56,176 nucleotides of DNA from a bacterium. GTDB taxonomy: Bacteria; Pseudomonadota; Gammaproteobacteria; Nevskiales; OUC007. The stretch spans positions 1 to 56,176 of the forward strand of contig JAAFAL010000004.1 in NCBI GenBank assembly GCA_018222345.1. Direction: 5' to 3'. Each line of letters starts with the position of its first letter. The stretch's first letter is position 1. Below the pieces are notes generated by a model that was given only the letters and a program-made list of their open reading frames with translations, did no database searches and was not told the origin of the DNA. Both the position numbers and the translations under genes were made by a program. Below, piece by piece: positions 1-56,176 of this stretch.

Positions 1-1974
1 GTGCACGATGGCGCCGCCGTCATGGACTGGATGGAGCAAGAGCAAGAGCGTGGCATTACGATCACCTCGGCTGCGACCACCTGCTACTGGCAGGGCATGG
101 AGCAGCAGTTCGACAAGCATCGCCTGAACATCATCGACACGCCGGGCCACGTTGACTTCACTATCGAAGTCGAGCGCAGCCTGCGCGTGCTGGATAGCGC
201 CGTGTGCGTGCTCGACGCCAACGCCGGTGTTGAGCCGCAAACCGAGACGGTTTGGCGTCAGGCCAACAAGTACAAGGTCCCGCGCATCGTGTTCGTCAAC
301 AAGATGGACAAGATCGGCGCCGACTACGGCCGCTGCATCGAAATGGTGCGCGAGCGCCTCGGCGCTAAGGCCGTTCCCATTCAGTTACCCATCGGTGCCG
401 AAGATAGCTTTGCCGGCGTTGTGGATCTGCTGCGTATGAAGGCGATCTACTGGAACGCCGAAGACATGGGTGTGTCGTTCGAGGAAAAAGATATTCCCGC
501 CGAGCTGGCCGACGCTGCGGCAACCGCGCGCGATGCCATGGTCGAGGCTGCGGCCGATGCCACGGAAGAGCTGACCGAGCGCTACCTGGATGCTGGCGAC
601 CTGGATCTGGCCGACATCAAGGCTGGTTTGCGCCACCGCGTCATTCATAACGACATTGTGCTGACATTGTGCGGCACGGCGTGCAAGAACAAGGGCGTGC
701 AGTCCATGCTGGACGCGGTCGTAGAGTTCATGCCTGCGCCGCCTGAAGTGCCTGCCATCCACGGTTCCGCCCCAGACGACGCAGATACAATTATCGAGCG
801 CCACGCCGATGACAGCGAGCCGTTTGCGGCGTTGGTATTCAAGATTGCCACCGATCCTTTCGTCGGCACGCTGGCCTTCATTCGCGTCTATTCTGGTGTG
901 CTGAGCTCTGGCGACACCATCCTCAATCCGATCGAGGGCAAGCGCGAGCGCATTGGTCGCCTGCTGCAAATGCACTCGAACTCGCGCGATGAGGTCAAGC
1001 AAGTGCGCGCTGGCGACATCTGCGCGGTTGTCGGGCTCAAGAATGTGACGACGGGCACCACGCTGTGCGCAATGGACAGCCCCGTGATCCTCGAGCGCAT
1101 GGAATTCCCCGAGCCGGTGATCTCGATTGCGGTGGAGCCCAAGACCAAGGCCGACCAGGAGAAGATGGGCGTTGCACTGCAAAAACTAGCGCAGGAAGAT
1201 CCATCGTTCCGCGTCAAGACTGACGAGGAGTCCGGTCAAACAATTATTTCAGGCATGGGTGAACTGCATCTCGACATCATCGTCGATCGCATGCGCCGCG
1301 AGTTCAATGTCGATTCCAACGTTGGTCGCCCGCAGGTGGCTTACCGCGAAACAATTCGCAAAACCGTCGAGCAGCAAGGCAAATTTGTCCGCCAATCCGG
1401 TGGCAAAGGCCAGTACGGCGATGTGTGGTTGCGCCTCGAACCGCTGGCGCCGGGCGCAGGTTTCGAGTTTGAGAACGCAATTACCGGTGGTGTCGTGCCG
1501 CGCGAATTTATTCCTGCAGTGGAAAAAGGTGTGCGCGAACAGATGCAAAACGGCGTGCTGGCGGGCTATCCGATGGTTGACGTCAAGGCCACGCTGTACG
1601 ATGGCAGCTATCATGATGTTGACTCCAGCGAAACGGCGTATAAAATAGCCGGCTCGATGGCGTTCAGGGACGGCGCTCGCAACGCGAGTGCAGTGGTGCT
1701 TGAGCCGATCATGGCGGTTGACGTTGTCACCCCCGAAGATTACATGGGCGACGTGATGGGAGACCTGAACCGTCGTCGCGGCCTCGTGCAGGGGATGGAA
1801 GAGACCCCAGCGGGGAAAACTGTGTCGGCAGAAGTGCCGCTATCGGAAATGTTTGGTTACGCAACCGACCTGCGCTCAATGAGCCAAGGCAGGGCTACGT
1901 ACACCATGCAGTTCAAGAAATACTCTGAGGCGCCCCGTGTGGTGACCGACGAGTTGTTGAAGCTCGCCTCATAA
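1..1974 (+). CDS. fusA: Elongation factor G (5'-truncated by window)
   Basis: Translocation GTPase of the ribosome, cytoplasmic. The visible 657 residues begin just after the P-loop region; family members have about 40 more N-terminal residues, so the gene starts before the window and the GTG at base 1 is an internal Val, not a start. Visible: the switch I end [10 protein letters not shown] near residue 18, the G3 motif DTPGHVDF near 46, and the G4 motif NKMDK near 100. Domains II to V follow, ending in the usual lysine-rich tail. It lies 34 nt upstream of tuf, as in str operons. Nothing is unusual apart from the truncation. Confidence 0.98.
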
Positions 1975-2008
1975 AATTTAATTGAATCGATCTTGAAGGG
2001 ACCGACCA

Positions 2009-3199
2009 ATGTCGAAGGAAAAGTTTGAGCGTAACAAGCCGCACGTCAACGTAGGCACGATTGGCCACGTTGACCACGGCAAGACCACGCTGACCGCCGC
2101 GCTGACCATCTGCCAAGCCAAGAAATATGGCGGTGAGGCGAGCGCTTACGATCAAATCGACAACGCTCCGGAAGAGCGCGCACGTGGTATCACGATTGCG
2201 ACTGCTCACGTCGAGTATGAGTCGGACAAGCGTCACTACGCGCACGTGGATTGCCCCGGGCACGCTGACTACGTCAAGAACATGATCACTGGTGCTGCCC
2301 AGATGGACGGCGCGATCCTGGTCTGCTCGGCTGCCGACGGCCCCATGCCGCAAACGCGTGAGCACATCCTGCTGGCTCGCCAGGTTGGTGTGCCTTACAT
2401 CGTCGTGTTCCTGAACAAGGCCGACATGGTTGACGACGCAGAGCTGCTCGAGCTGGTCGAAATGGAAGTTCGTGAACTGCTCGACCAGTATGAATTCCCG
2501 GGTGATGACACTCCGATCATCACCGGTTCCGCGCTCAAGGCCGTCGAAGGCGACGAGTCCGAGATCGGCAGCCAAGCCATCGACAAGCTGATCGATGCGC
2601 TGGACAACTACATCCCCGAGCCGGAGCGCGCCATCGACGGTGCCTTCCTGATGCCCGTGGAAGACGTGTTCTCGATCTCCGGTCGCGGCACCGTGGCTAC
2701 GGGCCGTGTCGAGCGCGGCATCGTCAAGGTTGGCGAAGAAATCGAAATCGTCGGCATTAAGGACACCGTCAAGACCACCGTCACCGGCGTCGAGATGTTC
2801 CGCAAGCTGCTGGACGAAGGTCGCGCTGGCGATAACGTCGGCGTGCTGCTGCGTGGCACCAAGCGCGAGGACATCGAGCGCGGTCAGGTGTTGGCGAAGC
2901 CGGGTTCGATTACCCCGCACACCCAGTTCGAAGCCGAAGTGTATGTGCTGAAAAAAGAAGAAGGCGGCCGTCACACGCCGTTCTTCAATGGCTACCGCCC
3001 GCAGTTCTACTTCCGCACCACGGATGTGACTGGCGCGGCAACGCTGGCCGAAGGCACCGAAATGGTCATGCCGGGCGACAACGTCAACCTGACGGTCGAG
3101 CTGATTGCTCCGATCGCCATGGAAGACGGCTTGCGCTTTGCAATTCGTGAGGGCGGCCGCACTGTTGGTGCTGGCGTCGTTACGAAAATCCTCGCTTAA
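2009..3199 (+). CDS. tuf: Elongation factor Tu
   Basis: Delivers aminoacyl-tRNA to the ribosomal A site as a GTP complex. The 396 residues are the normal length. Visible: P-loop GHVDHGKT at about 19-26, switch [22 protein letters not shown] (G3) and NKADMVDD (G4), followed by the beta-barrel domains II and III. The start follows a GAAGGGA ribosome-binding site. It lies between fusA and rpsJ, only 22 nt before rpsJ. This str-to-S10 junction suggests that rpsJ is transcribed together with tuf. Only one tuf copy is seen here; a second copy elsewhere is common in Proteobacteria. Confidence 0.99.
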
Positions 3200-3221
3200 T
3201 TAAGGGATTAGGGCGCGACTC

Positions 3222-3536
3222 ATGGCACAAAGTCAGAACATTCGTATCCGGCTCAAGGCGTTCGATCATCGTCTGATCGACAAGTCGGCCCGTGAAATTG
3301 TGGACACTGCAAAGCGCACCGGTGCAATGGTGCGTGGACCAGTTCCCCTACCGACCCGAAAAGAGCGTTATACTGTGCTGATCAGCCCGCACGTCAATAA
3401 AGACGCGCGGGATCAGTACGAGATTCGGACGCACAAGCGTCTGATGGAAATTGTCGATCCCACCGAGAAAACAGTCGATGCTTTGATGAAGCTCGATTTG
3501 GCGGCGGGTGTCGATGTGCAAATCAAGCTCAATTAA
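3222..3536 (+). CDS. rpsJ: 30S ribosomal protein S10
   Basis: Small-subunit head protein, which also acts as NusE in transcription antitermination. The 104 residues match the family length. The N-terminal strand ([16 protein letters not shown]) and the loop segment [15 protein letters not shown] with its [17 protein letters not shown] continuation are clear. It is first of the S10 operon proteins but is placed close behind tuf. A 337-nt non-coding gap separates it from rplC, where most relatives have only a few nucleotides. Confidence 0.99.
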
Positions 3537-3873
3537 GCCTCTGGCTTAGTTGCGCTACGTCCGGGCGATCCGGGCGAGGGTCTGATCCGTCAGACCCGTT
3601 CCGGCCACCACGGTGGTCGGATCGGCTTGCAAGGGGTGCTTCGTGCACGTCCCGCTTCGGTGGGAAACGACACGGGGCCTGGCGCAGGTTGAGCTTGAAG
3701 TGGTGTGTTGCCCGCCAGGGTGGCACGCCGGCCGGTTAACTCGGCAAACTTCAAAAAAGTTGTGATGTGTGCCTGCATGCGGTTTGTGTGCGGGTGCGTA
3801 GCGCGACTGTCAGTAAAATTTTTTGGTTTGCGTGCGGCTGCTAGGTCGTGCGCGCGCAGTAGAGGGTTCCGAG
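3537..3873 (+). promoter_or_regulatory. Structured intergenic region between rpsJ and rplC
   Basis: 337 nt without a plausible gene. Three strong hairpins lie in its first half. The first is an 8-bp stem 3578-3585/3590-3597 with loop TCCG. The second is an 8-bp stem 3601-3608/3613-3620 with one G-U pair and loop CACG. The third is CCCGC(TTCG)GTGGG at 3651-3664, a UUCG tetraloop. The second half (about 3740-3830) is richer in A/T, with AAACTTCAAAAAAGTT and a T6 run. Inference: a cis-regulatory leader, perhaps the L4-type autoregulatory leader that in Escherichia coli lies upstream of rpsJ, possibly with its own promoter. No homology to the E. coli S10 leader was demonstrated. Confidence 0.5.
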
Positions 3874-4527
3874 ATGACTTTCGGACTGGTTGGCAAAAAG
3901 CGTGGAATGACGCGCCTCTTCACGGAGGCAGGTGCATCGGTGCCTGTGACCGTGATCGAGGTCGAGCCGAATCGTGTCACGCAGCTTAAGAGCGCGGACA
4001 GCGATGGTTATTCCGCTGTGCAGGTGACTGTGGGTTCGCGTCGCGCATCGCGCGTCACTAAGCCTATGGCGGGTCACTTCAAAAAGGCAGGCGTCGAAGC
4101 TGGCCGTGGTGTTTGGGAGTTGCGTGCAACGCCCGAGCAACTAGAAGGCCTGGAGCTCGGCAGCGAGATCAAGGTTGACGGCTTTGAAGTCGGCCAGATT
4201 GTGGATGTCTGTGGCACGTCGATTGGTAAGGGTTTTGCGGGCGCCATCAAGCGTCACAACTTCCACCATCAGCGCAACACGCACGGCAACTCGCTGTCGC
4301 ACCGCGCGCCGGGCTCCATTGGTCAAAACCAGACGCCGGGTAAAGTATTCAAGGGCAAGAAAATGGCCGGCCACATGGGTGATGCGCGCACCACGCTGCA
4401 AAACCTCGAAGTGGTGCGTGTCGATGCCGAGCGCAATCTGCTGCTGATTAAGGGTGGCGTGCCTGGTGCGACGGGCTCCGACGTCATCGTCCGCCCGGCA
4501 ATCAAAGCTAAGAAGGCGGGTGCGTGA
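3874..4527 (+). CDS. rplC: 50S ribosomal protein L3
   Basis: Early-assembly large-subunit protein near the peptidyl-transferase centre. It has 217 residues. The start ATG at 3874 gives [16 protein letters not shown], matching the conserved family N-terminus; upstream in-frame codons would add a non-homologous extension. The central extension is present, with [20 protein letters not shown] around residue 145. This includes the Gln that is methylated in E. coli. The stop codon shares a base with the rplD start, so translation is probably coupled. Confidence 0.98.
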
Positions 4528-5129
4528 TGGACTTGCAAGTACAAGGCGGTAGCGCCGTGGCAGTCGCCGACCAAGTGTTCGGCGCTGACTTTAACGAGTC
4601 GCTGGTGCATCAAGTTGTAGTGGCTTACATGGCTGGTGGCCGTGCGGGCACAAAGGGCCAGAAAGGCCGCAGCGACGTGCGCGGCGGTGGCCGCAAACCT
4701 TGGCGCCAAAAAGGCACGGGCCGCGCTCGCGCCGGCACCATCCGCAGCCCGATTTGGCGCGGCGGCGGCAAGATTTTCCCCGCCACCACGCGCGATTTCT
4801 CACAAAAGGTCAATCGCAAGATGTACCGCGCAGCATTGCGCAGCATCTTGTCGGAACTCGGCCGTCAGGATCGCCTGGTCGTGGTTGACGGCTTTGAGCT
4901 CGACGCGCCCAAAACGAAAAGCCTGATCGGCAAGCTGGCCGATCTGGGTGTCGAAAAAGGTTTGATTGTCGCCACCGAGGTGGGTGAGAGCCTACATTTG
5001 GCATCGCGCAATCTGCATCACATTGATGTGTGCGACGTGCATGGCCTGAATCCGGTCGCATTAGTTGGCGCCGACAAGGTCGTGATTACCGTCGATGCCC
5101 TCAAGCAAGTCGAGGAGTGGCTGGCATGA
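4527..5129 (+). CDS. rplD: 50S ribosomal protein L4
   Basis: Exit-tunnel protein; in E. coli it also represses the S10 operon. It has 200 residues. The tunnel loop is recognisable as [20 protein letters not shown], followed by [13 protein letters not shown], at about residues 45-80. The ATG at 4527 overlaps the rplC stop by one base and is preferred over a GTG one codon earlier. If L4 autoregulation exists here, the gap upstream of rplC is the natural place to look for its target. Confidence 0.98.
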
Positions 5130-5434
5130 GCTCTGTCAACAAACAAAAACGGCTGATGGATGTGCTGCGCGCACCGGTAGTGTCTGAAAAGAGCACCCGT
5201 GCTGCAGAAAAAGGCAACCAAGCCGTGTTCGAAGTGGCGATCGATGCCACCAAACCCGAAATCAAGGAAGCCGTCGAAACCCTGTTCAAGGTTGACGTCA
5301 CATCCGTGAGCACCCTGGTGATGAAGGGCAAAACCAAGCGTTTTGGCCGCAGCATGGGCGTGCGCAAGGATTGGAAAAAGGCTTACGTTCGCCTCGCCGC
5401 GGGTCAAGAAATTGACCTCGTTGGCTTGAATTAA
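5126..5434 (+). CDS. rplW: 50S ribosomal protein L23
   Basis: Large-subunit protein at the tunnel exit, docking site for trigger factor and SRP. It has 102 residues (family about 100). The start [23 protein letters not shown] uses an ATG overlapping the rplD stop as ATGA. An in-frame upstream extension is only a read-through of the rplD region. The conserved [22 protein letters not shown] segment is present near the C-terminus. Confidence 0.98.
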
Positions 5435-5451
5435 GGCGCAGGAGAGCACCC

Positions 5452-6282
5452 ATGGCACTCAAGAAAGCAAAGCCGACCTCTGCAGGCCGCCGTTTTGTCG
5501 TTCAGGTCAATAATCCTGATCTGCACAAGGGCAAGCCGCATGAGCCGTTGGTCGCAAAAAAGACCAGAAGCGGTGGCCGCAACAACACCGGGCGCATCAC
5601 GACGCGCCATATCGGTGGTGGCCACAAGCAGCGCTATCGCATCATTGACTTCAAGCGCAATAAGGACAGCGTACCCGCGACTGTTGAGCGCCTGGAGTAC
5701 GACCCGAACCGCAGCGCGCATATTGCATTGTTGCTGTACGCAGACGGCGAGCGCCGCTACATTATCGCGCCCAAGGGTTTGAGCGTTGGCGACCAGGTGC
5801 GTAGTGGCATCGAAGCGCCGATCAAGCCGGGTAACGCCCTGCCGCTGCGCAATATTCCGGTGGGCACGCAAGTGCACTGCATCGAAATGCGCGAAGGTAA
5901 AGGCGCGCAGATCGCCCGCAGTGCCGGAGCAACCGCGCAGTTGGTCGCGCGCGAAGGTCAATACGCCACGCTGCGCCTGCGCAGTGGCGAAACGCGCCGC
6001 ATTCATTCCGCCTGCCGCGCCGTCATTGGCGAGGTCGGGAACATGGAGCACAACCTGCGCAGCCTTGGTAAGGCCGGCGCCAGCCGTTGGGCTGGTAAGC
6101 GCCCGACGGTGCGCGGTGTGGCCATGAACCCGGTCGATCACCCGCATGGTGGTGGCGAAGGCCGCACATCCGGTGGCCGTCATCCGGTGTCGCCTTGGGG
6201 CAAGCAGACCAAGGGTAAGAAGACTCGCAGCAACAAGGCGACCGACAAGATGATTGTCCGCCGTCGCAACAAGCGTAAGTAG
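5452..6282 (+). CDS. rplB: 50S ribosomal protein L2
   Basis: Primary 23S rRNA-binding protein needed for subunit association and peptidyl transferase activity. It has 276 residues, normal length. The RNA-binding region [20 protein letters not shown] and the C-terminal [14 protein letters not shown], which holds the conserved His, are both present. It is 17 nt behind rplW with a GGAGAG ribosome-binding site. Confidence 0.99.
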
Positions 6283-6292
6283 GGGTAATCCA

Positions 6293-6565
6293 GTGCCACG
6301 CTCTCTCAAGAAAGGCCCGTTCGTTGACGGGCACCTGGCCAAGAAGGTCGCCGCAACCGCTGACGCTCGTGTCAAGCGCCCGATCAAGACCTGGTCGCGC
6401 CGCTCGATGGTCACGCCCGACATGGTCGGCCTGACGATTGCCGTACACAACGGCCGTCAGCACGTACCGGTGTTCGTGTCCGAAAACATGGTCGGTCACA
6501 AGCTGGGTGAGTTTTCGCCCACGCGGACGTTCAAGGGCCACATTGCCGATAAAAAGGCGAAGTAG
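6293..6565 (+). CDS. rpsS: 30S ribosomal protein S19
   Basis: Small-subunit head protein forming a complex with S13. It has 90 residues. The family N-terminus [11 protein letters not shown] fixes the start at the GTG at 6293, preceded by AGGGGTAA. A longer in-frame reading that starts inside rplB would add a non-homologous tail. The C-terminus has the usual [16 protein letters not shown] segment. It lies directly between rplB and rplV. Confidence 0.98.
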
Positions 6566-6567
6566 TT

Positions 6568-6903
6568 ATGACTGAAACCGCAGCAAAACTTCGCAACGCA
6601 CGCTTGTCGCCGCAAAAGGCGCGGTTGGTTGCTGATCAAATTCGCGGCCTGCCGGTCGAGCGCGCGCTGAATGTGTTGACTTACTCGCCGAAGAAGGGCG
6701 CGCAGGTCATCCGCAAGGTGCTGGAATCGGCGATTGCAAACGCCGAGAACAACGACGGTGCGGATGTCGATGAACTCAAGGTTTCGACCATTTTTGTGGA
6801 CGAGGCGCCGGTGTTCAAACGCATCAAGCCGCGTGCGCGAGGCCGTGCCGACCGCATCACCAAACGTAACAGCCACATCACCGTTCGGGTAGGAGACGCG
6901 TAA
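6568..6903 (+). CDS. rplV: 50S ribosomal protein L22
   Basis: Exit-tunnel protein whose beta-hairpin contributes to the tunnel constriction. It has 111 residues, normal length. The N-terminal helix region [18 protein letters not shown] and the C-terminal hairpin [20 protein letters not shown] are clear. Two bases separate it from rpsS, and its stop overlaps the rpsC start. Confidence 0.98.
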
Positions 6904-7568
6904 TGGGTCAAAAAGTACACCCCACTGGCTTCCGCCTGGGCGTTACCGAGCAGTGGAAAAGCCGCTGGTACGCCGAGCGCAAGCAATATGCCGACACCCT
7001 GAACATTGACTTGCAGGTGCGCGGCTTCTTGAAGAAGAAGTTGTCGCATGCCTCGGTCAGCCGTATTCAGATCGACCGCCCGGCGCGTACTGCGCGCATC
7101 ACCATTCACACCGCTCGTCCGGGCATCGTGATTGGTAAGAAGGGTGAGGACATCGAGAAGCTTCGCGTGCTGTGTGCCGAGCGCATGGGCGTTCCAGTGC
7201 ACGTCAATGTTGAAGAGATCCGCAAGCCTGAACTCGACGCCACGCTGGTTGCTGAGTCCATCGCGCAGCAGCTTGAGCGCCGCATCATGTTCCGCCGCGC
7301 CATGAAGCGCGCCGTGGGCAATGCCATGCGCCTGGGTGCCGGCGGTATTCGCATTCAATGTGGCGGCCGCCTGAACGGCGCCGAGATTGCCCGCACCGAG
7401 TGGTATCGCGAAGGCCGTGTGCCGTTGCATACCCTGCGTGCCGACGTTGACTACGGCACCGCCGAAGCCAAGACCACCTACGGCATCATCGGCATCAAGG
7501 TGTGGGTGTTCAAGGGCGAAGTGTTTGACTCTGGCGAAGAAGCGTCCACCGACGCTGCTGCCGCCTAA
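6903..7568 (+). CDS. rpsC: 30S ribosomal protein S3
   Basis: Small-subunit protein at the mRNA entry tunnel, with helicase-associated residues. It has 221 residues. [18 protein letters not shown] is the canonical N-terminus. The KH domain motif [15 protein letters not shown] lies near residue 75-90. The ATG shares its A with the TAA of rplV. The C-terminal tail is slightly shorter than in E. coli and ends in an alanine run. Confidence 0.99.
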
Positions 7569-7588
7569 GCCTTCGGAGGGATCTAGCC

Positions 7589-8002
7589 ATGATGCAACCG
7601 AAACGCACCAAATACCGCAAGCAGCACAAGGGCCGTAACCGTGGCCTGGCGCAAAACGGCAATGCCGTGAGCTTTGGCGAATTTGGTCTCAAAGCGACAA
7701 CGCGCGGCCGTATTACCGCGCGCCAAATCGAAGCTGCACGCCGTGCCATGACCCGCCACATCAAACGTGGTGGCAAAACATGGATTCGCATCTTCCCCGA
7801 TGTGCCGGTGACTAAAAAGCCCATCGAAGTGCGTATGGGTAAGGGTAAGGGCAACGTCGAGTACTGGGTGGCCAAAATCCAGCCCGGCAAGATGCTCTAC
7901 GAAATGGAAGGCGTCTCGGAAGAGATTGCCCGCGAGGCGTTCCGCCTGGCTGCTGCGAAGCTGCCGGTGCAGACCACCTTCGTCAAGCGCACCGTTCTTT
8001 AA
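7589..8002 (+). CDS. rplP: 50S ribosomal protein L16
   Basis: Large-subunit protein that organises the A-site region. It has 137 residues (E. coli 136). The start [19 protein letters not shown] aligns with the family start MLQPKRTKFRK, so the first of two adjacent ATG codons is likely used. The conserved [20 protein letters not shown] and [16 protein letters not shown] motifs are present. It is followed by rpmC after a short spacer. Confidence 0.98.
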
Positions 8003-8014
8003 GGGGTACGGATC

Positions 8015-8230
8015 GTGAAAGCTTCAGAATTCAACAAGGGTCTGGCTGGCAAGTCGGACGAAGAGCTGGGCGCCGAGCTGGTAGAGCTGGCGCGCGAGCA
8101 CTTCAACCTGCGCATGCAGATGGCCACCGGCCAACTGACCCAGGTTCGCCGCATCCGCGACGTTAAGCGCAACATCGCGCGCGTCAAGACTGCCATCAGC
8201 GTGCGGCGTAACGCCCCCGCTGCCGGTTAA
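8015..8230 (+). CDS. rpmC: 50S ribosomal protein L29
   Basis: Small two-helix protein at the tunnel exit next to L23. It has 71 residues and a GTG start ([18 protein letters not shown]). The signature [10 protein letters not shown] is seen here as [19 protein letters not shown], and the KRNIARVKT helix follows. It is a few residues longer at the C-terminus than in E. coli (63). Confidence 0.97.
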
Positions 8231-8244
8231 GGGACATCTACGCC

Positions 8245-8514
8245 ATGAGCGAAACAGAAAACACCAAAGTTGAGCGCGCGGTTGTCGGCCGTGTGGTTAG
8301 CGACAAGGGTGACAAGTCGATCACCGTGTTGGTTGAGCGCAAGCTCAAGCACCCGTTGTACGGCAAGTACATCCGCCGCAGCACCAAGGTGCATGCGCAC
8401 GACGAAGACAACTCTGCCAAGGCGGGCGATACCGTCAAGGTCGTGAGTTGCCGTCCCATTTCCAAACTCAAGTGCTGGCGTCTGGCCGAAGTGCTTGAAG
8501 CCGCTGCCGTCTAG
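8245..8514 (+). CDS. rpsQ: 30S ribosomal protein S17
   Basis: OB-fold 16S rRNA-binding protein. It has 89 residues. Motifs: [19 protein letters not shown] in the N-terminal half and [20 protein letters not shown] towards the C-terminus. It sits between rpmC and rplN and ends the S10 operon proper, although the spacing to rplN is only 10 nt, so transcription is probably continuous. Confidence 0.98.
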
Positions 8515-8524
8515 GAGTTGAACC

Positions 8525-8890
8525 GTGATTCAGACCGAATCCATGCTCAATGCCGCTGACAACAGCGGTGCCCGTCGCGTGATGTGCGTGAAGGTGCTGG
8601 GTGGGTCGCATCGCCGCTATGCCGGTGTGGGCGACATCATCAAGGTCACCGTCAAGGACGCTATCCCGCGCGGCAAGGTCAAGAAGGGCGAGGTGCACAA
8701 CGCCGTTGTTGTGCGCACGCGCAAAGGCGTGCGTCGTCCGGATGGTTCCATCATCCGTTTCGACACCAACGCTGCCGTGTTGCTATCGCAAAAGAACGAG
8801 CCAATTGGCACGCGCATCTTTGGCCCAGTTACGCGCGAACTGCGCGAGAAATTCATGCGCATCATTTCGCTTGCGCCGGAGGTGTTGTAA
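8525..8890 (+). CDS. rplN: 50S ribosomal protein L14
   Basis: Subunit-interface protein, first of the spc operon order. It has 121 residues and a GTG start ([21 protein letters not shown]). The signature IRRPDGS appears as [18 protein letters not shown]. The stop TAA overlaps the rplX ATG by one base, suggesting coupled translation. Confidence 0.98.
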
Positions 8891-9207
8891 TGCAACGCAT
8901 TCGTACGGGTGACGAAGTGATCGTCACCGCTGGCAAAGACAAGGGCCGCCGCGGCACCGTCACCGCCCTCAAGGGCGATGATCGCTTGCTGGTGGAAGGC
9001 ATCAACATGGCCAAGAAGCATGTCAAGCCTAACCCCAATGAGGGCATCCAAGGCGGCATCGTCGAGCAGGAAATGGGCATACACGCGTCCAACGTCATGT
9101 TGTTCAACGCCGAAGCCGATAAGGGTGACCGCGTGGGCTTCCGTACCAACGACGCTGGCAAGAAAGAACGCTACTTCAAGTCCAACGGCAAGGCCGTGGA
9201 CGCGTAG
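8890..9207 (+). CDS. rplX: 50S ribosomal protein L24
   Basis: Assembly-initiator KOW-domain protein. It has 105 residues. The start [19 protein letters not shown], overlapping the rplN stop, contains the KOW motif. A longer in-frame reading from inside rplN is not homologous. The central segment [20 protein letters not shown] is typical. Confidence 0.98.
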
Positions 9208-9228
9208 GGCCCTAATAGAACTATCACT

Positions 9229-9780
9229 ATGGCAAACCTCGCAAAACATTATCAGGACGTCCTGCGCCCACAGTTGCAAGAGCAACTGGCCTGTGGCGCC
9301 ATGGAAGTGCCCAAAATCACCAAGATCACCCTGAACATGGGCCTTGGTGAAGCCAGTGCCGACAAAAAGGTGCTGGAGCACGCCACTGCAGACATGACGT
9401 CGATCGCTGGTCAAAAGCCGATCATCACCTACGCGCGCAAGTCGGTTGCCGGCTTCAAAATTCGCGAAGGCTGGCCGATTGGCTGCAAGGTCACCTTGCG
9501 CCGCGAACGCATGTACGAATTTTTGGAGCGCTTCGTCAACGTTGCGCTGCCACGGATTCGTGACTTCCGTGGCCTCAACCCCAAGGCGTTTGACGCCCAA
9601 GGCAACTACAGCATGGGCGTGACCGAGCAAATCATCTTCCCGGAGATTGATTACGACAAGGTCGATACGCTGCGAGGCATGGACATCACCATCACGACCA
9701 CAGCGCGCAACGCCGAAGAAGGCCGCGCGTTGTTGGCTGCATTCGAATTCCCGTTCCGGAAAACCGGAGGCGAAGCTTAA
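9229..9780 (+). CDS. rplE: 50S ribosomal protein L5
   Basis: 5S rRNA-binding protein contacting the P-site tRNA. It has 183 residues (E. coli 179). The conserved [11 protein letters not shown] motif lies near residue 30 and the C-terminal part contains [20 protein letters not shown]. Its stop overlaps the rpsN start. In E. coli S8 represses this operon by binding near the rplE start; I could not identify a clear S8-type helix in the short 21-nt spacer here. Confidence 0.98.
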
Positions 9781-10085
9781 TGGCTAAGAAAAGCATGATC
9801 GCGCGTGACGTAAAACGCGCAAAACTGGTGGCTAAGTACGCCGAAAAGCGCGCTGCGCTCAAGGCGACGATCTCCAACCCGGAGACCACCTACGAAGACC
9901 GTTACGCTGCCGTGCAAGCTTTGCAAGCACTGCCGCGTGACGCCAGCCCGGTACGGATGCGCAACCGTTGCCAGGTGACCGGTCGGCCTCGCGGTTATTA
10001 CCGCAAGTTCGGCTTGGGCCGAAACAAACTGCGCGAAGCCGCCATGAATGGCGAAATTCCCGGACTGGTGAAGTCCAGTTGGTAA
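9780..10085 (+). CDS. rpsN: 30S ribosomal protein S14 (zinc-free form)
   Basis: Small-subunit head protein. The 101 residues correspond to the long C-minus form: the CxxC zinc pairs of the short form are absent. The signature [22 protein letters not shown] is present towards the C-terminus. The ATG overlaps the rplE TAA by one base. The zinc-free form fits the usual pattern in Gammaproteobacteria. Confidence 0.98.
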
Positions 10086-10137
10086 CCCCAACAGGACTTT
10101 TTAAACCCATGATTTTTAAGGATATCGGTGTTGCCAT

Positions 10138-10533
10138 ATGAGCATGACTGATCCCATTGCCGACATGTTGACCCGCCTGCGTAACGGCCAAGCCGCGCGC
10201 AAGAAAACCGTCACCATGCCCGGATCAAAAGTAAAGACTGCCGTTGCAACCGTGCTCAAGGACGAGGGTTATATCTCCGACTTTGCGCAAGGCAGCGACG
10301 ACGGCAAGCCCGTGCTGACCGTAACGCTGAAGTACTTCGGCGGCCGCGGCGTTATTGAGCACCTACAGCGCGTCTCCAAGCCGTCGCTACGTGTGTATCG
10401 CGGCAAGGACGACCTGCCGGATGTGCTCGGTGGCCTGGGCATTGCCATTGTTTCAACCTCGCGCGGCGTGGTCAGCGACCGCAAAGCGCGCGAAGCAGGG
10501 CAGGGCGGCGAAGTCCTGTGTACGGTGGCCTAA
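10138..10533 (+). CDS. rpsH: 30S ribosomal protein S8
   Basis: 16S rRNA central-domain binder; in E. coli the repressor of the spc operon. It has 131 residues. The N-terminus [18 protein letters not shown] and the C-terminal signature [20 protein letters not shown] are clear. An ATG two codons downstream (MTDPIADML) is an equally possible start. A 52-nt spacer from rpsN contains no gene. Confidence 0.98.
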
Positions 10534-10534
10534 G

Positions 10535-11065
10535 ATGAGTCGAGTTGCACGCAACCCAATCACTTTGCCGAAAGGTGTCGAGGTCAAATTGGCCGCGGCC
10601 AGCGTTTCGGTCAAAGGCAAGAACGGCGAATTGTCGATGCCGCTTCCGGGCGATATCGAATTCAGCCTGGATGACAACGTACTCACCGTGAGCGATGAGT
10701 CGGTGCAGCGCAAGCCGGCCTTGGCTGGCACCATGCGCGCGCTGATTGGCAATATGGTCACCGGCGTGTCGGATGGTTTTGAGCGCAAGCTGAACCTGGT
10801 TGGCGTGGGTTACCGCGCCCAGGCTCAAGGCAAAACGCTGAACCTGAGCCTGGGCTTTTCGCATCCTGTGAACTACCCGGTTCCTGAGGGCATCACCATC
10901 GAGACCCCCAGCCAAACCGAGATCGTAGTCAAGGGCGCCAACAAGCAGGTTGTTGGTCAGGTGGCCGCCGAAATCCGCGCGTTCCGTCCGCCCGAGCCCT
11001 ACAAGGGCAAGGGTGTTCGCTACGCAGACGAATACGTAATTCGCAAAGAAGCGAAGAAGAAGTAA
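10535..11065 (+). CDS. rplF: 50S ribosomal protein L6
   Basis: Large-subunit protein near the GTPase-associated region. It has 176 residues. The start [19 protein letters not shown] follows the rpsH stop by one base; a longer reading into rpsH is non-homologous. The C-terminal signature [16 protein letters not shown] is intact. Confidence 0.98.
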
Positions 11066-11068
11066 GCC

Positions 11069-11425
11069 ATGGCAGATAAAACAAAACGTTTGCGCCGGGC
11101 CAAGCGCGCCCGCGGCAAGATTGCCGAGCTGCGCGTGCACCGCCTGTCGGTGCATCGCACGCCGCGCCACATTTATGCGCAAATCACTGCGCCGGAAGGT
11201 GGCGTGACGGTGGTTGCGGCATCAACGCTCGACAAAGAGCTGCGCGGTGACCTCGGTGCCAAAACCGGCAATGTCGATGCGGCTGTTGCCGTCGGCAAGG
11301 CCATCGCCGAGCGCGCCAAGTCCAAGGGCATCGAAGCCGTCGCTTTCGATCGCTCAGGTTTTCGTTATCACGGCCGTGTGAAAGCACTGGCTGATGCCGC
11401 CCGCGAAGGCGGGTTGAGGTTCTAG
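11069..11425 (+). CDS. rplR: 50S ribosomal protein L18
   Basis: 5S rRNA-binding protein of the central protuberance. It has 118 residues. The arginine-rich N-terminus ([20 protein letters not shown]) and the C-terminal [24 protein letters not shown] are family hallmarks. Three bases separate it from rplF, and rpsE follows after two. Confidence 0.98.
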
Positions 11426-11427
11426 AC

Positions 11428-11958
11428 ATGGCTCGTAATGACAATCGTGACAACCGCGGCGGCCGCGGCGACCAGCAAGGCAGCGATTTGCTCGAAAAGC
11501 TGATCACCGTTAACCGCGTGGCCAAAGTGGTCAAGGGTGGCCGTCAGTTCGGCTTTACCGCGCTGACTGTGGTCGGCGACGGCGCTGGCAAGGTTGGTTT
11601 TGGTTATGGCAAAGCGCGTGAAGTGCCGCTGGCCATCTCCAAGGCTATGGACCAGGCGCGTAAAAACATGGTCAACGTGGCGCTCAAGGGCGACACGCTG
11701 CAGCATCCTATCCAGGGCAGCCATGGCGCCGCCCGTGTGGTGATGCGCCCGGCCTCTGAAGGTACTGGCGTTATCGCCGGCGGGGCCATGCGCGCTGTGT
11801 TCGAAGTGGCTGGCGTGCAAAACGTGCTAGCCAAGAGCTACGGCTCGCGCAACCCGGTCAACCTGGTGCGTGCAACGGTCAATGCTTTGACCAACATGCA
11901 CGACCCCGAGTACATCGCCGCCAAGCGCGGCATGGCTGTGGAGGAACTGCGCGCGTAA
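11428..11958 (+). CDS. rpsE: 30S ribosomal protein S5
   Basis: Fidelity-related small-subunit protein at the mRNA entry. It has 176 residues, about nine more than in E. coli; the extra residues lie in a charged glycine-rich N-terminus ([18 protein letters not shown]). The double-stranded RNA-binding fold with [20 protein letters not shown] is intact. Confidence 0.98.
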
Positions 11959-11974
11959 GCCGCAGTCGGAAGCT

Positions 11975-12163
11975 ATGGCAGATCAACAGACTGTGAACGT
12001 CACCCTGGTCAAGAGCCTGTCGGGCCGCTTGGCTGCACACAAGGCTTGCGCTTCGGGCTTGGGCCTGCGCCGCATCCACCAGACTGTGGCCGTGACTAAG
12101 ACGCCAGAGAACATGGGCATGGTGCGCAAGATTTCCTACCTCCTCAAAATTGAAGAGGCTTAA
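11975..12163 (+). CDS. rpmD: 50S ribosomal protein L30
   Basis: Small large-subunit protein of 62 residues. The signature [31 protein letters not shown] is recognisable (given in parts: [16 protein letters not shown] around residue 32-47). It lies between rpsE and rplO with a short spacer, as usual in the spc operon. Confidence 0.97.
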
Positions 12164-12167
12164 GACA

Positions 12168-12602
12168 ATGAAATTGGACAGCTTGAAACCCGCCGCCGGC
12201 TCGCGCCCAGCACGTAATCGTGTTGGCCGTGGCGAAGGCAGCGGCAATGGTAAAACCTGTGGCCGTGGCCAAAAGGGCCAAAAATCGCGCTCGGGTGGTT
12301 TCACCAAAGTGGGCTTTGAAGGCGGCCAAATGCCGCTGCAACGCCGCTTGCCGAAGCGTGGCTTTGCGTCGCGTACGGCAGGGCAGACCGCCGAACTGCG
12401 TTTGGACACCCTGGACAAGACTGGCGAAGACACGATCGACCTGCTGGTGCTGCGTAGCAAGCGCCTGATTACTGCCGATATCAAGGCGGTTAAGGTGATT
12501 GGCTCGGGTGAGATCAGCCGCGCTTTGACGCTCAAGGGCATCAAGGCAACGGCGGGTGCCACCAAGGCCATCGAAGCGGCTGGCGGCAAGGTCGAAGCCT
12601 GA
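12168..12602 (+). CDS. rplO: 50S ribosomal protein L15
   Basis: Late-assembly large-subunit protein. It has 144 residues, same as E. coli. The start [19 protein letters not shown] at 12168 fits the family; an in-frame ATG at 12150 would overlap rpmD. The glycine-rich [21 protein letters not shown]-like segment and the [23 protein letters not shown] motif are present. Confidence 0.98.
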
Positions 12603-12640
12603 GCGGCTAGACGAAACCACTTGAATAACTGAGCAATCGC

Positions 12641-13984
12641 GTGGCACGAGGCAATCAACAAGCAATTGGCGCAGCCGCTGGCATGATGCCGGATCTCTCC
12701 AAGTTGGGAGAGGTGCGCTCGCGCCTGCTGTTCCTGATTGGCGCGCTGATCGTTTATCGCATTGGCGCGTTCATTCCGGTGCCGGGTATCAACCCGGATC
12801 AGCTCGCAGCACTGTTCGAAGCGCAGCGCGGCACCATTCTGGACGTGTTCAACATGTTCAGTGGCGGTGCCCTTGAGCGCCTGAGCCTGTTCGCGCTGGG
12901 CATCATGCCGTACATCTCGGCCAGCATCATCATGCAGTTGATGGCCGCCGTGTATGAGCCGCTCAAGCAGCTTAAGAAAGAAGGCGAAGCAGGCCGCCGC
13001 AAGATTACGCAATACACGCGTTACGGCACTTTGGGGCTGGCGGGCTTCCAATCGATTGGCGCAGCCATTGCCTTGCAGAATGCCAACGTGGCCATCGCGC
13101 CCGGTTTTGGCTTCGTGTTTACTGCTGCCGTGAGCCTGACTACCGGCGCCATCTTCCTGATGTGGCTGGGCGAGCAGGTCACCGAGCGCGGTATCGGCAA
13201 CGGTATCTCTATCATCATTTTCGCCAGCATCGTGGCTGGCCTGCCGTCGGCCCTGGGTGGCACGGCGCAGCTAGCCAGCGAAGGCTCGCTGGCTGGTTGG
13301 CAGGTTGCCGTGCTGTTCATTGGCGCCATCTCGGTGACGTGGTTTGTGGTGTTCATGGAGCGCGCGCAGCGTCGCATCCCGGTGCATCACGCCCGGCGCC
13401 AGCAGGGCCGCAAGATGTTTGCGGCGCAAACCCAGCATCTGCCGCTGAAGATCAACATGTCGGGCGTGATCCCGCCGATCTTCGCGTCGTCGATCATCTT
13501 GTTCCCAGCGTCCATGGTGCGTTTCATGGGCCAAGAAGGTGGTGGGCCGCTGCAGGGCATTGCCAACGCCTTGAGCCCGGGTCAGCCGCTGTACGTATTG
13601 CTGTACGCGCTGATGATCATCTTCTTCTGCTTTTTCTATACCGCGCTGGTGTTCGACTCGCGCGAGACGGCCGACAACCTGAAAAAATCAGGCGCGTTCG
13701 TGCCCGGCGTGCGCCCCGGCGCGCAAACGGCCCGCTACATCGATACGGTGCTGACACGCTTGACGGTGTGGGGCGCGGTGTACATCACGGCCGTATGCTT
13801 GCTGCCGGAGTTTTTGATTCTTTACTGGCAGGTGCCGTTCTACTTTGGTGGTACGAGTCTGCTGATTATTGTTGTGGTGGTGATGGACTTCATGGCGCAG
13901 TTGCAAGCGCATTTGATGTCGCACCAATACGAAGGCCTGATGAAGAAGGCCAACCTCGGCGCCCCCGGCGGCGCCAAGGCTTAA
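12641..13984 (+). CDS. secY: Protein translocase subunit SecY
   Basis: Central channel of the Sec inner-membrane translocon. It has 447 residues with a GTG start ([20 protein letters not shown]). Ten hydrophobic segments are visible. Motifs: [14 protein letters not shown] in the first helix/plug region, the segment after TM2 with [14 protein letters not shown], and the cytosolic loop [20 protein letters not shown]. It sits in the spc operon between rplO and rpmJ. Confidence 0.98.
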
Positions 13985-14023
13985 GGCCACAGGTTACTGA
14001 CAGGTTTTTGAGAGGGTAGCCCC

Positions 14024-14140
14024 ATGAAAGTTCGAGCTTCAGTCAAGAAGATGTGTCGCAACTGCAAGGTCATCCGCCGCAATGGTGTGGTGCGTGTGAT
14101 TTGCAGCAGCGACCCGCGCCATAAGCAGCGGCAAGGTTAA
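14024..14140 (+). CDS. rpmJ: 50S ribosomal protein L36 (zinc form)
   Basis: 38-residue large-subunit protein, easily missed because of its size. It reads [20 protein letters not shown] and continues to RHKQRQG. Cys11, Cys14, Cys27 and His33 form the zinc ribbon of the C-plus type. An AGAGGG ribosome-binding site lies before the ATG. It closes the spc operon after secY and is followed by the alpha operon promoter. Confidence 0.97.
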
Positions 14141-14153
14141 TTTTTCTAAGGTC

Positions 14154-14204
14154 TTGGGTAATTCACCCAATTCCTCTATAATTTCGCGCCTTTTTTCCGG
14201 CGCG
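14154..14204 (+). promoter_or_regulatory. Alpha operon sigma-70 promoter with palindrome and leader hairpin
   Basis: A perfect -10 TATAAT at 14177-14182 lies 17 bp downstream of a TTGGGT -35 at 14154-14159. An inverted repeat TTGGGT-aattc-ACCCAA (14154-14170) covers the -35 and the spacer. A GC-rich inverted repeat CGCGCC/GGCGCG (14185-14190/14199-14204) lies at or just after the expected transcription start. It precedes rpsM by about 25 nt. In E. coli S4 represses the alpha operon through its leader; whether this short leader does the same cannot be told. Confidence 0.75.
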
Positions 14205-14227
14205 TAAGACGTTTTCAGGAGTAAATC

Positions 14228-14584
14228 ATGGCGCGAATTGCTGGCGTCAACATTCCGGCCACAAAACATACCGTGATCGCACTACAGTCGATCTACGGTA
14301 TCGGGCCCACGCGTGCCCAGGCCATTTGTGCGGCCACCGGCGTGGCCCCGAATGTCAAGGTCAAGGAACTGGCCGAGCCCGAGCTCGAAGCCATCCGCGG
14401 TGAAGTGGCCAAGTTCAATGTTGAAGGCGATCTGCGCCGTGAGATCAGCATGAACATCAAGCGCTTGATGGACTTGGGCTGCTATCGCGGCATCCGCCAT
14501 CGTCGCGGCTTGCCGGTGAACGGCCAGCGCACGCGCACCAACGCACGTACACGAAAGGGCCCCAAGCGCCCGATTCGCAGATAA
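14228..14584 (+). CDS. rpsM: 30S ribosomal protein S13
   Basis: Head protein contacting the P-site tRNA and the B1 bridge. It has 118 residues. The N-terminus [20 protein letters not shown], the helix-hairpin-helix segment [16 protein letters not shown] and the basic tail [15 protein letters not shown] are typical. It is the first gene of the alpha operon behind the promoter at 14154-14182. Confidence 0.98.
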
Positions 14585-14609
14585 ACCACCGCTTTTCGAG
14601 GGATAGAGA

Positions 14610-14999
14610 ATGGCAAAGGCACCAGCTCGCCCGCGCAAGCGGGTCAAGAAGAACGTTGCGGACGGCATTGCGCACGTCCACGCAACGTTCAACAACACAA
14701 TCATTACCATCACCGACCGCCAGGGCAACACCTTGTCGTGGGCTACGGCCGGTGGTTCGGGCTTCCGCGGTAGCCGCAAGTCCACTCCGTTTGCTGCCCA
14801 GGTGGCCGCCGAGCGCGCTGGCCAGGTGGCCGCCGAGCACGGCGTCAAAAACCTGGAAGTGCTGGTCAAGGGCCCTGGCCCGGGCCGCGAGTCGGCTGTG
14901 CGCAGCTTGAACAACGCGGGCTTCCGTATCACGAACATTGCCGACGTCACGCCGATCCCGCATAACGGCTGCCGTCCGCCCAAGAAGCGTCGAGTCTAA
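14610..14999 (+). CDS. rpsK: 30S ribosomal protein S11
   Basis: Platform protein near the E site. It has 129 residues. The [19 protein letters not shown] motif and the C-terminal signature [18 protein letters not shown] are intact. It lies between rpsM and rpsD, two bases before rpsD. Confidence 0.98.
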
Positions 15000-15001
15000 C
15001 C

Positions 15002-15625
15002 ATGGCGAAATATACTGGCCCCAAGTGCAAACAGGCGCGTCGCGCCGGCACCGACCTGTTCCTAAAAGGCCGCGGCCGCAGTCTGGACACCAAGTGCCGC
15101 GTTGACACGCCGCCTGGCATGCACGGCAACAACCGCCGTCAGCGCCTGTCGGACTACGCCCTGCAGCTGCGCGAGAAGCAAAAGCTCAAGCAAATGTATG
15201 GTGTGCTGGAGCGGCAGTTCCGCAACTACTATAAGAAGGCTGCTGGCCTGCGCGGTTCTACCGGCGAGTTGTTGCTGGAACTGCTCGAGTCGCGCCTCGA
15301 CAACGTGGTCTATCGCATGGGCTTCGGCGCAACGCGTGCCGAAGCGCGGCAGTTGGTCAACCACAAGGGTGTGAAGGTCAACGGCCAAACGGTGAACATC
15401 CCGTCGTATCAGGTCCAACCTGGCGACGTGATCGAAATCCGCGAGAAGGCGCGCAAGCAATCGCGGATTGCCGAAGCGCTGGAAATCACCGCGCAGATCG
15501 GCTTCCCCGAGTGGGTTGAGGTTGACGACAAGAAGATGATCGGCACGTTCAAGTCGCGCCCTGACCGCGATCAAATCCTGCCCGACATCAACGAAAATCT
15601 CGTCGTCGAGCTGTACTCGAAGTAA
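15002..15625 (+). CDS. rpsD: 30S ribosomal protein S4
   Basis: Primary 16S rRNA binder; in E. coli the autogenous repressor of the alpha operon. It has 207 residues (E. coli 206). [20 protein letters not shown] starts the protein, and the S4 RNA-binding domain [20 protein letters not shown] lies near residues 97-116. It is followed by a hairpin-containing spacer before rpoA. Confidence 0.99.
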
Positions 15626-15631
15626 ATCATC

Positions 15632-15682
15632 TGGCGGGCTGTGTGCCCGCCAAACCAGGCCGCGCAATGCTTGCGCGGCCTT
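15632..15682 (+). terminator. Two hairpins between rpsD and rpoA (possible attenuator)
   Basis: The first hairpin is TGGCGGGC (15632-15639) with GCCCGCCA (15645-15652). The second is GGCCGCGCAA (15658-15667) with TTGCGCGGCC (15671-15680), a 10-bp stem with a 3-nt loop. Only two T follow the second stem, so this is a weak terminator at best. It could set the ratio of rpoA to ribosomal protein transcripts, act as an RNase processing site, or stabilise the upstream mRNA. Confidence 0.5.
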
Positions 15683-15706
15683 GCCAATCGCATTGCGAGG
15701 TAAACA

Positions 15707-16693
15707 ATGAATTCGACCAAGGAATTGCTCAAGCCCCGGAACGTCGAGGTGCTGGAAACAAGCGGCACCCGTGCCCGCGTGGCTATCGAGCCGCTGGAGC
15801 GTGGCTATGGCCACACGCTGGGCAATGCCCTGCGCCGCATTCTGCTGTCGTCCATCCGTGGCGCCGCCATTGTCGATGTCGAAATCGACGACGTACTGCA
15901 CGAATACACCACCATTGATGGTGTGCAGGAAGACGTGCTCGACATTCTCCTGAACCTGAAGAATGTTGCCGTGCGCCTGAACGCCCGTGACGAAGCCGAA
16001 CTGCGCCTGGAAAAAGAAGGCGATGGGCCCGTCACTGCTGGTGACATCACGCGCGACCACGACGTCGAGATCGTCAACCCGGATTTGGTTATTGCCAACC
16101 TCACCGGCGGCAAGCTGGCCATGACGCTGAAGATTGCCAGCGGCCGCGGCTACCAAGCAGCTGCTTCGGTTGCCGAAGTCAGCGAAGAAGAAGGCAGCGG
16201 CGTTGGCCGCCTGCGCTTGGACGCTTCGTTCTCGCCCGTGCGCCGCGTCAGCTACAGTGTTGAGCGCGCCCGCGTCGAGCAGCGCACCGACCTCGATAAG
16301 CTGATCCTGGATATCGACACCAACGGCAGCATCGAAGCTGCCGATGCGGTGCGCCTGGCCGCAAAGATCCTGCGTGATCAACTGGCCGTGTTTGTTGACC
16401 TGGAAGCCGAAGCTGAAGAGTCACAAGAAGAAGTCAAAGACGCCGTCAACCCGATGCTTCTCAAGCCTATTGACGAGCTCGACCTGACCGTGCGTAGCGC
16501 CAACTGCCTGAAAGCCGAGAATGTCTATTTCATCGGCGACCTAGTGCAGCGCAGCGAAACCGAGCTGATGAAAACCCCGAACCTGGGCAAAAAATCGCTC
16601 ACCGAAATCAAAGAAGTGCTCGAATCCCACGGCCTAGGCCTGGGCATGGAGCTGGACAACTGGACGCCGCCCAAGATCGCGGCAGAAGTTTGA
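15707..16693 (+). CDS. rpoA: DNA-directed RNA polymerase subunit alpha
   Basis: Scaffold of RNA polymerase assembly and contact for activators and UP elements. It has 328 residues. The N-terminal domain contains [19 protein letters not shown] near residues 30-48. After the linker, the C-terminal domain shows [20 protein letters not shown]-type sequence and the [14 protein letters not shown] motif. It is cotranscribed with rpsD and rplQ. Confidence 0.99.
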
Positions 16694-16718
16694 TCGCGTA
16701 AGCGACTAGGAGCACACC

Positions 16719-17093
16719 ATGCGTCACCAAAAAGCAGGCACCAACTTCGGCCGCGAGCAGGGCCATCGCAAGTCGATGATGCGCAACCTCGCCGTGTCGT
16801 TGTTCGAGCACGAGACCATCCGCACCACGCTGCCCAAAGCCAAAGAGCTGCGCCGCTACGCTGAGCCTTTGGTCACGCGTGCCAAGGAAGACAGCGTCCA
16901 CAACCGCCGCATCATCTTCAATCGCATCCGCGACAAGAAGGCTGTTGGCAAGTTGTTCACGGACCTGGGCCCGCGCTTCAAAGAGCGCCCGGGCGGTTAT
17001 ATTCGTATTCTCAAGTGCGGATTCCGGCCTGGGGATAATGCGCCTATGGCATATGTGCAGTTGGTTTCTGACGCTTCGGCTGGCGAAGACTGA
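16719..17093 (+). CDS. rplQ: 50S ribosomal protein L17
   Basis: Large-subunit protein at the tunnel exit. It has 124 residues. The N-terminus [20 protein letters not shown] and the segment [20 protein letters not shown] are characteristic. It is the last gene of the alpha operon and is followed by a strong intrinsic terminator. Confidence 0.98.
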
Positions 17094-17118
17094 TTTACCT
17101 ATGACGTCAAGTCAGCAG

Positions 17119-17146
17119 AAAAAGCGGGCTTCATGCCCGCTTTTTT
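17119..17146 (+). terminator. Rho-independent terminator of the alpha operon
   Basis: GCGGGC (17124-17129), a TTCAT loop and GCCCGC (17135-17140) followed by six T; the stem is extended by the A-run/T-run pair. It separates the ribosomal operon from the glycan locus that starts 35 nt later. Confidence 0.92.
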
Positions 17147-17180
17147 GTGCCTCACGTATAAACAAGTTTCGAGTTGAGTC

Positions 17181-18233
17181 ATGAAGGTGTTGATCGACAT
17201 TTGTCATCCAGCTCATTTCCATTTTTTCAAACATCCAATCAGCGAGCTGAAAGCTCGCGGTCATGAAGTCATTCTGACGAGTCGCGGTAAGGACTGCGCC
17301 ACAGTCTTGATCGAGGATGCCGGGCTTGAGCACTACTGCCTGGGTGATGAACACTCAGGTGGAGTGTTTGGCATGGCGCGAGAATTGGTCGTGCGTGATG
17401 TTCAGCTTGCTCGGTTTGTTCGTCAGCAGCGGCCAGAGGTGCTCGCTGCTGTTGGTGGCGTATTCGTCGCTCACGCTGGGCGCTTGACAGGCACGCCGAG
17501 TGTGGTCTTCTACGATACCGAACTGGCGCGCATGCAGAACGCCTTGACCTACCCCTTTGCAAATTGTGTGGCCGTACCAGATTGTTACTTTGCTTCGGTT
17601 CCTAAGACTCGGACAGTTCGCTATTCGGGTTTCCATGAGCTGTCGTATCTTCATCCGGATCGCTTTGTGCCAGATCGAGAGATTGCTGAGCGGAGCGGGC
17701 TAGATTCCAAGCGACAGAACTCCCTCGTCAGGGTTGTTTCCTGGACTGCAAATCACGATGTCGGTCAATCCGGTTGGAGTCAAGCCACATTGTCGGCCGT
17801 CGTTCAACACCTTGCTCAGCTCGGCCATGTCATGGTTTCCTCGGAAGTTCAACTGCCCAACGAGATTGAGCAGTATCGGTATCAGGGCAATCCGGGTGAC
17901 ATGCACCATGTGCTGGCATTCTGTAGCGCCTGTGTCGGAGAGAGTGCGACGGTCGCTTCAGAGGCGGCCATGTTGGGCGTTCCAGCGCTGTATGTGTCTG
18001 ATGCGCGGCGTGGTTATATCGATGCGCTGGACGATCGCTATGGCTTGGTGATCCGCGTGCCCGGATCGTCCAGCAGCGCACAAATTCTAGATGCAATCGA
18101 TCGCATGCTTACGTTGCCTTTGGATTCGCGGAAGCGTCGCCACCAGGCGATGTTGGTAGAGATGTGTAATGTATCCAAGTTCGCAGCTGACTTGATTGTT
18201 TCGTCAGCCAAGCTGCGGTGGAGGGCGCCGTGA
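17181..18233 (+). CDS. DUF354-family glycosyltransferase-like protein
   Basis: 350 residues of a GT-B-like fold related to UDP-GlcNAc 2-epimerase/MurG-type proteins and assigned to the DUF354 group. Visible features: N-terminal MKVLIDICHPAHFHFFKHPI, the AAVGGVFVAHAGRLTGTPSVV segment near residue 90-110, and the C-terminal GESATVASEAAMLGVPALYV that resembles the nucleotide-sugar-binding half. Members usually occur in polysaccharide loci with unknown sugar specificity. No separate good promoter is seen after the alpha terminator (a TATAAA lies at 17157-17162 without a fitting -35). Its stop overlaps the next gene as GTGA. Confidence 0.75.
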   Translation: MKVLIDICHPAHFHFFKHPISELKARGHEVILTSRGKDCATVLIEDAGLEHYCLGDEHSGGVFGMARELVVRDVQLARFVRQQRPEVLAAVGGVFVAHAGRLTGTPSVVFYDTELARMQNALTYPFANCVAVPDCYFASVPKTRTVRYSGFHELSYLHPDRFVPDREIAERSGLDSKRQNSLVRVVSWTANHDVGQSGWSQATLSAVVQHLAQLGHVMVSSEVQLPNEIEQYRYQGNPGDMHHVLAFCSACVGESATVASEAAMLGVPALYVSDARRGYIDALDDRYGLVIRVPGSSSSAQILDAIDRMLTLPLDSRKRRHQAMLVEMCNVSKFAADLIVSSAKLRWRAP

Positions 18234-19069
18234 AATTCCTTGCGTTATGCGCTGTTCACAACCGGCGCGACAAAACCATCCGTGCTGTGGAAGCAGTTCA
18301 TGCGGGTATGCCATCCAATTGCAGCCTGCAGATGTGCGTTGTGGACGATGGTTCCACAGATGGCACGGCATCAGCATTGGGTGAACGATTCCAGGAGGTT
18401 CAAGTCCTGCGGGGTGACGGGTCGTTGTACTGGGGCGGTGCAATGCGCAAGGGATGGGATGATTGGTGCAAGCTGCAAGGTGACTTCGATTACCTGTTGG
18501 TTTTCAACGACGACATTGAACTGGACCTAGAGGCCTTCAGAGAGTTTGTGTTGTCGCAGACCGTCAGATCGAGACAGTACAGAGAATCAGCAGTAGCATT
18601 TGTCGGGGCTTTTCGGCAGCCGAATTCAGTGAGGGTGTCTTATGGGGGATTGCGCCTTTCTAATCGATGGAACCCCCTGAGTTTTGAAAAGGTCCAGCCA
18701 ACTGGCGCGCTCGAGCAATGCGATAGCCTGAATATGAACCTGGCGTTTATCAGTCGGCCGGCTTTGGTGTTGACTGACTTTCTTGATCCGATATTCATAC
18801 ATCGCAAGGGCGACTTGGATTTTGGGCTGCGCCTGCAAGCCGAAGGCGGTGCTGTGTACCAAAGTGCAACATTTATTGGTGCCTGCCCACGAAACGTACA
18901 AGCTTCGACGGGGTCACGCCGAGGGCTACTTGCGAGGCTGCGGCACGCGCGCAGTCCAAAGGTCGATCCGCCGGGCACATTGCGGCATTATCTTGAGCGG
19001 CATGGAGGTTGGCATTGGCCGGTGTTGTGGTTAGCCAAGTACATCAAATCCGCAGTGCTACCTGCATAG
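18230..19069 (+). CDS. GT2 family glycosyltransferase
   Basis: 279 residues, GT-A fold. The nucleotide-binding VVDDGSTDGT lies at 37-46, and a DxD-like FNDDIELD at 92-99. GSLYWGGAMRKG at 64-75 resembles the GNGNLGWGGG motif of rhamnosyltransferase-like GT2 enzymes. The GTG start at 18230 is chosen because GGAGG (18220-18224) precedes it by 5 nt and it overlaps the upstream stop by 4 nt; an upstream in-frame GTG at 18218 lacks such a site. No membrane segments, so probably a cytoplasmic glycan-assembly enzyme. Acceptor and donor are not predictable. Confidence 0.85.
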   Translation: MKFLALCAVHNRRDKTIRAVEAVHAGMPSNCSLQMCVVDDGSTDGTASALGERFQEVQVLRGDGSLYWGGAMRKGWDDWCKLQGDFDYLLVFNDDIELDLEAFREFVLSQTVRSRQYRESAVAFVGAFRQPNSVRVSYGGLRLSNRWNPLSFEKVQPTGALEQCDSLNMNLAFISRPALVLTDFLDPIFIHRKGDLDFGLRLQAEGGAVYQSATFIGACPRNVQASTGSRRGLLARLRHARSPKVDPPGTLRHYLERHGGWHWPVLWLAKYIKSAVLPA

Positions 19070-19126
19070 TTGGAATTTCCACTGCCTTGCGCTTCTATGA
19101 TGGCTTATAGCCACCCACCAACTGTA

Positions 19127-19933
19127 ATGAACATAGTTGATCAAATGGCGACCATTAGATTCATAACGACGCGCCCTAAGAATTGGAAATTGCCATTGGA
19201 GCGCCGACTTTGGATTTCGGCGATCGATAAATACTATTCGGCCAGGAGTCGTGAGTTTCACGTTCTAACCGAGGGTGCAACAGACTTGGAGCCGCCGTTC
19301 GTGGCCACTCCCAATGGCCATCGGCCCAAGATTCTGGACATGCTGCGCTACGCAGGCGATGTCACGCGAAAAGGCGACATTGCCGTTCTGCAGAATGCCG
19401 ATTGCCTGCTCACGTCGACAGTAAAACTGATGGATGTGGCGGAGTTTGGAGATCACCCAGTAATCATGCCGTTTCATCGGTGGAATATCGGCGTTCTGCC
19501 GCGCAGCTTATTTCATGCATTGGCGTATCTGGGGCGGGAATACACTTATGGCTATGACGCGTTTGCAATGAACAAGGCGGCGGTCGAATTGATGTGGGAG
19601 GCATTTCAGAACTACCAGCCGTATCTGATCGGAGAGCCGTGGTGGGATTACGCGTTTCTATATTGCGCGATCGAGCGCAACGTGATGCTGCTTGCACCAC
19701 CAAAGTACCGCTTGTTGCATGTATGGCACCCGACTCAGTTTGAGCGCAGCGTCTGGGATGGCAACGGGCAATCTTTGAAGCGCAGGATCTTGCGGGATCG
19801 CAGAAACCAAGGCGACGACGTGCCTGTTCACAGTTTCCGGAGTGCGGGAGAGGACACGCTAGAGTTCTCAAACGCATTGAACGACTATATTCGAGCGCAG
19901 TTGACGTCTCGAAACGTATCGGACAATCAGTGA
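19127..19933 (+). CDS. Unrecognised protein of a glycan locus (putative glycosyltransferase-like)
   Basis: I do not recognise the family. The frame is open from 19070. I place the start at the ATG at 19127 (MNIVDQMATIRFITT), with ATG 19145 and 19097 as alternatives; none has a clear ribosome-binding site. From 19127 it has 268 residues, rich in aromatic residues and with no membrane segment or signal peptide. AVLQNADCLLT could be a degenerate nucleotide-sugar site and GEPWWDYAFLYCA an acceptor region, but this is guesswork. The position between a GT2 and a GT4 gene, all on one strand, suggests a role in the same glycan pathway. Confidence 0.6.
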   Translation: MNIVDQMATIRFITTRPKNWKLPLERRLWISAIDKYYSARSREFHVLTEGATDLEPPFVATPNGHRPKILDMLRYAGDVTRKGDIAVLQNADCLLTSTVKLMDVAEFGDHPVIMPFHRWNIGVLPRSLFHALAYLGREYTYGYDAFAMNKAAVELMWEAFQNYQPYLIGEPWWDYAFLYCAIERNVMLLAPPKYRLLHVWHPTQFERSVWDGNGQSLKRRILRDRRNQGDDVPVHSFRSAGEDTLEFSNALNDYIRAQLTSRNVSDNQ

Positions 19934-19952
19934 GCTACGCGTAGCATTGCCA

Positions 19953-21173
19953 ATGTCTATCCGAGTCTGTCACGTCATAGAAGGTGAGCGATTGCGTGGT
20001 GCAACGCAGGGCGCGCTTAACTTGCATGGCGGCCTTAGGACTCGCTGCATTGTTGACTCGTCTGTTCTGTCAACCAGTTCACTCGGCCTGGATCCGGGTG
20101 CGGGAAGAGTCGTCAGGCGCAACTGGATTCCCACTAGGGCCGATGCCTTGGTCCGCGACTTTACACGGTCTGGCATGCGCGGGACGTTCAGCATAGGCGC
20201 ATTTGGGCGCAGTCTCGCTGAAATGAATCTGGAACAGCAGTTTGATGTGGTGCACGTACATTGGGCCTGCCGACAGATCAATCCTTTTCGCGTGTTTGCC
20301 AAGTGCAATGTGCCTACTGTCTGGACGATGCGTGATTACTGGCCACTAACCGGTGGGTGCCACACGCCGCTAGGCTGTGAGCAATTCAAGACGACTTGTC
20401 ACAAATGCCCACAACTCAACGCTTGGGCTTCGACCATGGTTCGGTTGACGCATAGGTCAAAGCATAATGCGGCGCGGCCGGATGTCGTGATTGCTCCATC
20501 GATGCAAATGAAACGCGTAGTTGAAGAAAGCAGCTTTCAACCAGCTGGCAAACTTGTGACGATTCCGAACGCAGTTGACGAGTCGCGATTCGTTGCAGTC
20601 GACCGTCTAGAAGCTCGAATTGCACTTGGGCTTCCGCATAAAGGAAAGCTAGTGCTGCTAGGAGCGATTGACCTTGGTGAGCGTCATAAAGGACTCGCAG
20701 AGTTTAAGGCTGCGCTTTCACATTGTGTGGGTGAATTTTCGATCATTACCTTCGGGTATTGCAGCCATGATGTACTGGGTGATATCGGTCGCCCTGTACA
20801 CCGAATGGGATACCTGAACGATGCGCGTCAACTGTCGATGGCATACAGCGCGGCCGATGTCTTTGCTTTTCCCTCACTGGAAGAATCATTTGGCAAGACC
20901 ATGGTCGAATCACTGATGTGTGGAACGCCCGTAGTGGCTTTCCCGGTAGGGGCCGCAGAGGAAGCGTTGAAGCATGGGTTGTCTGGGCAAGTCGTAGCCG
21001 CCGCTGATACCGCTGCGTTCGGTGCAGCGCTGGACGCAATTTTGTGGGCACCGGCCGACAGGGGGGCGATTCGAAACAGTGCGATTGCTCTATTCGGCAC
21101 TTCAGTAGTAGCTGCTGACCATGAGCGGCTTTACACGAAGCTTGTTCGCGAAGCGAGAGAGAATTCTCAGTGA
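19953..21173 (+). CDS. GT4 family glycosyltransferase
   Basis: 406 residues, GT-B fold. The N-terminal domain starts MSIRVCHVIEGERLRGATQG with the glycine-rich acceptor loop. VHVHWACRQINPF is in the first domain. The C-terminal domain carries the retaining EX7E motif: E311 to E319 in EESFGKTMVES, followed by CGTPVVAFPVGAAEEAL. ATG 19953 is preferred to TTG 19947. The stop overlaps the next gene (GTGA). Retaining, cytoplasmic or membrane-associated; sugar unknown. Confidence 0.88.
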   Translation: MSIRVCHVIEGERLRGATQGALNLHGGLRTRCIVDSSVLSTSSLGLDPGAGRVVRRNWIPTRADALVRDFTRSGMRGTFSIGAFGRSLAEMNLEQQFDVVHVHWACRQINPFRVFAKCNVPTVWTMRDYWPLTGGCHTPLGCEQFKTTCHKCPQLNAWASTMVRLTHRSKHNAARPDVVIAPSMQMKRVVEESSFQPAGKLVTIPNAVDESRFVAVDRLEARIALGLPHKGKLVLLGAIDLGERHKGLAEFKAALSHCVGEFSIITFGYCSHDVLGDIGRPVHRMGYLNDARQLSMAYSAADVFAFPSLEESFGKTMVESLMCGTPVVAFPVGAAEEALKHGLSGQVVAAADTAAFGAALDAILWAPADRGAIRNSAIALFGTSVVAADHERLYTKLVREARENSQ

Positions 21174-21922
21174 CGCATGCAAGGCGAAAGGAGTTGTTGG
21201 TCCAGGTCGTTCGGAGGTTTACTACCTTGGCGCAGCGCCGCCGTCTCCGGCAGTCCATCGTTGCATTGCGCAATGCGACCAACCCGGCCCAAAAGTTGGC
21301 TTATAAGTGGTTGCTGAACCACGTCAACCTCCGCCGCAACAGGCGGCGGAGCAATCGCCGACTAGAGATCGGGCCTGGGCACACGAGCCTTGTAGGTTTT
21401 GAGACTGCCAATATCACCGTAGTGGGGCGGCTTGATTATCTTGTAGATGCGGCAAAGCCATTGCCGTTTCGCGATGCAGAATTCGACCTGATTTATGCCA
21501 GTCATATTCTCGAGCATGTTCCCTGGTATCGGACAGTTGATGTGCTGCGCGAATGGGCCCGCGTAACTCGTCCGGGCGGCAGGGTGGAGATTTGGGTTCC
21601 TGATGGGCTCAAAATTGCCAAAGCGTTTGTAGACGCTGAATCAGGCGCAGCTAACGATTTCCGACTCGATGGTTGGTACAAATTCAACCCAAACCACGAT
21701 CCATGTGTCTGGGCGAACGGACGAATGTTTTCATACGGCGACGGTGCGGGTACGAAAGGCGATCCAAATTGGCACCTGGCGTTGTTTTCACTTCGGCATC
21801 TAAGCCAATGCCTTCGAGAAGCAGGTTTCGGAGAGATAGTGGAGCTTCCCCGAGATGCAGTTCGAGGCGATGACCATGGCTGGATCAATCTCGGAGTTAC
21901 CGGGGTGCGACTTGAACTATAG
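21170..21922 (+). CDS. SAM-dependent methyltransferase, class I
   Basis: 250 residues. The SAM-binding motif LEIGPGH is at 65-71, DAAKPLPFRDAEFDLIYAS at about 93-111, and SHILEHV at 111-117, the typical Methyltransf_11 pattern. The N-terminal 60 residues are strongly basic (many Arg), possibly for membrane or substrate contact. The GTG start overlaps the previous stop. In this setting it may methylate or cap a growing glycan, but the substrate cannot be read from the sequence. Confidence 0.8.
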   Translation: MTHARRKELLVQVVRRFTTLAQRRRLRQSIVALRNATNPAQKLAYKWLLNHVNLRRNRRRSNRRLEIGPGHTSLVGFETANITVVGRLDYLVDAAKPLPFRDAEFDLIYASHILEHVPWYRTVDVLREWARVTRPGGRVEIWVPDGLKIAKAFVDAESGAANDFRLDGWYKFNPNHDPCVWANGRMFSYGDGAGTKGDPNWHLALFSLRHLSQCLREAGFGEIVELPRDAVRGDDHGWINLGVTGVRLEL

Positions 21923-22868
21923 AAGCGTCTCCGATCTTGCCGCTACGATTCGTGCTGGGTCGAGCGCCGTGCCTAGTAACGTCAATTTGATTGTAGGGAT
22001 TCCTCGCAGTGGAACACTTGCTGCGAGCCTTCTGGCGCTACACATGAACCATAGTACATGCGACTTGGAAAGCTATCTGCGCGGCGAAGAACCTGTTCAT
22101 GGAAACACGCGTAGTCCGTTGCGTTCTGATCTGCACAATCCAGAGTTGACCGGGCGCACTCTTGTATTAGATGACAGTGTCGCGTCTGGCAATACATTGC
22201 GTTTGGCAAGGACCCGGATCGAGGAGGCTTTTCCAGGTCGCGAATGTATTTATGGCGGTGTGTTCGTTTGCGAATCTGCTCGCGATGCTACGGATATTGC
22301 ATTCGAGTTGCTTGAAATGCCGAGGGTATTCGAGTGGAACTTGTTCCATCGGCCAGATATTGATCAATGTTGCGTTGATATCGACGGAGTGCTCTGCCGA
22401 GATCCGACCAATGCCGAGAACGATGATGGGGTGAACTATCAGATGTTCATGCGCACAGTAGCGCCGCTGTTCAAGCCTAGTTATCCCATTGGGCACCTGG
22501 TTACCAGTCGGCTGGAGCGATACCGCCAGTTGACTGAGGAGTGGCTTCACAACAACGGCATCAATTTTCACCACCTACACATGCTCGACCTGCCGACAGC
22601 GGAGATTCGACGGCAGCAGCGCGCGCATGCGCCATTCAAGGCGAAGGTCTACAGCCAGGTTCGCCAAGCGCAATTGTTTGTTGAAAGTGATCCGATTCAG
22701 GCTCAACAGATCGCGGATATGTCGGGTAAGGCAGTGCTGTGCTATTCGGATCAGTTGATGTATCGCCCTCACACAGTCATTCCTCGCGCTTTGCGCGCCG
22801 TGGAAACAAGGATGGGCCGGGTTAAGCGAGCGGCGTTGCGTCGGTTGCGGCGCGGGCGCGATGGTTGA
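21912..22868 (+). CDS. Phosphoribosyltransferase-HAD phosphatase fusion
   Basis: 318 residues from a TTG start at 21912 preceded by GGGG; ATG codons at 21870 and 21876 are alternatives with a longer overlap onto the methyltransferase. N-terminal type I PRTase domain: VNLIVGIPRSGTLAASLL near 24-41 and the PRPP-binding LVLDDSVASGNT at 84-95. C-terminal HAD-like domain: CVDIDGVLC at 154-162 with Asp156 and Asp158 as nucleophile and acid/base, then a TSR motif and later lysine/aspartate segments. The basic tail is Arg-rich. No nucleotide pathway partner is adjacent; the genes around it make glycan. Inference: it adds phosphoribose from PRPP and then dephosphorylates it, or prepares a pentose donor. 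Confidence 0.75.
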   Translation: MNYRSVSDLAATIRAGSSAVPSNVNLIVGIPRSGTLAASLLALHMNHSTCDLESYLRGEEPVHGNTRSPLRSDLHNPELTGRTLVLDDSVASGNTLRLARTRIEEAFPGRECIYGGVFVCESARDATDIAFELLEMPRVFEWNLFHRPDIDQCCVDIDGVLCRDPTNAENDDGVNYQMFMRTVAPLFKPSYPIGHLVTSRLERYRQLTEEWLHNNGINFHHLHMLDLPTAEIRRQQRAHAPFKAKVYSQVRQAQLFVESDPIQAQQIADMSGKAVLCYSDQLMYRPHTVIPRALRAVETRMGRVKRAALRRLRRGRDG

Positions 22869-24294
22869 CCAGCCAATATCGATCCGACGCGGGTTGACAT
22901 GGATTCTGATTGGTCAAGGGGGGCGGGTTGCAACGCAACTCATCAGCTTGGCAACTTTGGTTCGTCTGTTGCCGCCAACCGACTATGGCCTGATGGCTAT
23001 GGCCGCGACAGTGGTGGCGCTGGCTGCCATGTTCCGAGATTTCGGTACGGCAGCTGCACTGATTCAGGCGCCAACCGTTAGCACCAGGCTCAAGCAATCG
23101 GTTTTTTGCTTCAACCTGACTATAGGCATACTCGTTGCCGCGGCTACATTGGTTTTGGCAGCGCCCGTTTCCATGCTGTTCGCCGAGGCGAGGCTCTTTT
23201 GGGTTCTTATTGCCTTGTCGCCAGTATTTGTGATTGGCGCATTGGGGGCGGTTTCTCGCGCGATGTTAGAGCGCGAAAGCAAATTTCGCAGCCTGGCGGG
23301 TGCGGATGTTGCTGCCGGGCTGGTGGGGTTAGCAGTTGCCGTGGTCATTGCCGTGTCAGGTGGTGGCGTCTACGCCTTGGTCGGGCAACAACTGGCTTCC
23401 GCACTGGTGGCAACGGTCGCTGTTCTTTGGCTAGTGAGTTGGAAGCCGGCTGCTGAGGTTCGCTTTGATGAGATTCCGAAGATATTCAGTTTCTCTTCGA
23501 ATGTTTTTCTGTTCAATATCATCAACTATTTCCACAGGAGCGCAGGTGATTTTCTGATTGGCAGATACCTTGGCGCAAAGACCTTGGGTTTCTACAGCGT
23601 TGCGAATCGAATTCTCATGCTACCGCTCCAGAACGTGACGTTCGCCATCAATCGAGCGTCCTTCCCTGTGTACAGTCGACATAGCGAAAATCAACGTGCG
23701 CTCCAGGTTCACTATTCGGAAACTCTGGCGTCAATCTGCTTTGTCATCGCACCTGCGCTCGCGTTGGTCTGGGCATTACGGGAGCCAATTATTGAGCTGG
23801 TGCTGGGTCCCGAGTGGGTTCAAATTGCAGTGCTTTTGGCATGGATTGCACCAACCGGCTTTTTGCAGTCAGTTACTAGCACTAGCGGTTCGATTCTCAA
23901 TGCACTTGGACGGTCGGACTTGCTCAGAAACCTGGGGGTTGTCGGAGTGCCATTTCTCATTCTAGCCATGGTCGCAGGCTTGAAATACGGCGTCGAAGGG
24001 GTGGTGTCGTTTTATTTCGTAGCTAATGTGTTTTGGTCGGTGCCTGTGATGGCGGTGGTATTCAGGCAATTGGGTGGTGGCGCATTGGAATTTCTAAAAT
24101 CCACCTACCGATTCAGTGCGCTGGCAGTGATTCTGGCGCTTGTTACGCGCTGGGCGTGGGCCGAAGGCATTTGGGGCAGTCTTCCATCACTAGTAGGAAT
24201 CACCGCTTCCACCATTATCTTTTCTGGTCTGTACTTGGCGATCGCATGGGCCTGTGCACCGATGCCGATCAAATCGGCATTAGCGCGTCAATAG
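22861..24294 (+). CDS. Wzx/TuaB-type lipopolysaccharide flippase
   Basis: 477 residues with about 12-14 hydrophobic helices, MOP superfamily (Polysacc_synt_3-like). The N-terminus IRRGLTWILIGQGGRVATQL and segments such as PPTDYGLMAMAATVVALAAMF and YLGAKTLGFYSVANRILMLP are typical of WzxC/TuaB-like exporters. It overlaps the PRTase-HAD gene by 8 nt. Known role of the family: flips lipid-linked oligosaccharides across the inner membrane. It closes the plus-strand glycan operon; no Wzy polymerase is visible beside it. Confidence 0.88.
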   Translation: MVDQPISIRRGLTWILIGQGGRVATQLISLATLVRLLPPTDYGLMAMAATVVALAAMFRDFGTAAALIQAPTVSTRLKQSVFCFNLTIGILVAAATLVLAAPVSMLFAEARLFWVLIALSPVFVIGALGAVSRAMLERESKFRSLAGADVAAGLVGLAVAVVIAVSGGGVYALVGQQLASALVATVAVLWLVSWKPAAEVRFDEIPKIFSFSSNVFLFNIINYFHRSAGDFLIGRYLGAKTLGFYSVANRILMLPLQNVTFAINRASFPVYSRHSENQRALQVHYSETLASICFVIAPALALVWALREPIIELVLGPEWVQIAVLLAWIAPTGFLQSVTSTSGSILNALGRSDLLRNLGVVGVPFLILAMVAGLKYGVEGVVSFYFVANVFWSVPVMAVVFRQLGGGALEFLKSTYRFSALAVILALVTRWAWAEGIWGSLPSLVGITASTIIFSGLYLAIAWACAPMPIKSALARQ

Positions 24295-24333
24295 AGCTCA
24301 CGTGACAAACATCGGTCAGACTCGACTCTCGTG

Positions 24334-25218
24334 TCAATCGTTATCGTGCATCTTCCTCGAGAGCGTGACATATAGCAGCGTCGTGATCTGCTCGGCTACT
24401 AGTCCGATCAAGAAAACCAGAACCGACGTTGAAACCAATAACGCACCGAAGTTTGTGAACACGCCGCTCGACAGATAAGTGAATAGGTAATACCCGACGC
24501 CGCCCAGCAGGAAAGTTATGGAAATCGGGAAGAACACCTTCAGCGGCGAATACAACGATGCGATGCGAAAAATGATCAGCAGAAACCGCGCGCCATCCTT
24601 GAACAGCTTAATGTGGCTCGATCCGGTTCTTCGTGACACGTCAATTGGAGTGAATGACACACCATACCCACCCCGAAAAAACGCGATGGTGCTTGTTGTG
24701 GGGTAGGAAAACCCATTGGGTAATAAGTCTACGAAATCGAGAATAACGGATCGGCGCATGGCTCGGAATCCTGACGTCAGGTCTTTCACTGTGTGGCCTG
24801 TAACCCAAGTCGCGAGGCCGTTGTAGATGCTGTTCGCGATATATCGCCAGATGTTGGCTTGCCCGGAGCGACTTCTTGCCCCTACGGCTAGATCGGCACC
24901 CTGTTCAAGCTCTTCCAGCAAAGTACGGATGTCCTTGGGGTCGTGCTGGCCATCAGCATCCATGCAAACCACAAATGGCCTACTAGCGGCCTTGAGCCCA
25001 CTCTTGATCGCGGCACCGTTCCCGCGAGATGTTCGATGGTGTACGACTATCGAGCTCAAGGATTGCACCATCTCGCCAGTTCCGTCTGTTGATCCATCGT
25101 CTACAACAATGATCTCGGCTTCCGGGTGAATCTGCCGAATTGTCTCTAGGACTCCCGGCAGGCTTGTGACCTCATTCTTGGCAGGAATGACAACCGAAAA
25201 GTCTAAGTCCTTGATCAC
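24334..25218 (-). CDS. DPM1-like polyprenyl-phosphate glycosyltransferase (GT2)
   Basis: 294 residues. GT-A domain with VVIPAKNE at 9-16, VVDDGSTDGT at 38-47, and MDADGQHDP at 86-94 (metal-binding DAD 87-89), the pattern of dolichol-phosphate-mannose synthase-like enzymes. RSGQANIWRYIANSIYN and DLTSGFRAMRR follow. The C-terminal part has a GtrB/DPM-like pair of membrane helices (VFFPISITFLLGGVGYYLF and LLVSTSVLVFLIGLVAEQI). It should make undecaprenyl-phosphate-hexose on the cytoplasmic side. The GTG start overlaps the stop of the upstream GT-C gene, so the two are translationally coupled and probably act in sequence. Confidence 0.85.
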   Translation of the reverse strand: MIKDLDFSVVIPAKNEVTSLPGVLETIRQIHPEAEIIVVDDGSTDGTGEMVQSLSSIVVHHRTSRGNGAAIKSGLKAASRPFVVCMDADGQHDPKDIRTLLEELEQGADLAVGARSRSGQANIWRYIANSIYNGLATWVTGHTVKDLTSGFRAMRRSVILDFVDLLPNGFSYPTTSTIAFFRGGYGVSFTPIDVSRRTGSSHIKLFKDGARFLLIIFRIASLYSPLKVFFPISITFLLGGVGYYLFTYLSSGVFTNFGALLVSTSVLVFLIGLVAEQITTLLYVTLSRKMHDND

Positions 25219-27140
25219 TGTCGGCTCCCTGCTGCGAGATTTTCGCGAATGACACTTAGGTCGCGGTCGTAGATGCCTGCTTTGGGGTGCTCTTCCAAGA
25301 CCGATAGCCGCGCTAGCGCTTGATCTTCAAGCCCTGCTGCCAACAGTAGCTTGAGCAGATTGAACTGGATATCCCACCGCTCGGGTTGTGTGTCGACGGC
25401 CTGCCGCATGATCTCGATGGCACCACGTGAGTCGTCAACCCTATTGAACAGGAACTGAGCATACGCATTCTTGATACTGATAATTGCGCCAGTGGGCAGA
25501 TTATCATTGGCTAGAGCTGCGTCAGTCCATGTTTCCAGTACAGCTGGTGGCAAGGACTGCCGCGGAGGCTGAGCCGACAACAGGCTGACCAGGCTATTGA
25601 GCGTATAGATTTGATATCCGGCTGTCTGCAATCGTTTTGCCACCTGTTCGATGAGTTGGTCGGGCACAGACTGATTCAGTCGCCAGTTGATGCTGGCGAT
25701 TCGCATCAGGCTACCGGCATCGCGGGGGTCAAGTTCGGCGGCTTCACGAAAGTGGCCCGTCGCCGACCCGCAGAGTTTTCGAGCGGTCTCAATCAAACCA
25801 CCATTAATGTATCGATGGCATAGCGCAACGAACTCGGAGCCTACATAGATGTGGGCGCGGGGAGAACTGGGGTGGGCGTGGAGTGACCGGTTTAGCATGT
25901 CCGATCGATCGGCCCACACGCTAGCGTTATGGTGTGTCAGCATTCCTAGAGTGACGGCTGCGAGGGCAGTGAGAACGATTGCCCAACGCCGCATGCCGGA
26001 ACTAGCCTGCGCCAGCCATTGGTGTACCTGCAGGCTCAACCCGATAAACAGCCCGGTTGAAGGAAGATAGTTTCGGTGTTCGTACTTCAATTCCAAAGGG
26101 ATAAAGGTTGATTCGAGCGCATGAGCGACCAAGTAGAACGCTAGGCCAAAACTCAACCATCGAATGCCCAGGCTTGGGCGCGCCAACCCAACTATGGTTG
26201 CCGCTACGCCTAAAGCCAACACAAGTGCAGGCAGGGTGCTAGACGTCGGGAGTATGTCATCGTGGAACAGGGTCATCGAACTGATGTCCGGGAGCAACAA
26301 CTGGCGCAGATATTCACCGAGCACAAGGGGTTGAGTCAGGAGCCTCTGGCTCATAGTGAAATCGCGCTGTAAGTAGCCTGCTAAAAAATCTGGAAACTTC
26401 CAGAGCAAAGCTAGGACAAGCAGAACGCTTGGAACAACTGCGCCACACCAGAACAATATTCGTGACGGAGCGCCACCGCTAGCTTGGTGGCGGATTACAC
26501 CCGCTTCAAGAACCAGTAGGATCAACGGTGCTAGTGCAGCTGTTTCCTTGCAGGCGATGCCGAGCAATGTAAGCAAGCCTATTGCCGGCAACGTGGCGAT
26601 TGTTCGGAGCCAAGAGCTGCTTGCGGCTGTGCGTTGGCGCAGATACAGCAACGTAGCAGCCAGTACGAACAGTGTGGAAAGCGCAGTCATGCGCTGTACA
26701 ACGTAAAACACGGTTGACACATGCAGCGGGTGTAGCGCCCACACTGCAGTGACGAGTAGGGGCGGCCATGGGCTGCTTACTCCGGCAATGCTGGATATTT
26801 TTTGGGCTAGCAAAAACACCAAGGCAGCCACAACAATGTGGATGGCCAGATTTGTGGCCAGCATAGGCGCAGGTTGCAAGCCCGAGATCGCGTGATTGAC
26901 CGCGAAGCTGGCATTGGCGAGCGGGCGACCTAAGCCGCTCGATGGGCTATCAGCTACTGCCCTGTGCAAAGCGTCCAAGCTCAAAGAATCAATATGAACG
27001 CCGGGTTGATTGACAATATGCTGGTAGTCATCAAGCCAGAAATTGCCGTTAATGCCTGGCCAATACGCTAAGGCTATCAACACAAGTAGCAACGCGCCCA
27101 TGCTCCCGCATCTGATTGCTACGCTGCGATTATTTGACAT
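25215..27140 (-). CDS. TMTC-like membrane GT-C protein with C-terminal TPRs (putative pilin glycosyltransferase)
   Basis: 641 residues from ATG 27140 (a TTG lies one codon upstream). N-terminal membrane helix, then NGNFWLDDYQHI with Asp37-Asp38 in the first periplasmic loop, the catalytic position of GT-C enzymes. About ten further hydrophobic segments follow. The segment ALHPLHVSTVFYVVQRMTAL matches the HPxH...R pattern of TMTC/POMT-like proteins. After the last helix (near residue 410) comes a soluble helical region of about 220 residues with TPR-like periodicity (EAAELDPRDAGSLMRIASI; RQAVDTQPERWDIQFNLLKL). It lies directly downstream of a pilin gene and coupled to the DPM1-like gene. Inference: it transfers a sugar from polyprenyl-phosphate to pilin. 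It could instead act on another glycan. Confidence 0.7.
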   Translation of the reverse strand: MSNNRSVAIRCGSMGALLLVLIALAYWPGINGNFWLDDYQHIVNQPGVHIDSLSLDALHRAVADSPSSGLGRPLANASFAVNHAISGLQPAPMLATNLAIHIVVAALVFLLAQKISSIAGVSSPWPPLLVTAVWALHPLHVSTVFYVVQRMTALSTLFVLAATLLYLRQRTAASSSWLRTIATLPAIGLLTLLGIACKETAALAPLILLVLEAGVIRHQASGGAPSRILFWCGAVVPSVLLVLALLWKFPDFLAGYLQRDFTMSQRLLTQPLVLGEYLRQLLLPDISSMTLFHDDILPTSSTLPALVLALGVAATIVGLARPSLGIRWLSFGLAFYLVAHALESTFIPLELKYEHRNYLPSTGLFIGLSLQVHQWLAQASSGMRRWAIVLTALAAVTLGMLTHHNASVWADRSDMLNRSLHAHPSSPRAHIYVGSEFVALCHRYINGGLIETARKLCGSATGHFREAAELDPRDAGSLMRIASINWRLNQSVPDQLIEQVAKRLQTAGYQIYTLNSLVSLLSAQPPRQSLPPAVLETWTDAALANDNLPTGAIISIKNAYAQFLFNRVDDSRGAIEIMRQAVDTQPERWDIQFNLLKLLLAAGLEDQALARLSVLEEHPKAGIYDRDLSVIRENLAAGSRQ

Positions 27141-27164
27141 CAATTCGTATCGGTGTTGGCCCGC

Positions 27165-27190
27165 AAAAAAAAGCCCGCCGTTAGGCGGGC
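27165..27190 (-). terminator. Intrinsic terminator downstream of the first pilin gene
   Basis: GCCCGCC (27173-27179) and GGCGGGC (27184-27190) with a 4-nt loop, followed on the minus strand by an eight-base T run (27172-27165). It stops most pilin transcripts just before the GT-C gene, which starts 24 nt beyond; low-level read-through is a likely way that gene is expressed. Confidence 0.9.
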
Positions 27191-27233
27191 TTTCCTGTTT
27201 CAGGCAAGACTTAACAGTCTTGCATGCTTCATC

Positions 27234-27695
27234 TTACAAGCTAGAAGCGTTTGAGCATGGCTTGGGTAGATACTTGGTTTCCAAAGTAGAACCTGCCCCA
27301 TTTTGCAAACACAGCCATTCGCCACCTGCGGTGCGCTCATAAGCCAACACACCACCCGAAATGCCGGACGACACGCCAGTTGTCTTAAACGTGGCTAGCA
27401 GTTGTCCAGTGGATGTTGCAACATTGGCTACGCTAAGTGAGTCAACATATTGGCCTGATGTGCGGATGCCTAACGCAGTTAGAGCTGCTGTATCGGCAGG
27501 GAATGCCCCTTCCTGAGCAACGCTCTCTTCAATGGCTGTGCGCGCACCACCAATTAGTGTGGAGGCTTCAGATACTTGCGAGCGCGCAATGTAGTCCTGG
27601 TAAGCCGGGATGGCGATGGCGGCGAGAATGCCGATGATCGCCACAACGATCATGAGTTCGATCAGGGTGAAACCCTGTTGCTTTTGATTGGTCAT
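27234..27695 (-). CDS. pilA: Type IV major pilin, copy 1
   Basis: 153 residues. The 8-residue leader MTNQKQQG is followed by [25 protein letters not shown], with Phe1 and Glu5 of the mature pilin, a class IVa signature for PilD cleavage and N-methylation. The globular part ends with the disulphide pair WLC and PKPC and a short tail SNASSL rich in Ser. In Pseudomonas group I pilins the C-terminal Ser is glycosylated, so this tail is a candidate acceptor. A sigma-54-like promoter lies upstream and an intrinsic terminator downstream. Confidence 0.93.
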
Positions 27696-27761
27696 GAGAA
27701 ACCGTCCTTAATCTGAGAATGTGAACCGATGCGGCGGTACTCCCCGCCTGCATATAGTTGA

Positions 27762-27777
27762 TCCAAGATCGGTGCCA
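27762..27777 (-). promoter_or_regulatory. Sigma-54-like promoter of pilin copy 1
   Basis: On the minus strand TGGCAC-N5-TTGGA. The -24 half is a perfect consensus; the -12 half has TTGG instead of TTGC, losing the usual C of the GC doublet. It ends about 67 nt before the pilin ATG. Pilin genes of Pseudomonas are sigma-54/PilR dependent, which supports the call. Confidence 0.6.
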
Positions 27778-27853
27778 GCCAGGGAAATTTGAAAAACACA
27801 TAAAATACAAATGCTTGCATATTGTTTCGTGCTCTAGAACTTTGGCTCCGCGC

Positions 27854-27888
27854 CGTCAATTGTCACGCGGTGACGAATATTGTCACTT
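27854..27888. promoter_or_regulatory. Candidate enhancer (PilR-type) upstream of pilin copy 1
   Basis: Two direct copies of ATTGTCAC 20 bp apart, with an inverted repeat GTCAC-gcg-GTGAC at 27862-27874 formed by the first copy. The region lies roughly 100-140 bp upstream of the expected start of the sigma-54 transcript, where an enhancer-binding protein should act. PilR of Pseudomonas binds repeats containing TGTC. It might instead be a weak terminator of pilin copy 2. Confidence 0.4.
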
Positions 27889-27902
27889 CCGTTTCGCGAC
27901 GG

Positions 27903-28358
27903 TCAGACCTTGACGCAACCTTTGGGTAGGTATGGCGGTTCAATGGCGCTGGCTGCCGGCGTTGTGCACTGCCACTCCAGCGTGTTCCCGATAATTGTTG
28001 GTGACCAGTCAAGCGCTTTTCCGGATATCAGTGCCGACACGCCGATGGTTTTGAATGTCACACTAATTACGCCATCAGTAACTGATACAGCGTTGACAAA
28101 GTTTCCGGCGTTAGCGGCTTTGGCTGGCGGAATCACGCCAATACCGCTGTCTGCATTGTCCAGATTGCCATCCAGGGCGAACGTCTCTGTCACCTGCACC
28201 TTGAGTGATCCAGCGATGGCGATGCCCTCGCTGACCTGCGCCTTGGCGACGTATTCCTGATAGGCGGGAATTGCTATGGACGCCAGTATGCCAATGATCG
28301 CCGTCACGATCATCAACTCAATCAATGTAAAGCCAGATTGTTTCGGACGTTTAGCCAT
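27903..28358 (-). CDS. pilA: Type IV major pilin, copy 2
   Basis: 151 residues. The 9-residue leader MAKRPKQSG precedes [25 protein letters not shown] with mature Phe1 and Glu5. The globular domain differs strongly from copy 1 but also closes with a Cys pair (WQC and PKGC) and has no Ser-rich tail after the last Cys (ends VKV). It has its own sigma-54-like promoter. The two could be alternative major pilins, or one may be a specialised minor subunit. Confidence 0.92.
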
Positions 28359-28398
28359 GATGGCCTCGCCACCGCTTGAGCAGTTGACGCCTCGATTT

Positions 28399-28419
28399 TT
28401 CAGTGCACTTTACACTGAA
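28399..28419. repeat. Inverted repeat in the pilin copy 2 leader
   Basis: TTCAGTG and CACTGAA arms (28399-28405 and 28413-28419) with a 7-nt centre. It starts a few bases downstream of the transcription start expected from the sigma-54 element, so it may be a 5' mRNA hairpin or an operator. Confidence 0.45.
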
Positions 28420-28432
28420 TTTACGTTGTTAC

Positions 28433-28448
28433 AGCAAGGTCCATGCCG
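28433..28448 (-). promoter_or_regulatory. Sigma-54-like promoter of pilin copy 2
   Basis: On the minus strand CGGCAT-N5-TTGCT: the essential GG and GC doublets are exactly 10 bp apart and TTGCT fits the -12 consensus. It lies in the short gap after rpiA, about 75 nt before the pilin ATG. Confidence 0.65.
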
Positions 28449-28462
28449 GGTGGTTCGAACAG

Positions 28463-29125
28463 CTATTTGTTAGTCCGTCGCTCTACATCGGCGCTGTTTG
28501 CGATTAATGTCAGAGCTGCGCCCGGTGTCGTGAACAGCCCTACAGTCACAACACCCGGCCATTGATTGATTTCGGCCTCGACGCTGGCGGCGTCGGTTAG
28601 ATCCAGCCCAGCGCAGTCCAGAATATGGTTGCCGTTATCGGTGACAAAGCCTTGGCGATACGTCGGCTGGCCGCCCATCGCAACAACTCGCCGTGCGACC
28701 AGGCTGCGTGCCATCGGGATGACCTCGATGGGCAGTGGGAACGCCCCCAGCACGTCAACCAGCTTCGAGTCGTCAGCAATACAGATGAAGGCCTCGCTGG
28801 CCGCAGCTACGATTTTCTCGCGCGTCAGCGCGCCGCCGCCACCTTTGATCATGTGGCCGTTGCGTGTGACCTCGTCGGCGCCGTCCACATAAATGGAGAT
28901 GCCGTCGACTTGATTCAGGTCAACTACTGGTATGCCGGCTGCTTTTAATCGCTCGGTGCTGGCTTCCGAACTCGAAACGGCGGCAGGCACCTTGTCGCGC
29001 AGGTCCGCCAGGCGATCGATGAAGTAGTTCACTGTTGAGCCGGTGCCCACGCCGAGCACCTCGCCCGGCACGATGTAGTTCAGCGCTGCTTCGGCGGCGG
29101 CGCGTTTTTTGTCGTCTTGGTTCAT
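28463..29125 (-). CDS. rpiA: Ribose-5-phosphate isomerase A
   Basis: Interconverts ribulose-5-phosphate and ribose-5-phosphate in the pentose phosphate pathway. It has 220 residues, normal length. Motifs: [16 protein letters not shown] near residue 17-32, [10 protein letters not shown], the DGADEV stretch, and the catalytic [14 protein letters not shown] region. It is 15 nt behind yggS on the same strand. Its product feeds PRPP, which both the pyrimidine genes and the PRTase-HAD protein of this window would use, though that link is only positional. Confidence 0.97.
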
Positions 29126-29140
29126 GTCGGTCTCGCTTGA

Positions 29141-29821
29141 TTATTGAGGGCGTGGGCCAAACAGGTCGGTACCAATGCGCACCATGGTCGAGCCTTGCGC
29201 AATGGCTTGCTCCAGGTCGCCCGACATGCCAATGCTCAGCGTGTCCAGGGTGGCGTAGTCGCTGTGCAGCGTTTGCAGCAGAGTGCTCAACTGCCTTGCA
29301 GCATCTGTGTGCTCACGCGCGGGGATAGCCATCAGGCCGCGCAATGTCAGCCGTGGGTAGTCGGCCAGTTGCGTGCAAAAGTCCGCGACCTCGTCGGGCG
29401 CCACGCCAGCTTTGCTGGCCTCGGTGCTGATATTGACCTGCACCAGCACCTTGAGTGGCGGCAGGTCGTCTGGCCGCTGGTCATTGAGCCGCCGGGCAAT
29501 CTTGTCACGGTCTAGCGACTGCACCCAATCAAAGCGCTGCGCGATCTCGCGCGTCTTGTTCGATTGGATGGGGCCGATGAAGTGCCAGCACGCTTGCTCG
29601 CGCCCAACTGCGCCCTGATGCGCGATGGCATCGTCCAGGTAATTCTCGCCAATGTGGCGCAGGCCGGCGTCTAAAGCTTGCCTGAGTAGCGCCGCGGGCT
29701 GTGCTTTGGCAGCGCCGACCAGGGTCACGGCGTCTGCCGCACGCCCGGCCTGCAACGCGGCGGCGGCAATGCGCGCTTGCACGGCCTGCAGGCGCTTTGC
29801 AGCGTCGCTTGCTGTCGTCAC
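29141..29821 (-). CDS. yggS: YggS/PROSC-family PLP homeostasis protein
   Basis: 226 residues, alanine racemase N-terminal-like barrel that binds pyridoxal phosphate. The PLP lysine is Lys39 in LVGAAKAQP. HFIGPIQSNKTREIAQ and the C-terminal LSIGMSGDLEQAIAQGSTMVRIGTDLFG are family signatures. The start is a GTG. It is divergent from pilT with 70 nt between them, the same arrangement as in Pseudomonas. Confidence 0.95.
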   Translation of the reverse strand: MTTASDAAKRLQAVQARIAAAALQAGRAADAVTLVGAAKAQPAALLRQALDAGLRHIGENYLDDAIAHQGAVGREQACWHFIGPIQSNKTREIAQRFDWVQSLDRDKIARRLNDQRPDDLPPLKVLVQVNISTEASKAGVAPDEVADFCTQLADYPRLTLRGLMAIPAREHTDAARQLSTLLQTLHSDYATLDTLSIGMSGDLEQAIAQGSTMVRIGTDLFGPRPQ

Positions 29822-29891
29822 GGCTTCAAGCTACTTTTCGGGGCAGGGCGCGGCGCAATCCGCACTGCAAAACAATCAATCGGGGACATGT

Positions 29892-30929
29892 ATGGATATT
29901 GCGCAATTGCTGGCCTTTGGCGTCAAGCAAGGTTCGTCGGACTTGCACTTGTCGGCGGGCATGGAGCCCATGATACGCGTCGATGGCGACCTCAAGCGCA
30001 TCAACCTGCCGGTGTTGGAGCACAAGCAGGTGCACGAAATGATCTACGACATCATGAACGACAAACAGCGCAAGGATTTCGACGAATTCCTGGAGTGTGA
30101 TTTTTCCTTCGAGATCCCCGACTTGGCGCGCTTTCGCGTCAATGCCTTCAATCACAACCGAGGCGCGGGCGCGGTATTCCGCACCATCCCCAGCGAAATC
30201 CTGTCGATGGAAGACTTGGGCTGCCCACCGATTTTCAAGGACATTGCCGACCAGCCGCGCGGCGTGGTGTTGGTGACGGGGCCCACCGGCTCGGGCAAAT
30301 CGACGACGCTGGCGGCGATGGTCGATCACAAGAACAAGACCGAGCATGGCCACATTCTTACCGTCGAAGACCCCATCGAATTCGTCCACAAATCAAAAAA
30401 GTGCCTGATCAACCAGCGCGAGGTGCACCGCGACACCTTGGGTTTCAACGAGGCACTACGCAGCGCCTTGCGTGAAGACCCCGACGTAATTTTGGTGGGC
30501 GAGATGCGCGACCTGGAAACCATCCGCCTGGCCTTGTCGGCAGCCGAAACCGGCCACTTGGTGTTCGGCACGCTGCACACCAGCAGCGCGGCCAAGACCA
30601 TCGACCGTATTGTTGATGTGTTCCCGGCGGCCGAGAAGGACATGATCCGCGCCATGTTGTCCGAATCACTCAAGGCCGTGATTAGCCAGACCCTGCTCAA
30701 GAAGGTTGGCGGCGGGCGCATCGCTGCGCACGAGATCATGATCGGTAATCCGGCCATTCGGAACCTGATCCGCGAGAACAAGATCGCGCAGATGTATTCC
30801 GCCATCCAGACCGGCGCACGCGAAGGCATGCAGACGCTGGATCAGAACCTGAAGACGCTGGTGCAGCAGGGCAAGGTGACCAAGCAGGATGCCAAGCGCA
30901 AGGCGGCGAAGAAGGAAGATTTTTTGTAG
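29892..30929 (+). CDS. pilT: Type IV pilus retraction ATPase PilT
   Basis: 345 residues (family about 345). The start MDIAQLLAFGVKQGSSDLHL at ATG 29892 is fixed by homology; the frame is open further upstream into yggS. Walker A GPTGSGKST is at 130-138, Walker B DPDVILVGE at 196-204, and the PilT hallmark AIRNLIRE at 288-295. It forms a hexamer at the cytoplasmic base of the pilus that drives retraction and twitching. It is the first of three related ATPase genes. Confidence 0.97.
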   Translation: MDIAQLLAFGVKQGSSDLHLSAGMEPMIRVDGDLKRINLPVLEHKQVHEMIYDIMNDKQRKDFDEFLECDFSFEIPDLARFRVNAFNHNRGAGAVFRTIPSEILSMEDLGCPPIFKDIADQPRGVVLVTGPTGSGKSTTLAAMVDHKNKTEHGHILTVEDPIEFVHKSKKCLINQREVHRDTLGFNEALRSALREDPDVILVGEMRDLETIRLALSAAETGHLVFGTLHTSSAAKTIDRIVDVFPAAEKDMIRAMLSESLKAVISQTLLKKVGGGRIAAHEIMIGNPAIRNLIRENKIAQMYSAIQTGAREGMQTLDQNLKTLVQQGKVTKQDAKRKAAKKEDFL

Positions 30930-30951
30930 GCCGTAAACGCGCAAAAGGGTT

Positions 30952-31034
30952 TGTCATTGCGAGCGCAGCGAAGCAATCTCGACCCGCAGGCAGGCCATTA
31001 CGAGATTGCCGCGCGCTGCGCGCTCGCAATGACA
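30952..31034. repeat. Palindromic intergenic repeat between pilT and pilU
   Basis: Long inverted repeat: TGTCATTGCGAGCGCAGCGA at one end and its near reverse complement ending GCGCTCGCAATGACA at the other, with inner arms CAATCTCG/CGAGATTG and a short loop. The core TCATTGCGAGCG...AAGCAATCTC resembles a short palindromic element dispersed in many bacterial genomes. It is probably a non-autonomous, MITE- or REP-like unit and could form a stable mRNA hairpin. Confidence 0.75.
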
Positions 31035-31056
31035 TCGGATTGAAGGGGACACACTC

Positions 31057-32226
31057 ATGGAACGCGATCAAGCCGCCAAACTCATGCAGGAACTCCTGCG
31101 CATGATGAAGGCCAAGGGCGGGTCGGACTTGTTCATCACCGCGGGCTTTCCGCCGGCGATGAAGCTGGACGGCCAGATGACGCCGGTGATGGACACCGCG
31201 CTGTCGGCCGAAAATGCCGCGGTGGTCGTACGCAGCATCATGAACGACCGCCAGATCAAGGAATTCGAGGCCAGCAACGAGTGCAACTTTGCCATCTCGC
31301 CGCCGCAGATTGGCCGCTTCCGCGTCAACGCCTTTGTGCAACAGGCGCGGGTGGGCGCGGTGCTGCGCACCATCGAGACCGACATCCCCGACTTCGACAA
31401 GCTCGGCCTGCCCGAGGTGCTCAAAGGCGTGGTGATGTCCAACAACGGCCTGGTGCTCATGGTGGGCGGCACGGGCAGCGGTAAATCAACCTCGCTGGCG
31501 GCCATGCTGGGTCTGCGAAACCGCGATACCAAGGGCCACATCATCACCATTGAAGACCCGGTGGAATATGTGCACCCACACGTGGGTTGCATGATCACCC
31601 AGCGCGAAGTGGGCGTGGATACCGACAGTTGGGAGGCCGCGTTGAAGAACACGCTGCGCCAAGCGCCAGATGTGATTCTCATCGGCGAAGTCCGTGCGCG
31701 TGAAACGATGGAGTACGCCATCAACTTTGCCGAGACTGGTCACTTGTGCATGAGCACCTTGCACGCCAACAGCGCCAACCAGGCGCTAGACCGCATCATC
31801 AACTTCTTCCCCGAAGAAAAGCGCGAGCAACTACTGATGGACTTGTCGCTCAACCTCAAGGCCATCATCGCCCAGCGGCTGGTGCGGCGTGAGGGCGGCG
31901 GGCGCGCAGCAGCCATGGAAATCCTGCTCAACAGCCCGCTCATCTCCGACCTCATCTTCAAGGGCGAAGTCCACAAGATGAAAGAGATCATGGCCAAGAG
32001 CAAAGAGCAGGGCATGCAGACCTTCGATCAGCACCTGTTCGACCTGTTCGAGGCCGGCACCATCAGCATGGAAGAAGCCATGCGCAATGCCGACTCGAAG
32101 AACGAACTGCGCCTGCGCTTCAAGCTGGAGAGCAAGCGCGCCGAGCAAGACCCGAATGCGGGCCTGGATAGTATTGCCATGATGTCGGATGACGAGGTCA
32201 AGACAGTTACTGGCCTCGACAACTGA
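31057..32226 (+). CDS. pilU: PilU-type ATPase, copy 1
   Basis: 389 residues. Walker A GGTGSGKST at 137-145, followed by IEDPVEYVHPHVGCMITQREVG and Walker B APDVILIGEVRARETM, which distinguishes PilU from PilT (EMRDLETI). PilU assists PilT in forceful retraction. The C-terminal extension after the ATPase core (about 40 residues, acidic) is typical of PilU. It lies downstream of the palindromic repeat and 8 nt before the next ATPase. Confidence 0.93.
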   Translation: MERDQAAKLMQELLRMMKAKGGSDLFITAGFPPAMKLDGQMTPVMDTALSAENAAVVVRSIMNDRQIKEFEASNECNFAISPPQIGRFRVNAFVQQARVGAVLRTIETDIPDFDKLGLPEVLKGVVMSNNGLVLMVGGTGSGKSTSLAAMLGLRNRDTKGHIITIEDPVEYVHPHVGCMITQREVGVDTDSWEAALKNTLRQAPDVILIGEVRARETMEYAINFAETGHLCMSTLHANSANQALDRIINFFPEEKREQLLMDLSLNLKAIIAQRLVRREGGGRAAAMEILLNSPLISDLIFKGEVHKMKEIMAKSKEQGMQTFDQHLFDLFEAGTISMEEAMRNADSKNELRLRFKLESKRAEQDPNAGLDSIAMMSDDEVKTVTGLDN

Positions 32227-32234
32227 GCACCGCG

Positions 32235-33314
32235 ATGACCGACACCCCGCAACCCGTCACCATCATTCCGTATCTGAAGTTGGCGGTGGAAAAAGACGCG
32301 TCCGATTTGTTCTTTACTGCCAAGTCGCCGGTGATGATCAAGATCAACGGCGAGATTCATCCGGTGGGCAAAACCACCATGACCTCGGACGTGATCCGTC
32401 AGCTTGCGTATTCCATGCTCGACGAGGGCCAGCAACAGGAATACGAAGAGGAACTGGAACTGGACTTTGCCACCAACGCCGGCGGCATGGGGCGGTTTCG
32501 CGTCAACCTGTTCCATCAGCGCGGCCGGGCGTCGATGGTGATGCGCTACGTCAAGAATGACGTGCCCGAACTCGACGATCTCGGCCTACCGGATTCGCTG
32601 AAAGACCTGATCATGAACAAGCGCGGCATGTTGCTGATGGTGGGCGCCACCGGCAGCGGCAAATCAACCACGCTGGCGGCCATGATCAACCACCGCAACA
32701 AGCACTCTACGGGGCACATTCTCACTATCGAGGATCCCATCGAGTTCTTGCACCCGAACCTCAATTGCATCGTTAACCAGCGCGAGGTGGGCCAGGACAC
32801 CAAGAGCTACGACCGCGCCCTGCATAGCAGCCTGCGCGCAGCGCCGGACGTCATCTTGATCGGCGAGATCCGTGCTCGCGAGACCATGGACAGTTGCGTG
32901 CAACTCGCCGGCACCGGCCATTTGGCCATTTCGACGCTGCACGCCAACAACGCCTACCAAACCCTGCAGCGCATCATCAATATGTACCCCGACGAGATGC
33001 GCGCCCAGCTCTACATGGATTTGGCGCTGAACCTGCGCGCGGTGATTTCGCAGCGCTTGGTCAAGAAAAAGGACGGCGGGCGCGTGGCCGCCGTCGAGGT
33101 GATGGTATGCACGCCCTACATTTCCGAGCTTATCCTCAAGGGACAAATCGACGACATCCGCGAGGCCATGGCCGAGTCCTCCGACGCGGCCATGCAAACC
33201 TTTGATGATTCGCTATATCGCTTGTACCAGACTGGCGTTATTGAACTGGAAGATGCCTTAAATAACGCTGACTCGCGCACCAACCTAGAAACGCGCATCA
33301 ACTTTGGCGGTTAG
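32235..33314 (+). CDS. PilU-type ATPase, copy 2
   Basis: 359 residues. Walker A GATGSGKST is at 137-145 and Walker B is APDVILIGEIRARETM, so it also belongs to the PilU side of the family. It lacks most of the C-terminal tail of copy 1 and ends ETRINFGG. It is clearly diverged from copy 1, so this is not a recent tandem duplication. Role presumably accessory retraction ATPase; whether it hexamerises alone or with PilT/PilU is unknown. Confidence 0.9.
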   Translation: MTDTPQPVTIIPYLKLAVEKDASDLFFTAKSPVMIKINGEIHPVGKTTMTSDVIRQLAYSMLDEGQQQEYEEELELDFATNAGGMGRFRVNLFHQRGRASMVMRYVKNDVPELDDLGLPDSLKDLIMNKRGMLLMVGATGSGKSTTLAAMINHRNKHSTGHILTIEDPIEFLHPNLNCIVNQREVGQDTKSYDRALHSSLRAAPDVILIGEIRARETMDSCVQLAGTGHLAISTLHANNAYQTLQRIINMYPDEMRAQLYMDLALNLRAVISQRLVKKKDGGRVAAVEVMVCTPYISELILKGQIDDIREAMAESSDAAMQTFDDSLYRLYQTGVIELEDALNNADSRTNLETRINFGG

Positions 33315-33315
33315 C

Positions 33316-33560
33316 GGGCCAAGCAATCCCTCATCCGGCGCTTTGCGCCATCTTCTCCCTGAGGGAGAAGGGTATTCACCTCGCCCGGCGAGGGTGGCGC
33401 GGCCCGCGCCAATGTCCTTGACCCTGATGAGGGAGCAGGAATATTCACCTCTCCCCTGGGGAGAGGTCGCCAGCGCAACAGCGATGGCGGGTGAGGGGTT
33501 GGCTACGCTTGGTTTTCTCAACCGCCAGCTAGATTCCCGTCTGCGCGGGAATGACTTCGC
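33316..33560. repeat. Cluster of three unlike palindromic intergenic repeats
   Basis: 281 nt between the convergent third ATPase gene and pilJ hold no gene. They contain GGCGC-TTT-GCGCC (33337-33349) next to CTTCTCCC-TGA-GGGAGAAG (33352-33370); a perfect ACCTCTCCCC/GGGGAGAGGT palindrome (33447-33467) followed by CGCCA...TGGCG (33468-33489); and ATTCCC-N8-GGGAAT (33533-33552). The last fits the format of the Neisseria dRS3 repeat. They probably serve as bidirectional terminators and look like landing sites for small mobile repeats. Confidence 0.7.
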
Positions 33561-33595
33561 ATGTGCGGGTTTTGGCCGATCAGGCCTCGCTGGGC

Positions 33596-35668
33596 TTATG
33601 CGGTTTTGTCGCTGATTTGCGTGGCGGCAAATTCATCAACATCGGTCTTGTCGCCAGGCAATTTGAAGCCTGCAACCGACTCACGCAGTTTCACAGACAA
33701 TTGATTCAGGTTGCCCACAGCGGTCGCAGTGGTGCTGGCCGATTGCTGCGTATTCACGGCGATGTCCTGAATGCCGCCCATGTTGCCAGCCAGTTCGGTG
33801 GCAACCTCGGTTTGTTGGCGAGCGTCGTTGGAGATGCCGCCGATCAGTTCCGACAATTCGGTTGATGCCGTCTCGATGCGGGTCAGCGCCTCACCGGCCT
33901 CTTCCGACAAGCGCGCGTTGCCGACCACGTTGGTGGTGCTGCGCTCCATCGACACAATCGCCTCGTTGGTGTCGGCCTGAATCGTCTTGATCAGGGTTTC
34001 GATCTGGCGTGTGGCGCCACCGGCGCGTTCAGCCAGCCGCTGCACTTCTTCGGCCACAACGGCAAAACCCTTGCCGGCATCGCCAGCCATGGCGGCCTGG
34101 ATGGAGGCGTTGAGCGCCAAGGTGTTGGTTTGCTCGGCGATGTCCTCGATGAACTCGACGATGTTGCCGATCTCTTGTGACGATTCACCCAGCCGCTTGA
34201 TGCGCTTGGATGTTTCCTGAATCTGATCCCGCAGGGCGGCCATGCCGGCCACGTTGCGCGACACGGTTTCTGAACCCGTGTGCGCGGTGTCCACCGATTG
34301 CTGCGCGCGTTGCGCCAGGGCGTCGGCGTCGGCCGACACGCGTTGCATGGACTCACTCATCGAGCGAATAGCCGCAGTGGCAGCGTTGATCTGCTCGGCC
34401 TGCACCGAACTGGCGTCATTCATCTGCCGCGCCATCTGCGCGGTGCCGCCGGTGGATTTCGCGATCTCGGCCGAGGTTTCAGTAATCGTGCCGACCAGGC
34501 CGCGCAGTGTGTCGATGGTGTAGTTGATCGAGTCGGCAATCGCGCCGGTAAAGTCCTCGGTCACAGTCACGTCAACGGTCAGATCACCATCGGCCAGTGT
34601 GGTGATTTCGTCCAGCAGGCGCAAAATAGCTTCCTGCTGCTTGGCGTCAGCATCTTCAAGCTTTGTTGCGCGGCGGCTTGCAGTGCCCACCAGCACGATG
34701 ACGAAAATAAGCAGCAGCAGCAGCGCCAAACCACCGAGGATGTAACCGATCAATGGGTTTAGCGGGCGTTGCTCGCGCTGTTCCAGCAAGCTTTGCTGCA
34801 GGTTGTTCTCAGCAGTGAACTTCACCTGGCTTTGCAGGCGTGACAGTTCGGCCGCGGCTGCCTGGACTGTGTCCAAGCTCTCGGCTTCGGTGACGATTTC
34901 GGCAGTCGCGTCTTGGATCGGGCGGAAGCGTTCCAGGGCTGTTGCCAAGGCTTGGCGCGCCGCTGTGTTGCGGCTGGGTGTGAAGGCCAGGCCTTGGCCA
35001 GTGGCCAATTGCTCCAGGGTGATGCCGATGTCCTCGACCTGGGCGCTGAACTCGTCGGCCAGTTGTTTGGCGTCGTAACCGGTGGTGGCAACCTCGTTGG
35101 CTGTTTGGCCGAGCTCTGCAACGGCCAGGCGTTGTTCGACCACCAAATTGACTTGTTGGCGCGGTGCATTGGCACCAACCAAGGCATCTACGGCTTCGTC
35201 CAAGGCGGTGCCCACCTCGGTGCCGGCAGCCTCGATATTGCGCGCAGCCTGCTGTATCAGCACGTAGGCCGCGCGATTACCCAAAATCTGATCAATGCTG
35301 GCCGACATCGGCGCGAACTCGGCTTCCAGCGCATCCACGCTGGGTTGGATGGCGTCCGGTACCGCCGGCATGCCAACGAACTCATCGCCAGACTTCAGTT
35401 CGAAAATATTGTCTTCAAAGGTGAGGCGCTGGCCGTCCAGCAAGGCGGTATCCGGCGGCAGGCCTTTGGTGATGTCATCGGCGGCATCGGCGATGGACTG
35501 CGCAACGGCACTGGAGTCCAGCGCGAGGAACTCGTAGCGTGCATCCCACTGCGAGTTTTGCTGCACGGTGTAGAGCACATACAGCGACCCAGCGATACCG
35601 GCAATTGCCAGAATCAGGAAGAAGATCGCAGTCTTGGTGCCGCGTACGCGAGTGCTGTTGTCAGCCAT
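33596..35668 (-). CDS. pilJ: Twitching motility methyl-accepting chemotaxis protein PilJ
   Basis: 690 residues (family about 680). TM1 at about 13-34, a large periplasmic region with two PilJ-type helical modules, TM2 at about 302-325 ([20 protein letters not shown]), HAMP, then a coiled-coil signalling domain. The tip is [21 protein letters not shown] and [21 protein letters not shown]. It is the receptor of the Pil-Chp system. Here it lies with pilH on the strand opposite pilG-pilI-chpA and 8 kb away from them. Confidence 0.95.
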
Positions 35669-35681
35669 TCAATGTCCCCTC

Positions 35682-35731
35682 ATGTCGCCCGCAGGCGGCT
35701 CGGCCTTTTATGTTGCCCGCAGGCTGCTCGG
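35682..35731. repeat. Tandem 22-bp direct repeats between pilJ and pilH
   Basis: ATGTCGCCCGCAGGCGGCTC... at 35682-35703 and a second copy with two mismatches at 35710-35731, a period of 28 bp. Each contains an internal GCCCGCAGGCGGC-type inverted repeat. It fills most of the 66-nt gap, so it will appear in a pilH-pilJ transcript and could tune pilJ expression. Confidence 0.6.
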
Positions 35732-35734
35732 TTA

Positions 35735-36097
35735 TCACCCCAGCACGCTGCCGATGGCGCTGACCAAGTCTTGTTCTTTGACTGGTTTGACGATGTAGGC
35801 GCGCGCGCCCTGGCGCTTGGCCCACAGCTTGTCGGTTTCCTGGCTTTTGCTGCTGACAACAATGACCGGAATTTCTGCCGTGTCAGGATTGCGCGACAAG
35901 GTTCGTGTGGCCTGGAAACCATTCAGCCCTGGCATGACCACATCCATGATCACAACGTCAGGCTTCTCGGCGGTCACGCGCGCCACCGCGTCTTCACCAC
36001 TGGTCGATTCACTGACTTGATGCCCGTTCTTCTCGAGCATCTTGCGCATGTTCAATACGTCAGTCGGCGAATCATCAACAACAAGCACACTGGCCAT
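35735..36097 (-). CDS. pilH: Response regulator PilH
   Basis: 120 residues, a stand-alone receiver domain. The acidic pair Asp8-Asp9, phospho-acceptor Asp52 in VIMDVVMPGLNG and Lys104 in YIVKPV are present. The length and sequence (MASVLVVDDSPTDVLNMRKM) match PilH rather than PilG. It is upstream of pilJ on the same strand, unlike the usual pilG-pilH-pilI-pilJ order. Confidence 0.92.
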   Translation of the reverse strand: MASVLVVDDSPTDVLNMRKMLEKNGHQVSESTSGEDAVARVTAEKPDVVIMDVVMPGLNGFQATRTLSRNPDTAEIPVIVVSSKSQETDKLWAKRQGARAYIVKPVKEQDLVSAIGSVLG

Positions 36098-36187
36098 CGT
36101 GCATTCCTGTGCAATTAATTAGATTGATTGGCGGGCAACTGATACCAGTCCCCGGTAGTTGCTGAAACTATACAAGAATTTGCGCGC

Positions 36188-37474
36188 TCAGCGCGGCGCC
36201 CGAACCGCCACGCCGGCCAGCCAAGTGGCGACCACGCGGCCTTGCAAGGTCATGCCATGCAAGGGCGTGATTTTGGCTTGGCTGCGCAGCGTGGTTTCGT
36301 CGCATTGGCCGCTGACATTTGGGTCGAACAACACGCAGTCAGCGGCGCTGCCCACGCCGACTGTAGCGTCGCCGCGGCCGAGCACTTGTGCGGGCTTTGT
36401 GCACAACAGTCGTTGCAAGCGCTCGGGCGTGCTGTCGCCGCCCAGTGCGGTATGCACTGCCGGCCACAAATGCTCCAGGGTGGCGCCGCCCGCGGCTGTT
36501 ATCGGCAACGGGTTGGTTTTAGCGTCCTGATCCTGCGGCGTGTGATCGGAACAGACAGCGTCGATTGTTCCGTCCACCACGCCTTGGCGCAGCGCAGCGG
36601 CATCGGCTGGCGTGCGCAGCGGCGGCTGCAAATGCCAGCGTGGGTGCAAATCGGCCAGCACTGATTCGTCGAGCAACAATTGATGCGCGGCAACATCGGC
36701 TGTCACCGTAATACCTTCGGCTTTGGCCGCCGCCAGCAGCGGTACGCTACGGCCCGCTGACAAGCGGCCGATGTGCACGTGCGCGCCGGTCTCGCGGGCC
36801 AGTTCGATTAAGGCCGCTACGGCGATGGTCTCAGCGCTGGTGGGTTGTGCATCAACGCCGTGGCGCGCGGCCAGCGCGCCGTCGTGCAGGCAGCCGCGCG
36901 GCGCAAGGCTGCGCAGCAAGGGCCGCACGTGCACGGTGATGCCGTTGCCAGCGGCGTAGTCCAGCGCACGTCGCAAAATCAGCATGTTGCTTGGCAGGCC
37001 GTCAGCCTGTGCGACTCCGCTGCAACCGGCGTTGATCAACGACCGCAGCGGAGCAATGCGCTCGCCGGCGTGGCCCTCGGTGAGTGCGCCCAACATGGCA
37101 ACTGATGCGCTGCCGGCATTGTCGGCATGACCCGCATGACCCGCATGGCGAGTGATCCAGTTCACGACCGACACATTGTCGGTGACAGGCCTGCCGTCTG
37201 GCGGCAGGCACAGCAGGCCAATGCCAGCGGCAGCCGCAACCGGCAGTTCGGATGCCATGGTGGCTTTTTCCGGCCAGCCGGGCTCGCCAACGCGTGCGCA
37301 CAGGTCGGTGGCGGCAGGCAACAGCCAGGCGCCGTTGGCATCAATCTCAGCGTCGCTCTGCCAGCCGTCCGGGGCTTGGCCCAAGGCGGCAATTTTTCCA
37401 TCGGCTAAAAATGCGTCCGTGCGCGTGCCATCTGCCAGGGTGGCTTTGCGAATGTGCGTGCGTGGTGCGCTCAT
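36188..37474 (-). CDS. pyrC': Non-catalytic dihydroorotase homologue PyrC' (aspartate transcarbamoylase partner)
   Basis: 428 residues of the amidohydrolase fold. The dihydroorotase metal motif DxHxHxREPG reads D57-L-C59-A-R61-V-G63-EPG, so both His ligands and the Arg are lost, while DHTPQ further on is kept. The same loss is known in Pseudomonas PyrC', which has no dihydroorotase activity but forms the dodecameric ATCase with PyrB. It overlaps pyrB by 4 nt and is the last gene of the pyrR-pyrB-pyrC' run. A true dihydroorotase must be encoded elsewhere. Confidence 0.93.
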
Positions 37475-38463
37475 GCCCGTGCCTCGCGGCTGGCTTGCAG
37501 CGCAGCAGACTGCGTGCCGATGGTCATGGCCATCACCGCCATGCGCACGGCAATGCCGTGGCTGACTTGCTCGAGTACCAGCGAGCGTTCACCGTAGGCC
37601 AGGTCGGGCGCAATTTCCACGCCGCGGTTGATCGGGCCGGGGTGCATCACCAAGGCGTCGGGTTTGGCGTAATCAAGCGTGCGCGCGGTCAGGCCAAAGC
37701 TGTTGAAAAACGCCGAGCCGCCGGGCAGCAATTGGCCATCCATACGCTCATGTTGCAGCCGTAACAGCATGACCACATCGACATCGCGCAGGCCGGCGCG
37801 CAAGTCGTGCACGACCTCCACGTCGAGGCTGCTCAGACTTTGCGGCACCAGTGTGCGCGGGCCAACCAGGCGGATGTCTTTCACACCCAAAGTTTGCAGG
37901 GCATGCACGTCGGATCGCGCCACGCGCGAGTGCAAGATGTCACCCACAATCGCGACCTTGAGTTGGTCGAAGTCCGGGCGGTGGCGACGGATCGTCAGCA
38001 TGTCGAGCAAGGCTTGCGTGGGGTGCGCATGGCGGCCATCGCCGGCGTTGAGAATCGCCACGCCTGGCGCCGCTTGCTCGGCGAAAAACTGCGCCGCGCC
38101 GCTGACGCCGTGGCGGATCACGAACATGTTCACCTGCATCGATTCCAGCGTTTTCAAGGTGTCGAGCAGCGACTCGCCCTTGGTCGTCGAGCTGCTGGCA
38201 GCGTCGATATTGATCACATCGGCCGACAGCCGCTTTGCGGCCAGCTCGAAGGTGGTGCGCGTGCGGGTGCTGGGCTCGAAAAACAGGTTGACCACGGTCT
38301 TGCCGCGCAGCAGAGGCACTTTCTTGACCGCGCCCTCGGTGACCGGCAGGAATGACTCGGCGTTGTCGAGAATCTCGGTGAGCAGCGGCTCGCTCAGGCC
38401 TTCGGTGCTGAGCAGGTGGCGCAGTTTGCCCTGCTCATCGACTTGCAGCGTGGCCAGGCTCAT
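37471..38463 (-). CDS. pyrB: Aspartate carbamoyltransferase catalytic subunit
   Basis: First committed step of pyrimidine synthesis: carbamoyl phosphate plus aspartate to carbamoyl-aspartate. It has 330 residues from ATG 38463 ([19 protein letters not shown]). Motifs: [13 protein letters not shown] (carbamoyl-phosphate site), [22 protein letters not shown] and [12 protein letters not shown]. The ATG overlaps the pyrR stop (ATGA). The class and length fit PyrB that assembles with PyrC'. Confidence 0.97.
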
Positions 38464-38975
38464 GCCGGCGCCTTGGGCGTGATGACGGTGAGTGCCAGCG
38501 GCTCGGGCCCGCTGAGCTTTACTTGCCAATCTTTTGGCGGCGCATCGACATGCGCGCCAGCCACATCGGCAGCAATCGGCAGCTCGCGCCCGCCGCGGTC
38601 AATCAGCACGGCCAGCACGATGCGTGCAGGGCGGCCAAAGTCGAACAATTCGTTCATGGCCGCGCGGATGGTCCGGCCGGTAAACAGCACGTCGTCAACC
38701 AGCACCACTGTGCGGCCATCCGGGCTGCAGGGCAGGTCGGACGGTTGCACTTGCGGGTGCAGGCCGATGCGCGAGAAATCATCGCGGTAGAAGCTGATGT
38801 CCAGCCCGCCCAGCGGTGTTTGCAGGCCCAGCTTTGCGTGCAGGTGCTGTGCCAGCCAGTAGCCACCGCTGTGGATGCCGATCATCAAGGCATCCTGCGC
38901 GTCACCCAATTGCTCGGCGATGCCTGCCTGCATGGCTTGCAGTATGGATTCGATTGGCGGCAGCTCAGTCGTCAT
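38460..38975 (-). CDS. pyrR: Bifunctional pyr operon regulator / uracil phosphoribosyltransferase PyrR
   Basis: 171 residues. The PRPP-binding motif [20 protein letters not shown] and the N-terminal [13 protein letters not shown] are typical. In Bacillus PyrR attenuates pyr transcription, but in Pseudomonas relatives its regulatory role is different; I see no attenuator here because the gene overlaps both neighbours. ATG 38975 lies inside the ruvX 3' end. Confidence 0.93.
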
Positions 38976-39390
38976 GGTTCGCCAGCCAGTCCGTGAGAAT
39001 TTCCGCCGCGGCGGCGGCATCGCTGCCTTCGGCTACGTTCATGTCTTGAGTCGCCAGGCTGGTCATGCGCTCCTCGGCCAAATGCACCGGCAGGTGATAA
39101 CGGCCGTGCAGGCGGCGGGCAAAGCGTTCGGCAGCGCGGGTCATGGTTTGCTGCTGGCCGGCCATGGTCAGCGGGCGGCCGACCACCAGCGCGCCGGGTT
39201 TCCAATCGTCGAGCAAGTTGGTGATGTGCGGCCAGTCTGGGCCTTGCGTGCTATCCACGGTTGCCAGCGGTCGCGCCGTGCGTGATACCGCGTCGCCGAC
39301 CGCAACACCAATGCGCCGCATGCCGTAGTCGAAGCCCAAAAAAACCTCGGCGGCGCTGCGTGCCAGCGCGCTGCTTGCCGCCTCAGCCAT
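38965..39390 (-). CDS. ruvX: Holliday junction resolvase-like RuvX/YqgF
   Basis: 141 residues, RNase H fold. FLGFDYGMRRIGVAVGDAVS holds the first catalytic Asp; VVGRPLTMAGQQQTMTRAA and LAEERMTSLATQDM carry the remaining conserved residues. It is linked to 16S rRNA 5'-end maturation in E. coli. ATG 39390 overlaps yqgE by 8 nt. Confidence 0.94.
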   Translation of the reverse strand: MAEAASSALARSAAEVFLGFDYGMRRIGVAVGDAVSRTARPLATVDSTQGPDWPHITNLLDDWKPGALVVGRPLTMAGQQQTMTRAAERFARRLHGRYHLPVHLAEERMTSLATQDMNVAEGSDAAAAAEILTDWLANHDD

Positions 39391-39952
39391 GGCCGGCAGC
39401 CCCCGACAGGCTTTGCACATCTATACCCAAGGACTTTACTGCGGCTTCCCAGCGCTCGCCGGGTGCGGTTTCGAAAATGATGGCTTTGTCCGACGGCACG
39501 TTGAGCCAGGCATTGGCGAGCAGTTCGCCTTCGAGTTGGCCCTCACCCCAGGCGGCGTAGCCCAAGGTGACCAGATATTGCCCAGGCCCTTTGCCGCGGC
39601 CTATGGCTTCGAGGATGTCGCGCGACGAGGTGATCGCCAAGCCCTCGCCAATGCGCAGGCTGGCATCCCATTCGCCGCTGTCGTCGTTGCATTCGTGCAA
39701 CACAAAGCCGCGCTCGGGTGTGAGTGGGCCGCCCCAGAACACGGGCCGGTCATACTCGTCGTCGCCATCGGTTTCAACGCCGATGTGCTCCAGCATGTCG
39801 GACAAGCTGAGGTCGGACGGGCGGTTGATCACCAGCCCCAAGGCGCCATCTTCGCTGTGCTCGCACAGTAGGGTGACGGAATGCGAAAAATGATCGTCGT
39901 CGAGGCCGGGCATGGCCACGAGGAACTGATTATTTAAGAAATCGCCGCTCAC
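39383..39952 (-). CDS. yqgE: YqgE/AlgH family protein
   Basis: 189 residues, DUF179. The N-terminus FLNNQFLVAMPGLDDDHFSHSV and LLCEHSEDGALGLVINRP are family signatures; YVTLGYAAWGEGQLEGEL-like sequence follows near residue 130-150. The start is a GTG. Biochemical role unknown; yqgE and yqgF are neighbours in most Gammaproteobacteria. Confidence 0.95.
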   Translation of the reverse strand: MSGDFLNNQFLVAMPGLDDDHFSHSVTLLCEHSEDGALGLVINRPSDLSLSDMLEHIGVETDGDDEYDRPVFWGGPLTPERGFVLHECNDDSGEWDASLRIGEGLAITSSRDILEAIGRGKGPGQYLVTLGYAAWGEGQLEGELLANAWLNVPSDKAIIFETAPGERWEAAVKSLGIDVQSLSGAAGHG

Positions 39953-39964
39953 CAGCGCAAAGTA

Positions 39965-40504
39965 TCACGCAGCTACTGGCGGCGGGGCAAGCTTGGCAGC
40001 CTCGCGCACCAGCGCATTGGCCAACCAGCCGGTGCAAATTCCGAACAGTAACGCTGCCAGCAACAACACGGGCAACAGGCTTAGCAACCCAGGATGCGGC
40101 ACGAACAGGCGCCACGCCAGCACGAATTGCGCACTCATATGTGCGACCGCGGCCAGGCAGCCCATGCCGAGCAGGCTGAGCTGCGCATTGCTCGGCGCCA
40201 CTTGATTCCATTTGGCCGCCAGGGCCAGCACTGCCAAGCTGGCAATCGCGCCGCCGGCGCTGAGCGCAAAGGTTGGTGTCAGAAATGTGCCGATGACCAG
40301 GCTGCCAGCGAGTACACGCAGCGCGCCGACCCACAGCGCCGCCGCCAGCCCGTGCCGCGCCAGCACCACCAGGGTGATGACGTTGGCCAGACCCGGTTTG
40401 ATGCCCGGCACAGGCGACGGCAAGCCGGCCTCGAAGATGTGAATGACAACCGCCAATGCCGCAAACCAGCCGATCAGCGCGTCTTGTTGTTGCGCGCTGC
40501 GCAT
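39965..40504 (-). CDS. Gx transporter family membrane protein (EetB-like)
   Basis: 179 residues with about five hydrophobic segments; annotated in relatives as Gx transporter or heptaprenyl diphosphate synthase component I. SPVPGIKPGLANVITLVVL near residue 28-46 is the family motif. ATG 40504 overlaps the stop of the NusG-domain gene. Its two upstream partners, a NusG domain II protein and ApbE, are the same trio seen in flavin-based extracellular electron transfer loci. Inference: membrane component of extracytoplasmic flavin or quinone handling. Confidence 0.8.
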   Translation of the reverse strand: MRSAQQQDALIGWFAALAVVIHIFEAGLPSPVPGIKPGLANVITLVVLARHGLAAALWVGALRVLAGSLVIGTFLTPTFALSAGGAIASLAVLALAAKWNQVAPSNAQLSLLGMGCLAAVAHMSAQFVLAWRLFVPHPGLLSLLPVLLLAALLFGICTGWLANALVREAAKLAPPPVAA

Positions 40505-40884
40505 CAAAAATTGATGCTGTCGTAGCTGCGGTTGCCGCCTGTCAGGGCGACCGAAACGCGATTTGGCACGCACGCCGCGGCGTCATGACCGTGGCGCAAA
40601 AAGCCGGCACGCACGCAGAGCTTGTGCCTGCAGGGCGAATCAGCAAAGCGTATGCCACCGTCTGCAACTTGCAGCCGGCTGATGCCGATGGTGCCAGCGA
40701 CTTCGAGTGTTGCATCGACATGCAGCGGCAGCCGCGCACGCTCGCCGCCGCCAACAAACACCAAAGCGGTGTCGGCCGGGCCAGCTTGCGGCGCCCACCA
40801 CTGGCCAAAGGCCATGCCGACGCCGACCAACAGCAGGCCGATGACCACAAGGTCTGCGTGGGTGCGCTGTGGGTTGGTGGTCAT
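40504..40884 (-). CDS. NusG domain II-containing protein (EetA-like)
   Basis: 126 residues. One N-terminal membrane anchor (ADLVVIGLLLVGVGMAFGQW) followed by a small beta domain of the NusG_II type with SPCRHKLCVRAGFLRHG, whose two cysteines are conserved, and the final CVPNRVSVALTGG. It overlaps both neighbours (apbE by 4 nt, Gx transporter by 1-4 nt), so it is translationally coupled to them. Probably exposed outside the membrane. Function unproven. Confidence 0.8.
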   Translation of the reverse strand: MTTNPQRTHADLVVIGLLLVGVGMAFGQWWAPQAGPADTALVFVGGGERARLPLHVDATLEVAGTIGISRLQVADGGIRFADSPCRHKLCVRAGFLRHGHDAAACVPNRVSVALTGGNRSYDSINF

Positions 40885-41954
40885 TGCGGCAACTCGACAA
40901 CGGTGACGTCGGTGTTGCTCAGCCATTCCAGGCGTTGCTGCATTTGCGGCGTAGCGAATGCACGTCCCTCGGCATCAATCAGCAGCGCATGGGTAATGTC
41001 TAGTGCCGCCGCGGTCTTGGCAAAGTCTTCGACACCGGCAACAAACAGCGCTGTTGCCGCAGCGTCGGCAACCGCAGCGTCGGTGTGCAGCGCGGTGGCC
41101 GACTGCGCGCCTTGCGCCGGGCGCCCAGTGCGGGGGTCGAGCAAATGGTGGTAGCGCTGGCCGTCATGCTCAAAAAACCGTTCGTAGTCGCCGCTGGTGA
41201 ACACGGCCTCGCCATCGCGCAGGTCCAGTGCAGCCAACAGGCGGCGCGTTTCGGTGGGCCGCGGGTGGCGGATGGCAATGTGCCACGGCCGCCGGCCAAC
41301 CTGGCCCATGGCCTGCATGTCGCCGCCGGCATTCACCAGTGCGTGTTCGATGCCGGCGCTGCGCAAGACGTCCAGGCTGCGCGACACCGCCGTGCCTTTG
41401 GCGATCCCGCCCATGTCCAGCGCCAGGCCCGGTGCTGGGGCAGCCAGCGTGGTTGCATCCAAGCGGGCATTGGCTAGCAAGTGCGGCTGGTCTAGCAGTG
41501 CGTCGATTTGCGTATCGGCGGGCGGGCTGTCGCGGAACGCCTCGGCATCATCAAAACCCCAAAGCTGGACGAGCTTGGCAATGCCGGGGTCAAAACGCTG
41601 GCCGCTGCGCTGAGCCAAATCCTGCGCTTGTGCGATCAAAGGGCGTAGTTCGTCGTGCAGCGGCGCGGTCGCGGATTCGGCCAAGCTGTTGTTCAGCGTG
41701 CCCAGCCGGCCATCACCCGCCGGTTGCCAGGTGCGTTGGAATGCCGCGAGCGCGACGCCGACCTGGCCGACGGCTGCTGAAATGATGTCTGCATCCGCGG
41801 CGGTGGCTGGCACCGACACCGTCACTTGTGTGCCCAGTGCATACAGTTGCCGCTCGACCAGTTCGGGGTCGCCGGGTTGGCGCAGCACCAGCACGCCGAT
41901 CATGACCAGGATCAGCGCCGGCGCGAACAGCCGCCGTACCAGCGCTGCATTCAA
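40881..41954 (-). CDS. apbE: FAD:protein FMN transferase ApbE
   Basis: 357 residues. It attaches FMN to Thr/Ser of extracytoplasmic targets. Motifs: LDMGGIAKGTAVSRSLDVLR, NAGGDMQAMG, SGDYERFFEHDGQRYHHLLD and TDAAVADAAATALFVAG with the Mg-binding Asp. The N-terminus has a hydrophobic anchor (LFAPALILVMIGVLVL) but no lipobox Cys, unlike many ApbE lipoproteins. No flavinylated target gene is visible in the window. Confidence 0.93.
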   Translation of the reverse strand: MNAALVRRLFAPALILVMIGVLVLRQPGDPELVERQLYALGTQVTVSVPATAADADIISAAVGQVGVALAAFQRTWQPAGDGRLGTLNNSLAESATAPLHDELRPLIAQAQDLAQRSGQRFDPGIAKLVQLWGFDDAEAFRDSPPADTQIDALLDQPHLLANARLDATTLAAPAPGLALDMGGIAKGTAVSRSLDVLRSAGIEHALVNAGGDMQAMGQVGRRPWHIAIRHPRPTETRRLLAALDLRDGEAVFTSGDYERFFEHDGQRYHHLLDPRTGRPAQGAQSATALHTDAAVADAAATALFVAGVEDFAKTAAALDITHALLIDAEGRAFATPQMQQRLEWLSNTDVTVVELPQ

Positions 41955-42892
41955 GGTTCGATTCCGTCGAAGAAGTCCCCGGCCAGGTTGAGCCCGAACT
42001 GCGCGTCCAGTTCGCGTAGGCAGGTCGGGCTGGTGACGTTGATCTCGGTTAGGCAGTCACCGATCACGTCCAGGCCAACAAAGTCCAAGCCTGCGGCGAC
42101 CAGGTCAGGCGCGATGGTTTCGGCAATTTCGCGGTCGCGTGCGGTCAGTTCGCGGCCGACGCCGCGGCCACCTGCGGCGAGGTTGGCGCGGGTCTCGCCA
42201 GCTTTGGGGATGCGCGCCAGGGCATAGGGCACGGGTTTGCCATGAATGACGAGCACGCGCTTGTCGCCGTCGGTCACTGCCGGCAGATAGCGCTGCAACA
42301 TCGCTGGCCGCGTGCCGTGTGCAGTGAGGGTTTCCAGGATTACGCCGCGGTTGGCGTCGTCGCTGCGCAGCCGAAAGATCGACGCGCCACCCATGCCGTC
42401 CAGCGGCTTGATGACGGTGTCGGCGTGGTCATCAACAAATGCACCCAGCCGCGCCATGTCAGCGCTCACCAACGTTGGCGAGATCAGCGCCGGGTAGCGC
42501 GCGATGGCGAGTTTTTCGTTCCAACTCAGCAGCGATGCCGGGCGGTTGTACACCCGCGCGCCAGCGGCTTGTGCCAAGTCCAGCACCTGTGTGGCATAGA
42601 CAAAGCCGGCGTCAACCGGCGGATCTTGGCGCATCAACAACACGTCGCAGTCGGCCAGCGGTGCGGTGGATGGCTCGCCGAGTTCAAACCAGTTGCTTGC
42701 GCTGTCGGCAACCGTCAGCGACCGGCCGTGGCCGATGGCCTCACCGCCGGCAATGTCCAGGTCGCCGATCTCAAAATAGCGCAGCGCGTAGCCGCGCCGC
42801 TGCGCTTCCAGCAGCAGCGCCAGCGTGGTGTCTTTGGCGGGTTTGATGGCGGCGATGGGGTTCATCACCACCCCGAGTATTGGTGTGCTCAC
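41951..42892 (-). CDS. gshB: Glutathione synthetase
   Basis: Adds glycine to gamma-glutamylcysteine. It has 313 residues, ATP-grasp fold. Motifs: VLLMRQDPPVDAGFVYAT, YNRPASLLSWNEKLAI and the C-terminal GLDVIGDCLTEINVTSPTC. The GTG start overlaps the gshA stop, so the two glutathione genes are coupled; the other end overlaps apbE by 4 nt. Confidence 0.97.
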   Translation of the reverse strand: MSTPILGVVMNPIAAIKPAKDTTLALLLEAQRRGYALRYFEIGDLDIAGGEAIGHGRSLTVADSASNWFELGEPSTAPLADCDVLLMRQDPPVDAGFVYATQVLDLAQAAGARVYNRPASLLSWNEKLAIARYPALISPTLVSADMARLGAFVDDHADTVIKPLDGMGGASIFRLRSDDANRGVILETLTAHGTRPAMLQRYLPAVTDGDKRVLVIHGKPVPYALARIPKAGETRANLAAGGRGVGRELTARDREIAETIAPDLVAAGLDFVGLDVIGDCLTEINVTSPTCLRELDAQFGLNLAGDFFDGIEP

Positions 42893-44175
42893 TGTGCGGC
42901 TTTGTCGATTTCGCGTGCGGCGGCAACCAGTGCCAGACGCGCGGTCACGCCGTAGGCGTAAAAGCGGTTTGGCGCGGCATCAGGTTCCAGGCTGGGGTCG
43001 GGCCGCGACGCGGCGTCGGCGAACTCCAGCGGATGAAATTCTGCGCCGGGTGAATTCAGGCTGGTGTCTTCAGATTTGTCGGCGTGGACGCGGTAAAACG
43101 CGCCGACGACCGAGCGATCGATCATGTACACCACGGATTCGGCCGGAGATTTTTTCGGCCCCCATTGCTCGGTGGTGTAAACGCCTTCCTGGATGATGGC
43201 GCCGGTGACTGCATTGCCTTCCTTGCCGGAGGCCATCTTGTTGCGCTGCTTGCGGTTCAGGCCACGCACATCGTCGGCCGAGTGCGCGGTCATGATGCCC
43301 ATGCCGTAGGTGCCGGAGTCGGATTTGACGATGACGTATGGCCGTTTGTCGATGCCGTACTTGTCGTATTTGGCTTGGATGGCTGTGATCAGCGCATCAA
43401 CATTGGAGGCTAGGCAGTCTTCGCCCTCGCGGGTCTTGAAGTTGATCTCACCGCAGTTGCGGAACAATGGATCGACCAGCCAGGGATCGATGTCCAATTC
43501 GTCGCCGAACTCGTGTGCGACTTGTTTGTAAACGCCAAAGTGTTCGCTCTTGGTGCGCTTGCCCCAGCCCAGATCCAGTGGTGGCATCACCGGCTGGCTG
43601 AGGCCGTCGAGTATCGCGGGCCGGCCGCTGGACAGGTCGTTGTTGAGCAGGATGGCGCAAGGCGAGAAGCCCTCGACGCCCAGCGTGTCGCCGTCACGCA
43701 CTAGCGGCTCGAGCAGCAATTCTTCGCCGCCGTCCAGTGTCAGCGTGGTCGGCTTTTTGATGTCGTCCATCAGCGAGCCAATGCGCACGCTAAAGCCGGC
43801 CTTGCGCATCAACTCCATTAACCGCGCGACATTGCGCAGGTAAAACTGGTTGCGGGTGTGATTCTCCGGGATCAGCAACACCGATTTGGCGTGTGGGCAC
43901 ACGCGCTCGACCGCGGCCTGCAGTGCGGCGATACACAACGGCTCGAACGCCGGCGACAAGTTGTTGAAGCCTGCCGGGAACAGGTTGGTATCGACTGGCG
44001 CCAACTTGTAGCCCGCGTTGCGCAAATCCACCGATGCATAGAACGGCGCAGGGGTTTGCAGCCACTGGTGGCGAAACCACTGCTCGATGTCGGCCTGGCG
44101 CTCTAGCGCCGTGCGTTCGAAGTGCTGCAGCGGGCCGCTGACTAGGGTCGATAGTTTGGGGATACTCTGGGTCAT
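42889..44175 (-). CDS. gshA: Glutamate-cysteine ligase (non-E. coli type, gshA_ferroox family)
   Basis: First step of glutathione synthesis. It has 428 residues from ATG 44175 (MTQSIPKLSTLVSGPLQHFE). The sequence is not of the enteric GshA type but of the smaller family first named from Acidithiobacillus (TIGR02049-like): FYASVDLRNAGYKLAPVDTN, VLLIPENHTRNQFYLRNV, IVKSDSGTYGMGIM and AIIQEGVYTTEQWG. Divergent from pilG with about 150 nt between, which must hold promoters for both. Confidence 0.9.
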   Translation of the reverse strand: MTQSIPKLSTLVSGPLQHFERTALERQADIEQWFRHQWLQTPAPFYASVDLRNAGYKLAPVDTNLFPAGFNNLSPAFEPLCIAALQAAVERVCPHAKSVLLIPENHTRNQFYLRNVARLMELMRKAGFSVRIGSLMDDIKKPTTLTLDGGEELLLEPLVRDGDTLGVEGFSPCAILLNNDLSSGRPAILDGLSQPVMPPLDLGWGKRTKSEHFGVYKQVAHEFGDELDIDPWLVDPLFRNCGEINFKTREGEDCLASNVDALITAIQAKYDKYGIDKRPYVIVKSDSGTYGMGIMTAHSADDVRGLNRKQRNKMASGKEGNAVTGAIIQEGVYTTEQWGPKKSPAESVVYMIDRSVVGAFYRVHADKSEDTSLNSPGAEFHPLEFADAASRPDPSLEPDAAPNRFYAYGVTARLALVAAAREIDKAAQ

Positions 44176-44326
44176 GGGGGTGATCCGACGGGGGCTCGAT
44201 AATGCTACCGTAGCGTCGTGCGAGGGCGTGTCGAGCAAAGGTTCGGCACGCTAGCTATGGCTGTGGTAAAAAACGAGGCAATAGCGAGCGGCAAACGCAC
44301 GCGTTGCGAGGGGCTTGGAGAATAAC

Positions 44327-44722
44327 GTGTCTGAAAATCCGCCATCGAATTTGGCCGGCGTTAGCGTCATGGTAATTGACGACAGCAAAACCATTCGGCG
44401 TACAGCCGAGTCCTTGCTGACCAAGGCCGGCTGCACGGTGGTGACCGCCGTGGATGGCTTTGAGGCTTTGGCCAAAATTGCTGACCACCGGCCCGACCTG
44501 ATCTTCATCGACATCATGATGCCGCGCCTGGATGGCTATCAGGCCTGCGCCTTGATCAAGGGCAACCCGACGTTCCGCAATATTCCTGTGATCATGCTGT
44601 CGAGCAAAGACGGCCTGTTTGACCGCGCGCGCGGCCGCCTAGTGGGGTCGGACAAGTATCTGACCAAGCCGTTTACCAAAAGCGAACTGATTGGCGCCGT
44701 GACAGCGCACGCCACTGCCTGA
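44327..44722 (+). CDS. pilG: Response regulator PilG
   Basis: 131 residues, single receiver domain. Asp18-Asp19, phospho-acceptor Asp62 in FIDIMMPRLDGY, Lys114 in YLTKPF. The GTG at 44327 is preferred because GGAG (44317-44320) precedes it by 6 nt; a TTG four codons upstream is possible. PilG is needed for pilus extension and polarity control in Pseudomonas. It starts the pilG-pilI-chpA-chpC run. Confidence 0.92.
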   Translation: MSENPPSNLAGVSVMVIDDSKTIRRTAESLLTKAGCTVVTAVDGFEALAKIADHRPDLIFIDIMMPRLDGYQACALIKGNPTFRNIPVIMLSSKDGLFDRARGRLVGSDKYLTKPFTKSELIGAVTAHATA

Positions 44723-44729
44723 ACGCAAG

Positions 44730-45308
44730 ATGAGTGACCAAGCCGACCAGCCCACACGCAGTGCCTATGCGCTGTTGTGCGACATGGACCGGCAATGGCG
44801 ACAAATGGGCGCTGTTGCAGCCTCTGGCGCGCGTGTGTGGTCGGGGCTGGGTGTGCGTATTGGCGAGCATCGCATTGCCGTGCCGCGCGACGACCTCAGC
44901 GAGGTGATTCCGAAACCGACGCTGACGCGCATTCCGCACGCCGCGCCGTGGGTGCATGGTATCGCCAACCACCGCGGCGCCTTGCTGCCGGTGTTCGACC
45001 TGGCAGGCGTGCTGGGCTTGGGCGATCACACGCGCGAGCAATTGCCTCGCGCTTGGGTGTTGGTGCTCAACACGCCGGATACGCCTGTGGGTTTCGCGGT
45101 TGACGAAGTGTTTGGCCACCGCGAATTCACAACCGCCGACCAGCGGCCTGCCTTGCGCGACGGCATCGACACCACTGTGGACGACAGCTTGCTCGGCGTG
45201 TTCGTGCGCGATGGCGAGCAGTGGGCGGCATTTGGCCTGCGCAAATTACTTGGCGATGGTTTGCTGCGCGCAACCTCGGCCACGTCGGCGCGAGAGGTAG
45301 CGGCATGA
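44730..45308 (+). CDS. pilI: CheW-like adaptor PilI
   Basis: 192 residues with one CheW domain (about 35-180): GVRIGEHRIAVPRDDLSEVI, HGIANHRGALLPVFDLAGVLGL and the C-terminal strand region. It couples the PilJ receptor to the ChpA kinase. Seven bases separate it from pilG, and its stop overlaps the chpA start (ATGA). Confidence 0.93.
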   Translation: MSDQADQPTRSAYALLCDMDRQWRQMGAVAASGARVWSGLGVRIGEHRIAVPRDDLSEVIPKPTLTRIPHAAPWVHGIANHRGALLPVFDLAGVLGLGDHTREQLPRAWVLVLNTPDTPVGFAVDEVFGHREFTTADQRPALRDGIDTTVDDSLLGVFVRDGEQWAAFGLRKLLGDGLLRATSATSAREVAA

Positions 45309-48300
45309 GCGGCGTGCCACACACCAACGCGGCCGAGCTAGCCAATGGCCTGTACTGGCTGAATACCGAACTCACGCGCAGCCTGGAGCGGGTGCGCCTG
45401 CAAGTCGAGGCCTACGCTGAGAACCCCAGCGATACCTTGCCATTGCAACGCAGCGTGCTGGAGCTACACCAAATTCGGGGCATTACCGACGTGGCGCAAT
45501 GCCCGGGTGTGACCTGGCTCGCCGATGAGATGAAGCGCACGGCGCAAGCGATGGCGCGCGGCGAAGTCGATGACATCGAAGCCACCGCCACCAGCCTGCT
45601 CAGTGCCACCGTGCAACTGGCCGACTACATGGATCTGCTGGTTGGCGGTGCGCAAGATGTCCTGATCGCATTCCATCCGCAAATCAACGAGTTGCGCGTG
45701 TTGCGCGGGTCTGCGGTGGTGAGCGAGGCAGCGCTATTCGCCGGCCACCTGATGACGGCCAATCAGGCTGCCGATGAATCCGTGGACACAGCCGGCGCCG
45801 ACAGTTTGGCCGCTGCGGCCAAACCGCTGTTGCCACACATTCAGCAGGCGCTCAAGCGCTGGGCGACCGGCGAGGCGCGTACCGACAGCCTCAAGCAACT
45901 TGGCAAGATTACCCAGCACCTGGCGGCGCAGGCCAAGCGTGATGCAAGCCAGCAAATGTTGTCGGCAGTTACAGCCACAGTCGAATGTCTGCTGACGCTG
46001 AAGTTGTCCGACACGCTGGAGATCAAGCGCCTGATTGGCCAAGCCTGCCAGCAGATCAAACAAGTTGCCGCCGAAGGCGAGGCCGGGGTTGCGGCCAAAC
46101 CCATGCGGATGATTGCCGGCCAGCTTGCCTTTCATGTGTGCATGAGTGGCAGTGACGGTAAACGTGCGCGGGCGCTGGCCGAGGCGGTCGGTGCAAGAAA
46201 ACTGCTCGGCACGCCCAAGACTCTGGAGGCGCTGCGCAGCCGTATGCGCGGCCCCACAACCAGCGTACTCAATCGCGTCGTCGAGGAGCTTGGAGACGAA
46301 CTGTCCAAGGTCAAGGACGATATTGATTTGATCTTGCGCACTGGCGAGCGTGACCCGGCACGGTTTGAAAACACCCAAGCCATGCTCAAGCGCAGCAGCG
46401 ACACCTTGTCGATGTTGGGCCTGACGCCGATGGCGCGCCTGCTCAACGCCCAGAACGAGGCCATGGGCGCACTGGATTCTGGCCAGGGCGATGATCCCGG
46501 CTGGATGGAAGTTGCGACTGCCGTACTGCTGGTTGAATCGACGGTGGAAGAGGCGCTGCTGGGGCGCATGGGCAGTGCTGGGCTAAGCGACGATGGCTCC
46601 GATGTTCTGGCCGCCGAGTTTCCGGCCAAAAAAGATCGCCACGAAAGCGCGCAGGCCGCGCTGCGCGAATCACTGGTCAATGTGTCGCAGCTCAAGGAGC
46701 TGGTCAGCCTCTACATCGACGATGGCGAGCCGGGCATGCCGCTGGCTGCCGCGGAAATGCTCGGGCAGGTGCAGTCGGTACTGGGCGTGCTGGACGAGAC
46801 CCGCGCCGCCGACCTGATCCAGCGTTTGCGCACGCAGATGCGCGGTGGCGGGTTTGCCAGCATCCGCACCGACGCCGAGGCAGCAGATACGTTCGCCGAG
46901 GCCGTTGCCTGCGTGGAATGCCACCTGGAGGGTACCCAACAAGCGCTGCCGCACACCGCGCATTATCTCGACAAACTCGATGCCCTGGTTGCCGACCTGG
47001 AGGCGCGGGCGGCGGTGGAGCCGGCCAGCGAGCGCGCCGATGCTGACGGCGCTGGGCGACAGGCCGATGAGCCAGCGGCCGAGATGGAAGCGCAAGAACC
47101 GGACGAGATCGACCCGGAGATTCGCGAGACCTTTGTCGAGGAGGCCGCTGAGGTCTTCGCCAGCCTGCAGGTTACGGTGCCGGCCTTGGCGCGCGACCAC
47201 AACGACCGCGACACGCTGGTCAATATCCGCCGCAGTTTCCATACGCTCAAAGGCAGCGGCCGCATGGTCGGGGCGGACGAGCTTGGCGGACTGGCCTGGG
47301 TGGTCGAGGATTTGCTCAACAAGTGCCTGGACGGTGCGCGCCCGGTCGATGCCGACGTCATTGCACTGCTTGGCTCGGTGATGGACGAGTTGCCGCGTGT
47401 CACCGATGCCTTTGGCTCTGGCACTGCGGCGCCCGATACATCGGAAACCATAGCGGCCGCCAGGGCGCTGGCCCGGGGCGAGGCCGGTAGCACCGCGGCC
47501 AAGGTCGATCCCGACGTTTATCGCGTGTTCCGCGAAGACAGCCTGCAGCGGCTGGACAGCATTGACCAAGCATTGGCGCTTGGTGCTGACGGCACCACGG
47601 TTTATGCCGATGAGCCCCTGGTACGAGCGCTGCATACCTTGCGCGGTAGCGCCGGGGCCGCGTCGCAAACGCAAATGTCGGACTTGGCCGGCAAGCTTGA
47701 GCGCCTGGCCGATGCACTGCGGCTGGGGCGGATTGGCCTGGACGACGCCGTCACGCAATTGCTACGCGACTGCGTGAGCGGTATGCGTAGCACCCTGGAA
47801 GGCGACGGCGGTGCGCTGGACGGTTTGGCCGAGCGCGCTGATGCGGCAATTGCCGAATTGCCGGAGGCCGCCACTCAGGCCGGGCAAGAGCACAGCCTGA
47901 CCGTGGTTGTGACGGATGAGTCCAGCGAGTTGCTAGCCAGCGCCGAAGACATCGTGCGTGATTGGCGTCAGTCACCCAGCAATAACCAGTTGGCGCTGGA
48001 TGTGCGCAAACATCTGGCCTCGGTACGCACCAGTGCCGCGCTGGGTGGTTTTGGCGAGATCGTCGCCGCGGCGGAAAACCTCATTGCGCAAGTCGAACCC
48101 ATGGCCGACGAAGCCGCGGGCGCGCCGGGGCCGGGTTGGTTCGACAGCATTGAAGGCGCGATCGAACGCATCTACCAACTGCTTGATGCACGCCGCAGTG
48201 GCGACGTGCCGCCGCCGTCGGAGACAGGCCAAGCCGAGGACTTTGGGGTGTCGCTGGATGACAGCGCCGTGGCCGAGACTGCAGCCGACCCGGAGCTACC

Positions 48301-51127
48301 GGTGCAGCCGCCTGCCGACGTCGAGTCACCTAGTGGCGAAACGATTGATGCCGATTCGTGGCTCAACCCGATTGACCGCGGCTTGGCGCAATGGGAGGCC
48401 AATCCGAATGCGTTGAACGCATTGTCGGATGTGACCGAGCCGCTGCAAGACCTGGCGTCGGAGTCAGATTTTGCGGCTTGCGCGCCACTGGTCAGCGCGC
48501 TTGCTGGAGCATTCTCGGCGGTGCAGGACGGCCGCCTGGCCAACACGCCGGAACTGCGTTCACAGTTGCATCGCGCTGTTGATGTCTTGCACGCGCAGGC
48601 CAGCGCAGCCGCATCAGGCGAGCTTGTTGTTGATGACGGCACCACTGGCGAGATCGAGGCGTTGCTGGAGGTTCAGCAAACTGAACCCGAGATGGCGCCA
48701 GCGACGGACACGCCGGCCGTGCCGGACGCCGTCGCACCCGCCGAGCCGGCGGCGCCTGAAACGCCGCTGATTGATGAGCAAGCTGCGGAGCCCGAGCAAG
48801 CACTGGAGTTCGACCCGGATGTCGCCGAAATTTTCATCGACGAAGCCCGCGAACTGCATGAGGCCTACGCCGAGGCCGTGCAACAGGTCGATGCGGGCAG
48901 TGGGTCTGCCGCCGAGTTGCGGCGCATCCTGCACACGCTCAAGGGCGGTGCGCGCATGGCCGGCATGCGTGATCTGGGTGATCTGACCCACGCCTTGGAA
49001 ACGGATCTGGATCGCTTAGGCGATGACGGCAGCATCGATGGCGAGTTGTACACGGCCTTGCATGCGGCGTCTGACCAGATTGCCAGCCTGATCGATGCCA
49101 CCGCGGCGCAAATGGCCGCGCCAATGGCCAGCGAACCGGCTGCGGCTGCCGAAAGCACGCCGTTGCCGGAGCGTGCTGACGCGGAGTCGGACGGCGCTGA
49201 ACTGACCGAGTGGGACCCGCGCCTGCTGTGGGCGCCCAGCGACGAGGCCGACCGCCAGGCCAGCCGGCGCGAGACCGCCCGCGTCACGGTGGAGCAGCTC
49301 GATAGCATGCTCAACCGTGCAGGTGAGGTGGGCATTTATTTCTCGCGCCTCGAGCAGCAGCGCGTCAGCCAGTCAGTGCAATTGACTGAGATGCGCATCA
49401 CCATTGAACGCCTGCGCGGCCAGATTCGCGCCGTCGAAAGCGAGACCGAGGCGCAAATCCAGGCCCGCCAGCCGGACTTGGAAGCGGCCGAGGCCGACGC
49501 CGAGTTCGACCCGCTGGAAATGGACCGCTACACGCGCATGCAGGAACTGTCGCGCGCGTTGAGCGAGTCCGCGGCTGACTTGGACAACCTGCATGTCAGC
49601 ATGGACGGCCTAAGCGCCGAAACCGATGCGTTGCTGCAGCAACAGGGCCAGGTCAATACCTTGTTGCAACAAGGCTTGATGAGCACGCTGATGGTGCCGT
49701 TCTCGCGCCAAGTGCAGCGCTTGCAGCGCGTCGTTCGCCAAACCGCTGCCGACGAGGGCCGCGAGGCCGACCTGCAGTTTGCAGGCATCGAGGCAGAAAT
49801 GGACCGCAACGTGCTCGAGCGCATTACCGCGCCAATGGAGCATTTATTGCGCAACGCTGTCGTCCACGGTATCGAGCCACCCGACGAACGCAGCGCCAGC
49901 GGTAAGCCAGCGCAAGGCGTCATCAGCGTCAATTTGCGCCGCGAGGGCACGCAACTGATTGTCGAGGTGGCCGACGATGGCCGCGGGCTGGATTTGACGC
50001 GCATTCGCGAACTGGCTGTCGAGCGTAAGCTGATGCCGGCGGATGCCGAGCCTAACGACGAAGATGTCGCGCGGATGATCTTCCATCCCGGCTTCTCCAC
50101 CGCGCGCACCATCACCCAAACCGCAGGCCGCGGCGTGGGCATGGATGTGGTCGCCGACGAAGTGGCCCAGTTGGGCGGCACTGTGGATGTGCGCTCGGAC
50201 TGGGGCAAGGGAGTGCGTTTCGTCATCCGCCTGCCGCTATCGCTGGCGATCAGCCAAGCCTTGTTGGTGGTGGCTGGTGATGAACAGTTCGCAGTTCCAA
50301 TCGGCAACGTCGATGGCGTCTCGCGGATCACCACCGATGGCTTGATCGCAAAGTTGGAATCGCCGGATAGCACCTTTGAGCACGCGGGTATCGACTACAG
50401 CCTGCGTTACTTTGGCCGTGCGGTCGGCCTGCCACCGTTAGTGAATGCCGACAACAAAAGCCACTTGCCAGTGTTGCTGGCGCGCCACGCCCGTGGCCTG
50501 GGTGGCGAGGAACGTTTCGTCGCGCTGGTGGTTGACGAACTGCTGGGCAGCCGCGAGATCGTGTCCAAGCCAGTCGGCCCGCAAGTAGCAGCCATCGAGG
50601 GCATTGCCGGCGCCACCATCATGCCGGATGGCAGGGTCGTGCTGATTCTCGACCTGCCTGACTTGCTGCACTCGCGCCGGCCGTTTGAACAGTTTGGCCA
50701 GCGCAAGGTGGTTGACGAGGCCGATGACGACGCGCTGCGCAGCATCATGGTGGTCGATGATTCCATCACCATGCGCCGGGTGGCCGAGCGCGTGCTGACC
50801 CGCAACGGTTACGGTGTTTCCACTGCCCGTGATGGCCTGGATGCGATGGCGCAATTGCAGGTGGATACGCCAGACGCAATCTTGCTTGATATCGAAATGC
50901 CCAAGGCCGATGGTTTCGAGGTCGCGACTTTTGTGCGCAACAACGACCGTTTGGCACACGTGCCCATCGTCATGATCACCTCGCGCAGCGGCGACAAACA
51001 CCGTGAGCGGGCAGCACGGATTGGCGTTAACCGCTACATGATCAAGCCCTACCAAGAGGCCGAACTGCTACGCGAACTCCAGGCTGTGCTAGACGCACCG
51101 GCAGACGCGCTGGGGGGTGAGTTGTGA
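45305..51127 (+). CDS. chpA: Hybrid chemosensory kinase ChpA (PilL)
   Basis: 1940 residues. Start ATG 45305 is set by the N-terminal FimL/ChpA-type helical domain (ELANGLYWLNTELTRSLE). Then come histidine phosphotransfer domains. Those with intact motifs are His646 (RSFHTLKGSG), His777 (RALHTLRGSAG) and His1210 (RILHTLKGGARMAG). At least one other Hpt-like domain has lost the His (SVRTSAALGG near 900). Next are the dimerisation region, a HATPase domain (N-box HLLRNAVVHG from 1513, DDGRGL near 1556), a CheW domain (about 1610-1780) and a C-terminal receiver with Asp1818-Asp1819 and Asp1862. It is shorter and has fewer phosphorylatable Hpt domains than the Pseudomonas protein of about 2470 residues. 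Confidence 0.95.
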   Translation: MSGVPHTNAAELANGLYWLNTELTRSLERVRLQVEAYAENPSDTLPLQRSVLELHQIRGITDVAQCPGVTWLADEMKRTAQAMARGEVDDIEATATSLLSATVQLADYMDLLVGGAQDVLIAFHPQINELRVLRGSAVVSEAALFAGHLMTANQAADESVDTAGADSLAAAAKPLLPHIQQALKRWATGEARTDSLKQLGKITQHLAAQAKRDASQQMLSAVTATVECLLTLKLSDTLEIKRLIGQACQQIKQVAAEGEAGVAAKPMRMIAGQLAFHVCMSGSDGKRARALAEAVGARKLLGTPKTLEALRSRMRGPTTSVLNRVVEELGDELSKVKDDIDLILRTGERDPARFENTQAMLKRSSDTLSMLGLTPMARLLNAQNEAMGALDSGQGDDPGWMEVATAVLLVESTVEEALLGRMGSAGLSDDGSDVLAAEFPAKKDRHESAQAALRESLVNVSQLKELVSLYIDDGEPGMPLAAAEMLGQVQSVLGVLDETRAADLIQRLRTQMRGGGFASIRTDAEAADTFAEAVACVECHLEGTQQALPHTAHYLDKLDALVADLEARAAVEPASERADADGAGRQADEPAAEMEAQEPDEIDPEIRETFVEEAAEVFASLQVTVPALARDHNDRDTLVNIRRSFHTLKGSGRMVGADELGGLAWVVEDLLNKCLDGARPVDADVIALLGSVMDELPRVTDAFGSGTAAPDTSETIAAARALARGEAGSTAAKVDPDVYRVFREDSLQRLDSIDQALALGADGTTVYADEPLVRALHTLRGSAGAASQTQMSDLAGKLERLADALRLGRIGLDDAVTQLLRDCVSGMRSTLEGDGGALDGLAERADAAIAELPEAATQAGQEHSLTVVVTDESSELLASAEDIVRDWRQSPSNNQLALDVRKHLASVRTSAALGGFGEIVAAAENLIAQVEPMADEAAGAPGPGWFDSIEGAIERIYQLLDARRSGDVPPPSETGQAEDFGVSLDDSAVAETAADPELPVQPPADVESPSGETIDADSWLNPIDRGLAQWEANPNALNALSDVTEPLQDLASESDFAACAPLVSALAGAFSAVQDGRLANTPELRSQLHRAVDVLHAQASAAASGELVVDDGTTGEIEALLEVQQTEPEMAPATDTPAVPDAVAPAEPAAPETPLIDEQAAEPEQALEFDPDVAEIFIDEARELHEAYAEAVQQVDAGSGSAAELRRILHTLKGGARMAGMRDLGDLTHALETDLDRLGDDGSIDGELYTALHAASDQIASLIDATAAQMAAPMASEPAAAAESTPLPERADAESDGAELTEWDPRLLWAPSDEADRQASRRETARVTVEQLDSMLNRAGEVGIYFSRLEQQRVSQSVQLTEMRITIERLRGQIRAVESETEAQIQARQPDLEAAEADAEFDPLEMDRYTRMQELSRALSESAADLDNLHVSMDGLSAETDALLQQQGQVNTLLQQGLMSTLMVPFSRQVQRLQRVVRQTAADEGREADLQFAGIEAEMDRNVLERITAPMEHLLRNAVVHGIEPPDERSASGKPAQGVISVNLRREGTQLIVEVADDGRGLDLTRIRELAVERKLMPADAEPNDEDVARMIFHPGFSTARTITQTAGRGVGMDVVADEVAQLGGTVDVRSDWGKGVRFVIRLPLSLAISQALLVVAGDEQFAVPIGNVDGVSRITTDGLIAKLESPDSTFEHAGIDYSLRYFGRAVGLPPLVNADNKSHLPVLLARHARGLGGEERFVALVVDELLGSREIVSKPVGPQVAAIEGIAGATIMPDGRVVLILDLPDLLHSRRPFEQFGQRKVVDEADDDALRSIMVVDDSITMRRVAERVLTRNGYGVSTARDGLDAMAQLQVDTPDAILLDIEMPKADGFEVATFVRNNDRLAHVPIVMITSRSGDKHRERAARIGVNRYMIKPYQEAELLRELQAVLDAPADALGGEL

Positions 51128-51624
51128 GCGAGCCGAATGAGCAATTGCCAGATCAGGTGTTTTGCGTGTTCGTCAATTTGTCGGGTTTCACCTGGCTGGT
51201 ACCGAACACCGCCGTGGTGGATGTGCTGGCCTTTGACAACATCGACTTTCATGCCGGGTCGCCGGATTGGTTGCTAGGCGAACTCGACTGGAAGGGCCAG
51301 ACACTGCCGGTGATTGCTGCCGAAGGCCTGCATGGCAGCCCCGTGCCCAGCCGCACCAACCGCGCGCGGTTGCTTGTCGTGCAAACCCTGGGCGAGGCGC
51401 TGCCGACCTCGCATTACGTTGTTGTTTCGCAAGGCTACCCACAGCTTGTCAATGTCGGTGAGCGGGCGATTCGGGAGTTAACCGATACCGAACTGCCACC
51501 GTTGGCACTGCGCGACGTGTCGGTCGGAAGTTCGCCGGCCTTCGTCCCTGACCTGCTTGGTATTGAGTCCGCACTGAGCACCGCCGTATCGACCATGGGC
51601 ATGCCGGCAGATTTGCCCATTTGA
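51124..51624 (+). CDS. chpC: Second CheW-like protein (ChpC type)
   Basis: 166 residues with a CheW-like domain: FVNLSGFTWLVPNTAVVDVLAF and LLGELDWKGQTLPVIAAEGL, then HYVVVSQGYPQLVNVGERAI. GTG start overlapping the chpA stop (GTGA). ChpC in Pseudomonas is the second CheW adaptor of the system. No pilK methyltransferase or chpB methylesterase is found between or after these genes. Confidence 0.85.
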   Translation: MSEPNEQLPDQVFCVFVNLSGFTWLVPNTAVVDVLAFDNIDFHAGSPDWLLGELDWKGQTLPVIAAEGLHGSPVPSRTNRARLLVVQTLGEALPTSHYVVVSQGYPQLVNVGERAIRELTDTELPPLALRDVSVGSSPAFVPDLLGIESALSTAVSTMGMPADLPI

Positions 51625-52148
51625 GCGCGCATGCGTTGCGTGCGCGGCAAGCCTTGCTCGCATTGGGCGCCGACCCCAGCATAATTGCCAAGCGCAAGCT
51701 GCCGATAATCCCCGAAGCCACGCAACTGGTCGTCGCCGACATGGCTCGCAGCGGCCGCGCGCACTTGCTGGTGCCAGCGGCGGCGAGGGCTTGGCAAGCC
51801 ATGCGTAGCGCTGCGCACGCAGGCAACGTTCGGTTGATTGTAGTGTCAGCGTTTCGCGGTTTTGACTATCAGGTGCGGCTCATTCAGCGTCACATTGCGG
51901 CTGGCGAATCGGTTGAAACAGTGTTGCAAGTGTTGGCCCCGCCTGGTTGCAGCGAACATCACAGTGGCCGCGCTCTGGACATCGGCACGCTGGGCTGTCA
52001 ACCGGCCAGCTTGGCGTTCGCCGATACGCCCGCATTTGCGTGGTTGAAAACGCACGCCTCAAGGTTCGGGTTCGCGCTGAGCTTTCCACAAGACAATCCC
52101 TACGGCTACCAATACGAGCCATGGCACTGGTGCTGGTCAACAGCCTGA
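51621..52148 (+). CDS. M15 (VanY-like) D,D-carboxypeptidase domain protein
   Basis: 175 residues, TTG start overlapping the chpC stop (TTGA); no ATG lies early enough. The zinc-peptidase motif SxHxxGxAxD is complete: S111-E-H113-H-S-G116-R-A118-L-D120, followed by the EPWHW motif with Glu166 and His169. VSAFRGFDYQVRLIQRHI is the usual preceding segment. There is no signal peptide or membrane helix in the predicted protein, odd for an enzyme acting on peptidoglycan. It ends 8 nt before the convergent rsmE. Confidence 0.85.
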   Translation: MSAHALRARQALLALGADPSIIAKRKLPIIPEATQLVVADMARSGRAHLLVPAAARAWQAMRSAAHAGNVRLIVVSAFRGFDYQVRLIQRHIAAGESVETVLQVLAPPGCSEHHSGRALDIGTLGCQPASLAFADTPAFAWLKTHASRFGFALSFPQDNPYGYQYEPWHWCWSTA

Positions 52149-52156
52149 CTGCGGAG

Positions 52157-52876
52157 TTAGCGCCAGTCCCCGTGTAGCGCCTGCAGCGCAGCCAGAACTG
52201 CCGGGCCGGCAGTTTCCGTGCGCAGCACCCGCGGGCCACAGCGCAGGCGCTGCCAGCCTTGTGCCTCGGCTTGGTGCAGTTCCTCATCGCTGAACCCGCC
52301 TTCTGGGCCGACGGCGACCTGTAGTTGATCGACTGCCGGCAGTGTGGTGATGGTCTGGTCCGCCTCAGGATGCAGTAGCAAAGACAAGATGTCGCCGGCC
52401 GGCGGCAAGCCTTTGTCTGTAAGCCTTACGACAGGCACGGTGCAGCGGCCGCATTGCTCGGCAGCTGCCGTTGCCACGCGTTGCCAATGCGCCAATTTTT
52501 TGGCCGCGCGGGCGCCAGTCAGCTTGCCCTGCGAACGCGCACCGCGGAACAGCGTGACCGCCGCAACGCCCAACTCGGTGGCCTTCTGGATGGCGGAATC
52601 CACGCGGTCTCCCGTGGCCAGCGCTTGCACCAGCGTGACTTGTAGCTGCGGTTCAGGCATACGCGCTAGCGCGGCGTTGCAGCGCACTGTTGCAGTTTTG
52701 CCCTGGGCGCCGACCAGCGTGGCCGAAAATTCGCCATCGTCAGCATTAAACACATTCAGCGCGTCGCCAAGCTGCAACCGCAGCACAGTGAAAACATGGT
52801 GGGCAGTGTCTTCGGGCAGGTTGACGTCAGCACCAACCGCCAAGGCTTGCGCGACGTGGACGCGAATTGTCCGCAT
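52157..52876 (-). CDS. rsmE: 16S rRNA (uracil1498-N3)-methyltransferase RsmE
   Basis: 239 residues, SPOUT fold with a knotted C-terminus. ATG 52876 (MRTIRVHVAQALAVGADVNL) overlaps the bioA stop. Motifs: QKATELGVAAVTLFRGARS, AAEQCGRCTVP, VAVGPEGGFSDEEL and LRCGPRVLRTETAG. It modifies assembled 30S subunits. Confidence 0.95.
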   Translation of the reverse strand: MRTIRVHVAQALAVGADVNLPEDTAHHVFTVLRLQLGDALNVFNADDGEFSATLVGAQGKTATVRCNAALARMPEPQLQVTLVQALATGDRVDSAIQKATELGVAAVTLFRGARSQGKLTGARAAKKLAHWQRVATAAAEQCGRCTVPVVRLTDKGLPPAGDILSLLLHPEADQTITTLPAVDQLQVAVGPEGGFSDEELHQAEAQGWQRLRCGPRVLRTETAGPAVLAALQALHGDWR

Positions 52877-54225
52877 CAGGCAACAGCCGCAGCAATGCCC
52901 GCCCGCGCCGCGTCGGTCATCTGGCCAATTTCGTCTGGCGTGATGACATACGGTGGCATGAAATAGATGACCTCGCCGAGTGGACGCAACAGCACGCCGG
53001 CGTCCAGCGCGGCGGCGTAGGCGCGTCGGCCACGGCGCTGTTGCCAATCAAATGGCGTGCCGTCGGTTTGTGCCAGTTCAATCGCCAGAATCATACCGCT
53101 GCGGCGGATGTCGGCCACGTTGGGGTGCTCGCGCAGGTCGGCCACGGCGTCTTCCATGGCCTGGCCCAGCATGCGGTTGTTGCCGATCACGTCGCTTTGC
53201 TCGAACAAGTCCAGCGTGGCATTGGCGGCGGCGCAGGCAATCGGGTTGCCGGTGTAACTGTGCGACTGCAGGAAGGCATTCAGCTTGGTGTAGTCGTCAT
53301 AAAAGGCGTTGTAGATGTCGTCAGTCGCCAACACCGTAGCCAGCGTCATGGTGCCGCCGGTGATGCCTTTCGACAGGCACATGAGGTCGGGGCACACGCC
53401 GGCTTGTTCGGTGGTGAACAAGGTGCCGGTGCGGCCGAAACCGACAGCGATTTCGTCGAAGATCAGGTGCACGTCGAACTCGTCGCACACGCCGCGCAGC
53501 AGGCGCAGGTATTCGGCGTCATACATGCGCATGTGGCCGGCACATTGCACCAACGGTTCGACGATGACGGCTGCAACCTCACCAGCGTGATTCTCCAGCG
53601 CGGTGCGCATGTGCTTGATTTGATCAGCCGCACGCTCAGCCCAAGTTGCGCCTGCCGGCCGGTCGAACGCGTCGGCACCCTCGACGACGATGTTGCGCAT
53701 GAGCAAGGGCTCGTAGGTCGATTTGTACAGCGCCACGTCACCGACGGCCAGAGCACCCAGCGTTTCGCCGTGGTAGCTGCCGCGCAGCGAGATGAAGCGC
53801 GGCCGCTGCTGACCCTTGTTATGCCAGTAATGAAAGCTCATCTTCAGTGCCGCTTCGACGGCCGACGAACCGTTGTCGGCGTAAAAGCAGCGCGTCAGTG
53901 GTGCTGGGGTCAGCGCGATCAGGCGCTCGGCCAGCCGCACGCCGGCTTCGTGGGTGAAGCCGGCCATCAATACGTGATCCAGCGTCTCGTGCTGATTGGT
54001 GACGGCCCTACGGATGTGTGGATGCCCATGGCCGAAGATGTTCGTCCACCAACTGCTGATACCGTCGATGTAGCGCTTGCCGTCAAAGTCTTCCAGCCAT
54101 ACGCCTTGCGCCCGCGCGATGGGAATCGGCGGCAGTGCTTCGTAGTCCTTCATTTGCGAACACGGGTGCCACACCGCGGCCGTGCTGCGTTGTGCCCACG
54201 ATGCGTTGCCTGACTGCGCGTTCAC
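52876..54225 (-). CDS. bioA: Adenosylmethionine-8-amino-7-oxononanoate aminotransferase
   Basis: Biotin pathway: converts KAPA to DAPA using SAM as amino donor. It has 449 residues and a GTG start. Class III aminotransferase fold with VWHPCSQMKDYEALPPIPI at 18-36, SSWWTNIFGHGHPHI at 57-71, FYADNGSSAVEAALKM, IFDEIAVGFGRTG with Asp257, and the PLP lysine Lys286 in CLSKGITGG. The SSWW and HPC segments favour BioA over ornithine-type relatives. No other bio gene is in the window. It overlaps argA by 4 nt. Confidence 0.95.
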   Translation of the reverse strand: MNAQSGNASWAQRSTAAVWHPCSQMKDYEALPPIPIARAQGVWLEDFDGKRYIDGISSWWTNIFGHGHPHIRRAVTNQHETLDHVLMAGFTHEAGVRLAERLIALTPAPLTRCFYADNGSSAVEAALKMSFHYWHNKGQQRPRFISLRGSYHGETLGALAVGDVALYKSTYEPLLMRNIVVEGADAFDRPAGATWAERAADQIKHMRTALENHAGEVAAVIVEPLVQCAGHMRMYDAEYLRLLRGVCDEFDVHLIFDEIAVGFGRTGTLFTTEQAGVCPDLMCLSKGITGGTMTLATVLATDDIYNAFYDDYTKLNAFLQSHSYTGNPIACAAANATLDLFEQSDVIGNNRMLGQAMEDAVADLREHPNVADIRRSGMILAIELAQTDGTPFDWQQRRGRRAYAAALDAGVLLRPLGEVIYFMPPYVITPDEIGQMTDAARAGIAAAVA

Positions 54226-55502
54226 GGTAATGCCTTGATGAGCACCTTTGAACCGCGCTGGGCGTTGTAAGCGCGCTGGCGCTCAATCGGTAGCTCATCC
54301 GCTTGGGCTACGGCGAATCCGCGTTCGATGAACCAATGCGGTGTGTGCGTGGTCAGCGCGAACAGCGTGCGCAAACCCGACTGCGCAGCGCGCAGTTCGA
54401 CCTGCTCCAGCAGCACCTCGGCGCGGCTTTGGCCGCGGTAGTCCGGGTGCACGGCCACACAGGCCACCTCGCCAGCTTCGGCGGCCTTGAATGGCACCAG
54501 TGCGCAACAGGCAATGATGGTGTCGTCGCGCGCCATCACCAGATATTGGTCGATCTCCAGTTCCAACTGCTCGCGCGAGCGTGGCACCAGGGCGCCAGCC
54601 TGCTCCAATGGCTCGATCAGCTTGAGGATGCCGCCGACGTCGTCGATGGTGGCTGGCCGGGTTTCGTCGTAGGTGTCGCCGGCAATCATCAGCCCGAAGC
54701 CGTCGCGGGTGTAGAGCTCGGCCAACAGCCCGCCATCAACATCCGCCGCAACCAAGTGGACACGCGCAACGCCGGACTCGGACGCACGCAGGGCCGCCTG
54801 CCGATGCAGTTCAGTACTGTCGGCAAGGCGCTCGCGGGCTTGTACCAGGGTGATCTGCGAAGCTGGCTCTGGCTCGACACCGTGTGTCAGATACACCAAT
54901 TTGTCGGCGCCCAGCGCTGTAGCCGCGGACTGCGCGACTTCCTCGCCCAGCAAATTGAAGGTTTCGCCGGTCGGCGAGTAGCCCGATGGTGACAGCAGCA
55001 CGATTGCGCCGCGGTCCAGTGCGGCGTTGAGCGCCTTGGTGTTGATCCGCCGCACTTCGCCGGTGTGCTGGTAATCGGTGCCGCTGCGCACGCCAAGCGG
55101 CCGTGCGGTCACCCAGTTGCCGCTGGCAACCTCAATGCGCGCGCCGCTCATAGGGCCACTCGCCAGGCCGGTCGAAAGCAACGCTTCAATATCCATGCGC
55201 ACACTGCCGATTGCGGCTTTGACCGCGCTCAATGCTTCCAGCGTGGTGACGCGCAGGCCATCAACCACCGGGCAGTCGAGCTTGTCGGCTGCCAGCCGCG
55301 CATCAATTTGCGGCCGTGCACCGTGCACCAACACCACCCGCACGCCCAGGCTGCGCAGCAAGGCAATGTCGAACAAGCTTGCCGCGGCTTCGGCGCTTGC
55401 GACCACCTCGCCGGGCAGCGCAACGACAAAGGTCGCGCCGTGGTGGCGGTGCGCATAGGGCGCGAAGCGCCGCAAAGCGGCGGTGAACTGAGCGTGTTCC
55501 AT
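54222..55502 (-). CDS. argA: Amino-acid N-acetyltransferase (N-acetylglutamate synthase)
   Basis: 426 residues, first step of arginine synthesis. N-terminal amino-acid-kinase-like domain (LRSLGVRVVLVHGARPQIDARL near 50-71; INTKALNAALDRGAIVLLSPSG) that binds arginine for feedback control, and a C-terminal GNAT domain (CVAVHPDYRGQSRAEVLLEQVE). ATG 55502 is preferred to the GTG one codon upstream. It follows argE, so the two arginine genes are neighbours on the same strand with 24 nt between them. Confidence 0.95.
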   Translation of the reverse strand: MEHAQFTAALRRFAPYAHRHHGATFVVALPGEVVASAEAAASLFDIALLRSLGVRVVLVHGARPQIDARLAADKLDCPVVDGLRVTTLEALSAVKAAIGSVRMDIEALLSTGLASGPMSGARIEVASGNWVTARPLGVRSGTDYQHTGEVRRINTKALNAALDRGAIVLLSPSGYSPTGETFNLLGEEVAQSAATALGADKLVYLTHGVEPEPASQITLVQARERLADSTELHRQAALRASESGVARVHLVAADVDGGLLAELYTRDGFGLMIAGDTYDETRPATIDDVGGILKLIEPLEQAGALVPRSREQLELEIDQYLVMARDDTIIACCALVPFKAAEAGEVACVAVHPDYRGQSRAEVLLEQVELRAAQSGLRTLFALTTHTPHWFIERGFAVAQADELPIERQRAYNAQRGSKVLIKALP

Positions 55503-55526
55503 CACGCAATTATGCGGGGATTCAGC

Positions 55527-56176
55527 CTAGGCTGCGACGCAGTACCGCTGTATCAGCCCGCGCAGAATCTGCCGCATCGGCTCCAGCCTGGCCAATGGCA
55601 GCGATTCATTGGGTTGGTGGGCCACAGCAATATCGCCGGGGCCGAGCACCACGGTTTGAATATCCAGTGCGCCAAGAAATGCCGCCTCGGTGGCGAAATC
55701 AACGGCGATGGGCACCTGGCCACTGAGTGTGGCGCTGGCTTGCACCAGGTCGGCTGTGGCGTCCAACGCGTAGGCCGGCGAGCCTTCAAACAAGGGGCGA
55801 AAGCTGGCGTGGCAGTCGCTGTCTTGCAGCGCAGTATCGACGGCGCTGCGAATCTGCTTGCGCAAGTCTTCCAGGGCCATGCCGGGTAAAAAGCGCAGGT
55901 CGATGTGCAATTCGGTGAGTGCCGGGATGCGATTCGGGCTGTCGCCGCCACACACATGGCCGGGGTTGATGGTGGCGTGATCGACAGTAAACAGTGGGTT
56001 TTGGAATTGTTGCTGTAGCCGCGCCTGCAACTCGCGCAGTGCCGTGAGCACCAGCGGCAAGGCATAGATCGTTTTGGCACCCAATGACGGGTGGCTGGAA
56101 TGCCAGGCACTTCAGTGCAGCTTGATGGCTTCCATCCCAATACCCTTGTGGGCATTCACGGGCTGCAGGTTACTAG
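55527..56176 (-). pseudogene. argE: Acetylornithine deacetylase, interrupted by an in-frame TGA and cut by the window edge
   Basis: M20 metallopeptidase family. The frame is open from the window edge (reading SNLQPVNAHKGIGMEAIKLH), meets TGA at 56114-56112, and continues as SAWHSSHPSLGAKTIYALPL through the dimerisation domain to the C-terminal metal-ligand region VLGPGDIAVAHQPNESLP and a normal end. Homology runs uninterrupted across the stop, where relatives have Gly or a similar residue, so a single base change (for example GGA to TGA) or a sequencing error explains it. As it stands only a 3' fragment could be translated, from the TTG at 56084. The N-terminal catalytic half lies outside the window. 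Confidence 0.75.

Follow-up and report, generated by a model that had tools for sequence, protein, structure and literature searches.

A phosphoribosyltransferase–HAD phosphatase fusion in a glycan gene island, a probable two-step ribofuranosyltransferase

What does a protein do that joins a 5-phosphoribosyl-1-pyrophosphate (PRPP) binding motif to a HAD phosphatase motif and is encoded within a run of glycan genes? The question is raised by a gene, here called PRT-HAD, in a 56,176-nucleotide stretch of bacterial DNA (contig JAAFAL010000004.1), which is called the window below. An earlier note on this DNA had proposed ribofuranosylation in two steps, in which 5-phosphoribose is transferred from PRPP and the phosphate is then removed.

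The fusion gene and its island

The PRT-HAD frame occupies positions 21855–22868 of the forward strand and opens with an ATG at 21855. Its homologues begin at MxYRS, which matches a TTG codon at 21912, so this TTG is the likely start, in agreement with the earlier note. The uninterrupted frame holds both LVLDDSVASGNT and VDIDGVLC, confirming that the two motifs named in that note are part of the same polypeptide of 318 residues. The placement of the gene between a methyltransferase and a flippase was confirmed as well: the methyltransferase gene (21170–21922) overlaps its start by 11 bases and the flippase gene (22861–24294) overlaps its end by 8 bases, suggesting that PRT-HAD is translationally coupled to both. 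The pairing is not a chance one: in homologues of 33–47% identity, whether encoded on plasmids, on chromosomes or on viral contigs, both domains are present and their order is unchanged.

The surrounding run of genes, at 17181–24294, comprises a DUF354/GT-B-like candidate, a GT2 enzyme, an unassigned protein, a GT4 enzyme, the methyltransferase, PRT-HAD and a Wzx-type flippase (Table 1). The unassigned protein is possibly an unrecognized glycosyltransferase, and the TPR-containing membrane protein encoded beyond the flippase is possibly a GT-C or pilin glycosyltransferase. The GC content of the island is 0.52–0.55, compared with 0.60 and 0.63 in its flanks, which fits horizontal acquisition. 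The island (17181–28358), which holds two genes for type IV pilins as well as those for glycans, adjoins a ribosomal-protein operon; it is possibly a pilin glycosylation locus.

Table 1. Features of the PRT-HAD gene and its island in the window
Feature	Positions	Strand	Remarks
DUF354/GT-B-like glycosyltransferase candidate	17181–18233	+	Pfam PF04007, E 6e-14
GT2 glycosyltransferase	18218–19069	+	Pfam PF00535
287-aa protein in glycan gene run	19070–19933	+	Without Pfam or NCBIfam match
GT4 glycosyltransferase	19947–21173	+	PF13692, E 8e-17
Class I methyltransferase	21170–21922	+	PF08241; recurrent PRT-HAD partner
PRT-HAD fusion gene	21912–22868	+	318 aa; TTG start, set by homologues; TGA stop
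Type I phosphoribosyltransferase (PRT) domain	21912–22346	+	Residues 1–145; VIA and Foldseek fold matches
Pyrophosphate loop PRSG	22002–22013	+	Residues 31–34; aligned with SRGG of E. coli Gpt
PRPP motif LDDSVASGNT	22167–22196	+	Residues 86–95
Family signature PRVFEWN	22320–22340	+	Residues 137–143; occupies place of Gpt purine hood
HAD phosphatase domain	22350–22757	+	Residues 147–282, ~135 residues; no large cap
HAD motif I, VDIDGVL	22374–22394	+	D-x-D-G-V invariant
HAD motif II, LVTSRLE	22497–22517	+	T, R, E invariant
HAD motif III (Lys in PFKAKVY) and motif IV (LFVESD)	22632–22691	+	K243, E258, S259 invariant
Basic C-terminal tail	22761–22865	+	Predicted helix 290–317; net charge +10
Wzx/MOP-type flippase	22861–24294	+	PF13440, E 2e-73; MOP flippase models
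Polyprenyl-phosphate-sugar-synthase-like GT2, C-terminal membrane segments	24334–25218	−	51% identical homologue near PRT-HAD in locus L051
Membrane protein with TPR repeats	25215–27143	−	TPR match; ~6 TM segments; 30% identical homologue in L051
Two type IV pilin genes	27234–28358	−	PF00114

Two predicted domains and a basic tail

An AlphaFold2 model of PRT-HAD, built from 43 homologues, had a pLDDT of 92.5 and a pTM of 0.83. The domain and structure prediction that the earlier note had named as a check thus gave a PRT fold in the N-terminal part and a HAD fold in the C-terminal part. The modelled PRT domain matched H. pylori XGHPRT (7kl7) with a VIA Z score of 15.4 over 134 residues (rmsd 3.7), and Sulfolobus HGXPRT with a Foldseek E value of 8e-7. 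By sequence, the window protein reached 22.8 bits (E 6e-5) against Pfam Pribosyltran (PF00156), below the cut-off of 26.3, and the same family was matched in 12/12 aligned family members at E ≤ 1, with a best E value of 9e-13.

The residues expected to hold the donor are kept throughout the family. In the pyrophosphate loop, P, R (R32) and G are found in 43/43 homologues and S in 42/43, and in the PRPP motif the two contiguous aspartates are invariant (43/43) and the glycine is present in 41/43. Together with the modelled fold, this lends good support to the PRPP donor site proposed earlier. The acceptor side is different. For comparison we used E. coli Gpt, the sequence of which was confirmed against annotated gpt genes before alignment, and in which we take D92 to be the general base, K115 the purine-binding lysine and W134 the stacking tryptophan. 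The positions aligned with these residues are unconserved across the 43 members, in a mapping made at 21% identity of which the purine hood is the weaker part. The hood is replaced by the family signature PRxFxWN, with R, W and N in 43/43 homologues, F in 42/43 and P in 41/43. Because the pyrophosphate-loop arginine and the DD pair are invariant and the D92, K115 and W134 positions are not, the protein appears to have kept PRPP as donor but not a purine as acceptor; in particular, the loss of these positions and the invariant R-x-F-x-W-N in place of the hood argue against a 6-oxopurine. A purine-salvage role, considered as a candidate, was rejected on the unconserved purine-contact residues and on the commonest neighbor families, which include none for nucleobase salvage.

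The HAD part had no match in Pfam or NCBIfam, and its catalytic-motif residues D156, D158, T198, K243 and E258 are invariant across the 43 homologues. Within the full-length model it was closest to the phosphatase domain of T4 Pnkp (5uj0; VIA Z 12.5 over 120 residues, rmsd 3.2), and the domain modelled alone gave the same best fold (Z 12.3); a Foldseek search with the domain alone gave no match with E below 0.001. The earlier reading of VDIDGVLC as a HAD motif is thus borne out by the invariant motifs and the predicted fold. Motifs I and II are only ~40 residues apart in the model, with one short helix between them, and the domain accordingly lacks a large cap. A phosphatase step is supported by the retention of all HAD motifs and by the nearest fold, since the T4 Pnkp phosphatase acts on the sugar phosphates of a polymer.

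PyrR and a ppGpp-bound PRT-fold protein were also among the VIA structural matches of the model. They would be in keeping with a PRT domain that serves as a PyrR-like sensor or regulator of PRPP or nucleotides, next to a HAD domain acting on an unrelated pathway sugar phosphate. Such a division of labor is, however, very improbable, considering that PRPP loops and HAD motifs alike are invariant and that even distant taxa and viral contigs retain the fusion. The same observations fit two catalytic sites acting in sequence.

The HAD domain is followed by a basic tail, the net charge of which has a median of +9 in 80 cellular members, these being the loci kept from 369 candidates. The tail is absent (0–6 residues) in all 10 members from viral contigs, a label given by the sequence collection in which they were found. 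Since the basic tail occurs in the cellular copies and is missing from the viral-contig copies, it likely mediates contact with the membrane surface in cells. The protein has no clear hydrophobic or transmembrane segment (the best 19-residue mean is 1.33), and the model is that of a soluble alpha/beta protein.

Distribution and genomic neighbors

The fusion was found by tblastn on 41 plasmids, from Rhizobium, Sinorhizobium, Paracoccus and others. A single-sequence query gave no match in genome contigs or viral contigs and an alignment query was needed; this gave 369 candidate loci in species genomes and the 10 viral-contig members, while annotated phages yielded no match. Within the order of the window genome, PRT-HAD was present in 1/85 genomes, a sporadic occurrence in line with horizontal transfer.

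We then counted the neighbors of PRT-HAD by Pfam family in 34 dereplicated cellular loci, taking the closest two ORFs to its left and right. GT4, GT2, Wzx and WecG lead among the resulting 133 ORFs, some of which are spurious, and clustering of the neighbors placed a glycan-gene cluster within 6 kb of PRT-HAD in 27 of the 34 loci; for the other 7/34, none of the scored clusters contained a glycan gene. As a control, 59 neighbors of ordinary PF00156 genes from the same phylum, one per side, showed no such glycan family among the 25 commonest families listed; both censuses show the 25 commonest families, and the comparison is a contrast rather than a formal test. The glycan context described in the earlier note is therefore well supported. 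Linkage to purine or pyrimidine salvage, named beforehand as evidence against the proposal, was looked for among the neighbors of the 34 loci, and no nucleobase-salvage family was found among the commonest.

Individual loci repeat the arrangement seen in the window. The methyltransferase family of the window gene is encoded directly beside PRT-HAD in loci L033, L042 and L051 and in five viral contigs, and L051 keeps together homologues of the pilin, the TPR membrane protein, the GT2 enzyme, the methyltransferase, PRT-HAD and Wzx. On Paracoccus plasmids, PRT-HAD lies among a polysaccharide exporter and glycosyltransferases, with a nucleotide-sugar dehydrogenase in two of them. On one viral contig (L119, 6272–8143), PRT-HAD and a C-terminal GT4 domain (E 2e-10) share a single ORF.

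These observations bear on the possibility that the product is a nucleoside-like small molecule, a modifier or signal made near glycan genes: a base would react with PRPP to give a nucleotide, which the HAD domain would convert to the nucleoside. The PRT domain is closest in fold to purine PRTs, and nucleoside natural-product pathways do use PRT plus HAD pairs. Against this stand the unconserved purine-contact and general-base positions, the absence of nucleobase-salvage families from the commonest neighbors and the GT4 fusion in L119, and we regard a nucleoside product as improbable.

Five viral contigs (L115, L116, L118, L120 and L121) carry, among phage genes, a cassette of a GT2 or other glycosyltransferase, a methyltransferase and a tail-less PRT-HAD. 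The members on three Rhizobium plasmids (L010, L011 and L013) have ~110 extra residues at the C-terminus; their gene is flanked by one for a caspase-domain protein and by a large glycosyltransferase gene, and a type VI secretion cluster (vgrG, tssM) is next to it. This setting, which is not that of a plain polysaccharide operon, was counted against the glycan reading, as were the 7/34 loci whose scored clusters lack a glycan gene.

Proposed reaction and relation to known enzymes

The observations that support the proposal are the two folds in a confident model, the conserved PRPP and HAD residues, the loss of the purine residues, the linkage to glycan genes and the one fusion to GT4. Transfer followed by dephosphorylation is in our judgment the best explanation for PRT-HAD and a fairly probable one, and it is with similar confidence that we propose that PRT-HAD transfers 5-phosphoribofuranose from PRPP to an acceptor glycan and that its HAD domain then removes the 5-phosphate. 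PRT-HAD would then be a cytoplasmic, probably membrane-associated enzyme, whose PRT domain would bind Mg-PRPP and attach 5-phosphoribofuranose at a hydroxyl group of the glycan as it grows on its lipid carrier. Transfer would most likely be inverting and give a beta linkage, as in those known PRPP-using ribosyltransferases that invert. The HAD domain would strip the 5-phosphate to leave a ribofuranosyl residue, which could be extended or methylated before being flipped by the adjacent Wzx. Transferase activity, the order of the steps, the glycan acceptor, the anomer and the membrane contact are all inferred.

Dual-domain PRPP ribofuranosyltransferases that contain a HAD domain are already well known from Klebsiella, Haemophilus b and Campylobacter (PMC11127046, PMC10299916, PMC12096443). 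The two-step logic of the earlier note is reasonable. Its precedent, mycobacterial decaprenyl-phosphate-arabinose synthesis (the pair of DPPR synthase and Rv3807c), is not the closest one, as these dual-domain enzymes are closer. The gPRT-PRP proteins of Klebsiella pneumoniae O4/O7 and Thermobacillus composti (the latter with a structure), as described in later papers by the same and other groups, have PRPP as donor, a transferase and HAD domain in one protein encoded in glycan loci, and two-step ribofuranosylation, the logic that we propose for PRT-HAD. By this description, PRT-HAD differs in having a compact canonical type I PRT domain with a contiguous DD pair, a length of 318 aa and a HAD domain without a helical cap.

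In Bcs3 (CrpP-CriT) of Haemophilus influenzae b, the HAD domain precedes the transferase, the DD function is shared by D680 and E818, which lie on different loops, there are helical-bundle inserts, and the CrpP cap is alpha-helical and of ~100 residues (PMC10299916). Bcs3, an inverting enzyme with a beta-Ribf product, and Campylobacter jejuni Cj1432, which has the same domain order, resemble PRT-HAD in joining a HAD phosphatase to a PRPP-dependent ribose-5-phosphate transferase. In PRT-HAD, by contrast, the PRT domain comes first, the DD is contiguous in a compact 145-residue PRT domain, unlike the CriT type described in PMC10299916, and the HAD domain is nearly capless, with motifs I and II ~40 residues apart, unlike CrpP. 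A feature of gPRT-PRP that is present is a predicted PRPP-binding transferase and a HAD domain in one polypeptide encoded in glycan loci. PRT-HAD appears to act as these enzymes do, but because it lacks defining features of that family, as described, we have not filed it as a member; it looks like a separate solution, set apart by the features above. The gPRT and PRP PDB entries were absent from its profile matches and listed fold matches, an absence that is no proof of difference.

The domains themselves resemble other known proteins. E. coli Gpt, H. pylori XGHPRT and Sulfolobus HGXPRT share the fold and PRPP-binding loops of PRT-HAD, which differs from these xanthine-guanine PRTs in its unconserved purine hood and general-base residues, its fused HAD domain and its glycan context. 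The T4 polynucleotide kinase 3'-phosphatase is the closest HAD fold (Z 12.3–12.5), and the HAD domain of bacterial Pnkp1 gave a weak sequence match (E 2e-4), whereas PRT-HAD has no kinase and lies in a glycan rather than a nucleic-acid repair context.

Citrobacter youngae ORF15 and the mycobacterial pair likewise add a pentofuranose by PRPP transfer followed by dephosphorylation, using a UbiA-type membrane transferase and a lipid-phosphate acceptor. By analogy, undecaprenyl phosphate might be the acceptor for PRT-HAD: UndP-5-phosphoribose would be made and dephosphorylated, and a GT-C enzyme would use the UndP-ribose once it had been flipped. UndP-Ribf logic exists in the Citrobacter three-component system, with mycobacterial arabinan synthesis alike; the island encodes a flippase as well as a membrane protein that is a GT-C candidate, and the basic tail suggests membrane contact. 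However, the known UndP and DecP phosphoribosyltransferases are integral membrane proteins of the UbiA type, a fold that the soluble model of PRT-HAD does not have; the neighboring flippase fits MOP/Wzx models for oligosaccharides rather than the small four-helix UndP-Ribf transporter, and the census of 34 loci showed no constant GT-C partner. A lipid-phosphate acceptor is accordingly unlikely, if somewhat less so than the nucleoside product considered above.

Ribose transfer to the glycan itself is the reading that we prefer: PRT-HAD probably attaches ribose to a sugar chain of the bacterial surface, by known chemistry with different parts. We also lean, with less assurance, towards the view that these proteins are a second family of glycan ribofuranosyltransferases using PRPP, which would have evolved separately by recruitment of a PRT of the purine-salvage type and a HAD domain like that of Pnkp. 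The family would be widespread in glycan loci of Pseudomonadota and carried on plasmids and, tail-less, by phages, and it may be the source of ribose in many uncharacterized surface glycans. If so, PRT-HAD with PRxFxWN would be a simple sequence marker for glycan ribofuranose in hundreds of species, among them Mesorhizobium, Stutzerimonas and Paracoccus, and a small soluble enzyme for glycan engineering; more than one type of PRT would have given rise to PRPP-dependent O-ribosylation, in this case an apparent purine-salvage enzyme, and the known capsule and O-antigen enzymes would be one of several solutions.

No polysaccharide with known ribose could be tied to any PRT-HAD member. The riburonic acid of the Mesorhizobium loti R7A EPS was considered as a product and dropped, as the PRT-HAD locus could not be equated with the exo cluster credited with the EPS. 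Each of the four Mesorhizobium genomes searched has one copy of PRT-HAD, ~16–17 kb from a priming phosphoglycosyltransferase gene; its locus carries GT4 genes and, in many cases, a GMC oxidoreductase gene. In L079 (13815–15720) and other Mesorhizobium and Hyphomonas loci, the GMC oxidoreductase adjoins a small protein with a twin-arginine-like signal, near PRT-HAD, and could act in sugar oxidation, perhaps of ribose to riburonic acid.
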